From Planctomycetota bacterium (GTDB taxonomy: Bacteria; Planctomycetota; Phycisphaerae; Phycisphaerales; Phycisphaeraceae), in NCBI GenBank assembly GCA_024279865.1, contig JAJRRC010000028.1, positions 1 through 42,664 of the forward strand: 42,664 nt of DNA, written 5' to 3'. Below the pieces are notes generated by a model. It made no database searches, was not told the DNA's origin, and saw only the letters and a program-made list of their open reading frames with translations. This document shows positions 1-42,664 of this stretch, in pieces. The position numbers and the translations under genes were made by a program. Each line of letters starts with the position of its first letter. Position 1 is the stretch's first letter.

Positions 1-1
1 A

Positions 2-118
2 GCCTTGAATCTGCTCAAAGCTGAGAAATCTGTCAAACGTAGAAGCATCAACACAAAACGTCTGAGTTGTGGATGGAACAACGATTATCTCATCAAAGTT
101 CTCATGAACCTCGGATGA
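2..118 (+). pseudogene. 3' remnant of an ISAs1-type transposase
   Basis: The first bases read, in frame 2, as a 38-residue C-terminal tail ending in TGA at 116-118. It carries the pattern ALNLLK..., then TKR, then GW-N-D-YL-KVL. From memory this is the typical C-terminus of ISAs1-family (DDE) transposases, where an ALNLLK segment, a KTKR segment and GWDxDYLxxVL follow each other. Only the end lies in the window, so I cannot tell whether the full gene is intact upstream. Alternative: the tail of an unrelated protein, but the three motifs in the right order make that less likely. Confidence 0.65.
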
Positions 119-139
119 AAGCTACATGCGTTTGCCCTG
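2..139 (+). mobile_element. right end of an ISAs1-like insertion sequence (partial)
   Basis: Twenty-one bases after the transposase stop is GCGTTTGCCCTG (about 128-139). It resembles the CAGGGC-type terminal inverted repeat of ISAs1-family elements read outward. The left end is outside the window, so neither the inverted repeat pair nor the target duplication can be checked. Confidence 0.5.
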
Positions 140-157
140 CAATGGCCTGGCCATGAG

Positions 158-185
158 TTGACAAGATTGGGCTGGCGACTAGATT
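158..185 (+). promoter_or_regulatory. candidate sigma70-type promoter for the TPR gene
   Basis: A perfect -35 TTGACA (158-163) is followed after 16 bp by TAGATT (180-185), a 4/6 match to TATAAT. It lies just outside the apparent IS end, so the insertion may have brought or shaped this promoter. Sequence match only. Confidence 0.35.
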
Positions 186-264
186 ACAATATAAGGTTGC
201 GTGTATTAAGACAATTCATTGGGGGAACTTGATTAACCGACATTTCTGTGGTGAGGTATGTACA

Positions 265-1833
265 TTGATTTTTGGTCGAAAAAAAGCAACAACGACAGAA
301 GATGAAGCCGTCACGAACTCCCAAAAGGAGACGACGGACAAAAAGGCCAAAGACGCTGATAAAAAAGCCAAGTCTTCGCCTGCTCTGAAGCGAGATCGTA
401 CCAAAGCAATGACTTTTTTCCGTCATGCCTCGGCCGTGGCGGATGCGCGCAACACCGACTATTCCATTCAGCTTTATCTTGATGGCTTGAGTCATGATCC
501 TGACAACATGAATCAACATGAGGCTTTGCGTGAAGTGGCGCTTCGCCGCAAGGTCGCCGGCGGCAAGCCCGCCAAGTTCATGGATCGTTGGAAAGGTCGA
601 GGCAAAGGCAAAATCGAAAAAATGCTCCAAGCCGAGTATCTCTGGGCCAAAAATCCGTTGAATTTGAATGCGGCATTGACCCTGATGGAACGGGCCATGG
701 ACGCTGAGGATGAACACGATGAGTACAACTTCGGTGAAGTGGCACATTGGGTCGGCACTTTGGTGTTAGAAAAAAATGAAACAGATAGGCCCCTCGTCAA
801 AGACGATCTACTGAAACTATTAGACCTGTTTTCCCGCATCGGGTCCTTTACCCAAGCAGTGACTTGTTGCCGCTGGGCGATGGAACTGGACCCCTCCAAC
901 CCGGAATTGCCTAACCTGCTTAAAAACTTGCAGGCTGAGGAAATGATGACCGAAGGCGGTTACAACTCCGACCAGCCGATTGACGAAATTAAATTTGAGA
1001 AAAATGTTCGCGACATGGATCAACAGCAGGCTTTGGAACAAGAAAGCCAGCTCAGCAAAACCGAACGTGCAGTTGAAGAAATCCTTGAGCGTGCTCGTGA
1101 AGCCTTTGAGAAGAATCCTGACGACAAGGTGGTTCGCCAAAAACTAGTCAAAGCCCTGTTGGATAAACGCGACGAATCTTCTGAAAATGAAGCGATCACC
1201 TTGCTCGAAGAAGGTTACGCCAAGGACGAAGATTACAAGTATCAGGTTGCCATTGGCGATATTCGCATACGCCAGTTGGATCGCGATCTCAAGGCCGTTC
1301 GCAAAGCCCTCAGCGAGGACAAATCCAATGCCGACTTGCAGGAAAAACAGAAGGCCATTTATCTCAAAAAGATTAAATTTGAAATCAAGCAGTTCACCGA
1401 TCGTGCGAAGCATTATCCCACCGATCGTAAGTGGAAGTTTGAGTTGGGTCGTCGCCTGTTTGTACTGAAAAAATATGACAAGGCAGTGGAAATGTTCCAG
1501 CAGTCTGTGGGTGATGCCAAGTGCAAGGTGTTGTCGCTGACTTTTCTGGGACAATGCTATTTGCACAAAGATTGGCCCGATGAAGCGGTCCAAACGCTCG
1601 AGCGGGCCATCGAAGCCCACAAAGATCCTGAGGATCGTTTGGGATTGGAAATCAAGTACCATCTCATGACGGCTCTGGAAAAGATCGCGATGGCAGAAAA
1701 AGACCTTGCGATTGCGAAAAAAGCTCAGAAAATCGCTTCAGAAATTCTCCAGACGGATATCAACTTCAAAGACATTCGCACGCGGATGGATCAAATCCGT
1801 GCTTTGGTCAAGAAGCTCGCTGCTGGGGATTGA
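265..1833 (+). CDS. TPR-repeat protein, cytoplasmic
   Basis: A 522-aa protein of charged helices with tetratricopeptide-like segments. The clearest are near residues 205-230 (a WAMELDPSNPEL-type helix) and in the last 140 residues (KKYDKAVEMFQQ and DEAVQTLERAIEAH). The N-terminus is a low-complexity Lys/Ala/Asp/Thr stretch. There is no signal peptide or membrane segment. The frame is open from a TTG at 229, but GGGGG sits too close to it. I prefer TTG 265, which has GGTGAGG eight bases upstream and gives the start MIFGRKK. The gene lies 35 bp upstream of kdsB in the same orientation and may be co-transcribed with it. TPR proteins are interaction scaffolds and no partner can be named from sequence. 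Confidence 0.8.
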   Translation: MIFGRKKATTTEDEAVTNSQKETTDKKAKDADKKAKSSPALKRDRTKAMTFFRHASAVADARNTDYSIQLYLDGLSHDPDNMNQHEALREVALRRKVAGGKPAKFMDRWKGRGKGKIEKMLQAEYLWAKNPLNLNAALTLMERAMDAEDEHDEYNFGEVAHWVGTLVLEKNETDRPLVKDDLLKLLDLFSRIGSFTQAVTCCRWAMELDPSNPELPNLLKNLQAEEMMTEGGYNSDQPIDEIKFEKNVRDMDQQQALEQESQLSKTERAVEEILERAREAFEKNPDDKVVRQKLVKALLDKRDESSENEAITLLEEGYAKDEDYKYQVAIGDIRIRQLDRDLKAVRKALSEDKSNADLQEKQKAIYLKKIKFEIKQFTDRAKHYPTDRKWKFELGRRLFVLKKYDKAVEMFQQSVGDAKCKVLSLTFLGQCYLHKDWPDEAVQTLERAIEAHKDPEDRLGLEIKYHLMTALEKIAMAEKDLAIAKKAQKIASEILQTDINFKDIRTRMDQIRALVKKLAAGD

Positions 1834-1868
1834 TCCACATTCCGTAGCCTATTGGAGAGATCTTTTTT

Positions 1869-2597
1869 ATGTCCACTGTTGCCATTATCCCCGCACGCTA
1901 CCAGTCCACCCGTTTTCCGGGTAAGCCTTTGGCTCGCGATACGGGCAAGCCGTTGATTGAACATGTGATTGACCAGGTTCGTCGGGCGACTTCGTTGGAC
2001 CGTATTATCGTCGCGACAGATGACCGGCGGATTGCTCAGACAGTGACGGGCTTTGGGGGCGAGGTGGCGATGACCCGAGCAGATCATCCCAATGGGACCA
2101 GCCGTATTGCGGAGGTAGCGGAGGGGCTTGATTCTGCGGTGGATGTGATTGTGAATGTGCAGGGAGATGAGCCGGACATTGAGCCTTCGGTGATTGACGA
2201 GTTGGTGGCTGGCCTTCGGAGTGATTCGGATGCACCGATGGCGACCTTGGCTTCGCCGTTTGCTGAGGATGAAGATCCATCGGACCCCAATATTGTAAAA
2301 TTGGTGATCGGCGTGACGGGGCGTGCTTTGTATTTTTCGCGGTCATTGATTCCGTTTGACCGTGATGGCGTGGGTCATACGCCGTGGAAGCATCCGGGTT
2401 TGTATGCGTATCGCCGGGACTTTTTGATTCGGTATGCTGCACTGGAGCCCACGCCGTTGGAGCAGCTCGAACAGCTTGAACAGCTTCGCGCGTTGGAGCA
2501 TGGGTATGCCATTGCAGTGGTCAAAACGGTTTGCCGTCATCATGGGATTGATACCCCTGAACAGTACGCGGATTTTGTCGCACGGCACACCTCGTAA
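1869..2597 (+). CDS. kdsB: 3-deoxy-manno-octulosonate cytidylyltransferase (CMP-Kdo synthetase)
   Basis: Activates Kdo with CTP to CMP-Kdo in the cytoplasm, for addition to lipid A during LPS core synthesis. At 242 aa it has the usual family length. The nucleotide-binding signature IPARYQSTRFPGKPLA is at residues 7-22, with VATDD near residue 57, NVQGDEP near 98 and KHPGLYAYRR near 178. GGAGAG lies nine bases before the ATG. It follows the TPR gene closely. Its presence implies an outer membrane with Kdo-containing lipid. After the stop there is a MITE-like repeat, then the convergent antiporter gene. Confidence is high because the diagnostic motifs are complete. Confidence 0.96.
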   Translation: MSTVAIIPARYQSTRFPGKPLARDTGKPLIEHVIDQVRRATSLDRIIVATDDRRIAQTVTGFGGEVAMTRADHPNGTSRIAEVAEGLDSAVDVIVNVQGDEPDIEPSVIDELVAGLRSDSDAPMATLASPFAEDEDPSDPNIVKLVIGVTGRALYFSRSLIPFDRDGVGHTPWKHPGLYAYRRDFLIRYAALEPTPLEQLEQLEQLRALEHGYAIAVVKTVCRHHGIDTPEQYADFVARHTS

Positions 2598-2651
2598 ATC
2601 CCCACCTCCCGAAAGCTCCTCAATAAAATCCTTGGAAAAGAATCCAAGTTT

Positions 2652-2793
2652 TCAGAATATTTCGCATTATTTCTGCCCGCCTCTGACTAGGTGGGTCGTT
2701 TGAAAAGCAGCGGCACACGAACAGCGCCCAAGAGCGTGTCTCCACGCGATCATGGGTCGCCCAATCCGCGATGTCTGATGCGAAATGCTCTAG
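2652..2793. repeat. MITE-like repeat, copy 1
   Basis: Begins AGAATATTTCGCATTATTTC (2654-2673) and ends GCGAAATGCTCTAG (2780-2793), which is its approximate inverse. Inside is the small hairpin CCGCCT-ctgact-AGGTGG, followed by the shared string GTCGTTTGAAAA. The right end contains the TAG stop codon of the minus-strand antiporter gene (2790-2792). Related copies are at 21439-21554 and 39602-39736. Confidence 0.6.
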
Positions 2794-4520
2794 GCTGAGG
2801 GGTGTTCCTTGTCTGGATGAGATTCAGCGAGACTGATGGCTGCGAGCATTTCCGTGGCACTTTGGGCACGTCGTACACGCTGGCGAGTTTGTGGATCAGA
2901 GAATACTTTTGCAATCAGGCCCAGCAGTTGGATCTGCGAGGTGGCGTCCGAGGCCGGGGTCAGAAGCATGAAAACGATTTTTGCCAATTCGCCATCCGGT
3001 GCATCAAAGTCTGCCCCTTTGTCACTCTTGGCCAGAATCACCAAGGGGGCTTTGAGGCCAGAGAGGCGTGCATGGGGGACTGCCAAGCCAGCTTCTAACC
3101 CTGTGTGCATGATTTGTTCACGTTGCCAAACCGCATTGAAGATTTCGTCAACTTGAAGGTCACTGATCGCGGCAGCTTGTTCAGCCATTTCACGAATGAC
3201 GGACCGGACTTCCCCCCCTTGCAACTGAGACATGACATGACGCTCTGGCAAAAAGGAACTGAGCGTGCGACGGACGGTCCGCTGAAGCATCCGTTCAAGA
3301 GCCGGGCCACTGAGCAGGCTTGTCGTCAGGGCCATGATGACAATGGCGACGAATAATTTGTCGGTGATGAGTCCTTGGTTTAGAGCCAGTTGGCCTAGGA
3401 TGATACCCATGGCACCTTGGGCGGCCATGCCGAAGCCCACGGCCCAGCGTTCGCGTATGGGTAGTTTGGCTATGCGTCCACCGAGGTAGCAGCCGCCGAT
3501 TTTGCCGATTAACGCGATGCTTAGAACCAATAGGACCAAGGTCAGGTCAAAGTCCGCAATGAAGTTGACACCCAGACCGATGCTGGCAAAAAAGATCGGC
3601 GCAAAAATATTGGTAATAAACTGATGAATCGTATCTCGCGTGCGTTCGCGTAGATGGTGTGAATCGCCCATGGCCACACCCGCGATAAACGCGCCGAAAA
3701 TCGAGTGAATGCCGATGTACTCCGTCAAGGCTGCACACAAAAGAGCGACCACCAACACAAATCCCAGCACGCCGCCAGGCCACGATGAGTGCAGTTGGAC
3801 AAAGGGCATGATCTTGTGGAACATCAACCGTCCGACCGTTAACATTAAGCCAATGAAGGTCAGCGTCATCACAATGGTCATCAGCACCTGGCTTGAGGCG
3901 CTGCCTGCCGCGGCCGCATCGGTCACGGGTTGAATCATCGCCAGAATGATCGCAAAGCCAATCCAGCCGATCAGGTCATTGATCATCGCGGCCGCCATGA
4001 TGAGCATGCCGATGTCACTCTTGAACATGTTGAGGTCCATGAGGATTTTGGCAATGACCGGTAATGCCGTGATCGAAAGTCCAATGCCCACGAACAAGGC
4101 AAAAGGCAGTAGCTTTTGGTCGGGTTGGTAATCAAAAACCTCAGGCATGCCATAGACAAAGGCCGCCCCCATGACAAAGGGCAATGTAACGCCCATGAGG
4201 CTTACCAGGATGGCTGCTTTGCCTTGACGCAACGCAACCGTTAAATCCACTTCCAAGCCCGCAACGAGCAAAAGCATCGCCACACTGAGCGTGACCAAGC
4301 CATAAAACGCAATGGCGGTCGGTCCCGTGGTGGGATAAAGCCAGTTAAACAAGTCAGGTTGAAGAAAGCCAAAAACCGTTGGCCCCAAGAGAACACCTGC
4401 CAGAATTTCTCCTAGAACAGAGGGTTGACGGTATTTGCGAGCTAGCTCGCCAAGCAGTCGAGCCATCCCCAACAACACAGCCAGTGAGAGGAAAAAAATA
4501 GTCACATCATGGTGGCTCAT
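2790..4520 (-). CDS. CPA2-type Na+/H+ antiporter with C-terminal PTS EIIA-like domain
   Basis: An inner-membrane cation/proton antiporter of the KefB/NapA (CPA2) family, about 576 aa. About twelve hydrophobic segments fill residues 5-400. The family core includes YRQPSVLGEILAGVLLGPT near residue 30 and GIGLSITALPVIAKILMDL near residue 145. The last 140 residues form a type-2 phosphotransferase EIIA-like domain that keeps the phospho-acceptor context GLAVPHARL. This suggests transport is tuned by a PTS-Ntr type phosphorelay, but no EI or HPr gene is in the window. The frame is open to a TTG at 4622 with AGGA six bases upstream, giving 34 extra polar residues. ATG 4520 is preferred because TM1 follows directly. 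The terminal TAG lies in a repeat element. Confidence 0.85.
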   Translation of the reverse strand: MSHHDVTIFFLSLAVLLGMARLLGELARKYRQPSVLGEILAGVLLGPTVFGFLQPDLFNWLYPTTGPTAIAFYGLVTLSVAMLLLVAGLEVDLTVALRQGKAAILVSLMGVTLPFVMGAAFVYGMPEVFDYQPDQKLLPFALFVGIGLSITALPVIAKILMDLNMFKSDIGMLIMAAAMINDLIGWIGFAIILAMIQPVTDAAAAGSASSQVLMTIVMTLTFIGLMLTVGRLMFHKIMPFVQLHSSWPGGVLGFVLVVALLCAALTEYIGIHSIFGAFIAGVAMGDSHHLRERTRDTIHQFITNIFAPIFFASIGLGVNFIADFDLTLVLLVLSIALIGKIGGCYLGGRIAKLPIRERWAVGFGMAAQGAMGIILGQLALNQGLITDKLFVAIVIMALTTSLLSGPALERMLQRTVRRTLSSFLPERHVMSQLQGGEVRSVIREMAEQAAAISDLQVDEIFNAVWQREQIMHTGLEAGLAVPHARLSGLKAPLVILAKSDKGADFDAPDGELAKIVFMLLTPASDATSQIQLLGLIAKVFSDPQTRQRVRRAQSATEMLAAISLAESHPDKEHPSA

Positions 4521-4854
4521 CAGTTCGGTGGCTGCGGTCAATACCAAGTGGTTACCTCTCCCCGTCAAGGGGTAAAACCGACTCTTCGCGTCGCGCCAAG
4601 CTTGGCGTTGAGACGGTAACAATTTTATCCTATACGCACGACGCCACCACTGTAGCGGGAGTTCCGTTTTTTGGCTAGATTGGGTTATAAGAGTTATGAC
4701 TTTTGCATGGAGAGAGGGCTGGGGTTTTACCCTTAAGATGCGTATTAAAACAGCATTTTGTCGGTTTGATGGGGTCTACATTCAATAGGCCTGTTAGAAT
4801 AAGGCAACCGACTTAATAGACACAAGAAGTAAAACGCGAGGGAAAATAAGCAAC

Positions 4855-6210
4855 GTGAAGGAGCCGACCACTCAATCCGCCCCGATCCCCCCGGAACCCC
4901 CGGAATCCCCGGCTATTTCATCGGGATCAATCTCCCCCTTGGAGGATGCCTCCGAGCCATCGCTGCGCCCCAAACCGGTGAAGCATATTGGGCGTGTTTT
5001 GATTGTCGGCCAGGGAGCGTTTGCTCAAGGCGTACAAACCCTTTTTGAAAAGGCTCACTTTGTTGGCAACTTCGAAGTCGTCGAAAACTATCTCATGGCA
5101 CTGGGACAGGCGAAAATAAATCCGCCACAAATTCTCATTGCCAGCCTTGTCGGACTCGGCGATCTGGCACGGTCCACTGCCACCAATTTCAAACGCACCG
5201 CACCCGAGGCCAAACTCTTACTCATCAGCGGACCCGATGAAGCCTCCCAAGCTCAACAGGCTGTCGAGGCGGGCTTTGATGGCGTGCTGCTTGAACCGGT
5301 GACCCCGCAAAAACTCATTGATGTGCTGACAGAAACGCCCAAGCCTCCAGCGATCCCCATGACGGATGAACCCCTCGGCGACGTCGATCTGGTGGAAAAA
5401 CTCCTCAACGATCAAAAGGACATGCCCGAGTTGGCCATGCAGCTCATTGGCTCCCAAAGCAATCTGCCAGACCTGCAATGGGTCCGCAACGGCAAAATGC
5501 CCAAAGGACACGTGGCTTGCACCTTGCGATATGGGAAAAAAACATTCGGGCTATTGACTGCCGCTGCCTCGGCAGACATGGATCAATTGGCCGCATGGGC
5601 TGGGTGGTTGAGTCGATGGCTTGCCATGCAATCCAAAATGCAAGGGCTCTGGAACTTGGCCATGACCGATCCGCTGACGGGCCTGTGGAATCGACGGTAC
5701 TTCTCTTCATTCCTAAAACAAATTCTTGTCAGAGCCCAGCGTGAACGTTTCCGCGTGACGTTGATGGTCTTTGATATCGATGATTTTAAACGCTACAACG
5801 ATACCTATGGCCACGCGGCAGGTGATGAAATTCTCACCGAAACCGCAAGGCTCATGAAAGTCGTCATGCGCCCCCATGACATCGTCGCACGTATCGGAGG
5901 CGATGAGTTTGCGGTGATCTTCTGGGACGCACAAGGACCGCGTCGGCCCAACAGCCAACATCCCACCAGTGTGCGACGCATGGCCAAACGCTTCCAAACA
6001 GCAATCGTCGAAAATCGCTTTAATAAACTGCACCACGAAGCGCCCGGAACACTCACCATCTCCGGCGGCCTCGCGGGCTATCCCTGGGATGGGCAAACCG
6101 CAGACCAACTGCTCGAACGAGCAGACCAAATGGCCTTCGAGTCCAAACGCAAAGGTAAAAATGCGTTGGTCTTCGGAGCGGGCTTTGAGCGAATGGAAAA
6201 AACCCCCTAG
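4855..6210 (+). CDS. diguanylate cyclase with degenerate receiver-like N-terminal domain
   Basis: Makes c-di-GMP from two GTP. This 451-aa soluble protein begins with a Pro/Glu/Ser-rich tail (1-45). A CheY-like alpha/beta segment follows (about 45-165; HIGRVLIVG at its start, LLLISGPDEA and GFDGVLLEPVTP later). In it the expected phospho-acceptor Asp is replaced by an ASLVGLGDLA stretch, so it is probably a pseudo-receiver. A middle domain (180-260) is unassigned. The C-terminal GGDEF domain starts at DPLTGLWNRRYF (near 272) and has an intact GGDEF motif near 348. RPHD five residues before GGDEF is the RxxD inhibitory I-site, so product inhibition is likely. The start is GTG with no strong ribosome site. 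It is transcribed divergently from the antiporter. No EAL domain is present. Confidence 0.9.
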   Translation: MKEPTTQSAPIPPEPPESPAISSGSISPLEDASEPSLRPKPVKHIGRVLIVGQGAFAQGVQTLFEKAHFVGNFEVVENYLMALGQAKINPPQILIASLVGLGDLARSTATNFKRTAPEAKLLLISGPDEASQAQQAVEAGFDGVLLEPVTPQKLIDVLTETPKPPAIPMTDEPLGDVDLVEKLLNDQKDMPELAMQLIGSQSNLPDLQWVRNGKMPKGHVACTLRYGKKTFGLLTAAASADMDQLAAWAGWLSRWLAMQSKMQGLWNLAMTDPLTGLWNRRYFSSFLKQILVRAQRERFRVTLMVFDIDDFKRYNDTYGHAAGDEILTETARLMKVVMRPHDIVARIGGDEFAVIFWDAQGPRRPNSQHPTSVRRMAKRFQTAIVENRFNKLHHEAPGTLTISGGLAGYPWDGQTADQLLERADQMAFESKRKGKNALVFGAGFERMEKTP

Positions 6211-6252
6211 TAGATGAAGCACGAAAAAGGCTTGTTTTGTAGGTCTTTTTCT

Positions 6253-7692
6253 CTATTCAACCCAATGGTCTTCTGTTAAGGCAGAATGGGCGACCCCGCT
6301 ATCAATGGCCGCGGCCATGACCGCTCGGGCAACCGCCTCGGTGACACGACGATCAAAAATACTTGGAATAATGTAGTCCGCTGAAACATCTTCAGGGTCA
6401 ATGACCTCGGCAATGGCAGTGGCGGCAGCACATTTCATTTGTTCATTGATATCACTGGCGCGAGCGTCCAACGCGCCGCGGAAAATGCCCGGGAAGGCCA
6501 ACACATTATTGATCTGATTGGGATAGTCACTGCGTCCGGTTCCGATGACGGCCGCGAGGTCGGCAATCAATTCAGGCTTGATTTCAGGGTTCGGATTACT
6601 CAATGCAAAAATAATGGGGTCAGGGTTCATCTTCTTCACATCGTCAGGGGTCATGACGCCCGGCCGAGAGACACCCAGAAATAGATCCGCACCGCCGATG
6701 ACTTCAGAGAGACCGCCTTGCTCATTTTGAGGATTGGTCTGTTCACTGAGCCAAATTTTAGTGGCGTTGCCTCGGAACTGACGGCCGCGATGAATCGCGC
6801 CCTGCGAATCACAAACCACCACATGCTGAATCCCATACTCCAGAAAAATCCGAGTGCAGGCCACGCCCGCAGCACCCGCGCCACTGACAACCACTTTGAG
6901 GTCTTGAGGCTTTTTATTGACGACTTTTAACGCATTGATCAAGCCCGCAAGCACCACCACGGCCGTGCCATGTTGATCATCATGAAATACAGGAATATCC
7001 AGCGTTTCCCGCAAAGTTTGTTCAATTTCAAAACAACGCGGTGCGGAAATATCTTCAAGGTTGATGCCCCCAAAAGTGGGGGCGAGCATCTTGCAAAAAT
7101 CAATAATATCGTCCGGGTCTTTGGAATCCACACAAAGGGGAAAGGCATCCACGCCCGCAAATTCTTTGAACAAAATCGCTTTGCCTTCCATGACAGGCAT
7201 CGCCGCCCGTGGGCCGATGTCTCCCAGTCCCAACACCGCACTGCCATCGGAAATGATGGCGACCATGTTTTTACGAATGGTTAAATCAAACGCCCGTACC
7301 GGGTCCTTTTCAATCGCACGACAAACCCGTGCCACGCCCGGCGTATAGGCCATGGACAAGTCAGCCCGTGTTTTGAGTTTGACCTTGGATCGAATTTCTA
7401 ATTTACCCCCGACGTGCATGAGCAGGGTGTTGTCTGTGGCAGAGTGAACGGTGATGCCTGCAATGGCCTTGACTGCTTCGACAATTTTGTCAGCTTGTTC
7501 AGTCGATGGGCAGTCCACGGAATAATTCCGCAGGCTGCGGCCTTTGCGAATTTTGACTAGGTCCACCGATCCAATGGCGCCGCCATGCTCAGCAATGGCC
7601 GAAACAACCTTGGCCATCTGACCTGGCTGATGGGGGGATTCGATTTTTAAGGTAATGGCGTATTGGGCGCGAGGAGTTGAATATTCTGGCAT
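6253..7692 (-). CDS. NAD(P)-dependent malic enzyme with N-terminal ACT domain
   Basis: Oxidative decarboxylation of malate to pyruvate with reduction of NAD(P)+. In this 479-aa protein residues 10-90 form an ACT-type regulatory fold (ITLKIESPHQPGQMAKVVSA). Next come the malic-enzyme signature AYTPGVARVC with the catalytic Tyr, the MEGKAILFKEFAGVDAFP segment, the metal-binding LEDISAPRCFEIE and FHDDQHGTAVV, and the Rossmann glycine motif SGAGAAGVA near residue 270. It is the short bacterial type, without a phosphotransacetylase domain. AAGG lies seven bases before ATG. ACT domains often bind amino acids, so allosteric control is plausible, but the ligand is unknown. It neighbours isocitrate dehydrogenase on the same strand, separated by 371 bp with a terminator for that gene. 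Confidence 0.93.
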   Translation of the reverse strand: MPEYSTPRAQYAITLKIESPHQPGQMAKVVSAIAEHGGAIGSVDLVKIRKGRSLRNYSVDCPSTEQADKIVEAVKAIAGITVHSATDNTLLMHVGGKLEIRSKVKLKTRADLSMAYTPGVARVCRAIEKDPVRAFDLTIRKNMVAIISDGSAVLGLGDIGPRAAMPVMEGKAILFKEFAGVDAFPLCVDSKDPDDIIDFCKMLAPTFGGINLEDISAPRCFEIEQTLRETLDIPVFHDDQHGTAVVVLAGLINALKVVNKKPQDLKVVVSGAGAAGVACTRIFLEYGIQHVVVCDSQGAIHRGRQFRGNATKIWLSEQTNPQNEQGGLSEVIGGADLFLGVSRPGVMTPDDVKKMNPDPIIFALSNPNPEIKPELIADLAAVIGTGRSDYPNQINNVLAFPGIFRGALDARASDINEQMKCAAATAIAEVIDPEDVSADYIIPSIFDRRVTEAVARAVMAAAIDSGVAHSALTEDHWVE

Positions 7693-7895
7693 GATTGGAC
7701 CTTTTTGAAGGCGACTAAATATAAAGACATTATAGTCTTTATATTTAAGATTTCAAGTAGAATTCATGTTTGGGGTCAGGTGGAGTCGGGTCATTGCACC
7801 TTGGATTTGGGCATTGCCATTTTTTTTATGCGTTTGCGTGTGATCATCACAACGCCGCATGCTGAAGGCCCTTGGGGCGTGAAGCGTCGGATTTG

Positions 7896-7962
7896 AGGCC
7901 CAAACTTCCGGGGGGTGTTTCCAACGGCATTGGGTATTCGTAAGGCCCAAACTTCCGGGGGG
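7896..7962. repeat. 20-bp direct repeat pair
   Basis: AGGCCCAAACTTCCGGGGGG occurs at 7896-7915 and again at 7943-7962, 47 bp apart, in the gap between malic enzyme and isocitrate dehydrogenase. The G-runs are unusual for this otherwise mixed-composition DNA. The rest of 7693-7895 shows no gene and nothing else I can name. Confidence 0.7.
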
Positions 7963-7964
7963 GC

Positions 7965-8003
7965 AAAAAAGCCGAGCCTCTGAGTTGGACTCAAAGGCTC
8001 GGC
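7965..8003 (-). terminator. rho-independent terminator of isocitrate dehydrogenase
   Basis: Stem GCCGAGCCT (7971-7979) pairs with AGGCTCGGC (7995-8003). An inner TGAGT/ACTCA extension lies beyond one C-A mismatch. Read on the minus strand the hairpin is followed by TTTTTT (7970-7965). It lies 61 bases after the icd stop, beyond a TATCAG-type repeat. Confidence 0.85.
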
Positions 8004-8019
8004 CGATATTCGTTTCGAT

Positions 8020-8061
8020 CAGTTTTCTTACTGAGAACTGATTACTGACAACTGATCACTT
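8020..8061 (-). repeat. TATCAG-type post-stop repeat, copy a
   Basis: Read on the minus strand directly after the icd stop, the sequence is a run of TCAGT-spaced units (AGTGATCAGTTGTCAGTAA, then TCAGTTCTCAGTAAG). It ends with the shared CAGTAAG tail and GATC. Three further copies lie at 28896-29207. Confidence 0.6.
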
Positions 8062-8063
8062 GT

Positions 8064-9308
8064 TTATCCCATATGTTGGATGATGGCATCGCCGAACTCG
8101 CTGCACTTGAGCAGTTGGGCGTCGTCCATGAGGCGTTCGAAGTCATAGGTGACGGTTTTGGCGGCAATAGCGCCATTGACACCGGTGATGATAAGGTCTG
8201 CTGCTTCGGACCATCCGAGGTAGCGGAGCATCATTTCGCCGGAGAGGATGACTGAGCCGGGATTGACTTTGTCTTGGCCAGCATATTTAGGGGCTGTGCC
8301 ATGGGTTGCTTCGAAGATGGCATTGCCGGTGGTGTAGTTGATGTTACCGCCTGGTGCGATGCCGATGCCTCCCACGCAGGCTGCTAGTGCATCGGAGATG
8401 TAGTCGCCGTTGAGGTTGAGGGTCGCAATGACATCATACTCAGCAGGGCGGGTAAGAATTTGTTGGAGCATGGCATCGGCGATGACATCTTTGATGATAA
8501 TTTTTTTGCCACTGGGTGTGGTGATTTCGCACCAAGGTCCGCCGTCGATTTCGGTAGCGCCAAAATGTTCCTTGGCACATTTGTAGCCCCAGTCACGGAA
8601 GCCACCTTCGGTGAACTTCATGATGTTGCCTTTGTGGACGAGGGTGACGCTGTCCCGGTCGTTGGCAATGGCGTATTCGATAGCAGCTTTGACGAGGCGT
8701 TCGGTTCCTTCATCGGAGACAGGCTTAAGGCCGATGCCAACGGTGTTGGGGAAACGAATTTTCTTGTACATATCCGGATAGGTTTCCTGGATGAAGCTTT
8801 TGAGTTTATCGCAATCTTCAGAGCCGTTTTCAAACTCGATGCCTGCATAAATATCTTCGGTGTTTTCACGGAAGATGACCATGTTGGTCAGTTCTGGTTT
8901 CTTGACCGGGCTGGGTACGCCTTTGAACCAACGCACGGGGCGAAGGCAGACGTAGAGGTCAAGGATCTGTCGCAAGGCCACGTTCAATGAACGAATGCCG
9001 CCGCCGACGGGAGTGGTCAGAGGACCTTTGATCCCGACCAGATAGGTCTTAAAGGCATCAAGGGTTTCATCGGGAAGCCAGCTTTGGACAGCGTTAAAGG
9101 CTTTTTCACCCGCAAGGACTTCCTTCCATGCGATCTGACGGTCGTTGCCATAAGCCTTGGCCACCGCAGCATCCAAGACTTTTTGCGAGGCTTTCCAAAT
9201 GTCTGGCCCAATGCCATCGCCTTCGATAAAAGGAATGATCGGGGTGGAGGGCACATTGAGCTTGCCATTTTCGAGCGTGATAGCTTGTCCTGCGAGTGTG
9301 TCAGTCAT
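8064..9308 (-). CDS. icd: isocitrate dehydrogenase, NADP-type
   Basis: TCA-cycle enzyme converting isocitrate to 2-oxoglutarate and CO2. From ATG 9308 it is 414 aa, matching E. coli Icd. The frame remains open upstream to 9611, but that part overlaps the neighbouring gene and has no similarity. AAGGAA lies ten bases before ATG 9308. Visible motifs are [27 protein letters not shown] (the substrate-binding and regulatory Ser in E. coli), [13 protein letters not shown], and the coenzyme segment [20 protein letters not shown]. The Lys-Tyr pair in that segment is typical of NADP-dependent enzymes. I cannot tell whether the serine is phosphorylated here, since no aceK is in view. It has its own terminator. 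Confidence 0.96.
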
Positions 9309-9411
9309 AATAGAAGATTCCTTGGTGTGATGACAGTGAAGGCAGATCATTATGACAGGATGAGCGAGGTTCTCAAGTTGAGATCGCCAAGTTCCGTGTC
9401 GTGGCAACTTT

Positions 9412-9954
9412 TTACAGATTTGTGGGGGCAGGATCTGTTTGAAATATCCAAGCCCAATTCCCTTGTTTGGCGTGTGCTTGAATGTATTGATAAACCTGTT
9501 TTTGGTGTTTGGGGTCGTTGATTGCAATGGGTTTGCCACTTCGAGCCCAGAGGGTCCCGGGCAATTCGTGTCGGACAGCATGCGACGCAGCCTGTTTGAT
9601 TTTGGCAGCATGTTTCAACGCTGCGTTGTAATCGTCTTCGAGTTCGACTTGCAGATGGGTATGCGTAGAGCCCACGCTGATGGCGAGTGTTTGAACATTG
9701 AGGTTCGCAGATTTACGAAGAATCGCTTGCCCGATGATGGGATACAAATGGGATGGCAGGACCACTTTTTTTTGAAGTTGATTTTTGGCGTATTGATGAA
9801 GTTTTTGATGTTCTCCAGCAGGGGGTGATTTTTTGTAGTCACCACTGCTGTGGATTCGGTGTTGACGTGTTCGAAAGCCCCGTGGGTCGCCATGTAGCCA
9901 TGAGCCTTTGGTGTGCAAAATGAGATGCCACCATGCGCAGTGAGGCTTGGGCAT
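9412..9954 (-). CDS. Y1/RAYT-like transposase-related protein
   Basis: A 180-aa soluble protein. Near the N-terminus it has [20 protein letters not shown], then [15 protein letters not shown] recall this arrangement from planctomycete proteins annotated as IS200/RAYT-like transposases. A candidate HUH metal-binding motif is in [10 protein letters not shown], where the middle residue is Thr instead of a bulky hydrophobic one. A candidate nucleophilic Tyr is in VYQYIQAH, about 75 residues later. If active it would nick single-stranded DNA at hairpin repeats. AAGGA lies eight bases before ATG. The start is 46 bp from an element with 20-bp terminal inverted repeats (10001-10111), the kind of arrangement RAYT genes have with REP sequences. 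It could also be a domesticated, non-transposing relative. Confidence 0.6.
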
Positions 9955-10000
9955 GGTGCGAATCCTTCAGGGGTTAATACGGAGAGTCTGTTGGGGGGGG

Positions 10001-10111
10001 CGATCCCAGCCTTCGCTGCGATTAGGCAAGGGCTTTTCCCTTGGTTGCCAGACTAACAGGGTTCAAAAATTCTCACAAGCCCAAGTCTAAGCGCAGCGAA
10101 GACTGGGATCG
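10001..10111. repeat. palindrome-ended 111-bp element beside the RAYT-like gene
   Basis: CGATCCCAGCCTTCGCTGCG (10001-10020) is repeated inverted at 10092-10111 with 19 of 20 bases matching. Inside is a second hairpin, CAAGGG-ctttt-CCCTTG (about 10027-10043). It lies in the 5' flank of the RAYT-like gene. Confidence 0.7.
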
Positions 10112-10177
10112 ATTTTCACAAAGCGTTTTCCCATGAAACAGTCATCACCCCACCCCGGTGACATCCTCAGCAGATTT

Positions 10178-10197
10178 GCCTTCTGTTTTTAGAAGGC
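10178..10197 (+). promoter_or_regulatory. hairpin upstream of the sulfatase
   Basis: GCCTTCT-gttttt-AGAAGGC is a perfect 7-bp stem, 53 bases before the sulfatase start. It is not followed by a T-run, so it is more likely a leader element or operator than a terminator. Function unknown. Confidence 0.4.
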
Positions 10198-10250
10198 TCA
10201 AAATAAAATGTTCAATGAACCAATTGATATGAGATAACCCAGGAGACCTC

Positions 10251-11669
10251 GTGCAAGACAAACGCCCCAATATCATTCTTGTGATGACAGATCAGCACCG
10301 TGGAGATTGCTTAGGTATTGAAGGGCATCCCTGTTTGCTCACGCCGAACCTCGATGCCATTGCCCATGGGGGAACACGGTTTACACAAGCTTTTTCAACT
10401 TGCCCGATCTGCATCCCAGCTCGCCGCTCCTTAATGTCAGGCCAATTCCCCGCGACCCATGGCCTACTGGGATTTCGTGAAGGCCTTGAATGGAACCCCC
10501 CAGCCACCTTGCCCGGTGAACTGTCCCACGCAGGATACGAAACCTTCATCGTCGGGCGTAGCATGCACCTGCATCCCTCTCGCAAACGCTATGGCTTTGA
10601 CCACATGGTCCTCAGCGGCGATGTACATCCAGACGACGTGGTCGAACATCTGCCCGGCGGCCCGGCCAGTAGCTGGGGACACGGGCTCGACCCCAACGGC
10701 TGGACCGCTCGGCCCTGGCATCTCGATGAAACCTTGCACCCAAGTTATCGAACCGCCAATGATGCGATTCGATTCCTAAATCGACGAGACCCAAGCTGCC
10801 CGTTTTTCTTATGCGTTAATTTTGCAGGCCCGCATCCGCCGTTTTATCCGCCTGCTTTTTACATGGATCGTTACCTCAGGCAAGACCTCCCCGCCCCGAC
10901 CTATGGCACATGGGCAACCGCACCTGCCAACGCAGGCATGGGTTTGCCCATCAACGATCACACCCAACATCTCACCGGCGAAGCTTTACGCAGTTGCCAG
11001 GCAGGTTACTACGGCCTCATTAATCACATCGACGATCAAATCCACCGATTCTTATCACCATGGGGAGGCCTCGATCCCCAAACCGCTGCAAACACCGTGA
11101 TCATTTTCATCGCCGATCATGGCGAGATGCTAGGCGATCATTATTTATTCAGAAAATCGTCGCCGTATCAGGGTGCTGTGCGTGTGCCGTTTTTGATTAA
11201 AACGCCAAGCCATTGGCAGATGCCCACCGCCCAGACCTGTTCTTCTGCGGTGTGCTTAGAAGACATCATGCCCACGGTGCTAGAACTTGCCGACGTTCCC
11301 ATTCCACCGAGTGTGCAAGGCCAGAGCCTCGTTCCCATTCTCAAAGGCGACCCAACGATCTCCCGTGACTATGTGCATGGCGAACAAGCTTGCCCGCCAG
11401 ACGACAGGCTCTGCTTTCACTATCTCACCGATGGTCAGCACAAGTACATCTGGTTTACCAACACAGGCAAAGAACAATTCTTTGATCTGCAAAACGATCC
11501 CAATGAAACAGCCAATCTTATTAACCATTCGGACCATGAACAGAAGGTTGCTCAATGGCGCAAACGATTGGTGATCCACCTACAAAATCGGCCCGAAGGG
11601 TTTAGTGACGGGTCCCATTTACTGCACGGCAAACCATGTCCCATGTTAATGGCTCATGCCAAGGGTTAA
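10251..11669 (+). CDS. sulfatase (arylsulfatase A family), no signal peptide
   Basis: Hydrolyses sulfate esters; the substrate cannot be named. The 472-aa protein starts PNIILVMTDQHRGD, with the metal-binding Asp pair. The formylglycine motif CIPAR (C-x-P-x-R, near residue 52, inside STCPICIPARRSL) is canonical, so a sulfatase-modifying enzyme is needed to convert Cys. FIADHGEMLGDH near residue 290 supplies the other metal ligands. AGGAGA lies before the GTG start. Most planctomycete polysaccharide sulfatases are exported, but this one begins directly with the catalytic fold, pointing to cytoplasmic desulfation of imported sugars or to another phospho- or sulfo-ester substrate. It converges on the giant surface protein, and the two stop codons are five bases apart. 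Confidence 0.92.
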   Translation: MQDKRPNIILVMTDQHRGDCLGIEGHPCLLTPNLDAIAHGGTRFTQAFSTCPICIPARRSLMSGQFPATHGLLGFREGLEWNPPATLPGELSHAGYETFIVGRSMHLHPSRKRYGFDHMVLSGDVHPDDVVEHLPGGPASSWGHGLDPNGWTARPWHLDETLHPSYRTANDAIRFLNRRDPSCPFFLCVNFAGPHPPFYPPAFYMDRYLRQDLPAPTYGTWATAPANAGMGLPINDHTQHLTGEALRSCQAGYYGLINHIDDQIHRFLSPWGGLDPQTAANTVIIFIADHGEMLGDHYLFRKSSPYQGAVRVPFLIKTPSHWQMPTAQTCSSAVCLEDIMPTVLELADVPIPPSVQGQSLVPILKGDPTISRDYVHGEQACPPDDRLCFHYLTDGQHKYIWFTNTGKEQFFDLQNDPNETANLINHSDHEQKVAQWRKRLVIHLQNRPEGFSDGSHLLHGKPCPMLMAHAKG

Positions 11670-11674
11670 GCCAT

Positions 11675-12390
11675 TTAGGCTGACAGGAATCCGATATCGA
11701 TTCGGTCGTTGACTTGTCCAGTTAAGACCGAGAACACGCCCGATCGGCCGGTGGAGCTGTTGACATCACTGTCCAACGCATCGCTAGAGCCTTGGCCTTG
11801 AAGGGTGAAGTTAAAGCCTGCCAGTGCTAGGACATGAATCTGGTAGTCGCCGCTCGCCAGATTTTCAAAGACATAGAATCCGCCAGCACTGGTGGTCGTC
11901 GTCGCCACATCGAGGCCATTTTCATCGAGCAGGTTGATGGTTACGCCGTCGATACCAGTTTCGCCATTGTCCTGAATCCCGTTGCCGTTGGTGTCGTTCC
12001 AGACAAAATTGCTGATCGAAGCAGAGCTTTGGTGCAGGCCGATATCGAAGGTATCGTTGGGTTGTCCTGCGACAATGGAGAAGATGCCAGAGCGTCCGTT
12101 TTCTCGGTTGACATCACTGTCTAACGCATCGTCAGAACCTTGGTTTTGCAGGGTAAAATCAAAGCCTGTCGGGGCCAGGACGTAGAGTTGATAATCGCCT
12201 GTTGCGATATTGTCGAAGGCATAAAACCCGCCGTTGGCGGTGGTGGTCGTGGCGATGTCGATGCCGTTGTCGTCAAGGAGGTTGACGGTAATGCCGTCGA
12301 TACCCGCTTCACCTGCGTCTTGGATACCGTTCTGGTTAAGGTCATTCCAGACGAAGTTGGAGACTGGAGCAGTGGGAGGCGTGGGGGGTG
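11675..12390 (-). repeat. two SdrD-B modules, block B
   Basis: Two tandem copies of a roughly 115-codon module, each beginning with SNFVWND and ending near the phrase NDxxDIG. They follow a PP/PT linker encoded around 12365-12415. They are the C-terminal end of the giant protein. Confidence 0.8.
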
Positions 12391-15300
12391 TTGGAGGAAC
12401 GGGGGGGAGGGTCAGCCCCGTGCCATAAACGAGATAGGTTTCGCCTGCGAAGCTATTGCCGTTGGGATCAGCCGCGTATGCTCCGATGAGCAAATCGGCG
12501 AAGCCGTCGCCGTTCACATCACCAGCGGAGGAAACAGAAACACCCGAGCGGTCACTTTTATCAATGCCGTTAAACACCGCGCCGTTTCGTGTGCCAGCCG
12601 CGATCTCCGAAAAATTGACCACGCCGGTCAAGCCAGATGCCTGACCATAAACCAAATAGGTTTCGCCTGCTACGCTATTACCGTTGGGATCAGCAAGCCA
12701 TGCCCCGATGAGCATATCCGCATAGCCGTCACCATTCACATCACCAGCGGAGGAAACAGAAACACCCGATGCATCCCTTCCATCAATGCCGTTAAACACC
12801 GCGCCGTTTCGGGTGCCAGCAGCAATCTCAGAAAGGTTGATCACACCGGTCAAGCCAGACGCCTGACCATAAACAAGATAGGTTTCACCTGCTGCGCTAT
12901 TGCCGTTGGAATCAGCCTGAGATGCTCCGATGAGTAGATCGGCGTAGCCGTCACCATTCACATCACCGGCGGAAGAAACAGAATTGCCCGAGCGGCCATA
13001 TGCATCAATGCCGTTAAACACCGCGCCGTTTCGGGTGCCAGCAGCAATCTCAGAAAGATTGATCACCCCGGTCAAGCCAGACGCCTGACCATAAACAAGA
13101 TAGGTTTCGCCTGCTTTGCTATTGCCGTTGGGATCAGCCAACTGTGCCCCGATGAGCAGGTCGGCGAAGCCGTCACCATTCACATCACCGGCGGAGGAAA
13201 CAGAAACGCCCGAGTTGTCATCTGCATCAATGCCGTTAAACACCGCACCGTTTCGGGTGCCAGCAGCAATTTCTGAAAGATTTATCACGCCGGTCAAGCC
13301 AGACGCCTGGCCATAAACAAGATAGGTTTCGCCTGCTTGGCTATTGCCGTTGGGATCAGCCCAATTTGCTCCGATGAGCAGATCCGCGAAGCCGTCACCA
13401 TTCACATCACCGGCAGAAGAAACAGAAACGCCCGAGCGGTCATCTGCATCAATGCCGTTAAACACCGCACCGTTTCGGGTGCCAGCAGCAATCTCAGAAA
13501 GATGGATTACACCGGTCAAGCCAGACGCCTGACCATAAACCAGATAGGTTTCGCCTGCTTGGTTATTGCCGTTGGGATCAGCTCCCAATGCCCCGATGAG
13601 CAGATCCGCGAAGCCGTCACCATTCACATCACCCGCGGAGGAAACAGAAACACCCGAGGTGTCACTTGCATCAATGCCGTTAAACACTGCGATGTTTCGT
13701 GTGCCAGCCGCGATCTCCGAAAAATTGACCACGCCGGTCAAGCCAGATGCCTGACCATAAACCAGATAGGTTTCGCCTGCTACGCTATTGCCGTTGGGAT
13801 CAGCCCCAGTGGCCCCGATGAGCATATCGGCGTAGCCGTCACCATTCACATCACCGGCGGAAGAAACAGAAACGCCCGAGAAGTCACTTGCATGAATGCC
13901 ATTAAACACCGCGCCATCGAGCGTGCCTGCTGCGATGTCTGCTAGTTCAATCACGCCTGTTAAAGCAGGGTGATGCAAGCCTGCATCGAGGGTGTCATTT
14001 TGTTCATTGGCTGCAAGGCCAAAGACAGCGGTGTAGCCGGCGGCATCAATATCACTATCAACGGTGTCATCGGAGCCTTGATTTTGCGGGGCGACATCAA
14101 AGCCTGCCGGTGCAACGACCTGAAGCTGATAGTTTCCCGCAATCAGGTTGTGAAAGGCATAGAGTCCGCCACCTGTGGTGGTCGTGGTGGCAACTGGTGT
14201 TCCTGTCGTGTCGTCGAGGAGGTTGACGGTCACGCCGTCGATGCCTGGTTCGCCTGCGTCTTGAATGCCGTTGAGGTCAAGGTCATTCCAGACGAAGTTG
14301 GAAACTGATGCCGTGGCCGGGGGATCGACAGGCGGTGGTGCCAGCCGACTGAATAAGCCTATATCAAGCGTATCGTTGTCTTGTCCAGCCCCAATGGTGA
14401 ACACGCCGGAGCGGCCATTGGTATTCACATCGCTATCCAAGGCATCGTCGAAACCTTGGTCTTGCAAGGTAAAATCAAAGTCTGCCGGTGCGATGACGTA
14501 AAGCTGGTAGTCACCACTTGCAAGATTGTTGAAGGCATAAAAGCCGCCCCCGGAAGTCGTGGTCGTGGCCACGTTACGGCCGTTGTCATTGAGCAAGCTG
14601 ATGGTTACGCCGTCGATACCTGTTTCGCCGTTGTCCTGAATGCCGTTCTGGTTGAGGTCGTTCCAGATGAAATTGCTGACCGAGGCGGAGTTTTGGTGCA
14701 GGCCAATGTCGAGGGTGTCATTGGCTTGTCCAGCGATAATAGAGAACACCCCTGAGCGGCCGGTGTTGCGGTTGACATCACTGTCCAGCGCGTCATCAGA
14801 ACCCTGGTCTTGCAAGGTAAAATCAAAGCCATCGGGTGCGATGACATGGAGTTGGTAATCACCTGTTGGGATGCTCTCAAAGGCATAGAATCCGCTGGCG
14901 TTGGTGGTGGTCGTGGCAATGTCGATGCCGTTGTCATTGAGGAGGTTGACGGTGATGTCGTTGATACCCGGTTCGCCTGCATCTTGAATCCCGTTGCCGT
15001 TGAGGTCATTCCAGACGAAGTTGGAAACAGGAGAGGTCGGGGGGGAGGATGGCCCTTTGCCATAAATTAGGTAGGTTTCGCCTGCGGAAAATTTGTTGCC
15101 GGGACCGATTCCATATGCCCCGATGAGAATATCTTCAAAACCGTCTCCATTTACATCACCTGCAGAGGCAACAGACCGGCCCGAAAAGTCATTTGCATCA
15201 ATGCCGTTAAACACCACGCCATTTCGGGTGCCAGCAGCAATCTCCGAAAGATTGATTACACCGGTCAAGCCAGACGCCTGACCATAAACAAGATAGGTTT

Positions 15301-16780
15301 CGCCTGCACAACCCTTGTAGTTGGGAGAAGCCCGATCTGCCCCGATGAGCAGGTCGGCGAAGCCGTCACCATTTACATCACCTGCCGAGGCAACAGACCG
15401 GCCCGAGTTGCTCCACATATTAATTCCGTTAAACACCGCTCCATTACGTGTGCCAGTAGCGATCTCCGAAAGATTGATCACCCCGGTCAAGCCAGACGCC
15501 TGACCATAAACAAGATAGGTTTCGCCTGCTGTGTGATTGCTGTTAGAATTAAGCCCATACGCCCCGATGAGCAGATCGGCGAAACCGTCACCATTCACAT
15601 CTCCTGCGGAGGAAACAGAACTGCCAGACCAGTCATTTGCATCAATTCCGTTAAACACTGCGCCGTTTCGTGTGCCAGCAGCGATGTCTGAAAGGTTGAT
15701 CACACCGGTCAAGCCAGATGTCTGGCCATAAACAAGATAGGTTTCGCCTGCCCAACGATTGCCGTTGGGACCAGCCTTATATGCCCCGATAAGCAGGTCC
15801 GCGAAGCCGTCACCATTCACATCACCGGCGGAGGAAACAGAAACGCCCGAGAGGTCACCTGCATCAATGCCGTTAAACACCGCACCGTTGAGTGTGCCAG
15901 CAGCAATCTCCGAAAGATTGATCACCCCGGTCAAGCCAGACGCCTGACCATAAACAAGATAGGTTTCGCCTGCTGCGTGATTGCCGTTGGGGCCAGCAAA
16001 CACTGCCCCGATGAGCAGATCGGCGAAGCCGTCACCATTCACATCACCCGCGGAGGAAACAGAAGTGCCCGAGAGGTCAACGGCATCAATTCCGTTAAAT
16101 ACCGCACCATTGAGTGTGCCAGCAGCAATTTCTGAAAGATTGATCACGCCGGTTAAGCCAGACGCCTGGCCATAAACAAGATAGGTTTCGCCTGCCCAAC
16201 GATTGCCGTTGGGATCAGCCCAATATGCCCCGATGAGCAGATCGGCGAAGCCATCACCATTCACATCACCGGCAGAGGAAACAGAAGCGCCCGAGAGGTC
16301 CTCTGCATCAATCCCATTAAACACCGCGCCATCGAGCGTGCCTGCGGCGATGTCTGCTAGTTCAATCACGCCGGTTAACGCCGTGTTGCTTTGCAAGACG
16401 GGTGTGGGGACCGGGAGGCCAACGGACAAAAGCGTACGCGGCTCAAGGTTTCCGAAAAACTGATTGCCGGTCAGAATCTGGGAGACCGTCCGTGGACGTG
16501 ATGGACCCCACCATTTAAAGGGCGATGCGATGCTGGCCCGCAAGTGGTCAAAACTTTGCGCCAAGGTGGATTGGGTTGCGGTGTACCAACTGCCCAGGCG
16601 TTTTTGAATATTGATTCTAGATTGGATTGGGGTCTGCAGATAACCCCGGCGAGGCTGAACCCTCTTTTTGCTGTATCTCAAATTTCCATACTTTGCTGCG
16701 TGATTACGCTGCGTGCATCGTTTTAGCACGGAACGATACCAACGTTGCAAAAGTCGTTGCAGGTGCTTGGATGGCCTCAT
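11675..16780 (-). CDS. giant LEPR-XLL / FG-GAP / SdrD-B repeat surface protein
   Basis: A 1701-aa protein, likely exported. Residues 1-110 are basic (Arg/Lys-rich). The planctomycete LEPR-XLL targeting motif follows as LEPRTLLS at 112-119. Block A has six FG-GAP/integrin-alpha-like repeats of about 74 aa, each with the calcium-loop GDVNGDGFADLLIGA and the blade end AGETYLVYGQASGLTGVI. Then come three SdrD-B (Cna-B-like) domains with WNDLNxNGIQDxGExGI. Block B repeats the scheme with seven FG-GAP repeats, a Pro-Thr linker and two SdrD-B domains. Each FG-GAP array could form a beta-propeller. No sortase, PEP-CTERM or membrane anchor is seen at the C-terminus. GAGGGG lies six bases before ATG 16780. 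Adhesion or cell-surface structure is the likely role, by family only. Confidence 0.88.
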   Translation of the reverse strand: MRPSKHLQRLLQRWYRSVLKRCTQRNHAAKYGNLRYSKKRVQPRRGYLQTPIQSRINIQKRLGSWYTATQSTLAQSFDHLRASIASPFKWWGPSRPRTVSQILTGNQFFGNLEPRTLLSVGLPVPTPVLQSNTALTGVIELADIAAGTLDGAVFNGIDAEDLSGASVSSAGDVNGDGFADLLIGAYWADPNGNRWAGETYLVYGQASGLTGVINLSEIAAGTLNGAVFNGIDAVDLSGTSVSSAGDVNGDGFADLLIGAVFAGPNGNHAAGETYLVYGQASGLTGVINLSEIAAGTLNGAVFNGIDAGDLSGVSVSSAGDVNGDGFADLLIGAYKAGPNGNRWAGETYLVYGQTSGLTGVINLSDIAAGTRNGAVFNGIDANDWSGSSVSSAGDVNGDGFADLLIGAYGLNSNSNHTAGETYLVYGQASGLTGVINLSEIATGTRNGAVFNGINMWSNSGRSVASAGDVNGDGFADLLIGADRASPNYKGCAGETYLVYGQASGLTGVINLSEIAAGTRNGVVFNGIDANDFSGRSVASAGDVNGDGFEDILIGAYGIGPGNKFSAGETYLIYGKGPSSPPTSPVSNFVWNDLNGNGIQDAGEPGINDITVNLLNDNGIDIATTTTNASGFYAFESIPTGDYQLHVIAPDGFDFTLQDQGSDDALDSDVNRNTGRSGVFSIIAGQANDTLDIGLHQNSASVSNFIWNDLNQNGIQDNGETGIDGVTISLLNDNGRNVATTTTSGGGFYAFNNLASGDYQLYVIAPADFDFTLQDQGFDDALDSDVNTNGRSGVFTIGAGQDNDTLDIGLFSRLAPPPVDPPATASVSNFVWNDLDLNGIQDAGEPGIDGVTVNLLDDTTGTPVATTTTTGGGLYAFHNLIAGNYQLQVVAPAGFDVAPQNQGSDDTVDSDIDAAGYTAVFGLAANEQNDTLDAGLHHPALTGVIELADIAAGTLDGAVFNGIHASDFSGVSVSSAGDVNGDGYADMLIGATGADPNGNSVAGETYLVYGQASGLTGVVNFSEIAAGTRNIAVFNGIDASDTSGVSVSSAGDVNGDGFADLLIGALGADPNGNNQAGETYLVYGQASGLTGVIHLSEIAAGTRNGAVFNGIDADDRSGVSVSSAGDVNGDGFADLLIGANWADPNGNSQAGETYLVYGQASGLTGVINLSEIAAGTRNGAVFNGIDADDNSGVSVSSAGDVNGDGFADLLIGAQLADPNGNSKAGETYLVYGQASGLTGVINLSEIAAGTRNGAVFNGIDAYGRSGNSVSSAGDVNGDGYADLLIGASQADSNGNSAAGETYLVYGQASGLTGVINLSEIAAGTRNGAVFNGIDGRDASGVSVSSAGDVNGDGYADMLIGAWLADPNGNSVAGETYLVYGQASGLTGVVNFSEIAAGTRNGAVFNGIDKSDRSGVSVSSAGDVNGDGFADLLIGAYAADPNGNSFAGETYLVYGTGLTLPPVPPTPPTPPTAPVSNFVWNDLNQNGIQDAGEAGIDGITVNLLDDNGIDIATTTTANGGFYAFDNIATGDYQLYVLAPTGFDFTLQNQGSDDALDSDVNRENGRSGIFSIVAGQPNDTFDIGLHQSSASISNFVWNDTNGNGIQDNGETGIDGVTINLLDENGLDVATTTTSAGGFYVFENLASGDYQIHVLALAGFNFTLQGQGSSDALDSDVNSSTGRSGVFSVLTGQVNDRIDIGFLSA
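12420..13975 (-). repeat. seven FG-GAP repeats of 222 bp, block B
   Basis: Near-identical 222-bp units in the gene itself. Bases encoding the calcium loop and blade end are almost invariant. Variation is concentrated in two short spots: the residues before SG-S-SVSSAGD, and the loop before AGETYLVYG. Confidence 0.9.
13980..15055 (-). repeat. three SdrD-B modules, block A
   Basis: Three tandem modules beginning PVSNFVWND, ASVSNFIWND and ASVSNFVWND. The third is more diverged (DDTTGTPVATTT, VAPQNQGSDD) and joins directly to block B. Confidence 0.8.
15060..16385 (-). repeat. six FG-GAP repeats of 222 bp, block A
   Basis: Same 222-bp unit as in block B. The first unit of both blocks has IELADIAAGTLDG where later units have INLSEIAAGTxNG, showing that the whole array was copied as a block. 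Confidence 0.9.
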
Positions 16781-16910
16781 CTTTTCCCCTCGAAATGATA
16801 CTTTGATGTCTGCGTCGTGACGGATGGATCATAACATCAAAAAAATAAATTTGCATAAAGTCTTTTCAAATAGACTGGCATGCAATTTTTGACGAACCCA
16901 CTTGAAAATA

Positions 16911-16929
16911 AAGACTTCCGAAAAGTCTT
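16911..16929. repeat. short palindrome upstream of the giant gene
   Basis: AAGACTT-ccgaa-AAGTCTT, 130 bases upstream of the giant gene start. It could be a protein-binding site or chance. A partial match, AAAGTCTTTTC, lies at about 16857-16867. Confidence 0.3.
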
Positions 16930-17054
16930 ACGCACCACCATAACCGAATTTGCCGAGCCGTCTATGAGTCTTAAACGGCAAGTGAGCCGATTCCACTAGA
17001 AGAATCTCGGCCTGTAACGGTTATAGGAATTGTAGTGATTGTGATGGCTGGGGG

Positions 17055-19310
17055 TTACTCGAAGACGTCGTCCATTTTTTCGAGTCGGGCGTATTGGAGG
17101 ATGAGGGTTTTGATGCCTGCGTTTTCGAATTGGACTTGGGCGCGGGTGTGGGCGCCGCCTCGTTGGACTTGCATGACTTTGCCGTAGCCGAACTTTTCGT
17201 GGCGGACGAAAGTGCCTGGGGGGAAGGCTTCAGTCAACGGGTCTGGCGGGAGCGAGGAAAAGGGGTTGGCGGTTGACGTTTTGGAGTCCCCCGTGAGATC
17301 GATTCGTTCGATGGACTCAGCAGGTAGTTCTTGAAGGAAGCGGCTTGGAATGGTGGCAGAGGTTTGGCCGAAGATGGTTCGGAACTGGCCATGGGTGAGC
17401 ATGAGGACTTCCATGGCCCGGGTGATTCCGACGAAGCAGAGCCGGCGTTCTTCTTCGATGGAACCATCGGAAAGTGAGCGTTGGTGGGGGAGTAACCCGT
17501 CTTCTAGGCCGACGATGGCGACGACGGGGAATTCGAGTCCCTTGGCTGCGTGCAGGGTCATGAGGGTGACAACGCCTTCATCGGATTCGATGCTGTCTAG
17601 GTCGCTGATGAGGGCAACATGTTCGAGATAGCTTAGGAGCTTGGACTCAAGCGGTGGGTGGGTCAGTTCGTTGGTATGGATGTCTACTTCAGACCCAAGT
17701 TCTTTTTGGTATTGCTGGACGGAGGTGAGGAGTTCGCCGATGTTTTCCATTCGGTCTCCATCGGGATCGGATTTGTCGTTTCTAAAGCGGTTTTCGAGAC
17801 CTGACTCGGTGATGATTTTTTGTACAAAATCCATGAGACAGGCTTCTTTGGTTTCCAGCAGGAGCTCTTGACGCCACTGTTTGAGTTGCGTGGAAAATTT
17901 GGTGACCGCACTGACTGCGCGGGGGTTGAGGGGTGCTACTTGGTCGGGGTGCTCCATCAGGGTGTCTAGGGTTTGATGGGTTCCCACGGCCGTGGCTTGC
18001 AAAGCTTTGACGGTGGGATTGCTGATCCCGCGGGGCGGATGGTTGATGATGCGGACAAGGTTCACTTCATCATTGGGATTGACCAAGACTCGTAAGTATG
18101 CCAAGACATCTTTCACTTCACGTCGATCAAAAAACGCGGTTCCCCGTGCAATTTGATAAGGAATGCCCTGTTTGATGAAAGCTTCTTCAAGCACGCGGCT
18201 TAAACTGTTGGCACGGTAAAAAATCGCAAAGTCTGACCAGGACCGCTGGCCTTGGACGCGGCGTTTTTGAAATTGCTCCACAATCCATCTAGCCTCCGCA
18301 CGTTCGTCTTCACAGGTAACGATCTGAACGGGTTCACCTTGAGGGTTTTCCGTCCAGAGTGCTTTGTGTTTACGCTCGGTGTTGTTTTGAATCAGATGAT
18401 CCGCCACGCCCAGAATGCGTTGTGAGGAGCGGTAGTTCTGTTCAAGCCTGACGGTGCGGGTCAGCGGGTAATAGGTTTCAAACTCCAGGATGTTCTGGAT
18501 GTTCGCGCCCCGCCAGCCGTAGATGGATTGGTCTGGGTCGCCAGTGGCGCAGAGGTTTTGATGGTTCTTCGCCAGCGCATAGGCAAGGATGAACTGGGCG
18601 TGGTTGGTGTCCTGGTATTCGTCGATCATGATGTACCGATAGCGGTCTTGAAGTTCTTCAAGGACATCTGGGTGATCGCGGATGAGCCTGACGGTGTGCA
18701 GGATCAGGTCGTCAAAATCCAACGCATGGTTTTTGGTGAGGATGGCCTGGTAGGCTCGATAGACCTTGGCGACCCGTTTGGCGAAAAAGTCCGAGGCTGA
18801 TTGTTCGTAAGCGGTCGCATCGACCAATTCGTTTTTAGCTTGACTGATGGCATGGAGCATTTTACCTGGTGGGAAATGGCTCGTGCTCATGTCCAGATTG
18901 ACCAGTGCTTGTTTGATGGCACGGGTTTGGTCGGAGGTATCGTAGATGCTAAAGGAGCTAGGTAACCCAAGCACTTGGCCGTAACGTCGGAGAATTCGGA
19001 CGCAGAGGCTGTGAAAGGTGCAGATGGTGGTTGCTTTAGCTTGTCGTTCGGTGAGCATCTCTCCGACGCGTTCTCGCATCTCTCCGGCAGCCTTGTTGGT
19101 GAAGGTGATGGCAAGGACATCCCAAGGCGCGATATCGCAGCGTTGGACGAGATAGGCAATTCGCCGGGTGATGGTGCGTGTCTTGCCTGAACCCGCGCCC
19201 GCAAGCACGAGCATCGGCCCCTCGACATGGGTGACGGCTTCATGCTGGGGTTCGGTGAGGCCCATGAGCAGGGGGTCTTGGGTGTCAATTTGAAACGGAA
19301 TGGGTTCCAT
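17055..19310 (-). CDS. pcrA: ATP-dependent DNA helicase, PcrA/UvrD type
   Basis: A superfamily 1A 3'-5' helicase in repair and replication-fork processing. In this 751-aa protein the Q-motif LTEPQHEAV is near residue 18, Walker A GAGSGKT at 38-44, motif Ia ITFTNKAAGEM, motif II DEYQDTNHAQ, motif III ATGDPDQSIYGWRGA, motif IV LEQNYRSSQRIL, motif V LMTLHAAKGLEFPVV and motif VI EERRLCFVGITRAM. The C-terminal FVRHEKFGYGKVMQV segment is the Tudor-like RNA-polymerase/DNA contact region typical of PcrA/UvrD. All helicase motifs are intact. The start ATG follows a weak ribosome site. It is transcribed away from the nitronate monooxygenase gene, so the 462-bp gap between them holds both promoters. PcrA and UvrD cannot be told apart from sequence alone. 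Confidence 0.95.
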   Translation of the reverse strand: MEPIPFQIDTQDPLLMGLTEPQHEAVTHVEGPMLVLAGAGSGKTRTITRRIAYLVQRCDIAPWDVLAITFTNKAAGEMRERVGEMLTERQAKATTICTFHSLCVRILRRYGQVLGLPSSFSIYDTSDQTRAIKQALVNLDMSTSHFPPGKMLHAISQAKNELVDATAYEQSASDFFAKRVAKVYRAYQAILTKNHALDFDDLILHTVRLIRDHPDVLEELQDRYRYIMIDEYQDTNHAQFILAYALAKNHQNLCATGDPDQSIYGWRGANIQNILEFETYYPLTRTVRLEQNYRSSQRILGVADHLIQNNTERKHKALWTENPQGEPVQIVTCEDERAEARWIVEQFQKRRVQGQRSWSDFAIFYRANSLSRVLEEAFIKQGIPYQIARGTAFFDRREVKDVLAYLRVLVNPNDEVNLVRIINHPPRGISNPTVKALQATAVGTHQTLDTLMEHPDQVAPLNPRAVSAVTKFSTQLKQWRQELLLETKEACLMDFVQKIITESGLENRFRNDKSDPDGDRMENIGELLTSVQQYQKELGSEVDIHTNELTHPPLESKLLSYLEHVALISDLDSIESDEGVVTLMTLHAAKGLEFPVVAIVGLEDGLLPHQRSLSDGSIEEERRLCFVGITRAMEVLMLTHGQFRTIFGQTSATIPSRFLQELPAESIERIDLTGDSKTSTANPFSSLPPDPLTEAFPPGTFVRHEKFGYGKVMQVQRGGAHTRAQVQFENAGIKTLILQYARLEKMDDVFE

Positions 19311-19469
19311 AAAAAAGCTATCATATACAAAAAAAATTCATTCGGGTATGATACCTACAAGTCGCCTTGAAAGAGCTTGCGGAGCTTGCGATTATTTTGG
19401 TATTTGTATGGTTTATCCGTGGGTCTTGGAAACCGTGTTCTAGGCTCATGGGCGCTGTGGAAAACATGG

Positions 19470-19488
19470 AAAGGAAGGCTTCCTTTTT
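19470..19488 (+). terminator. weak terminator-like hairpin in the pcrA/NMO gap
   Basis: AAAGGAA-ggc-TTCCTTT followed by two more T. It is a short AT-rich stem with no gene clearly ending here, so it may close a small transcript or be chance. Confidence 0.3.
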
Positions 19489-19558
19489 GTAATGAAACTG
19501 TGTTTTTTGTCTCGAAATCGTGCTTTTTGACCCTCTTGGGTTGGTTTAGACTTCAGTT

Positions 19559-19608
19559 TTGACCCAAGTGGATTTATACAAGACAATAGGATCTTTAGTC
19601 AGACAATA
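19559..19608 (+). promoter_or_regulatory. candidate promoter with AGACAATA direct repeats
   Basis: TTGACC (19559-19564), 17 bp, then GACAAT (19582-19587), a 4/6 match to -10. The octamer AGACAATA occurs at 19581-19588 and exactly 20 bp on at 19601-19608, as an operator might. It lies about 165 bp before the nitronate monooxygenase start. Also in this gap, CTTGGGT (19535-19541) and ACCCAAG (19562-19568) are inverted. Confidence 0.3.
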
Positions 19609-19772
19609 TGACCCGATCCCTCGCTTTGCCTCAGAAAAGATCAAGTCCCCAAGCCACCCGTCAAAAATCGGGTACGGGAATGGTGTCTCCTGATCATAGC
19701 TGGCGTTGTGAATAATTTTTGGTCTGCTTGATGGGGACCAATTGGCTCGGGTTTGAGGATTCAAACGAACTT

Positions 19773-21203
19773 ATGAAACTCCCTCAAATTATCCAAGGCG
19801 GCATGGGCATCGGCATCTCCGATTGGCGATTGGCCCGTTCGGTAGCGACTCAAGGACAGCTCGGCGTGGTTTCGGGGACCGTGCTGGACCTGTTGCTCGT
19901 GAGACGTTTACAACAAGGCGATCCCGGCGGACATACCCGACGGGCTTTGGCGGCACTTCCCATTGCAGGGATTGCAGATGACATTATTGGCCGCTATTTC
20001 ATTGCCGACGGCAAGCCGACGGACAAGCCTTACAAAGGCAAACCCATGGTGGGCCACAAACCCACCCGTCGTGCTGAAGAATTGCTGCTGGCCTCCAACT
20101 TTGTCGAAGTTTACCTTGCCAAAGAAGGACACGACGGTGTCGTCGGCATTAATTTCCTCAACAAAATCCAAGCGCCCATGCTTCCCTCCATTTATGGAGC
20201 CATGCTTGCTGGCGTTGATGTGATCATTGTGGGGGCAGGAATCCCACTGGAAATTCCACCAGTGATTAGTCACTTCATTGAGCATCAAGAAGCTGAACTT
20301 AGCTTGCCTGTGCGTGATGCCAAAGAAAACAAGACCTATAAACTTACCTTTAATCCGCAAGATATTCTTGACGGCCCGCGTGAACCGCTCAAACGCCCCC
20401 TGTTTTTCCCGATTGTTTCCTCCGTTGTTTTGGCAACCATCTTGGCCAAAAAATGTAAAGGACATATCAGCGGGTTTATCATTGAAGCGCCCACCGCAGG
20501 GGGACACAATGCCCCGCCACGTGGACAGGTTAAAATTAGCGCTGAAGGTGAGCCGATCTATGGTCCACGCGACGAAGTGGACTTTTCCGCGATCAAAGCC
20601 ATCGGCCTGCCCTTCTGGCTCGCGGGTTCTTATGGTAGTCCTGAAAAATTTACAGAAGCTCGCGAAGCAGGAGCAGAAGGGGTCCAAATTGGAACCCTGT
20701 TTGCCTTCTGTGAAGAATCCGGTTTACGAGCAGACGTTAAGAGCGACACCGTCAAGCAATGTCAGACCGAAGTTCCACAGGTCTTTACCGATCCAGTCGC
20801 TTCGCCGACGGGTTTCCCCTTTAAGGTCTTGACCATTGATGGGACTCTTTCTGAAAAAGAAGTGTACGACGGCCGACGTCGGCTCTGCGATCTGGGCTAT
20901 CTCCGTGAAGCCTACGAACGTGAAGATGGCTCACTTGGCTGGCGATGCCCCGCAGAAGAGACGGACAAGTATCTTAAAAAAGGCGGCTCGCTAGAAGAAA
21001 CCCTCGGCCGCAAGTGTTTGTGCAATGCTCTGATGGCGAACCTCGACATGGGGCAACGTTACGGGGAAAACCTCGAAGAGTTGCCTTTGGTCACTTGTGG
21101 CGATGACTTGTGGAGCATCCGCAAGCTTCTAAGCGAAGGTCAAGATGCGTACACTGCCGTGGATGTGATTAACTTCTTGCTGTCGACGCGTACGTCTGAG
21201 TGA
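19773..21203 (+). CDS. nitronate monooxygenase / 2-nitropropane dioxygenase family flavoprotein
   Basis: An FMN-dependent TIM-barrel enzyme of the NMO family, 476 aa from ATG 19773. The start begins MKLPQIIQGGMGIGIS, the family's N-terminal flavin-binding signature. VIIVGAGIPLEIP lies near residue 150, and GFIIEAPTAGGHNAPPRG carries the conserved GGH near residue 245. WLAGSYGSPEKF, then AGAEGVQIGTLFAFCEES, give the phosphate-binding region. About 130 C-terminal residues (after TGFPFKVL) exceed the 350-aa core and include CLCNALMANLDMG. I know no function for this extension. Oxidation of alkyl nitronates is the family reaction, but enoyl-ACP reductase (FabK) relatives exist, so the true substrate is open. 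The frame extends upstream to 19719, but homology starts at 19773. Confidence 0.85.
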   Translation: MKLPQIIQGGMGIGISDWRLARSVATQGQLGVVSGTVLDLLLVRRLQQGDPGGHTRRALAALPIAGIADDIIGRYFIADGKPTDKPYKGKPMVGHKPTRRAEELLLASNFVEVYLAKEGHDGVVGINFLNKIQAPMLPSIYGAMLAGVDVIIVGAGIPLEIPPVISHFIEHQEAELSLPVRDAKENKTYKLTFNPQDILDGPREPLKRPLFFPIVSSVVLATILAKKCKGHISGFIIEAPTAGGHNAPPRGQVKISAEGEPIYGPRDEVDFSAIKAIGLPFWLAGSYGSPEKFTEAREAGAEGVQIGTLFAFCEESGLRADVKSDTVKQCQTEVPQVFTDPVASPTGFPFKVLTIDGTLSEKEVYDGRRRLCDLGYLREAYEREDGSLGWRCPAEETDKYLKKGGSLEETLGRKCLCNALMANLDMGQRYGENLEELPLVTCGDDLWSIRKLLSEGQDAYTAVDVINFLLSTRTSE

Positions 21204-21208
21204 TTTTA

Positions 21209-21227
21209 GATTGGTTTTATACCAATC
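21209..21227 (+). terminator. hairpin after the NMO gene
   Basis: GATTGGT-tttat-ACCAATC begins six bases after the stop. The stem is perfect but no T-run follows, so termination is uncertain. Confidence 0.45.
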
Positions 21228-21438
21228 GCAGTTGAGTTTTCCCGTTTTCCTTTGTACGTGGCACCTTGTTTTAAGCGTCTAAATCGTTTTCATCGCGGGC
21301 ATTCTCATACCCGATGGGTATAACAAACCTAGGCTAAAGCGTTCTCAATTTGTCGATAGTGTTTAAAAGAATCCGATTTTTGGGAAGACCTTAGAATTCG
21401 GGGTTGTCAGGCCCGCAAGCTCACAGCTTACGCGTCCG

Positions 21439-21554
21439 CTAGAGCATTTTGCATTATTTCTTATCGCCTCTGACTAGGCGGATCGTTTGAAAAATAGCTG
21501 CACGCTTACAGCGTGCGCGTTCGGGGGGGCAAAAAATAATGCAAAACGCTTTAG
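21439..21554. repeat. MITE-like repeat, copy 2 (best preserved)
   Basis: A 116-bp element. The left end CTAGAGCATTTTGCATTATTT (21439-21459, 21 bp) matches the inverse of 21534-21554 at 19 of 21 bases. Inside are two hairpins: CGCCT-ctgact-AGGCG, and GCACGCT-tac-AGCGTGC followed by GCGTTCGGGGGGG. Directly upstream (about 21416-21438), AAGCT-cac-AGCTT followed by ACGCGTCCG looks like a further half-copy of the second hairpin. The rest of 21228-21686 shows no gene. Confidence 0.75.
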
Positions 21555-21686
21555 TGAACCTAACACTCAAATATTGCGGCTTGATGATCAACAATCGCCT
21601 TGGCAACCAAGTTTATGCTGTTTTTCCAGTTGCAGGCCAGCTACACATAACCGTGATACGCTCTAAAATACGGAAAACGCTACAGG

Positions 21687-22070
21687 TCATTTTGTGACGT
21701 TTAAGTTTTGCGTGGGCTCTGCTTCTTGATCTTGTTCATCACTGAGATAGTTATGCCAGCGGGGGGCATGGTCGATCTTGGCGGCCTTGGAGAGTAGGTG
21801 AGCGCCGACGGGGTTGGCGATGAACTGGAAGATGATCACTAGAAAAACTTTGGTCAAAATATTGATGATGTTGGCGCCTGGTTGCATGGCAAAAAAGATG
21901 GCGGCTCCAATGAGCAGGCCCATCATGCCCAGGGTGACTCCTTTGGTGGCTGCGTGCATGCGGTGGTAGATATCAGGCATACGGACTAGGCCGACTGCTG
22001 CGACGAACATAAAAAACGTGCCGATGATGAGGGCCACAATTGTCATACTGATTAAGATGGTGTTAAGCAT
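21687..22070 (-). CDS. mrpG: Mrp Na+/H+ antiporter subunit G
   Basis: The smallest-partner membrane subunit of the seven-protein Mrp antiporter. In this 127-aa protein three membrane segments lie at about 5-27, 42-62 and 68-88. The family signature GLVRMPDIYHRMHAATKGVT is complete. The cytoplasmic tail is rich in Glu/Gln/Asp. It ends the operon and is separated from mrpF by 90 bp, while the other genes touch or overlap. No terminator is obvious after it. Confidence 0.92.
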   Translation of the reverse strand: MLNTILISMTIVALIIGTFFMFVAAVGLVRMPDIYHRMHAATKGVTLGMMGLLIGAAIFFAMQPGANIINILTKVFLVIIFQFIANPVGAHLLSKAAKIDHAPRWHNYLSDEQDQEAEPTQNLNVTK

Positions 22071-22160
22071 GGTGTTATTCCAGTGGTCTGTTGCTGAGTC
22101 TGTTTTTTAAATCAATTTCAAATTGTATCAGATGCTGAACTGTCTAAGTTTTCGAAGGGC

Positions 22161-22532
22161 TTAGACGTGTTCAGTTTCGAGGTCGTCGGGTTGGGGGGGA
22201 GGCTTTCGAAAGTGTGGTCTGCCGATGTACTGAGCCATTGCGACGGTTCCTGCGAAGCTTAGTAGAGATAGGACCAAGATGCCGTCAATGAAGACACCTG
22301 TTTCAAATCGCATGCCTAGAAGGATCACCAGACCGATCAGTTCAACGCCCAGCGTATCGACAGCCAGCGCCCGGTCTGCGAGATGTTTGCTGATGAGCAA
22401 ACGTAAGATACATAGGAACATACTGAGTACGATTAACGCAATGCCGATGTCCACGGTAATTTGTAAGGCCGTGCTGACATTATCAAGGGTGTCTTGGGTG
22501 GGTAATGGTGCGTTGGCAAGAAAGGTTAGCAT
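22161..22532 (-). CDS. mrpF: Mrp Na+/H+ antiporter subunit F
   Basis: A 123-aa subunit with three membrane helices. The conserved DRALAVDTLGVELIGLVILL segment near residue 53 is typical of MrpF/PhaF, and FIDGILVLSLLSFAGTVAMA forms the last helix. The tail has a Pro/Glu-rich end. It overlaps the end of mrpE by seven bases, indicating translational coupling. Confidence 0.92.
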   Translation of the reverse strand: MLTFLANAPLPTQDTLDNVSTALQITVDIGIALIVLSMFLCILRLLISKHLADRALAVDTLGVELIGLVILLGMRFETGVFIDGILVLSLLSFAGTVAMAQYIGRPHFRKPPPQPDDLETEHV

Positions 22533-23008
22533 CCAAAGATATCCTTCATTAAGCGGGTTTTCAGTTCATCCAGTTCTGCAATGGCCTCGTCACGACTATG
22601 AGCGTACATACAGTGAACCAACAGGAACTGGTCATTGTCGACCACGTCCACGCTGAGGGTTCCTGGCGTGAGTGTGATGGCATTGGCGAGCGAGGTGATT
22701 TGGATTGGCGTCATGTTTTCCACGGAATATCGAACAAAGCGGGGCGTCATGTGGAAGTTGGGCGTAATGATTTCCCAAGCCACTTGAAGGTTTGCTTTGA
22801 TCAGTATCCGAAGAAAGTAGATGGTAAAGGAGAGCAGGTGCCAGCCTTTGGCGCCATAGCCTTTACCTTCATGAGACGTTCGACTGACCACGCCCATGAG
22901 GATGTAGCCTAGGATAAAACCTGCGGCCAGGGACCAGATGTCAAACAGTCCCCACAGGCACATCCAGAGGACGGCAAGGAGTATGTTAAAAAGGAAATAA
23001 CCAAACAT
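22526..23008 (-). CDS. mrpE: Mrp Na+/H+ antiporter subunit E
   Basis: A 160-aa protein with N-terminal hydrophobic helices (about 1-45), a short loop and the MrpE core: FLRILIKANLQVAWEII, then TLTPGTLSVDV and the cytoplasmic FLLVHCMYA segment. The LTPGT phrase is the best family mark. It starts three bases after mrpD and overlaps mrpF. It is needed for complex assembly in known Mrp systems. Confidence 0.92.
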   Translation of the reverse strand: MFGYFLFNILLAVLWMCLWGLFDIWSLAAGFILGYILMGVVSRTSHEGKGYGAKGWHLLSFTIYFLRILIKANLQVAWEIITPNFHMTPRFVRYSVENMTPIQITSLANAITLTPGTLSVDVVDNDQFLLVHCMYAHSRDEAIAELDELKTRLMKDIFGC

Positions 23009-23011
23009 GGC

Positions 23012-24613
23012 TTAAGGCTCCAATGAAGTTTCAACCAGAGAAAGTTGTTTAATCGGAGTATGTTGTTCTCCGAGTACTGCCTGGACGTAGGCAGTGGGAT
23101 CGACCACGGATTTAGCTGCTGTCTCACATAATTGGTAGTAGTGTTGTGCGCCGAAGCCCATGCTCAGAGCCATGACGACCAGCAGGGTGATTCCCGCCAT
23201 GCCGCCGAACGTACGAGGGCGAACCGTGGGGTGTTCGACATGGTCTCCTTGAGGGGGGGACCAAAAGCCATAACTCCAGATTTTTAACATAGACAAAAGT
23301 GTGAACAGGCTGGTTATCACCGCGATAATGACGATCACATAATGTTCAGATTGTAGACCCGCAACCAACAGGACCCATTTGCCAAAGAACCCCGACAAAG
23401 GAGGTAAGCCCGCCAGGGACATCGCTGCGATCATAAACAGGACGGCAAGCCAGGGCGCGCGTTTGAGCAATCCGCCGATGGCTTGGAGATTGTCACTGCC
23501 CGCATGTTCGTGCATCAGTCCGCCACAGAGGAATAAGCAGCACTTGACGACCATGTTGTGCATGATAAAAAAGATCGCGCCCGCGACTGCCATGACACGG
23601 CTATCAAAGGCTATGCCCGCAGCAATGGCCAGCCCAATCCCCATGAGCATGTAGCCGACCTGGCTGATAATGTGAATCGAAAGAATCCGTCGGACCGAGT
23701 GCATCGAGACCGCGCCGAGTACGCCCAGGAACATCGTCACAGCCGCTGACCCCAGTAGCAGGGGGGAGACAATGGAGGTGATGGATTCCGCAGATCCGAA
23801 GATCATGACAAAGACGCGGATCATGACATAAGCGCCGACTTTGGTGAGCAAGCCTGCAAAGAGGCCCCCGATCGCGCCCGGCAATGTGTGATACGTGTCA
23901 GGCAACCAGAACCACAAAGGGAAGATGGCTGTCTTGCCGCCAAAGACCAGCACCAGCATCGCAATGACCGGAACGCTAGAGTCCGGTAATTGTCCGCTCA
24001 TGGCAATGCGTGTGATGTCCGCCATGTTCAACGTGCCAAGTTGGCCGTATAGAAGCCCCGCACAGGTGACGAACAGGATGGAGCCGACCAAGTTGAGCAG
24101 GACATACTTGTAGGCATGTTTCATTTGCAGGGTGGTGGTTCCCACGCAGAACATGGCATAGGAAGCCATCAGCATAATTTCAAACGCGACGAATAGATTA
24201 AAGAAGTCTCCCGTGAGAAAGCTCCATTGCACGCCGAGGATGAGTAAGTGAAACAGAGGGTGAAAAAAACCTCCCTGTTGATCATCATCAAACTGAAAAA
24301 CGCAGTAGAGAAACACCGCCAGGCAGACGATGGATGACATCATCAGCATCAAGGCTGATAAGGTATCAAGGACCAGCGAAATACCAAACGGCGCTGGCCA
24401 ATTGCCCATTTGTGAGACAAGGATACTGCCCGTGGGTGCGACGGCACATAGACCAGCCGCCGCGGTGACAATGTTGGCTAGGAGAAAACCAATTCCCAAA
24501 AAACGCTGGAGTTTGCGTTGGCGGTGTGCGAGGATCGTACAGATGCCGCCTGCCATGGGAATAATGATAAAAAAGATGATTTGATGTGGGGTCATCGTGA
24601 AGCTTTCGATCAA
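23012..24613 (-). CDS. mrpD: Mrp Na+/H+ antiporter subunit D
   Basis: A proton-channel subunit homologous to NuoN/NuoM, about 533 aa with about 14 membrane helices. The key Glu lies in FVAFEIMLMASYAMF and the key Lys in FGGKTAIFPLWFWLPDTYHT, with a second Lys in GLLTKVGAYVMIR. All are at the positions used for proton transfer in this superfamily. The start may be TTG 24613, which overlaps the mrpC stop (TTGA), or ATG 24595, six codons later. Only the N-terminal MIESFT differs. Confidence 0.95.
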   Translation of the reverse strand: MIESFTMTPHQIIFFIIIPMAGGICTILAHRQRKLQRFLGIGFLLANIVTAAAGLCAVAPTGSILVSQMGNWPAPFGISLVLDTLSALMLMMSSIVCLAVFLYCVFQFDDDQQGGFFHPLFHLLILGVQWSFLTGDFFNLFVAFEIMLMASYAMFCVGTTTLQMKHAYKYVLLNLVGSILFVTCAGLLYGQLGTLNMADITRIAMSGQLPDSSVPVIAMLVLVFGGKTAIFPLWFWLPDTYHTLPGAIGGLFAGLLTKVGAYVMIRVFVMIFGSAESITSIVSPLLLGSAAVTMFLGVLGAVSMHSVRRILSIHIISQVGYMLMGIGLAIAAGIAFDSRVMAVAGAIFFIMHNMVVKCCLFLCGGLMHEHAGSDNLQAIGGLLKRAPWLAVLFMIAAMSLAGLPPLSGFFGKWVLLVAGLQSEHYVIVIIAVITSLFTLLSMLKIWSYGFWSPPQGDHVEHPTVRPRTFGGMAGITLLVVMALSMGFGAQHYYQLCETAAKSVVDPTAYVQAVLGEQHTPIKQLSLVETSLEP

Positions 24614-24957
24614 TGTTCTGTTTCAAGAGCGAGTTTGTTGAGGTCCAGCGTTTGGGTTCGTCGCCAGGTGATTACCAACAGCGTGAGTAAAAAGGCTTGG
24701 ACGGCAAACCCGATGACGATGGCTGTGAGGATCAATGCTTGAGGCAGGGGGTCGGTATAGCGGGCGAGATCCACACCATGTTCGAGAACCGGTGCGAGTT
24801 TGCCGATGGGCGAACCGCTGGCTCCGAGGATGGCAAGGTTCGCGCCATGTCCCAGTAGAAACACGCCCATGCACACGCCTTTGAGTTCGCGGCCGAGCAT
24901 TAAAAAGACGGATGCTCCAAACAGCACGCCGACCATGATTGAGATTAGCAAATTCAT
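24610..24957 (-). CDS. mrpC: Mrp Na+/H+ antiporter subunit C
   Basis: A NuoK-like three-helix subunit of 115 aa. It carries the MrpC phrase GVFLLGHGANLAILGASG and, in the third helix, DPLPQALILTAIVIGFAVQA, the hallmark of MrpC/NuoK. ATG 24957 is chosen over 24996 because the earlier residues overlap mrpB and are polar. It overlaps mrpD by four bases. Confidence 0.93.
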   Translation of the reverse strand: MNLLISIMVGVLFGASVFLMLGRELKGVCMGVFLLGHGANLAILGASGSPIGKLAPVLEHGVDLARYTDPLPQALILTAIVIGFAVQAFLLTLLVITWRRTQTLDLNKLALETEH

Positions 24958-24971
24958 CGGGTCATCTTTCT

Positions 24972-25403
24972 CTAGTGAACTTCTTTCGCCAAACAATCGA
25001 TCATCCCAACGACCACGCCGGTGACGACCAGGAATACGCCCAAGTCAAAAATCATGACACTGGCCCATTCAAATTCATAGCTTGTACCTGTGGTGGTGGG
25101 CAGATGGATATAGCCATGGGTTGATGTTAAGAACGGCAAGCCGACGAACAACGCGCCAATTCCCGTGCTTAACGCCAAGGTCAATCCGATGGCGACCATG
25201 GTGCGTTCTGAGCAGGGGAGCATGCGTCGGAGGCTTTGTGTGCCGTAGCTCATGCGATGGACGATTAACGCCACTGCTGCGACAAGTCCCGCCACGAATC
25301 CGCCGCCGGGCAATTGATGTCCTTTAAAATAAATGAACATGGCAAAGACCAGACTCAGCGGCACAATCGCGCGGACCGCCGTTTGTAGAATGAGGGTTCT
25401 CAT
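24972..25403 (-). CDS. mrpB: Mrp Na+/H+ antiporter subunit B
   Basis: A 143-aa membrane subunit with four helices. KGHQLPGGGFVAGLVAAVA near residue 28 is the strongly conserved MrpB loop. Its ATG overlaps the mrpA stop by four bases, so translation is coupled. In some Mrp systems an MrpB-like domain is fused to MrpA, but here it is separate, as in Bacillus-type group 1 operons. Confidence 0.93.
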   Translation of the reverse strand: MRTLILQTAVRAIVPLSLVFAMFIYFKGHQLPGGGFVAGLVAAVALIVHRMSYGTQSLRRMLPCSERTMVAIGLTLALSTGIGALFVGLPFLTSTHGYIHLPTTTGTSYEFEWASVMIFDLGVFLVVTGVVVGMIDCLAKEVH

Positions 25404-28081
25404 GAATTTAAACTCCGATCTGTCGTATTGGCGAAGACGTTATTTTCGGTATCCGGGCCATTGGGGGCTGGGATATTAATACTGTGATAAGGAGGGGATT
25501 CCATATCTGCAGGGTTGACATCTTTGATATCTTTGTGGTCGTGATAGCTGGAGGGATCACTGAATCCCCCTGTTTTTTTACGTCGTTTGAGGAGTGTCCA
25601 GACACCTAGCACGGCCAATCCCAGGACGGTGATTTCACCCATGGTGTCAAAGCCTCGGAAGTCTACCAAGATGACATTGACAACGTTGTTGCCGCCGCCG
25701 CCGGGATGGAGCATGACTTGGTTTTCAGCATATTCGCCATGGGCAGGTCGCTCGACCACACCGCCGTAGAGACTGTCCGCGTTGACGTGTTTGGTATCCA
25801 TGCCGTGATGGGCATTTCTTAGGAAGTAGTGTCCTAGATGTTCAATGTTGCCACCGACGGCTGTGCGGTAGGGCATCGTCGGCCGGTTGACTGCGGTACT
25901 GGTCAGTGTCAGCCAGAACATGACCGCTCCCACCGCCACGGCAATGGCCATGCGAGGGAAGACCCATGCGCGTCGTTTAAAGGGCTGTTCAGGTAGTAAA
26001 CTTAAGACTAACAAAAACAAAATCAACGATACAATTTCAATACTTAGTTGGGTTAATGCTAGGTCAGGTGCTTTGTAGAGATAATAAACGCCCGAAACCG
26101 CAAAGCCACATGAGCCAAGAACCAACACACGGCTGGCCCGGTCAATCACCGTCGGCAACAAAATCGCTGCAAAACAGACCAATGCGGTAAGTAAATACCC
26201 TGGGAATAGAGACTTGGCCGGTTCGAGTTCCACGCCGTCAGGCCAGCGTAAGCCCAATACATCTCCTCCAATAGACCAGAGGAACAGGGCCACCAACGCC
26301 ACCATGATTGAACCAATATAGAAACCTGCGTGGCCGCGTTGGACCCAGCCAAAGGTCGTTGGGCCAAGGTCTTTGGTGATGGTTTCGTAAAACTGAACAT
26401 ACAAACCATCGCAAGGATCTTTAAAGGTTTTACGTAGAAGTCCACTAAAGCCCAGTGCGATACCCAATGTCATGGCAATCAAGCTCATATAGAGAGGTAT
26501 TCCCAGATGGGCATGCCAAGTCATGGGGAAATGGTCAAAGTAGTAAGGCGAACTTTCCAGCCAGCCAAACAGTGTTTCATAGGCATGGGGGATGATGCCA
26601 CAGATATATTGAAAGGAGACAATAAACGCGCCAGGAACCCATAGAAGGGTCGCCCAGATGCCTGTTTCGTGTTCGTGTTCACCGTGGCTGCTGTGTCCAT
26701 GATCGTCGTGGGCCTGGTCTGTTTGGGGGTCTGGCTTGGCGAGTAAGGTGGTGGCGAGTCGGATGAAGATCGCCACGTTGAACATGCCAGTGGCAATGCC
26801 TGCTGCGATCAAAGGCCAAAACCACAGGGAGTGGGTTTCAGCATAGGCATGGTAGATTTGATAGAAGAACATTTCCTTGGCGGTAAAGCTCAGGGTAAAG
26901 GGGCCTGCTGCGAGGCCGTAGCCTGCGAGCAGGAGGAAGATGGTTAAGATTTTGGCGGTGCGGTCACGGTAGAAGAAGCCTTTGAGGTCGGGTAATTCTC
27001 GCGTAGCCACATGGCCAATAGCGCCTGCAAGGATAAACAGGGGCGCTTTGTAGAGGGCATGGTTGAGGATTTGGGTGACATCCCAGATGAGGTTGGGTTC
27101 GCCCTGGTATTCGAAGGCTGATAGGCCGTACATGGTCATCAAGAGGCCGAGTTGGCTGACGGTGGTGTAGGCAAAGATTTGCTTGAGGTCTGTTTTCTGG
27201 ATTGCCACAAACGCGCCATAGACCATGGTCATCGCACCCAGTGGGATAATGAGCATCGGCCAGATGGGCAAGACGGCTGCGAGGATGGGCCAAAAGCGTC
27301 CGACGATAAACACGCCAGCCTTAACCATTGTTGCTGAATGGAGATACGCGGAGACAGGGGTGGGGGCCGCCATGGCTCCAGGCAGCCAGAATTGGAACGG
27401 CATTTGTGCGCTTTTGGTTGCAGCACCCATAAAAATCAAGAGAAAGCAGACTAAAACAGGGGTGGTATTGGCCACGCCTGCCGCATCTAGGCCTGTGATG
27501 GTCCATTCTCCGGTATGGACACCCAGAAAAATCAGGCCCGCAAGCATGCACAAGCCACCACCTGCGGTGACGACAAAGGCCTGCATTGCATTTCGGACGG
27601 CCTGGGAGTCGTTGTAATTCCAACCGATGAGCAGGAAGGAGCTGACAGAAGTCATTTCCCAGAAAAGCATTAAAAGCATGTAGTTGTCTGATAACGCCAC
27701 GCCCAGCATGGCGGTCATGAACATCATCAGGCAAGGGTAGAAGCGGTAGAGGCTATCTGCATCGCGGCCGAAGTAGCCTCGTGCGTAGAGGACGATACAG
27801 ACGCCGATGCCGCTGACAAGATAGGCAAAGAACATGCCCAGGTGATCTGCATTGAGGGCCAAGTTCAGTTGTAGCGTTGGCATCCACGCGATATCCGCGG
27901 TTTCAAAGCCGATGCCATAGGTTCGGGTGAAGTATCCCAGTAGCCATAATGCGGTGATCGGTCCAGCGAGGGCGATGATTAGCCGTAGCGTGATTGCTTT
28001 GCGGGGGATGATCAGCGTCAATAGGCCGCAGAACAGGGGTGCAACAATGGCCGCCATTAATATCCATGTGGCTTGCGTCAT
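25400..28081 (-). CDS. mrpA: Mrp Na+/H+ antiporter subunit A
   Basis: The largest subunit, 893 aa. Residues 1-490 are NuoL-like, with the key Glu in LFWEMTSVSSFLLIGWNY and the key Lys in ATKSAQMPFQFWLPGAM, then KAGVFIVGRFW. A His/Glu-rich cytoplasmic loop (DDHGHSSHGEHEHE) lies near residue 450. The C-terminal third has the MrpA-specific helices corresponding to NuoJ-like and DUF4040 parts (PDLALTQLSIEIVSLILFLL), and ends in a polar tail. AGGAAA lies nine bases before ATG. It heads the seven-gene operon and is transcribed divergently from the HIT gene. The complex exchanges cytoplasmic Na+ for external H+. Confidence 0.96.
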   Translation of the reverse strand: MTQATWILMAAIVAPLFCGLLTLIIPRKAITLRLIIALAGPITALWLLGYFTRTYGIGFETADIAWMPTLQLNLALNADHLGMFFAYLVSGIGVCIVLYARGYFGRDADSLYRFYPCLMMFMTAMLGVALSDNYMLLMLFWEMTSVSSFLLIGWNYNDSQAVRNAMQAFVVTAGGGLCMLAGLIFLGVHTGEWTITGLDAAGVANTTPVLVCFLLIFMGAATKSAQMPFQFWLPGAMAAPTPVSAYLHSATMVKAGVFIVGRFWPILAAVLPIWPMLIIPLGAMTMVYGAFVAIQKTDLKQIFAYTTVSQLGLLMTMYGLSAFEYQGEPNLIWDVTQILNHALYKAPLFILAGAIGHVATRELPDLKGFFYRDRTAKILTIFLLLAGYGLAAGPFTLSFTAKEMFFYQIYHAYAETHSLWFWPLIAAGIATGMFNVAIFIRLATTLLAKPDPQTDQAHDDHGHSSHGEHEHETGIWATLLWVPGAFIVSFQYICGIIPHAYETLFGWLESSPYYFDHFPMTWHAHLGIPLYMSLIAMTLGIALGFSGLLRKTFKDPCDGLYVQFYETITKDLGPTTFGWVQRGHAGFYIGSIMVALVALFLWSIGGDVLGLRWPDGVELEPAKSLFPGYLLTALVCFAAILLPTVIDRASRVLVLGSCGFAVSGVYYLYKAPDLALTQLSIEIVSLILFLLVLSLLPEQPFKRRAWVFPRMAIAVAVGAVMFWLTLTSTAVNRPTMPYRTAVGGNIEHLGHYFLRNAHHGMDTKHVNADSLYGGVVERPAHGEYAENQVMLHPGGGGNNVVNVILVDFRGFDTMGEITVLGLAVLGVWTLLKRRKKTGGFSDPSSYHDHKDIKDVNPADMESPPYHSINIPAPNGPDTENNVFANTTDRSLNS

Positions 28082-28148
28082 ATCTTGTGTTTCCTAGCTC
28101 CGCATTTCCCACGTTAAAAATCTATAAAGAACCCTATATTTGACCATC

Positions 28149-28235
28149 GGCCGTTGCGGCCAAGGAACTGCAACAGGTTCAGGAGGGCCCCTGTTGGAGT
28201 CCCGTCAGATTATCACCGTCCTGAAAGATTACGGG
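28149..28235. ncRNA. multi-hairpin segment between mrpA and the HIT gene
   Basis: Three helices in a row: GGCC-gttgc-GGCC (28149-28161); a long stem built on CAACAGG/CCTGTTG (28171-28196), extended outward by ACT/AGT and GG/CC with two mismatches (28164-28203); and CCCGT/ACGGG (28201-28235). It lies 67 bp upstream of mrpA on the minus strand and 120 bp upstream of the HIT gene on the plus strand, so the coding strand is undecided. I do not recognise it as a known riboswitch. Confidence 0.35.
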
Positions 28236-28246
28236 TTTTAAGCCTG

Positions 28247-28268
28247 AAAAGGGGGAAGGTTAACCTTT
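28247..28268 (+). terminator. weak AT-rich terminator-like hairpin
   Basis: AAAAGG-gggaaggttaa-CCTTTTTTC, containing the palindrome AAGGTTAACCTT (28256-28267). It follows the multi-hairpin segment on the plus strand and would suit a small plus-strand RNA ending here. Confidence 0.3.
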
Positions 28269-28342
28269 TTTCGGAAGTTCGAGTGGTTATTCGAGGGGTG
28301 AATGAAACATGAAAAAATTCGAAAAATGATTTTCAAACTTGT

Positions 28343-28348
28343 TATAGT
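28343..28348 (+). promoter_or_regulatory. -10-like box directly before the HIT start codon
   Basis: TATAGT at 28343-28348 would place a transcription start at or next to the ATG at 28355, giving a leaderless mRNA. This would explain why the only AAGG lies one base before the ATG, too close to act as a ribosome site. No clear -35 box is seen. Confidence 0.3.
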
Positions 28349-28354
28349 CAAGGC

Positions 28355-28888
28355 ATGCTTCACAAAAATCTATGGGCGCCGTGGCGCATGGCCTACATGC
28401 AACAACTTTCTGCTGAACTTCAGCAGCAAGAGCCAATTAAAACGGACAAACCAGTCTGTTTTTTATGCCAAGCCGCGCAAGCCCAACAAGAGCAGGTCAA
28501 AGACAGTTTGGTCATTCATCAAACCGCCAAAGCGGTGGTTTTGCTCAATCGCTATCCCTATACCAACGGACATGTGCTGATCGCCCCGCATCAACATGTG
28601 GGTTCGCTTGGTGATTTGGATGCGGATTGTCGCGGAGAAATCATGGAGTTGACCGAGTTATGCGAACGGCTTTTGCGTCAGGCCATGAATTGTCAAGGGG
28701 TGAATGTGGGCATGAATCTAGGGCGATGTGCCGGGGCCGGTGTGCCAGGACATTTACACGTGCATGTGTTGCCCCGTTGGGAGGGGGACACCAATTTCAT
28801 GCAAACCGTGGGGGGCGTTCGTGTGTTGCCTCAAGCCTTGGAGGCCAGCTATGACCATCTGGTCAAGGTCATGAGCAAGCTGAAATGA
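28355..28888 (+). CDS. HIT-family (histidine triad) hydrolase/phosphorylase, Ap4A-type
   Basis: A cytoplasmic nucleotide-binding protein of 177 aa. The start MLHKNLWAPWRMAYM matches the N-terminal LWAPWR phrase of the larger HIT proteins. CFLC follows near residue 35, PYTNGHVLIAPHQHVG near 68, and the catalytic triad PGHLHVHVLPRW (H-x-H-x-H) near 130. Proteins of this type split dinucleoside polyphosphates such as Ap4A, or AMP-conjugates. The exact substrate is not readable here. It is divergent to mrpA and convergent with the PilZ gene, with no operon partner. Confidence 0.92.
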   Translation: MLHKNLWAPWRMAYMQQLSAELQQQEPIKTDKPVCFLCQAAQAQQEQVKDSLVIHQTAKAVVLLNRYPYTNGHVLIAPHQHVGSLGDLDADCRGEIMELTELCERLLRQAMNCQGVNVGMNLGRCAGAGVPGHLHVHVLPRWEGDTNFMQTVGGVRVLPQALEASYDHLVKVMSKLK

Positions 28889-28895
28889 TTTTCAG

Positions 28896-28924
28896 AAGCT
28901 ATCAGCTATCAGCGGTCAGTAAGA
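28896..28924 (+). repeat. TATCAG-type post-stop repeat, copy b
   Basis: AAGCTATCAGCTATCAGCGG, then TCAGTAAGA, beginning seven bases after the HIT stop codon. Same orientation relative to its gene as copies a and d. Confidence 0.65.
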
Positions 28925-28980
28925 GGGGAGGATTGCAAACGGTTTGCTTGTGACTTGCCTGTATTTCCTTTCCCTCCGTA

Positions 28981-29009
28981 TCTTCATCTTATTGATAGCT
29001 GATGACTGA
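28981..29009 (-). repeat. TATCAG-type repeat, copy c
   Basis: On the minus strand TCAGTCATCAGCTATCAATA followed by AGATGAAGA, sharing the AAGATGAAGA tail with copy d. It lies in the convergent HIT/PilZ gap. This 324-bp gap has no gene; it holds copies b, c and d, the GAAACCGGGG tandem and a small GCAAAC-g-GTTTGC palindrome (28935-28947). Confidence 0.6.
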
Positions 29010-29030
29010 AACAAGATGCCACGTACACAA

Positions 29031-29062
29031 GAAACCGGGGGAAACCGGGGGAAACCGGGGGA
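29031..29062. repeat. 10-bp tandem repeat, three copies
   Basis: GAAACCGGGG repeated exactly three times (29031-29060) plus the first two bases of a fourth, between repeat copies c and d. Confidence 0.85.
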
Positions 29063-29171
29063 ACTCGATCGTGATCGGTATAAATACAATCGCCGCACGC
29101 GAACCGCATTCGCGGCTGCGTGTGTTCTATATGAAATATAGATAGATTTGGTGTGAAAGGTGAGTGATCAG

Positions 29172-29207
29172 TCTTCATCTTACTGATAAGCTGATAACTG
29201 ATAGCTT
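29172..29207 (-). repeat. TATCAG-type post-stop repeat, copy d
   Basis: On the minus strand AAGCTATCAGTTATCAGCTT, then ATCAGTAAGATGAAGA, starting five bases after the PilZ stop codon. Together with copy b it forms an imperfect inverted pair across the convergent gap. Confidence 0.65.
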
Positions 29208-29212
29208 GAAAA

Positions 29213-29572
29213 TCATGCTGCCGAATTGCTTAAACCAAAGCGAGCGCCGACTTCATAGCCGCCTTCGCATTTGATACAGCGAACGACGCGACAGGTGCTG
29301 TCGCAAGCGCCATCTGGGCCGTGAGGCGGGAACATGACAACCATGTCGCTGCCGATTTCGACCGGCTCACGAGCAAAAGCCCCCACGCCTGTGGAAGAAA
29401 TATCTCTCAAGGTAATGGAAGATATTTTGGAGCACCTTTCACCATCATGGCGAAAAGATCGCACGACCGTGACTTGGCCTTGCAGTGAGCTGCGAGGATC
29501 ACGCCTACGCTCGAATAAGAGCGAGTCAGTGACAACGACCGGGTCAACTAATTTGAGTGCTGCTTGCGTCAT
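29213..29572 (-). CDS. PilZ-domain c-di-GMP-binding protein
   Basis: A small cytoplasmic receptor of 119 aa from ATG 29572. AGGA lies eight bases upstream; the frame stays open to 29656, but that part overlaps the next gene. It is a single PilZ beta-barrel. The c-di-GMP-binding RxxxR motif is in FERRRDPRSS, the D-x-S-x-x-G motif is DISSTG near residue 57, and GARFGL closes the barrel. Both binding motifs are intact, so ligand binding is likely. As a lone PilZ domain it would act by contact with a partner protein, not identifiable here. The diguanylate cyclase at 4855-6210 is a possible source of signal. It is transcribed divergently from cobA-hemD. Confidence 0.9.
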   Translation of the reverse strand: MTQAALKLVDPVVVTDSLLFERRRDPRSSLQGQVTVVRSFRHDGERCSKISSITLRDISSTGVGAFAREPVEIGSDMVVMFPPHGPDGACDSTCRVVRCIKCEGGYEVGARFGLSNSAA

Positions 29573-29649
29573 GGTATGAATCCTGACAAAATTACCCCAC
29601 GTTCCAATGCTTATATAATCGGCAGAACAATCGGTAAGGTTTATACAAA

Positions 29650-31245
29650 TTGACAAATTCCCCTAAAAAAAAATCAGTTCAAGGTAAAGTTCCAGCTGCA
29701 ACGGTCTATTTGGTGGGTGCAGGGCCTGGTGATGAAGGTCTGATAACCGTCAAAGGACAGCAAGTTCTCTCCAAAGCTCAGGTCGTGGTTTACGATGCGC
29801 TGTGTAATCCAGCGTTATTGGACCATGCGCCCGCTGATGCCGAACACCTCTACGTGGGAAAACGTGGCGGGAACCACACCTTAACCCAAGACCAGATCAA
29901 CGACGCACTCGTCGAACACGCCAAGGCCGGCCGCACCGTGGTGCGACTCAAAGGGGGCGATCCCTACCTCTTCGGTCGCGGGGGAGAAGAAGTCTCCTTC
30001 CTCCACAAGCATGGCATTCCCTCGCAAGTCATCCCAGGCATCACCGCAGGGATTGCAGTCCCCATGATGGCGGGCATTCCGGTGACCCACCGCAAAATCG
30101 CCAGCACGGTGACTTTTGTCACCGGCCACGAAGATCCAACCAAAGATCAAACCCGAATCGATTACAACGCACTGGCCCGATTGATCAACATGGGCGGGAC
30201 AGCGTGCTTCTATATGGGCATTGGAAGGCTGGGCTCCATCTGCGACGCTCTTGCCGCGGGTGATGATGGACTATCCCTAGAAACCCCCGCAGCCGTGGTG
30301 CAGTGGGGGACCACGCCTCGCCAGCGATCTTTGCGAACCACGCTCGGGACGGCTGTTGAAGACCTCAAAGCCTCAGGCATCAGTTCTCCAGCGATTATCC
30401 TCGTAGGCCAAGTGGCAGCGATTGATGAACCAGGATTAGACTTCTTCACCTCTCGTCCGTTGTTTGGGCAGACGATTCTGGTTACCCGCACCCGCCAGCA
30501 AGCTTCAGCATTCCGTCAACAGCTTGAAGCACTCGGCGCCAATGTCCTTGAAGCACCGACCATTGACGTGGTTCGCCCCGATGACTGGACGCCAACCGAC
30601 AATGCAATCCAAGCCTTGAACGATTATGACTGGTTGATCCTGACCAGCGTCAATGGTGTGAATGCATTGGTCCAACGCATGGCCGTGCTGGGATTGGATT
30701 CACGCCATCTGTCTTGCGTCAAAATAGCAGCCATCGGCAGCGCGGTAGACGAAGCCTTATGGGATCAGCTTCGAATCAAGCCCGACATGGTTCCCACCCA
30801 ATTCGTGGCCGAATCATTGGCGGGTGAGTTGATTGCTCAAAACGATCTTGCGGGTCAGCGTATGTTGCTCTTGCGGGCGGATATTGCCAGACCTGCGTTG
30901 CCGAAACTTCTTGCCGAGGCAGGGGCAGATATCACCGAGTTGGTGGTCTATCAAACACAGAAGGCTCAATCGTTGCCTGACAACGTTATTGAAGCCCTTG
31001 AGCAGGGCCAAGTAGACTGGGTCACTTTTACCAGTAGTTCTACTGCTCAGAACATGTTTGACCTACTGGGTAGCCGACAAGGCTTGTTAAAACAAACTCG
31101 CCTTGCATCGATTGGGCCGATCACGTCCCAGACTTTGCAACGGCTCAATCTCCCGATCGCCATTGAAGCTTCTCCTTCGGATATCGCAGGGCTGACCGAT
31201 GCGTTGGTCAATGCCAGTGCGTTGGATACGTCTGCAACGGTTTGA
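29650..31245 (+). CDS. cobA-hemD: uroporphyrinogen-III C-methyltransferase / uroporphyrinogen-III synthase fusion
   Basis: One 531-aa protein joining two consecutive tetrapyrrole steps. Residues 17-260 are SUMT (CobA): VYLVGAGPGDEGLITVKG, then VVRLKGGDPYLFGRGGEE, VIPGITAGIAVP and AAVVQWGTTPRQR. Residues 272-525 are HemD: LFGQTILVTRTRQQASAF, YDWLILTSVNGVNAL, AAIGSAVDEAL, and WVTFTSSSTAQNMFDLLG near the end. HemD closes hydroxymethylbilane to uroporphyrinogen III, and CobA methylates it to precorrin-2 for siroheme and cobalamin. The start is TTG 29650 with a weak upstream AAGG. Such fusions are known in several phyla. hemA, hemB and hemC are not in the window. An (ATTT)n run follows the stop at about 31269-31285. 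Confidence 0.94.
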   Translation: MTNSPKKKSVQGKVPAATVYLVGAGPGDEGLITVKGQQVLSKAQVVVYDALCNPALLDHAPADAEHLYVGKRGGNHTLTQDQINDALVEHAKAGRTVVRLKGGDPYLFGRGGEEVSFLHKHGIPSQVIPGITAGIAVPMMAGIPVTHRKIASTVTFVTGHEDPTKDQTRIDYNALARLINMGGTACFYMGIGRLGSICDALAAGDDGLSLETPAAVVQWGTTPRQRSLRTTLGTAVEDLKASGISSPAIILVGQVAAIDEPGLDFFTSRPLFGQTILVTRTRQQASAFRQQLEALGANVLEAPTIDVVRPDDWTPTDNAIQALNDYDWLILTSVNGVNALVQRMAVLGLDSRHLSCVKIAAIGSAVDEALWDQLRIKPDMVPTQFVAESLAGELIAQNDLAGQRMLLLRADIARPALPKLLAEAGADITELVVYQTQKAQSLPDNVIEALEQGQVDWVTFTSSSTAQNMFDLLGSRQGLLKQTRLASIGPITSQTLQRLNLPIAIEASPSDIAGLTDALVNASALDTSATV

Positions 31246-31329
31246 AGTTAGCGTGGCATGTGATTGAAATATTTATTTATTTATTTTTGCATGTGATATT
31301 TTTTTATTCACAGCTTGGGATTATGAATC

Positions 31330-31887
31330 ATGTCTGTTCCTCGATTTGATCGCAAACGATCTGCATTGTTGGTGGTGGACCTTCAAGAGAAGTTGCTGCC
31401 TCACATGGACCAGGCCGACCGCGTCGAGCGTCAGGCCTGTCGTTTGATTGATGGCGCGAATGCTTTGGGCATCCCTGTGTTGGTGACCGAGCAATATCGC
31501 AAAGGGCTTGGGACGACGGTTTGGGGGGTGGCCTCACGTTTGGGCGATGCGGTTTGCAACGTGGAGAAAATGCGTTTTTCTGCGTGTATTGCACCGATTT
31601 TAGAACAGTTGCATCGTCTGGGTATTCGTCAGGTGGTGGTGTGTGGGATTGAAACCCATGTCTGTATTTTGCAGAGTTGTTTGGATTTGGTGGACAAGGG
31701 TTTTGTGACGGCGGTGGCGGTTGATGCGGTTGGTTCTCGCCGGGCTGAGGATTCACAGGTAGCTCTTTTGAGGCTTGGGGGCATCGGTGTTGTGCCGACG
31801 AGTGTGGAGTCAATCTTGCTGGAATGGGTTGGTGAAGCGGGGACAGATTCATTTAAGAGGGTTTTGCCTTTAATTCGAGATTTATAG
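31330..31887 (+). CDS. isochorismatase-like cysteine hydrolase (ISOC1/YcaC type)
   Basis: A 185-aa cytoplasmic hydrolase of the isochorismatase superfamily. The catalytic Asp lies in LLVVDLQEKLLP, the Lys in VEKMRFSAC and the Cys in VVCGIETHVCILQ, completing the Asp-Lys-Cys triad. LVTEQYRKGLGTT and the later TSVESILLEW match the ISOC1/2 branch, not nicotinamidase. The metal-binding residues of nicotinamidases (D-x-H-H) are not evident. The substrate is unknown. The ribosome site is weak. Neighbours suggest no pathway. Confidence 0.87.
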   Translation: MSVPRFDRKRSALLVVDLQEKLLPHMDQADRVERQACRLIDGANALGIPVLVTEQYRKGLGTTVWGVASRLGDAVCNVEKMRFSACIAPILEQLHRLGIRQVVVCGIETHVCILQSCLDLVDKGFVTAVAVDAVGSRRAEDSQVALLRLGGIGVVPTSVESILLEWVGEAGTDSFKRVLPLIRDL

Positions 31888-31999
31888 CGTCGGCCTCATT
31901 GGCATTGCTCAAGCGGGCTTGACGGGGTAGTCTAATAGTCAGAATACGGCTTTGTTGCACCGCGACAGCCTTTTTTTTTCTTTCATGGAGATGAAATTC

Positions 32000-32176
32000 A
32001 TGCTTGAACTCTACGAACAGATCAAACAGCAGATTGCTGATATCGAAGACGATGTGCGCAAGGCTGCTGGTGGTAACCGTGCCGCAGGCACACGCATTCG
32101 CAAAGCGATGCAGACGCTCAAGGCCGATGCTCAGGCCATGCGGGCAAAGATTCTAGAAGTACGGGACGCAGAGTAG
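32000..32176 (+). CDS. 58-aa histone H1-like (Hc1 N-terminal type) protein
   Basis: A very small, helix-rich protein: MLELYEQIKQQIADIEDDV, then KAAGGNRAAGTRIRKAMQTL, then a final helix ending RDAE. The GN-AAG-R-R pattern between two helices resembles the N-terminal part of chlamydial histone H1-like Hc1 and its relatives in Planctomycetes and Bacteroidetes. The basic, Lys/Ala-rich C-terminal tail that binds DNA in Hc1 is missing, so it may be a dimer partner or a shortened member. ATG 32000 has GGAG nine bases upstream. The frame opens at 31952 but the earlier starts lack a ribosome site. Confidence 0.7.
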   Translation: MLELYEQIKQQIADIEDDVRKAAGGNRAAGTRIRKAMQTLKADAQAMRAKILEVRDAE

Positions 32177-32227
32177 TTAAACGCCGGCTTACGGTTTTTC
32201 TGAACAATTAAATTTGAGAAATATTCT

Positions 32228-32265
32228 CAGGGCTTCCCTGTTTCGGGGGGAGCTGGAGGTCCCCC
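32228..32265 (+). promoter_or_regulatory. two leader hairpins upstream of the FabZ-like gene
   Basis: CAGGG-ctt-CCCTG (32228-32240) is followed by GGGGGA-gctggagg-TCCCCC (32246-32265), ending 62 bases before the start codon. They could be a 5'-leader control element. The match is structural only. Confidence 0.35.
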
Positions 32266-32327
32266 TGTGGGCGGGGAATGGACCGGTTGTAGTATTGAAT
32301 TTGTCCCAGACAAGGTTGTATGAGCGC

Positions 32328-32801
32328 ATGGCACCATCACTTTTATTTGATATTTCGAACATTGATTTTGACAAGGTTGTGTTTGATACCGCCGATATCG
32401 AGGCCATCAATCCACATCGAGATTGTATGCGTTTGATCGATGGTATTACTTACTTCAAGAGTGATGTTCCTTCGGAAATCATTGCGTACAAGGATATTGG
32501 TCACGATGAGTTTTGGATTTCGGGTCATCTTCCCGGTCGCCCGTTGTTCCCCGGTGTGTTGATGATTGAAGCGGCTGCTCAGTTGGCGAGCTTTGTCAGC
32601 TTGCGACGTCTCAAAGAAGGCTTTCTTGGATTTGTTGGCGTTGAGGCTGTGAAATTCCGAGGCCAAGTGGTTCCGGGTGACCGTTTGCATATCTTAGCTC
32701 GCGAGGTCAAGATTCATCGTCGTCGCAGCGTATCGGAAGTACAGGGTTTGGTGAATGGCCAATTGGTCTTTGAAGGCCGTATTATTGGCATGGTATTTTG
32801 A
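32328..32801 (+). CDS. FabZ/FabA-like beta-hydroxyacyl-ACP dehydratase
   Basis: A hot-dog fold protein of 157 aa from ATG 32328. Catalytic His lies in NPHRDCMRLIDGI (FabZ: PHRYPFLLVDR) and catalytic Glu in FPGVLMIEAAAQLASF, with the preceding GHLPGRPLFPG loop well conserved. The usual reaction is dehydration of 3-hydroxyacyl-ACP in fatty-acid elongation. The divergence from FabZ proper (CMRLIDG, the longer N-terminus, the C-terminal VNGQLVFEG) leaves room for a specialised lipid or LPS-acyl role. A longer frame from 32214 encodes a leader unlike the family and covers two hairpins. No fab genes are adjacent. Confidence 0.85.
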   Translation: MAPSLLFDISNIDFDKVVFDTADIEAINPHRDCMRLIDGITYFKSDVPSEIIAYKDIGHDEFWISGHLPGRPLFPGVLMIEAAAQLASFVSLRRLKEGFLGFVGVEAVKFRGQVVPGDRLHILAREVKIHRRRSVSEVQGLVNGQLVFEGRIIGMVF

Positions 32802-32918
32802 TCTAGAATCATTCCCCTAAAAACAGTTGCAAGCGAAGATGTTTGCCTGTGGGTGGGCGTGGTGTGTGTTTTTTGGGTGGTTTCCGAGATTTTTATGAGG
32901 CTTTGAGGGGGGTGAAAG

Positions 32919-32947
32919 TTGACCAACTTGGAGTCGGCGATTATTCT
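32919..32947 (+). promoter_or_regulatory. candidate promoter of the nuoJKLMN operon
   Basis: TTGACC (32919-32924), a 17-bp spacer, and TATTCT (32942-32947), 55 bases before the nuoJ GTG. Good match to a housekeeping promoter. Confidence 0.5.
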
Positions 32948-33001
32948 TTGCCTCATTGCTAGTGCAACGACCGAACTTATTAGAGAGATAGAGGATAGGC
33001 C

Positions 33002-33544
33002 GTGGTTTATACGCTCGCTCAGAGCATTCCCGCTCAATCATTAAATCAAGTGGCACCGTTTCTGTTCTTTGGATTCGCTGCACTGACCGTGGTCAGTGCG
33101 TGGGCGATTGTCCTGAGTCAGAATATTGTCCGCATGGCGATTTATCTGTTATTCACCCTTTGTGGTGTAGCGGGTTTGTTTTTCTTGATGAATGCGGAAT
33201 TTCTTGCCGCGATTCAGTTGATCGTCTATGCCGGCGGCACACTGATTTTAATTGTGTTCGGCGTGATGCTGACAAGCAAAGATCCATTCCAAAAACTCGT
33301 CAGTCCCATTTGGGAACAATTTCTTGGCTGTGGGATTGGATTGGCACTGCTGTTTTTGTTGGTTCTGGCGATGGCCAATAGTGTGATTGTTCCGCATGAG
33401 TCTTTGGGAACCGCTCCTGAGCATGGGGTCAGAGCCATTGGCAAGGCTTTGTTGAGTGAATATATTGTTCCGTTTGAAGTATCTGCGGTGTTGCTTTTGG
33501 TCGTCATGATCGGGGCCGCCTACATGGCAAGGCGAAGAGCGTAA
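33002..33544 (+). CDS. nuoJ: NADH-quinone oxidoreductase subunit J
   Basis: A complex I membrane-arm subunit of 180 aa with five helices. The typical core is NIVRMAIYLLFTLCGVAGLF, then NAEFLAAIQLIVYAGGTLIL, including the conserved pi-bulge glycine helix. GTG start with AGGA upstream. First gene of nuoJKLMN. Confidence 0.94.
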   Translation: MVYTLAQSIPAQSLNQVAPFLFFGFAALTVVSAWAIVLSQNIVRMAIYLLFTLCGVAGLFFLMNAEFLAAIQLIVYAGGTLILIVFGVMLTSKDPFQKLVSPIWEQFLGCGIGLALLFLLVLAMANSVIVPHESLGTAPEHGVRAIGKALLSEYIVPFEVSAVLLLVVMIGAAYMARRRA

Positions 33545-33616
33545 CTTTTGTTTTTTGGATTTGGGTCGTGAGTTTGTATGCTCACGACTGTTTAATTAAA
33601 TGCTGAGCCATGATCA

Positions 33617-33994
33617 TTGCAGTGGCCTGATTTCCCAGTTCCCCCAACGCATGGAGACGTCGTCATCGAAGCTTCAACTGTCTTCCAACCTGGCATTTAT
33701 CACATGATGCTTGTGTCGTTCATGCTCTTAGCCGCAGGGATCGCCACCATCATTACCAAACGCAATGCACTGGGTATTCTCATCGGCGTGGAACTGATCA
33801 TCAACGCGGCAGCGGTTAACTTTGTCGCTTTTAATCGCTTTGTCTGGCCTGATATGATTGATGGCCAGATGTTTGCCGTTTTTATCATTGTTCTGGCAGC
33901 GGCAGAGGCAGCCATCGCTCTGGCGATCTTCCTCAATTTCTACAATAACTTCGACGTCATTGACGTGGACAAGGCAAACGAACTTCAAGGCTGA
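33617..33994 (+). CDS. nuoK: NADH-quinone oxidoreductase subunit K
   Basis: A small complex I subunit, 125 aa as read, with three helices. The two glutamates used in proton transfer are present in LIGVELIINAAAVNF and VLAAAEAAIALAIF. It is longer than the usual 100 aa because of about 25 hydrophilic N-terminal residues (WPDFPVPPTHGDVV). The start at TTG 33617 is therefore uncertain. The first Met codons downstream (residues 30-31) would leave a conventional N-terminus. It ends three bases before nuoL. Confidence 0.9.
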   Translation: MQWPDFPVPPTHGDVVIEASTVFQPGIYHMMLVSFMLLAAGIATIITKRNALGILIGVELIINAAAVNFVAFNRFVWPDMIDGQMFAVFIIVLAAAEAAIALAIFLNFYNNFDVIDVDKANELQG

Positions 33995-33997
33995 TCC

Positions 33998-36082
33998 ATG
34001 ACTCAGACGCAGGCTACTATTCGAACTCTTCTGGTGCTTTCAACCGTGCTGCCTTTGGCGAGCGCGATTGTCACCTTATTCTTTGGTAAAAACACGCTCA
34101 AGAAAAACACAGGCTGGTTTGCGGTGGGTGTGATGGCTGTTTCGTTTGTGATGTCACTCATCGCAGCGTTTCAGTTTGTCTCCGGCGACGTGGAGCCGTT
34201 CACCTGGTTAATCCCGTGGATTCCCGTTCCCGGAACCGACGCGGGTTATTTATACCTGGGCCTTTACTGCGATCACCTGACCGTGGGGCTGATGGTCATG
34301 GTCACGCTGATCTCGACTTTGGTCCACCTTTACAGCATCGGCTATATGGACGGCGATAAGCGGTATGAACGCTTCTTCTGCTATCTCTCAGCGTTTACCT
34401 TTTCCATGCTAGGCATCGTGACCGCCAACGGCCTCATGCAGCTCTTCGTCTTCTGGGAATTGGTGGGACTCACCAGCTATCTGCTCATCGGATTCTGGTT
34501 CGAAAAGAAGGGCCCCCAGCAAGCCTGCAAAAAAGCTTTTGTTATGAACCGTATCGGTGATACGGGTTTCCTCATTGGCTTTGGCATCCTGTTCTATCAG
34601 CTCGGCGCGAAGGTTCTGATGCCCGTCGCCGACGGTGGGATGTTTGATGCGATTGCCATGTCCCTCGGCGGCAAAGAAGGTATCATGGAAAATCCACCCA
34701 TGTGGCTGACCATGGCAGGCATCGGCCTGTTCTTTGGTGCCATTGGTAAAAGTGCTCAATTCCCGCTGCATACCTGGCTTCCCGATGCCATGGAAGGGCC
34801 CACGCCCGTCTCCTCCATCGTCCACTCTGCCACCATGGTCGCAGCAGGTGTTTACCTCACCGCCCGAATCTACCCGATCCTCACCCCCGGTGCCCATCTG
34901 TTTATCAGTATCATCGGGCTGATCACTCTGGTCATGGCAGCCTTCATGGCCATGGTCATGACCGATATCAAACGCGTCTTGGCCTACTCCACACTGTCCC
35001 AGCTAGGCTACATGATCCTTGGTGTGGGAACCGGTGCGTATATCTTTGCACTGTTCCATCTAATCACCCATGCCTTCTTTAAATGCTGCTTGTTCCAATG
35101 CTCTGGCTCAGTCATCAATGCAGCCCACCACGAACAAGACATGACCCGCTACGGCGGACTCGCCAAGAAAATGCCCCAAACGGCACTGGCCTACGGCATC
35201 TGTACGCTGGCGATTGCTGGAGCTTCGATCCCGTTTTCCACTTTTGGTATCAGTGGTTTCTACTCCAAAGACGGCATCATCGGCGGGACGTACAACTATG
35301 CTCAGGCCCTTGGTGGCTGGGGTTGGTTGTTCTTCATCGGCCCAATCCTCGTGGCCTACATCACCCCGTTCTACATGGCTCGCAGTTTTGCCTTGACCTT
35401 CATGGGCAAGCCTCGTGATAAACATATTCACGATCACGCCCACGAAGCACCTTGGACCATGACGGTTCCTCAGTTGGTGCTGGCAGTGATGGCTTTGATT
35501 TCAGTTCCGTGGTTCTTGCCTTGGCAGGACTTGATCGTGGCGACTCAGGAAAAAATGGTTGCGATGGGAACCACCTGGGCTCCAGGTATCGATGAACTTG
35601 AAGTGGGCATACATCATATTCATGGCCCATTGCTTTATGGCTTTACATGGATCTTAATGCTTGGTCTGGGTATCTGGATGTACAAAGATGGCTTCGGTAA
35701 AGCATCTCGCATTGTGCGTTTGCCTGTGATCAAGCAGCTTTATACCTGGACATTGAACAAGTTTTACTTTGATGCGTTTTATGACATTTTCATTGTGGAA
35801 GTCGTTAAGGTTTTCGCTCGCATCTGTAGCTTCTTCGATCAATATGTGGTCGATGGTTTGGTGAATTTGGTAGCGTATATCATGCGTGGGTTGTCTGATC
35901 TGACCCGTTGGTTTGATAATCGTATTGTCGATGGTCTGGTCAATGGCGCGTCAGATGTGGTGCGTGCATGTGGACAGACGATGCGAGCGGCTCAGCCTGG
36001 CCGAATTCGTATTTATGTATTGTTATTACTAGTGTCGTCCGTGGTGGCGACGTTGTTAACGTTGGTTGTAACGATGGTTTAG
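33998..36082 (+). CDS. nuoL: NADH-quinone oxidoreductase subunit L
   Basis: A distal proton-pumping antiporter-like subunit of complex I, 694 aa. The key Glu is in FVFWELVGLTSYLLIGFWF and the key Lys in GAIGKSAQFPLHTWLPDAM, then GPTPVSSIVHSATMV. The C-terminal part holds the long lateral helix and extra membrane segments (LVNLVAYIMRGLSDLTRWF). A short His-rich loop (KHIHDHAHEAP) lies near residue 475. It is about 80 aa longer than E. coli NuoL, mainly at the C-terminus. It is coupled tightly to nuoK, and 124 bp separate it from nuoM. Confidence 0.96.
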   Translation: MTQTQATIRTLLVLSTVLPLASAIVTLFFGKNTLKKNTGWFAVGVMAVSFVMSLIAAFQFVSGDVEPFTWLIPWIPVPGTDAGYLYLGLYCDHLTVGLMVMVTLISTLVHLYSIGYMDGDKRYERFFCYLSAFTFSMLGIVTANGLMQLFVFWELVGLTSYLLIGFWFEKKGPQQACKKAFVMNRIGDTGFLIGFGILFYQLGAKVLMPVADGGMFDAIAMSLGGKEGIMENPPMWLTMAGIGLFFGAIGKSAQFPLHTWLPDAMEGPTPVSSIVHSATMVAAGVYLTARIYPILTPGAHLFISIIGLITLVMAAFMAMVMTDIKRVLAYSTLSQLGYMILGVGTGAYIFALFHLITHAFFKCCLFQCSGSVINAAHHEQDMTRYGGLAKKMPQTALAYGICTLAIAGASIPFSTFGISGFYSKDGIIGGTYNYAQALGGWGWLFFIGPILVAYITPFYMARSFALTFMGKPRDKHIHDHAHEAPWTMTVPQLVLAVMALISVPWFLPWQDLIVATQEKMVAMGTTWAPGIDELEVGIHHIHGPLLYGFTWILMLGLGIWMYKDGFGKASRIVRLPVIKQLYTWTLNKFYFDAFYDIFIVEVVKVFARICSFFDQYVVDGLVNLVAYIMRGLSDLTRWFDNRIVDGLVNGASDVVRACGQTMRAAQPGRIRIYVLLLLVSSVVATLLTLVVTMV

Positions 36083-36206
36083 TTCATCGCTGGCCTGAGG
36101 CTTTGCCAAGGGTTGGATTTTTCACCGGAAAAACTTCTGGAAGTCATTTTAGAAGTCATCCCGGACGTGGCCTTTGATGGGCCCGATAGAGACCTCGGAG
36201 ATCTCA

Positions 36207-37748
36207 ATGTACGAGACACTGCTTAATTGGTTGATTTTTATTCCCGCTCTTGGTGGGCTGGTTTGCCTGTTTACCCCTTCTGGGGCCAAGGCCAAACAGA
36301 TCGCACTTGGGACTTCAATTGTAAGCTTGATCATTACGATCATGCTTGCAGCGGCATTCCAAACGGATGTGTCCGGACCTCAGTTCGTGACCTCTGTTGA
36401 TTGGATTACAGCCATCAATGTGAAGTATTCCATTGGTGTGGATGGCTTGAGTATGCCTTTGATTTTGCTGTCTTCAGCCTTGAGTGTGCTGGTGATTGCA
36501 GCAGCTTGGAACATCGACAAGCAAACCAACGTCTTCATGGCGTTTTACCTGTTCTTGATGACGGGTATGTTTGGCGTGTTCCTTTCATTGGACCTGATCC
36601 TTTTCTATGTATTCTTTGAAATCTCTTTGTTGCCGATGTATTTCCTCATTGGTATCTGGGGCGGTCCACGCAAAGAATACGCAGCAATCAAGTTTTTCTT
36701 GTATACCTTGGCGGGCTCCATTTGCTTGTTGATTACGATGCTGGGCCTTTACAGCATCACTTCCGAGGCACCTGCCCTTGGTGGTCAGAACACATGGGAC
36801 ATGATGACCCTTCAAAGTGAAGTAGTGCAATCCTTGTTCGCACAGGGCGGCCCACACTGGGTCTTTGGATGTGTGGCTTTTTGGCTGACGTTTATTGCTT
36901 TTGCGATCAAAATTCCCGTGGCTCCGTTCCATACATGGTTGCCTGACGCTCATGTCGAAGCTCCCACGCCGATCTCGATGATCCTTGCGGGTGTGCTTTT
37001 GAAAATGGGTGGCTATGCCTTGCTTCGAATTACCTATCCACTGTTCCCCGAGGCAGCAGCTTACTACTGGGTCTGCATTGCCTCCATCGGCGTGTTCGGC
37101 ATTATCTATGGTGCGTTGTGTGCCATGGGACAAACCGACTGGAAAAAACTAGTCGCCTACTCGTCCGTCAGCCACATGGGATACGTCACACTCGGCATCG
37201 CCGTCCTCACGCGAACCGGTTTTGATGGTGCCTACTTCCAAATGATCGGACACGGCATCACAAGTGCCATGATGTTCTTCTTGGTCGGCGTTCTCTATGA
37301 ACGAGCCCACCACCGCGAAATCAACCGTTTCGGTGGGATGTGGCTACACTGGCCTAAATACGGCGGCTGGTCCATGCTCGGCTTCTTCGCGGGGATGGGG
37401 CTTCCGGGTCTTTGCGGTTTTGTCGGCGAAGTCATGGTCCTGCTGGGAACCTTCCAGGCAGCCGAGCGAGCAGGGGTTAATCCCAACACCGTTTATATTC
37501 TCGGTTCGTTGGCAGCCTTTGGTGTGGTCCTGACTGCTGGTTATATCCTTTGGATGTTCCAACGTATCTACATGGGCAAACCCCGTGAAGAATATGCAGA
37601 ATATGCCCCTATCAATGCACGCGAATATGCCATTATGATCGTGCTGGGAGTTGCTGCTTTGGTGTTCGGCATTGTGCCGGCACTGGTTTTTAATATCACT
37701 GACGCCACCTTCAACAGCCTGATGCGTAGCATCGGCTTTGCCGGCTGA
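36207..37748 (+). CDS. nuoM: NADH-quinone oxidoreductase subunit M
   Basis: The middle antiporter-like subunit of complex I, 513 aa from ATG 36207, which has GGAG eight bases upstream. The ORF could open at 36174, but those residues are not family-like. The key Glu is in YVFFEISLLPMYFLIGIWG, and the key Lys in FAIKIPVAPFHTWLPDAHVE, followed by APTPISMILAGVLLKMGGY. ACQ-type helices continue to the C-terminus. It lies 11 bp before nuoN. Confidence 0.96.
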   Translation: MYETLLNWLIFIPALGGLVCLFTPSGAKAKQIALGTSIVSLIITIMLAAAFQTDVSGPQFVTSVDWITAINVKYSIGVDGLSMPLILLSSALSVLVIAAAWNIDKQTNVFMAFYLFLMTGMFGVFLSLDLILFYVFFEISLLPMYFLIGIWGGPRKEYAAIKFFLYTLAGSICLLITMLGLYSITSEAPALGGQNTWDMMTLQSEVVQSLFAQGGPHWVFGCVAFWLTFIAFAIKIPVAPFHTWLPDAHVEAPTPISMILAGVLLKMGGYALLRITYPLFPEAAAYYWVCIASIGVFGIIYGALCAMGQTDWKKLVAYSSVSHMGYVTLGIAVLTRTGFDGAYFQMIGHGITSAMMFFLVGVLYERAHHREINRFGGMWLHWPKYGGWSMLGFFAGMGLPGLCGFVGEVMVLLGTFQAAERAGVNPNTVYILGSLAAFGVVLTAGYILWMFQRIYMGKPREEYAEYAPINAREYAIMIVLGVAALVFGIVPALVFNITDATFNSLMRSIGFAG

Positions 37749-37759
37749 TGGAGTAGACC

Positions 37760-39361
37760 GTGAGTTTGACTGATCCCAACTGGTATTCACATATATTGGC
37801 CGACGTAAGGCTCGTCATGCCCGAAATATGGCTCGTTGTAGCCATGTGTGCGGTGCTGATCGCTCCGTTTGTCAAACGTCGCAATGTCACGATCCCCACC
37901 CTGCTTGCCGTGGCGGGACTGCTCGCAGCCATGTTATTTACGTTGCTGTGGCAATCTTCTGATCCAAGTGCGGAGAACTTCCGAACGGTCTTTTCCAATT
38001 CTTTGGCAATTGACCCGTTTAGTCAGTTCTTCAAGATGATGTTGTTCTTGTTTGCCATGTTGATTGTGGTGCAGTGGGTCTTGATTGGACGTTCACAGAC
38101 GGACGCACTGGATGTGCCTGACTTTCTATGCCTGGTGCTGGGAGCGACGTTTGGTATGTCCCTGATGGTGTCAGCCAACAACCTGTTAACCATCTTTATC
38201 GCCATTGAATCGGCCTCTCTCCCGAGCTTCGCGTTGGCGGGCTTTCGCAAGCATCAGAACCGTGCGACCGAAGGGTCTCTGAAGTACATTCTTCTCGGTG
38301 CGGTGGCCAGTTCATTGATGATCTATGGCATGTCTTTGGTCTATGGCTCTAGTGGCTCTTTGGACCTTGCGACAATCGCACAGCACGCTTCATCCGAAGG
38401 TATTTCACCTCTGATGGGGATCGGTCTGCTGGGTATGTTTGCAGGATTCGCATTTAAACTTTCAGCAGTGCCGTTACACTTTTGGTGTCCAGACGTGTTT
38501 GAAGGTGCCTCCTTTGAAGTGACGACCTTCCTGTCCGTCGCCTCCAAGGCCGCAGCCATGTGCCTGCTTGTCCGGGTGTTGTCGAACTTTGCCATGTTCA
38601 GTGCCGTTGAATCCATCACAGGCATGGCAGTTGGCTTGGGAGTTCTCGGTGCAATCACAGCCACTTGGGGTAACCTCGTCGCATTGCATCAAACCAATAT
38701 CAAACGCTTGCTAGCCTATAGCTCGATTTCTCATGCGGGCTATATGATCATGGGGGCCTCGGTTATTTTGCTGGTGAATCCCACCGCAATCGTCTCAGCA
38801 CTTTTGTTTTATATCTTGGTCTACATGTTTATGAATCTGGGAGCCTTTACCGTTGCAGCGGTCTTGGCAGCACAACTAGGTAGTGAAGATATTCGTGATT
38901 ACGCGGGCCTTATTAAACGCTCGCCACTTCTGTCGATTCTCATGACCCTCTTCATGCTGAGTTTGTTCGGCATGCCCGGGCTGGGCGGCTTTATGGGCAA
39001 GCTCTTCTTGGGAACCGCCATGATTCAGGCGGGTGGTATCGGAGCCCTGTTGGTCGCTATTCTCTTGCTCAACACACTGTTTAGCCTGTGGTACTACCTG
39101 CGGCCAAGCTACTTCATGATCTTCGTCAAGCCCAATGATGATGATGCGCCTAGCACCCCATTGGCTCGTCCATCGACCGCCACGCTTGCGTTGCTTGGAT
39201 GGTGTGTGTTGATGCTTTTCTGGACAGGGATTCTTCCCAACAGTGCGATTCAAACCACACGAGAATATGCTGCAATCATTGTAAAGCCAGCCGTTCGTCA
39301 AACGCTCTCCCAAAGCACGCCCAAGGCTGAACCCAAAATAGATCGCAAAGAGAGTCACTAA
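37760..39361 (+). CDS. nuoN: NADH-quinone oxidoreductase subunit N
   Basis: The proximal antiporter-like subunit of complex I, 533 aa, about 14 helices. The key Glu lies in TIFIAIESASLPSFALAGF and the key Lys in FAFKLSAVPLHFWCPDVFE, with a further Lys in SVASKAAAMCLLVR. The C-terminal tail is basic (KAEPKIDRKESH). GTG start with GGAG eight bases upstream. It is the last gene of the cluster. Subunits A-I are not nearby, so the rest of complex I must be encoded elsewhere or be absent. Confidence 0.95.
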   Translation: MSLTDPNWYSHILADVRLVMPEIWLVVAMCAVLIAPFVKRRNVTIPTLLAVAGLLAAMLFTLLWQSSDPSAENFRTVFSNSLAIDPFSQFFKMMLFLFAMLIVVQWVLIGRSQTDALDVPDFLCLVLGATFGMSLMVSANNLLTIFIAIESASLPSFALAGFRKHQNRATEGSLKYILLGAVASSLMIYGMSLVYGSSGSLDLATIAQHASSEGISPLMGIGLLGMFAGFAFKLSAVPLHFWCPDVFEGASFEVTTFLSVASKAAAMCLLVRVLSNFAMFSAVESITGMAVGLGVLGAITATWGNLVALHQTNIKRLLAYSSISHAGYMIMGASVILLVNPTAIVSALLFYILVYMFMNLGAFTVAAVLAAQLGSEDIRDYAGLIKRSPLLSILMTLFMLSLFGMPGLGGFMGKLFLGTAMIQAGGIGALLVAILLLNTLFSLWYYLRPSYFMIFVKPNDDDAPSTPLARPSTATLALLGWCVLMLFWTGILPNSAIQTTREYAAIIVKPAVRQTLSQSTPKAEPKIDRKESH

Positions 39362-39601
39362 ACCAATCCCTCTTTGCGGATGACTGTTTTGTCGTACTTT
39401 CAATTTGATATTGAGAGGTGTCGCATTGATTAGGTGCGTGGTGAAAATCGCACCAAGTCTTGTCGATTCAGTTTCCGCGAATAATGATTTGCATCAGTTT
39501 TAATCATCCTTGGTATGAGATCATGAAAAGTTTAAAGTAGAGGCGTTTTATTACGTTTTTGCGAATGAATTTTCTACGTCTTAGTCACAACAATCTCCAT
39601 C

Positions 39602-39736
39602 TTAGAGCACATTGCATCAATACTTGCCGCCTTTGATTGGATGATTCGTTTTAAAAACAGCCGCACGCTAACAGCGTGCGCGTCTGGAGCATCCGGGGGG
39701 CATCCGGGGCAAGCCAATGTTGCAAAATTATCTAGA
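39602..39736. repeat. MITE-like repeat, copy 3 (degenerate)
   Basis: Left end TTAGAGCACATTGCAT and right end TTGCAAAATTATCTAG are imperfect inverses of each other. It holds the family's inner hairpin GCACGCT-aac-AGCGTGC followed by GCGTCTGG, and a short tandem GCATCCGGGG. The remaining part of the 623-bp gap 39362-39984 is AT-rich with no gene seen. Confidence 0.6.
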
Positions 39737-39874
39737 GATTTTCATAATTTTTGGTGTAATGGAATGTCGACATAGGACTGATTTATCGTGTTTTGTAATC
39801 TCTTGAATTGATAGCTTAATTGTTTAATAGGATTTAATTCGAAAAAAGAAAAAAGGAAAATTATTCAAACATAG

Positions 39875-39903
39875 TTGGAGTCTACGTTTGAAAATGGTAT
39901 GAT
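39875..39903 (+). promoter_or_regulatory. candidate promoter of the AT-hook protein gene
   Basis: TTGGAG (39875-39880), 17 bp, TATGAT (39898-39903). It would give a 5' leader of about 74 nt before the ATG at 39985. The region just upstream is a Lys-codon-like A-rich tract (39841-39860), like an UP element. Confidence 0.5.
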
Positions 39904-39984
39904 TGCAATTCTTGTTAATGCTTGGCGGGGGAAATTTTGGGCAAAGTGTTTTTAATTTTCTCTATTTTATCAGGAGATTAGCTC

Positions 39985-40458
39985 ATGGCTAAATCAACCA
40001 CTGCATCGGAACTACTACGTTTAACCAAACAATTGAAAGCTGAACGGGCTGAACATCTTGCCTCGGTTGCTTCGATTGATCAGGTTTTTGCTCAGCTTGG
40101 ACTTGAAGTGCCAGGTGAAGCGGTTGCTGCTCCAGCGGCTGCTCCTAAAAAACGTGGCCGACCCGCGGGCAAGAAAAATGCCTTGGGCAAAAAGAAACCT
40201 GCGACAAAGAAGAAGGTTGCCGGCCGTCCCGCCAAGTCCGGTGGTCGCAAGCGTAAGAAATTCCCCACCTCGGGTGATGGCTCTGTATTGGAATTTGTCA
40301 AAGCCAATGCCGGTTGCACCACCGCAGACGTGAATGCTCACTGGCAAAAAGAAGGTCGTGCTGGCAAAGCCGATAATTCTTTGAGCAAACTGACACGCGA
40401 AAAGAAAATCAAGCGCAAAAATGTCAAAGGATCTCGTGGCAGCACCTATAGTGCGTAA
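39985..40458 (+). CDS. AT-hook / H1-like nucleoid DNA-binding protein
   Basis: A basic 157-aa protein in three parts. Residues 1-42 are helical and likely a dimerisation coiled coil (ELLRLTKQLKAERAEHLA). Residues 50-92 form a Lys/Arg/Ala/Pro-rich linker with two AT-hook-like cores, KKRGRPAGKK (56-64) and AGRPAKSGGRKRKK. Residues 99-157 form a compact winged-helix-like domain (VLEFVKANAGCTTADVNAHW). Such proteins bind the minor groove of AT-rich DNA and compact the nucleoid. AGGAG lies eight bases before ATG. It has its own promoter and a strong terminator, consistent with a highly expressed monocistronic gene. No specific gene name can be assigned. Confidence 0.82.
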   Translation: MAKSTTASELLRLTKQLKAERAEHLASVASIDQVFAQLGLEVPGEAVAAPAAAPKKRGRPAGKKNALGKKKPATKKKVAGRPAKSGGRKRKKFPTSGDGSVLEFVKANAGCTTADVNAHWQKEGRAGKADNSLSKLTREKKIKRKNVKGSRGSTYSA

Positions 40459-40480
40459 CGAAGCGAATTGATAAAATTCA

Positions 40481-40519
40481 AAAACCCCGGCTTACCTAGT
40501 GTACGGCCGGGGTTTTTTT
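40481..40519 (+). terminator. strong rho-independent terminator
   Basis: AAAACCCCGGC (40481-40491) pairs with GCCGGGG-TTTT (40506-40516), followed by further T to 40519. It closes the AT-hook gene 23 bases after its stop. Confidence 0.92.
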
Positions 40520-40539
40520 GATTAAAATAAAAGACCGAT

Positions 40540-40563
40540 TTAAACGGGGTTAATCCGGTTTAA
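40540..40563. promoter_or_regulatory. possible operator, inverted TTAAAC
   Basis: TTAAAC (40540-40545) and GTTTAA (40558-40563) with a 12-bp spacer lie between the terminator and the Gfo/Idh/MocA gene start. Could be a regulator site; weak evidence. Confidence 0.25.
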
Positions 40564-40677
40564 TTCAAAGAAAAGCCCCACGTCCCCAAACAGGGGGCCA
40601 AAGTAGAAGCCGTATGATACAACGACTTGAAAAATGAACGAAATAGATCACCACCCTTTTCAAAGGATTCGCAAACC

Positions 40678-41871
40678 ATGGCAAAGAAAAAAATCAATAT
40701 CGCACTCATCGGCTCAAAGTTCATGGGACGAACCCATTCAAACGCCTACTTGAAAGTGAATAAGTTTTTTGACCTGCCCGTTGAACCCGTGATGCACACC
40801 ATCGCGGCTCGTGATCCCAAAGATTTGAAAAAATTCTCAGCACGCTGGGGCTGGGAAAACTGGACCACCGCATGGAAAGAAGTTTGCCAAAATCCGGAAA
40901 TTGATTTGGTCGATGTCGGAACACCCAACCATGTGCATGCTGAACAAGCCATCGAAGCACTCGAAGCAGGCAAGCATGTCGTGTGTGAAAAACCCTTGGC
41001 GGGAACGCTTGATGACGCTCGTGCGATGGTCAAAGCCGCGAAAAAAGCACGTAAGTGCCAAACCTTTGTCTGGTACAACTATCGCCGTTGCCCTGCGGTT
41101 GCCTTGGCGCACCAGTTGGTCAAGAGCGGCAAGCTCGGGCGTATCTACCATGTGCGTGCAGCCTATCTCCAAGACTGGGGTGGCCCTGATACCCCGTTGT
41201 TGTGGCGTTTTCAGAGTAAGTTCGCCGGTTCCGGCGCGCATGGCGACCTCAATGCTCACATCATCGACATGGCACGCTTTGTGACAGGCGATGAAATCTC
41301 TGAAGTTGTTGGCTCAATCGAGCAGACCTTTATCAAAGAGCGGGACCTACTCGAAGAAGCAGGCGGCGAAATCCGTGGCAAGGGTGCCAAGCGTCGCAAA
41401 ACCAAAGGCAAAAGCACCGTGGATGACGCGGTGTTGTTCCTGACGCGTTTCAAAGGTGGAGCCGTCGGCAGCTTTGAAGCCTCCCGTCTTTCCACTGGCG
41501 ACAAAAATCGCAATCGTCTTGAAGTGCATGGCGAAAAGGGTGCGATCCGATTCGACTTTGAACGGATGAACGAACTGGAATGGTACGACGCGACCACGGA
41601 CGGGAAATGTCAGGGCTGGACCACCATCAACGTCACTCGTGGCGACGATGGACATCCCTATGTCGGTTCTTGGTGGCCTCAGTCTCATCTCATTGGCTAT
41701 GAACATGGCTTTATCAACCAAGCTTCAGATATGCTCAAGGTTCTAGGTGGCCGCAAGCCTGAAGTCGCGTTGCCTGACTTTGCCGATGCGTTTGAAACCC
41801 AGAAGGTTTTGCACGCAGCGATTGAGTCTGCACGGAATCGTTGCCCGATCAAGCTTAGTCAAATTAAATGA
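40678..41871 (+). CDS. Gfo/Idh/MocA-family oxidoreductase
   Basis: An NAD(P)-dependent sugar or cyclitol dehydrogenase-like protein, 397 aa from ATG 40678, which has AAGGA ten bases upstream. N-terminal Rossmann fold begins INIALIGSKFMGRTHSNAY (the GxGxxG glycines are altered to GSKFMG). The family lysine lies in GKHVVCEKPLAG near residue 105. C-terminal domain has GSGAHGDLNAHIIDMARFV with the catalytic-region Asp/His, and a family-typical RxxQ-rich end. It has no signal peptide, unlike many planctomycete members. The substrate is unknown. It converges, 18 bp apart, on a URO-D-like gene. Such pairs are common in planctomycete sugar gene clusters. Confidence 0.9.
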   Translation: MAKKKINIALIGSKFMGRTHSNAYLKVNKFFDLPVEPVMHTIAARDPKDLKKFSARWGWENWTTAWKEVCQNPEIDLVDVGTPNHVHAEQAIEALEAGKHVVCEKPLAGTLDDARAMVKAAKKARKCQTFVWYNYRRCPAVALAHQLVKSGKLGRIYHVRAAYLQDWGGPDTPLLWRFQSKFAGSGAHGDLNAHIIDMARFVTGDEISEVVGSIEQTFIKERDLLEEAGGEIRGKGAKRRKTKGKSTVDDAVLFLTRFKGGAVGSFEASRLSTGDKNRNRLEVHGEKGAIRFDFERMNELEWYDATTDGKCQGWTTINVTRGDDGHPYVGSWWPQSHLIGYEHGFINQASDMLKVLGGRKPEVALPDFADAFETQKVLHAAIESARNRCPIKLSQIK

Positions 41872-41889
41872 CTCGGATTGGTGTACGTT

Positions 41890-42498
41890 TTATGCGTAGT
41901 TGCCGTATTGATCGATCAGTTCAATGATCCATTGATAGGTTTTCCAATGGACCGAAGGCGGCACCGAATGATCTGAGTGATAGGCATAGCCATGATGGGC
42001 CATGCCTGCTTTGAGTTTTGTTTTGATTTCATCTTCGAGTTGATTTCGGTCGTTCAGTGAGGCCACCATCATATTGATATTTCCGAAGAAGGAGAGTTTT
42101 TTGCCGTATTGTGGGCTTAGTTGGCGGACGTCCATGTTGGCTTTGGCTTCGAGGGGTTGGAGACAGTCAAAGCCGTTGACGACAAAATCGTCGATGAGTT
42201 TACGGACATCGCCGTCGGTATGGTAGATCAGTTTGAGATTATTTTGGTGGGCAAATCCGCTGAGTCGTCTGTGGTCTGGAGCGATGAGTTCGCGGTACAT
42301 TTGAGGCGAGAAAAAGGGGCCTCGGTTGTATCCCACGTCGCCGTAGACCCAGATGCCGTGAATTGGAATGCCCGTGTTGAGGACCGCTTGGTATTCCGTC
42401 AAGATCAAATCTGTATAGGTCTGTGACATGTCAAGAATCCAGTCAGGCTCGGTCGCCATGGCCATGAGCAGGATTTCATCGCCGACCAGTTGGCGCAT
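41890..42498 (-). CDS. uroporphyrinogen decarboxylase (URO-D)-like protein, N-terminally truncated or broken
   Basis: 202 residues from ATG 42498 cover about the C-terminal half of a URO-D/MtaA-type TIM barrel: HGIWVYGDVGYNRGPFFSP, then YRELIAPDHRRLSGFAH, LIYHTDGDVRKLIDDF, DCLQPLEAKANMDVRQL and LSFFGNINM. The frame continues upstream with family-like residues (LEAVYIPSIESFEAM) to 42585. Two consecutive TGA codons (42586-42591) then stop it, and no ribosome site precedes ATG 42498. A full-length relative has about 350 residues, so the first half is missing or shifted out of frame. The His-x-Cys zinc site of MtaA methyltransferases is HTD here. True heme-pathway HemE function is unlikely. Confidence 0.7.
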   Translation of the reverse strand: MRQLVGDEILLMAMATEPDWILDMSQTYTDLILTEYQAVLNTGIPIHGIWVYGDVGYNRGPFFSPQMYRELIAPDHRRLSGFAHQNNLKLIYHTDGDVRKLIDDFVVNGFDCLQPLEAKANMDVRQLSPQYGKKLSFFGNINMMVASLNDRNQLEDEIKTKLKAGMAHHGYAYHSDHSVPPSVHWKTYQWIIELIDQYGNYA

Positions 42499-42664
42499 GG
42501 CCTCGAAGGATTCGATACTGGGGATGTATACTGCTTCCAGTTGATTTTTCCCGTTTTTACGATGCCTGAATATGAAAGTTTTCCGTCATCAGGCTCTGCA
42601 ATTCCCGCAAGTATTTTTTGCGTTTTCGAAAAAAACTTTTACAAGCTTTTTTGAATTCTGCAAA

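Follow-up and report, generated by a model that had tools for sequence, protein, structure and literature searches.

Tamed transposase systems are rare in bacteria; RAYT transposases and their REP elements form one. In the literature cited here, their biochemistry rests on the GTAG-tagged REPs of Proteobacteria. In the accessible part of Quentin et al. (2018, PMC6006769), the enzymes are classed by the HUH motif, the Y motif and the REP foot. Table 1 of that paper gives Y---Q for class 1, and Y---NP for class 2 together with a GT[AG]G foot where the REPs are canonical; at position Y+4 the IS200 proteins carry Gln and the class 2 proteins Asn, and Q131 and N119 are described as essential. The accessible text of Di Nocera et al. 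(2013, PMC3733652) reports GTAG repeats from the PVC superphylum, TIRs at the flanks of RAYT genes, the motif GGGGWSAS for the TIRYT/TIRtron group and, in R. baltica, numerous tyrosine transposase genes that have repeats beside them. According to the available portion of Corneloup et al. (2021, PMC8266576), foot, bulge and loop of the hairpin all matter for the enzymes tested there.

We analysed a stretch of 42,664 nucleotides from a Planctomycetota bacterium (the window), in which the initial annotation had placed a RAYT-like gene next to a palindrome. The features of the system are listed below, with scores for two REP models, R1 and R2.

9412-9954, minus strand: RAYT-like Y1 HUH gene, an ORF of 180 aa with an ATG start (HTH at residues 98-100, Trp136, Tyr157, His161)
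10001-10111, no strand assigned: REPIN-like doublet of two inverted REP units, between the RAYT-like gene (minus strand) and a sulfatase gene (plus strand)
10000-10037, plus strand: REP unit, first arm of the doublet, AT-CCCAGCC-TTCGCTGCGATTA-GGCAAGGG-CTT (R1 46.0 bits, R2 36.8 bits, filters off)
10075-10112, minus strand: REP unit, second arm of the doublet, AT-CCCAGTC-TTCGCTGCGCTTA-GACTTGGG-CTT (R1 50.8 bits, R2 41.7 bits)
21368-21406, plus strand: single REP unit of the genome's abundant type, adjoining a MITE-like element (R2 33.6 bits, E 1.3e-8; not a row of the model)
7850-7895, minus strand: single REP unit with an enlarged loop (R2 25.2 bits, E 8e-6; not a row of the model)

Both arms of the doublet are rows of R1 and R2, so their own scores are not independent. 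The geometry of gene and palindrome was confirmed as first described: arms 10001-10020 and 10092-10111 pair at 19 of 20 positions, the element spans 111 bp, and it lies 46 bp from the start codon. An isocitrate dehydrogenase gene follows downstream on the same strand as the RAYT-like gene, and the sulfatase gene lies beyond the doublet. Elsewhere in the window (11675-16780), a 1701-aa ORF contains FG-GAP repeats (13 stretches) and five SdrD_B domains, and its region carries 222-bp DNA repeats in two arrays.

The H-x-H motif and downstream tyrosine proposed for the protein were borne out. The motif reads HTH, with Thr and not a hydrophobic residue in the middle, and H98, H100, W136 and Y157 are invariant in two alignments that include the window protein: A1, with 27 of 30 homologue loci (L017, L022 and L027, broken or truncated, were left out), and A6, with the window protein and 55 of the 73 ORFs listed as complete. 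W19, G22, D23, R25 and G26 are also invariant in A6, an extended N-terminal conservation. The Y motif is YIQAH, placing His161 four residues past Tyr157; this histidine is conserved in at least 90% of A1 rows and is not flagged as such in A6. Among the Y motifs listed, most homologues have Y-x-x-x-H, and nine have Gln instead (L112, L119-L121, L123, L124, L127, L130 and L142). Five of these nine come from Gemmataceae MAGs, other homologues from the same family carrying His at Y+4. We infer that His161 may hold the metal.

Single-sequence comparisons gave low scores. The window protein reached 15.8 bits with Pfam Y1_Tnp (curated cut-off 23) and 18.3 bits with the NCBIfam model for REP-associated tyrosine transposases (cut-off 80), and a phmmer search of the PDB with this protein returned no match. 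At E <=0.01, 13 of the 27 A1 rows match Y1_Tnp, the window row not among them, and 20 match the NCBIfam model. With the A1 profile, the first PDB match was 4er8, the E. coli RAYT (E 0.0017), followed by IS200/IS605 transposases. An AlphaFold model from the 56 rows of A6 had a pLDDT of 88 and a pTM of 0.81. In a Foldseek search with this model the best 30 rows were all IS200/RAYT-type transposase chains, with modest TM-scores (0.38-0.49 by query length); 4er8, an E. coli RAYT-REP complex, came first (E 3e-5). With VIA-align, IS608 chains scored Z 12.1 and 4er8 scored Z 11.3 (126 residues, 3.6 Å), a tie within 1; ISDra2 chains also scored as high as the RAYT. Thg1, viral Rep and other folds ranked below the Y1 rows in both comparisons, and we took them to share the ferredoxin-like core. 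By predicted fold, profile and motifs, the window protein is thus a putative Y1 HUH enzyme, and the structural check proposed with the initial annotation came out in favour of the Y1 fold. Between the window gene and its closest homologue dN/dS is about 0.12 at a dS of 1.25, so the gene has been maintained by purifying selection.

A first search of genome contigs found no relative of the protein; a later, alignment-based search did find relatives. Homologues are present in 31 of 61 genomes, the window's own included, and a profile search of 301 genomes of the order gave matches in 141, of which 65 were at E 1e-30 or better. The homologue loci used below are the best 80 of 188 from the alignment-based contig search, mostly labelled Planctomycetota. 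A tree of 43 proteins, 16 of them further Y1 proteins from the own genome and its relatives, groups the 27 A1 rows into a clade of their own (100/100); its deeper branching order is uncertain, and the IS200 branch is very long. Relatives also have four proteins with class-3 motifs, which form another clade, separated from the window clade at 100/100, and which carry WLxGDxRG as well; the labels class-3-like, class-2-like and IS200-type were assigned here from motifs. More Y1-like proteins in related genomes (L288, L290-L293, L297, L299 and L300), with WLxGDxRG-like and Y-x-x-x-HN motifs, cluster together weakly. No second member of the window clade was found in the own assembly (3.42 Mb, 95.7% complete), whose other Y1_Tnp matches above the cut-off are one IS200-type TnpA and one fragment, with two weak ones besides.

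From 100 dinucleotide-shuffled versions of the window, the expected count of the 20-mer arm at up to three mismatches was 0.00. The region folds far better than shuffles both as RNA (z = -6.5) and as DNA (z = -3.7). A repeat finder extends the arms to 35 nt at 86%. Beyond what had been described, each arm is an imperfect hairpin of its own, and the element is therefore a REPIN-like doublet. The unit consists of AT, a 7-nt stem arm, a loop starting TTCG, a 3′ arm in which one base is often bulged, and CTT. Rfam gave no family at the gathering score in the window and low-scoring hairpin matches at the palindrome. An R2 scan of the window found the two further units listed above and no unit downstream of the gene.

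The palindrome had been expected to be dispersed in the genome if the gene mobilised it. Neither the 20-mer pair nor the 111-bp element has a second copy in the own assembly, so the expectation failed in its literal form; that test is too strict, because the repeat unit is half the palindrome. As single units, REPs are dispersed. R1 gave three strong matches in the own genome (the two palindrome arms and one solitary copy) and then 78 weaker ones. The 23 of these that were inspected have the frame and feet of the window pair and other loops (TTCGGAAGACCTTA and similar), and an R1 count of 47 from a genome survey represents mostly the same units at low score. R2, made from the 21 own-genome rows (20 distinct) of alignment A5, which were found with R1 and include the window's pair, gave at least 149 matches from 150 scored candidates, one arm of the window pair among them. 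The weakest of these scores 22.5 bits, and the best background in the window 13.4 bits.

The abundant units differ from the flanking pair in their loops and mostly in the outer stem (CCG for CCC), and one copy, C38:142352, combines the abundant frame with a TTCGCTGCG loop. Their stems covary, with 92.9% of cells paired against 78.8% in shuffles and a covariation score of 0.377 against 0.104. We located 79 copies, comprising 75 of 76 REP hits and the four in the window, with ORFs of at least 110 aa standing in for genes. Seventy-three, the window pair included, are extragenic, compared with 79% of random positions falling inside ORFs; among the 72 copies between two ORFs, 45 are in convergent, 24 in co-oriented and 3 in divergent settings. 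This extragenic dispersal resembles that of REPs.

Other repeats adjoin some of these units. A MITE-like element of about 126 bp with 29-nt inverted ends occurs in the window at 21434-21559, 2653-2733 and 39603-39683, and has at least 40 matches in the genome, where 40 of 106 candidates were scored. Two sequences resembling parts of it lie beside own-genome REPs: 19 of 79 have a left box, GTCGCGTTTGAAA, compared with 12 of 1500 random places, and 7 of 79 have a right hairpin, GCAAGCTTACAGCTTGCGCGTC, compared with 1 of 1500. Such elements may have taken up REPs by insertion or may have captured them, both at 21368-21559 in the window and at REP loci elsewhere in the genome. There is also a perfect 20-bp direct repeat, AGGCCCAAACTTCCGGGGGG, at 7896-7915 and 7943-7962 (starts 47 bp apart), and similar words (ACTTCCGGGG) adjoin a few dispersed REPs.

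Units of the flanking type also occur in other genomes. Among 61 genomes the loop word TTCGCTGCGMTYAG had matches in 16, compared with 5 matches in total for the reversed control. Of the matches listed, four lack a stem (L057, L064, L066 and L076) and the remainder have the common stem and feet; genome G025 has 49 loop-word sites, among which 17 pairs stand in inverted orientation at a spacing of 48-50 bp. Covariation is seen in the inner stem, where 86.0% of cells pair, compared with 59.7% in shuffles (score 0.531 versus 0.127); in both unit alignments two of five covariation measures were not clearly above shuffles. The 31 rows of alignment A3 were picked by the loop word, without the four stemless matches and with few of the numerous G025 copies, and A4 retains the 20 of these rows that have the longer 3′ arm. 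The covariation counts thus come from selected rows, and the conserved loop of A3 follows from the way its rows were picked.

Hairpins also lie upstream of the gene in most of its relatives. Inverted repeats with a score of at least 12 were found within 180 bp upstream at 51 of 78 homologue loci and downstream at 33 of 78, with 1-4 of 74-77 in tiles farther away. As these farther tiles are mostly coding, we added control tiles beside other genes, mostly intergenic and drawn from 66 of the 80 loci; 8 of 67 upstream and 12 of 49 downstream tiles contained such repeats. The upstream excess is strong (Fisher 3e-11), and the downstream enrichment weak and non-significant (p 0.06). With no prior motif, AAGCC/GGCTT was the most enriched 5-mer within 150 bp of the genes (182 occurrences against 55.5 expected, at 54 of 73 loci). 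These hairpins, together with the predicted Y1 fold and the weak RAYT/IS200 profile matches, uphold the earlier reading of the gene as RAYT-like.

Gene and REPs are also associated across genomes. When 61 genomes were scanned with R1 at E 0.05, a homologue was present in each of the 15 that had four or more matches, and three of the 30 genomes without a homologue had 1-3 weak matches. At E 0.001 in 301 genomes, REPs were found in 26 of 65 genomes with a strong homologue and in 8 of 236 others (Fisher 2e-13), or in 14 of 53 versus 8 of 236 (1e-6) after removal of the 12 genomes that supplied R1 rows; these counts are of genomes and not of independent events, and kinship inflates the p-values. 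R1-type REPs were absent at this threshold from 39 of the 65, R1 covering one REP type. Some protein match is present in 30 of the 34 genomes with R1 REPs. The four with no protein match are G148 and G289 (at least 22 REP matches each), G163 (7) and G299 (one), and they may have lost the gene, have a gap in the assembly or use another enzyme. G148 and G289 belong to one genus and are possible orphan REP populations.

The closest homologue, L104 in the MAG NORP295, is identical to the window protein at 129 of 173 residues (75%) and comes from a genome apparently of the same family and another genus. Its neighbours are unlike those of the window gene, with a 606-aa ORF upstream that we took for a putative PEP carboxykinase, and REP doublets lie on both sides of it. 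The downstream doublet and a third one about 520 bp farther on are 75% and 72% identical to the window's over 108 bp. The upstream one, in which one arm is degenerate, matches the window's over 43 bp (84%) and the downstream one in two pieces at 86%. Since L104 has both gene and REPs amid other neighbours, the two stay together while the location changes. The two arms of the gene-side doublets differ in their loops. Thirteen further REP places in the L104 genome (E <=0.01) all have the frame AT-CCC...GGG-CTT, and their loops range from TTCGCTGCGCTTA (three places) to TTCGCAGAGCCTCA; one is TTCGGCAGACCTCA, as in the abundant units of the window's genome. Loops therefore drift even inside a single genome.

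We conclude that the locus is a divergent REPtron-like system, in which a RAYT-like enzyme and its REPIN occur together with a large population of dispersed REPs. The gene probably encodes a divergent RAYT-like Y1 HUH single-stranded DNA endonuclease, with the 111-bp palindrome as its flanking REPIN. When the region is single-stranded, for example as lagging-strand template, each REP would fold, and the protein would recognise the stem with its bulge, the conserved AAGCC/GGCTT foot and perhaps the loop; this guess at hairpin recognition draws on the effects of foot, bulge and loop in the accessible portion of PMC8266576. Together with a metal bound by His98, His100 and His161, Tyr157 would then cut beside the hairpin and rejoin the strand elsewhere, and over time REP units and doublets would become scattered between genes. 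On the role of the gene as mobiliser, the presence of dispersed units in a genome with a RAYT-like gene beside its own REPs favours the initial proposal; against it, the abundant copies have another loop, and neither an empty site nor movement of REPs was seen. We infer that foot and loop are recognised, and REPs cut and mobilised, by the RAYT-like protein, and that the abundant copies were spread by the window gene and not by a relative since lost.

The loop difference gives room to another account, in which gene and REPIN arrived together, for example by horizontal transfer, and serve each other only, the dispersed REPs being relics of a lost RAYT that preferred other hairpins. We regard this as possible but rather doubtful. 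REPIN and protein are indeed closest to the set in another genome, that of L104; the abundant units have other loops and mostly the CCG outer stem; the assembly has no other clade member, and two genomes have many REPs and no gene found. The flanking and abundant types nevertheless have a common frame, bulge and feet, C38:142352 joins the abundant frame to a loop of the TTCGCTGCG kind, and the gene-side doublets of L104 themselves combine different loops. The account is further weakened because the 13 dispersed REPs of L104 keep the CCC stem with varied loops, one of them TTCGGCAGACCTCA. It is unlikely that the dispersed hairpins have nothing to do with the enzyme and act as ordinary bidirectional terminators or as stems that stabilise mRNA. 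Their frequent convergent setting would suit such a role, but the conserved asymmetric feet outside the stem (AT, CTT), the regularly spaced inverted pairs of G025 and the association of REPs with the gene, both in its own flanks and in comparisons among genomes, would not. Loop conservation is in part a product of row choice, the rows having been picked by the loop word or by a model that holds it.

The remaining alternatives concern the locus itself. That the gene is the transposase of an IS200/IS605 insertion sequence is very unlikely: the Y1 fold and the VIA-align scores to IS608 and ISDra2 chains, as high as those to RAYT, agree with it, whereas the Y-x-x-x-H motif and the position apart from the genome's own IS200-type TnpA (on a very long branch) do not. 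Its single copy in the genome points the same way, although low copy alone does not exclude a lone IS. It is likewise very unlikely that the element is a MITE, mobilised by a conventional transposase and bounded by terminal inverted repeats of 20 bp, which merely landed beside the gene. The long inverted ends and the presence of MITE-like elements in the genome are set against a single-copy element whose arms are each a hairpin of the dispersed REP kind, and against homologous doublets beside the L104 gene in another genome. We prefer the reading as a RAYT-like enzyme with its REPIN. More tentatively, the window clade could be a separate planctomycete branch of RAYT type, with a three-histidine metal site (H-x-H plus Y-x-x-x-H) that recognises AAGCC-foot, bulged-stem REPs. 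In these the loop could drift or switch as long as stem frame and foot are kept; one enzyme lineage would then have spread successive REP populations, this genome having been caught after a switch.

Compared with described systems, the window clade, judged by its sequence, is outside every class in table 1 of PMC6006769. Of the class 2 RAYT features, Y---NP and the GT[AG]G foot are absent (the feet are AT and CTT); the gene is flanked by genome-dispersed REPs, the own-genome units matching the flanking pair in frame and feet and not in loop. As far as the accessible text of PMC6006769 describes it, TnpA_Y1 class 3 is similar in being found mainly in Planctomycetes, in its length of about 178 aa, extended N-terminal conservation and W-A/T, and in the atypical secondary structures that surround its gene and may occur in large numbers across the genome. 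It differs in having NHVH, Y----Q and a CnGA foot, where the window clade has x-H-x-H, Y---H/Q and AAGCC. The TIRYT/TIRtrons in the available part of PMC3733652 likewise pair RAYT-like genes with long flanking inverted repeats, some partly self-complementary and moderately repeated, and some of the R. baltica genes reported there may belong to the window clade. However, 20 of 26 TIRYTs are subclass 2.1 proteins with a C-terminal HTH, according to the accessible portion of PMC6006769, whereas the window protein stops about 20 residues past the Tyr helix. A literature search covering few subscription papers and no supplements found no description of this clade or of AAGCC-footed REPs.

The REPINs of Bertels and Rainey (2011, PMC3116915), in the part of that paper accessible, also consist of two inverted REPs forming one long hairpin. 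The window element has another foot, and its intact doublet is single copy here; doublets are repeated in G025 and at the L104 locus. With another active-site residue and another foot, the clade would allow hairpin choice by these enzymes to be tested independently, and it offers a natural set of enzyme-hairpin pairs from many genomes. The E. coli RAYT (TnpA_REP, subclass 2.2; 4er8) differs from the window clade in Y-x-x-x-NP in place of Y-x-x-x-H (or Gln) and in a GTAG foot in place of AAGCC/GGCTT; the window loop is 13-14 nt long, and the clade has the N-terminal motif W-L-x-GD-x-RG. The two are alike in the Y1 HUH fold, the low-copy gene flanked by REPs, the imperfect bulged stem and the dispersed extragenic copies, and the analogy by which the locus would work like a RAYT/REP system is well supported.
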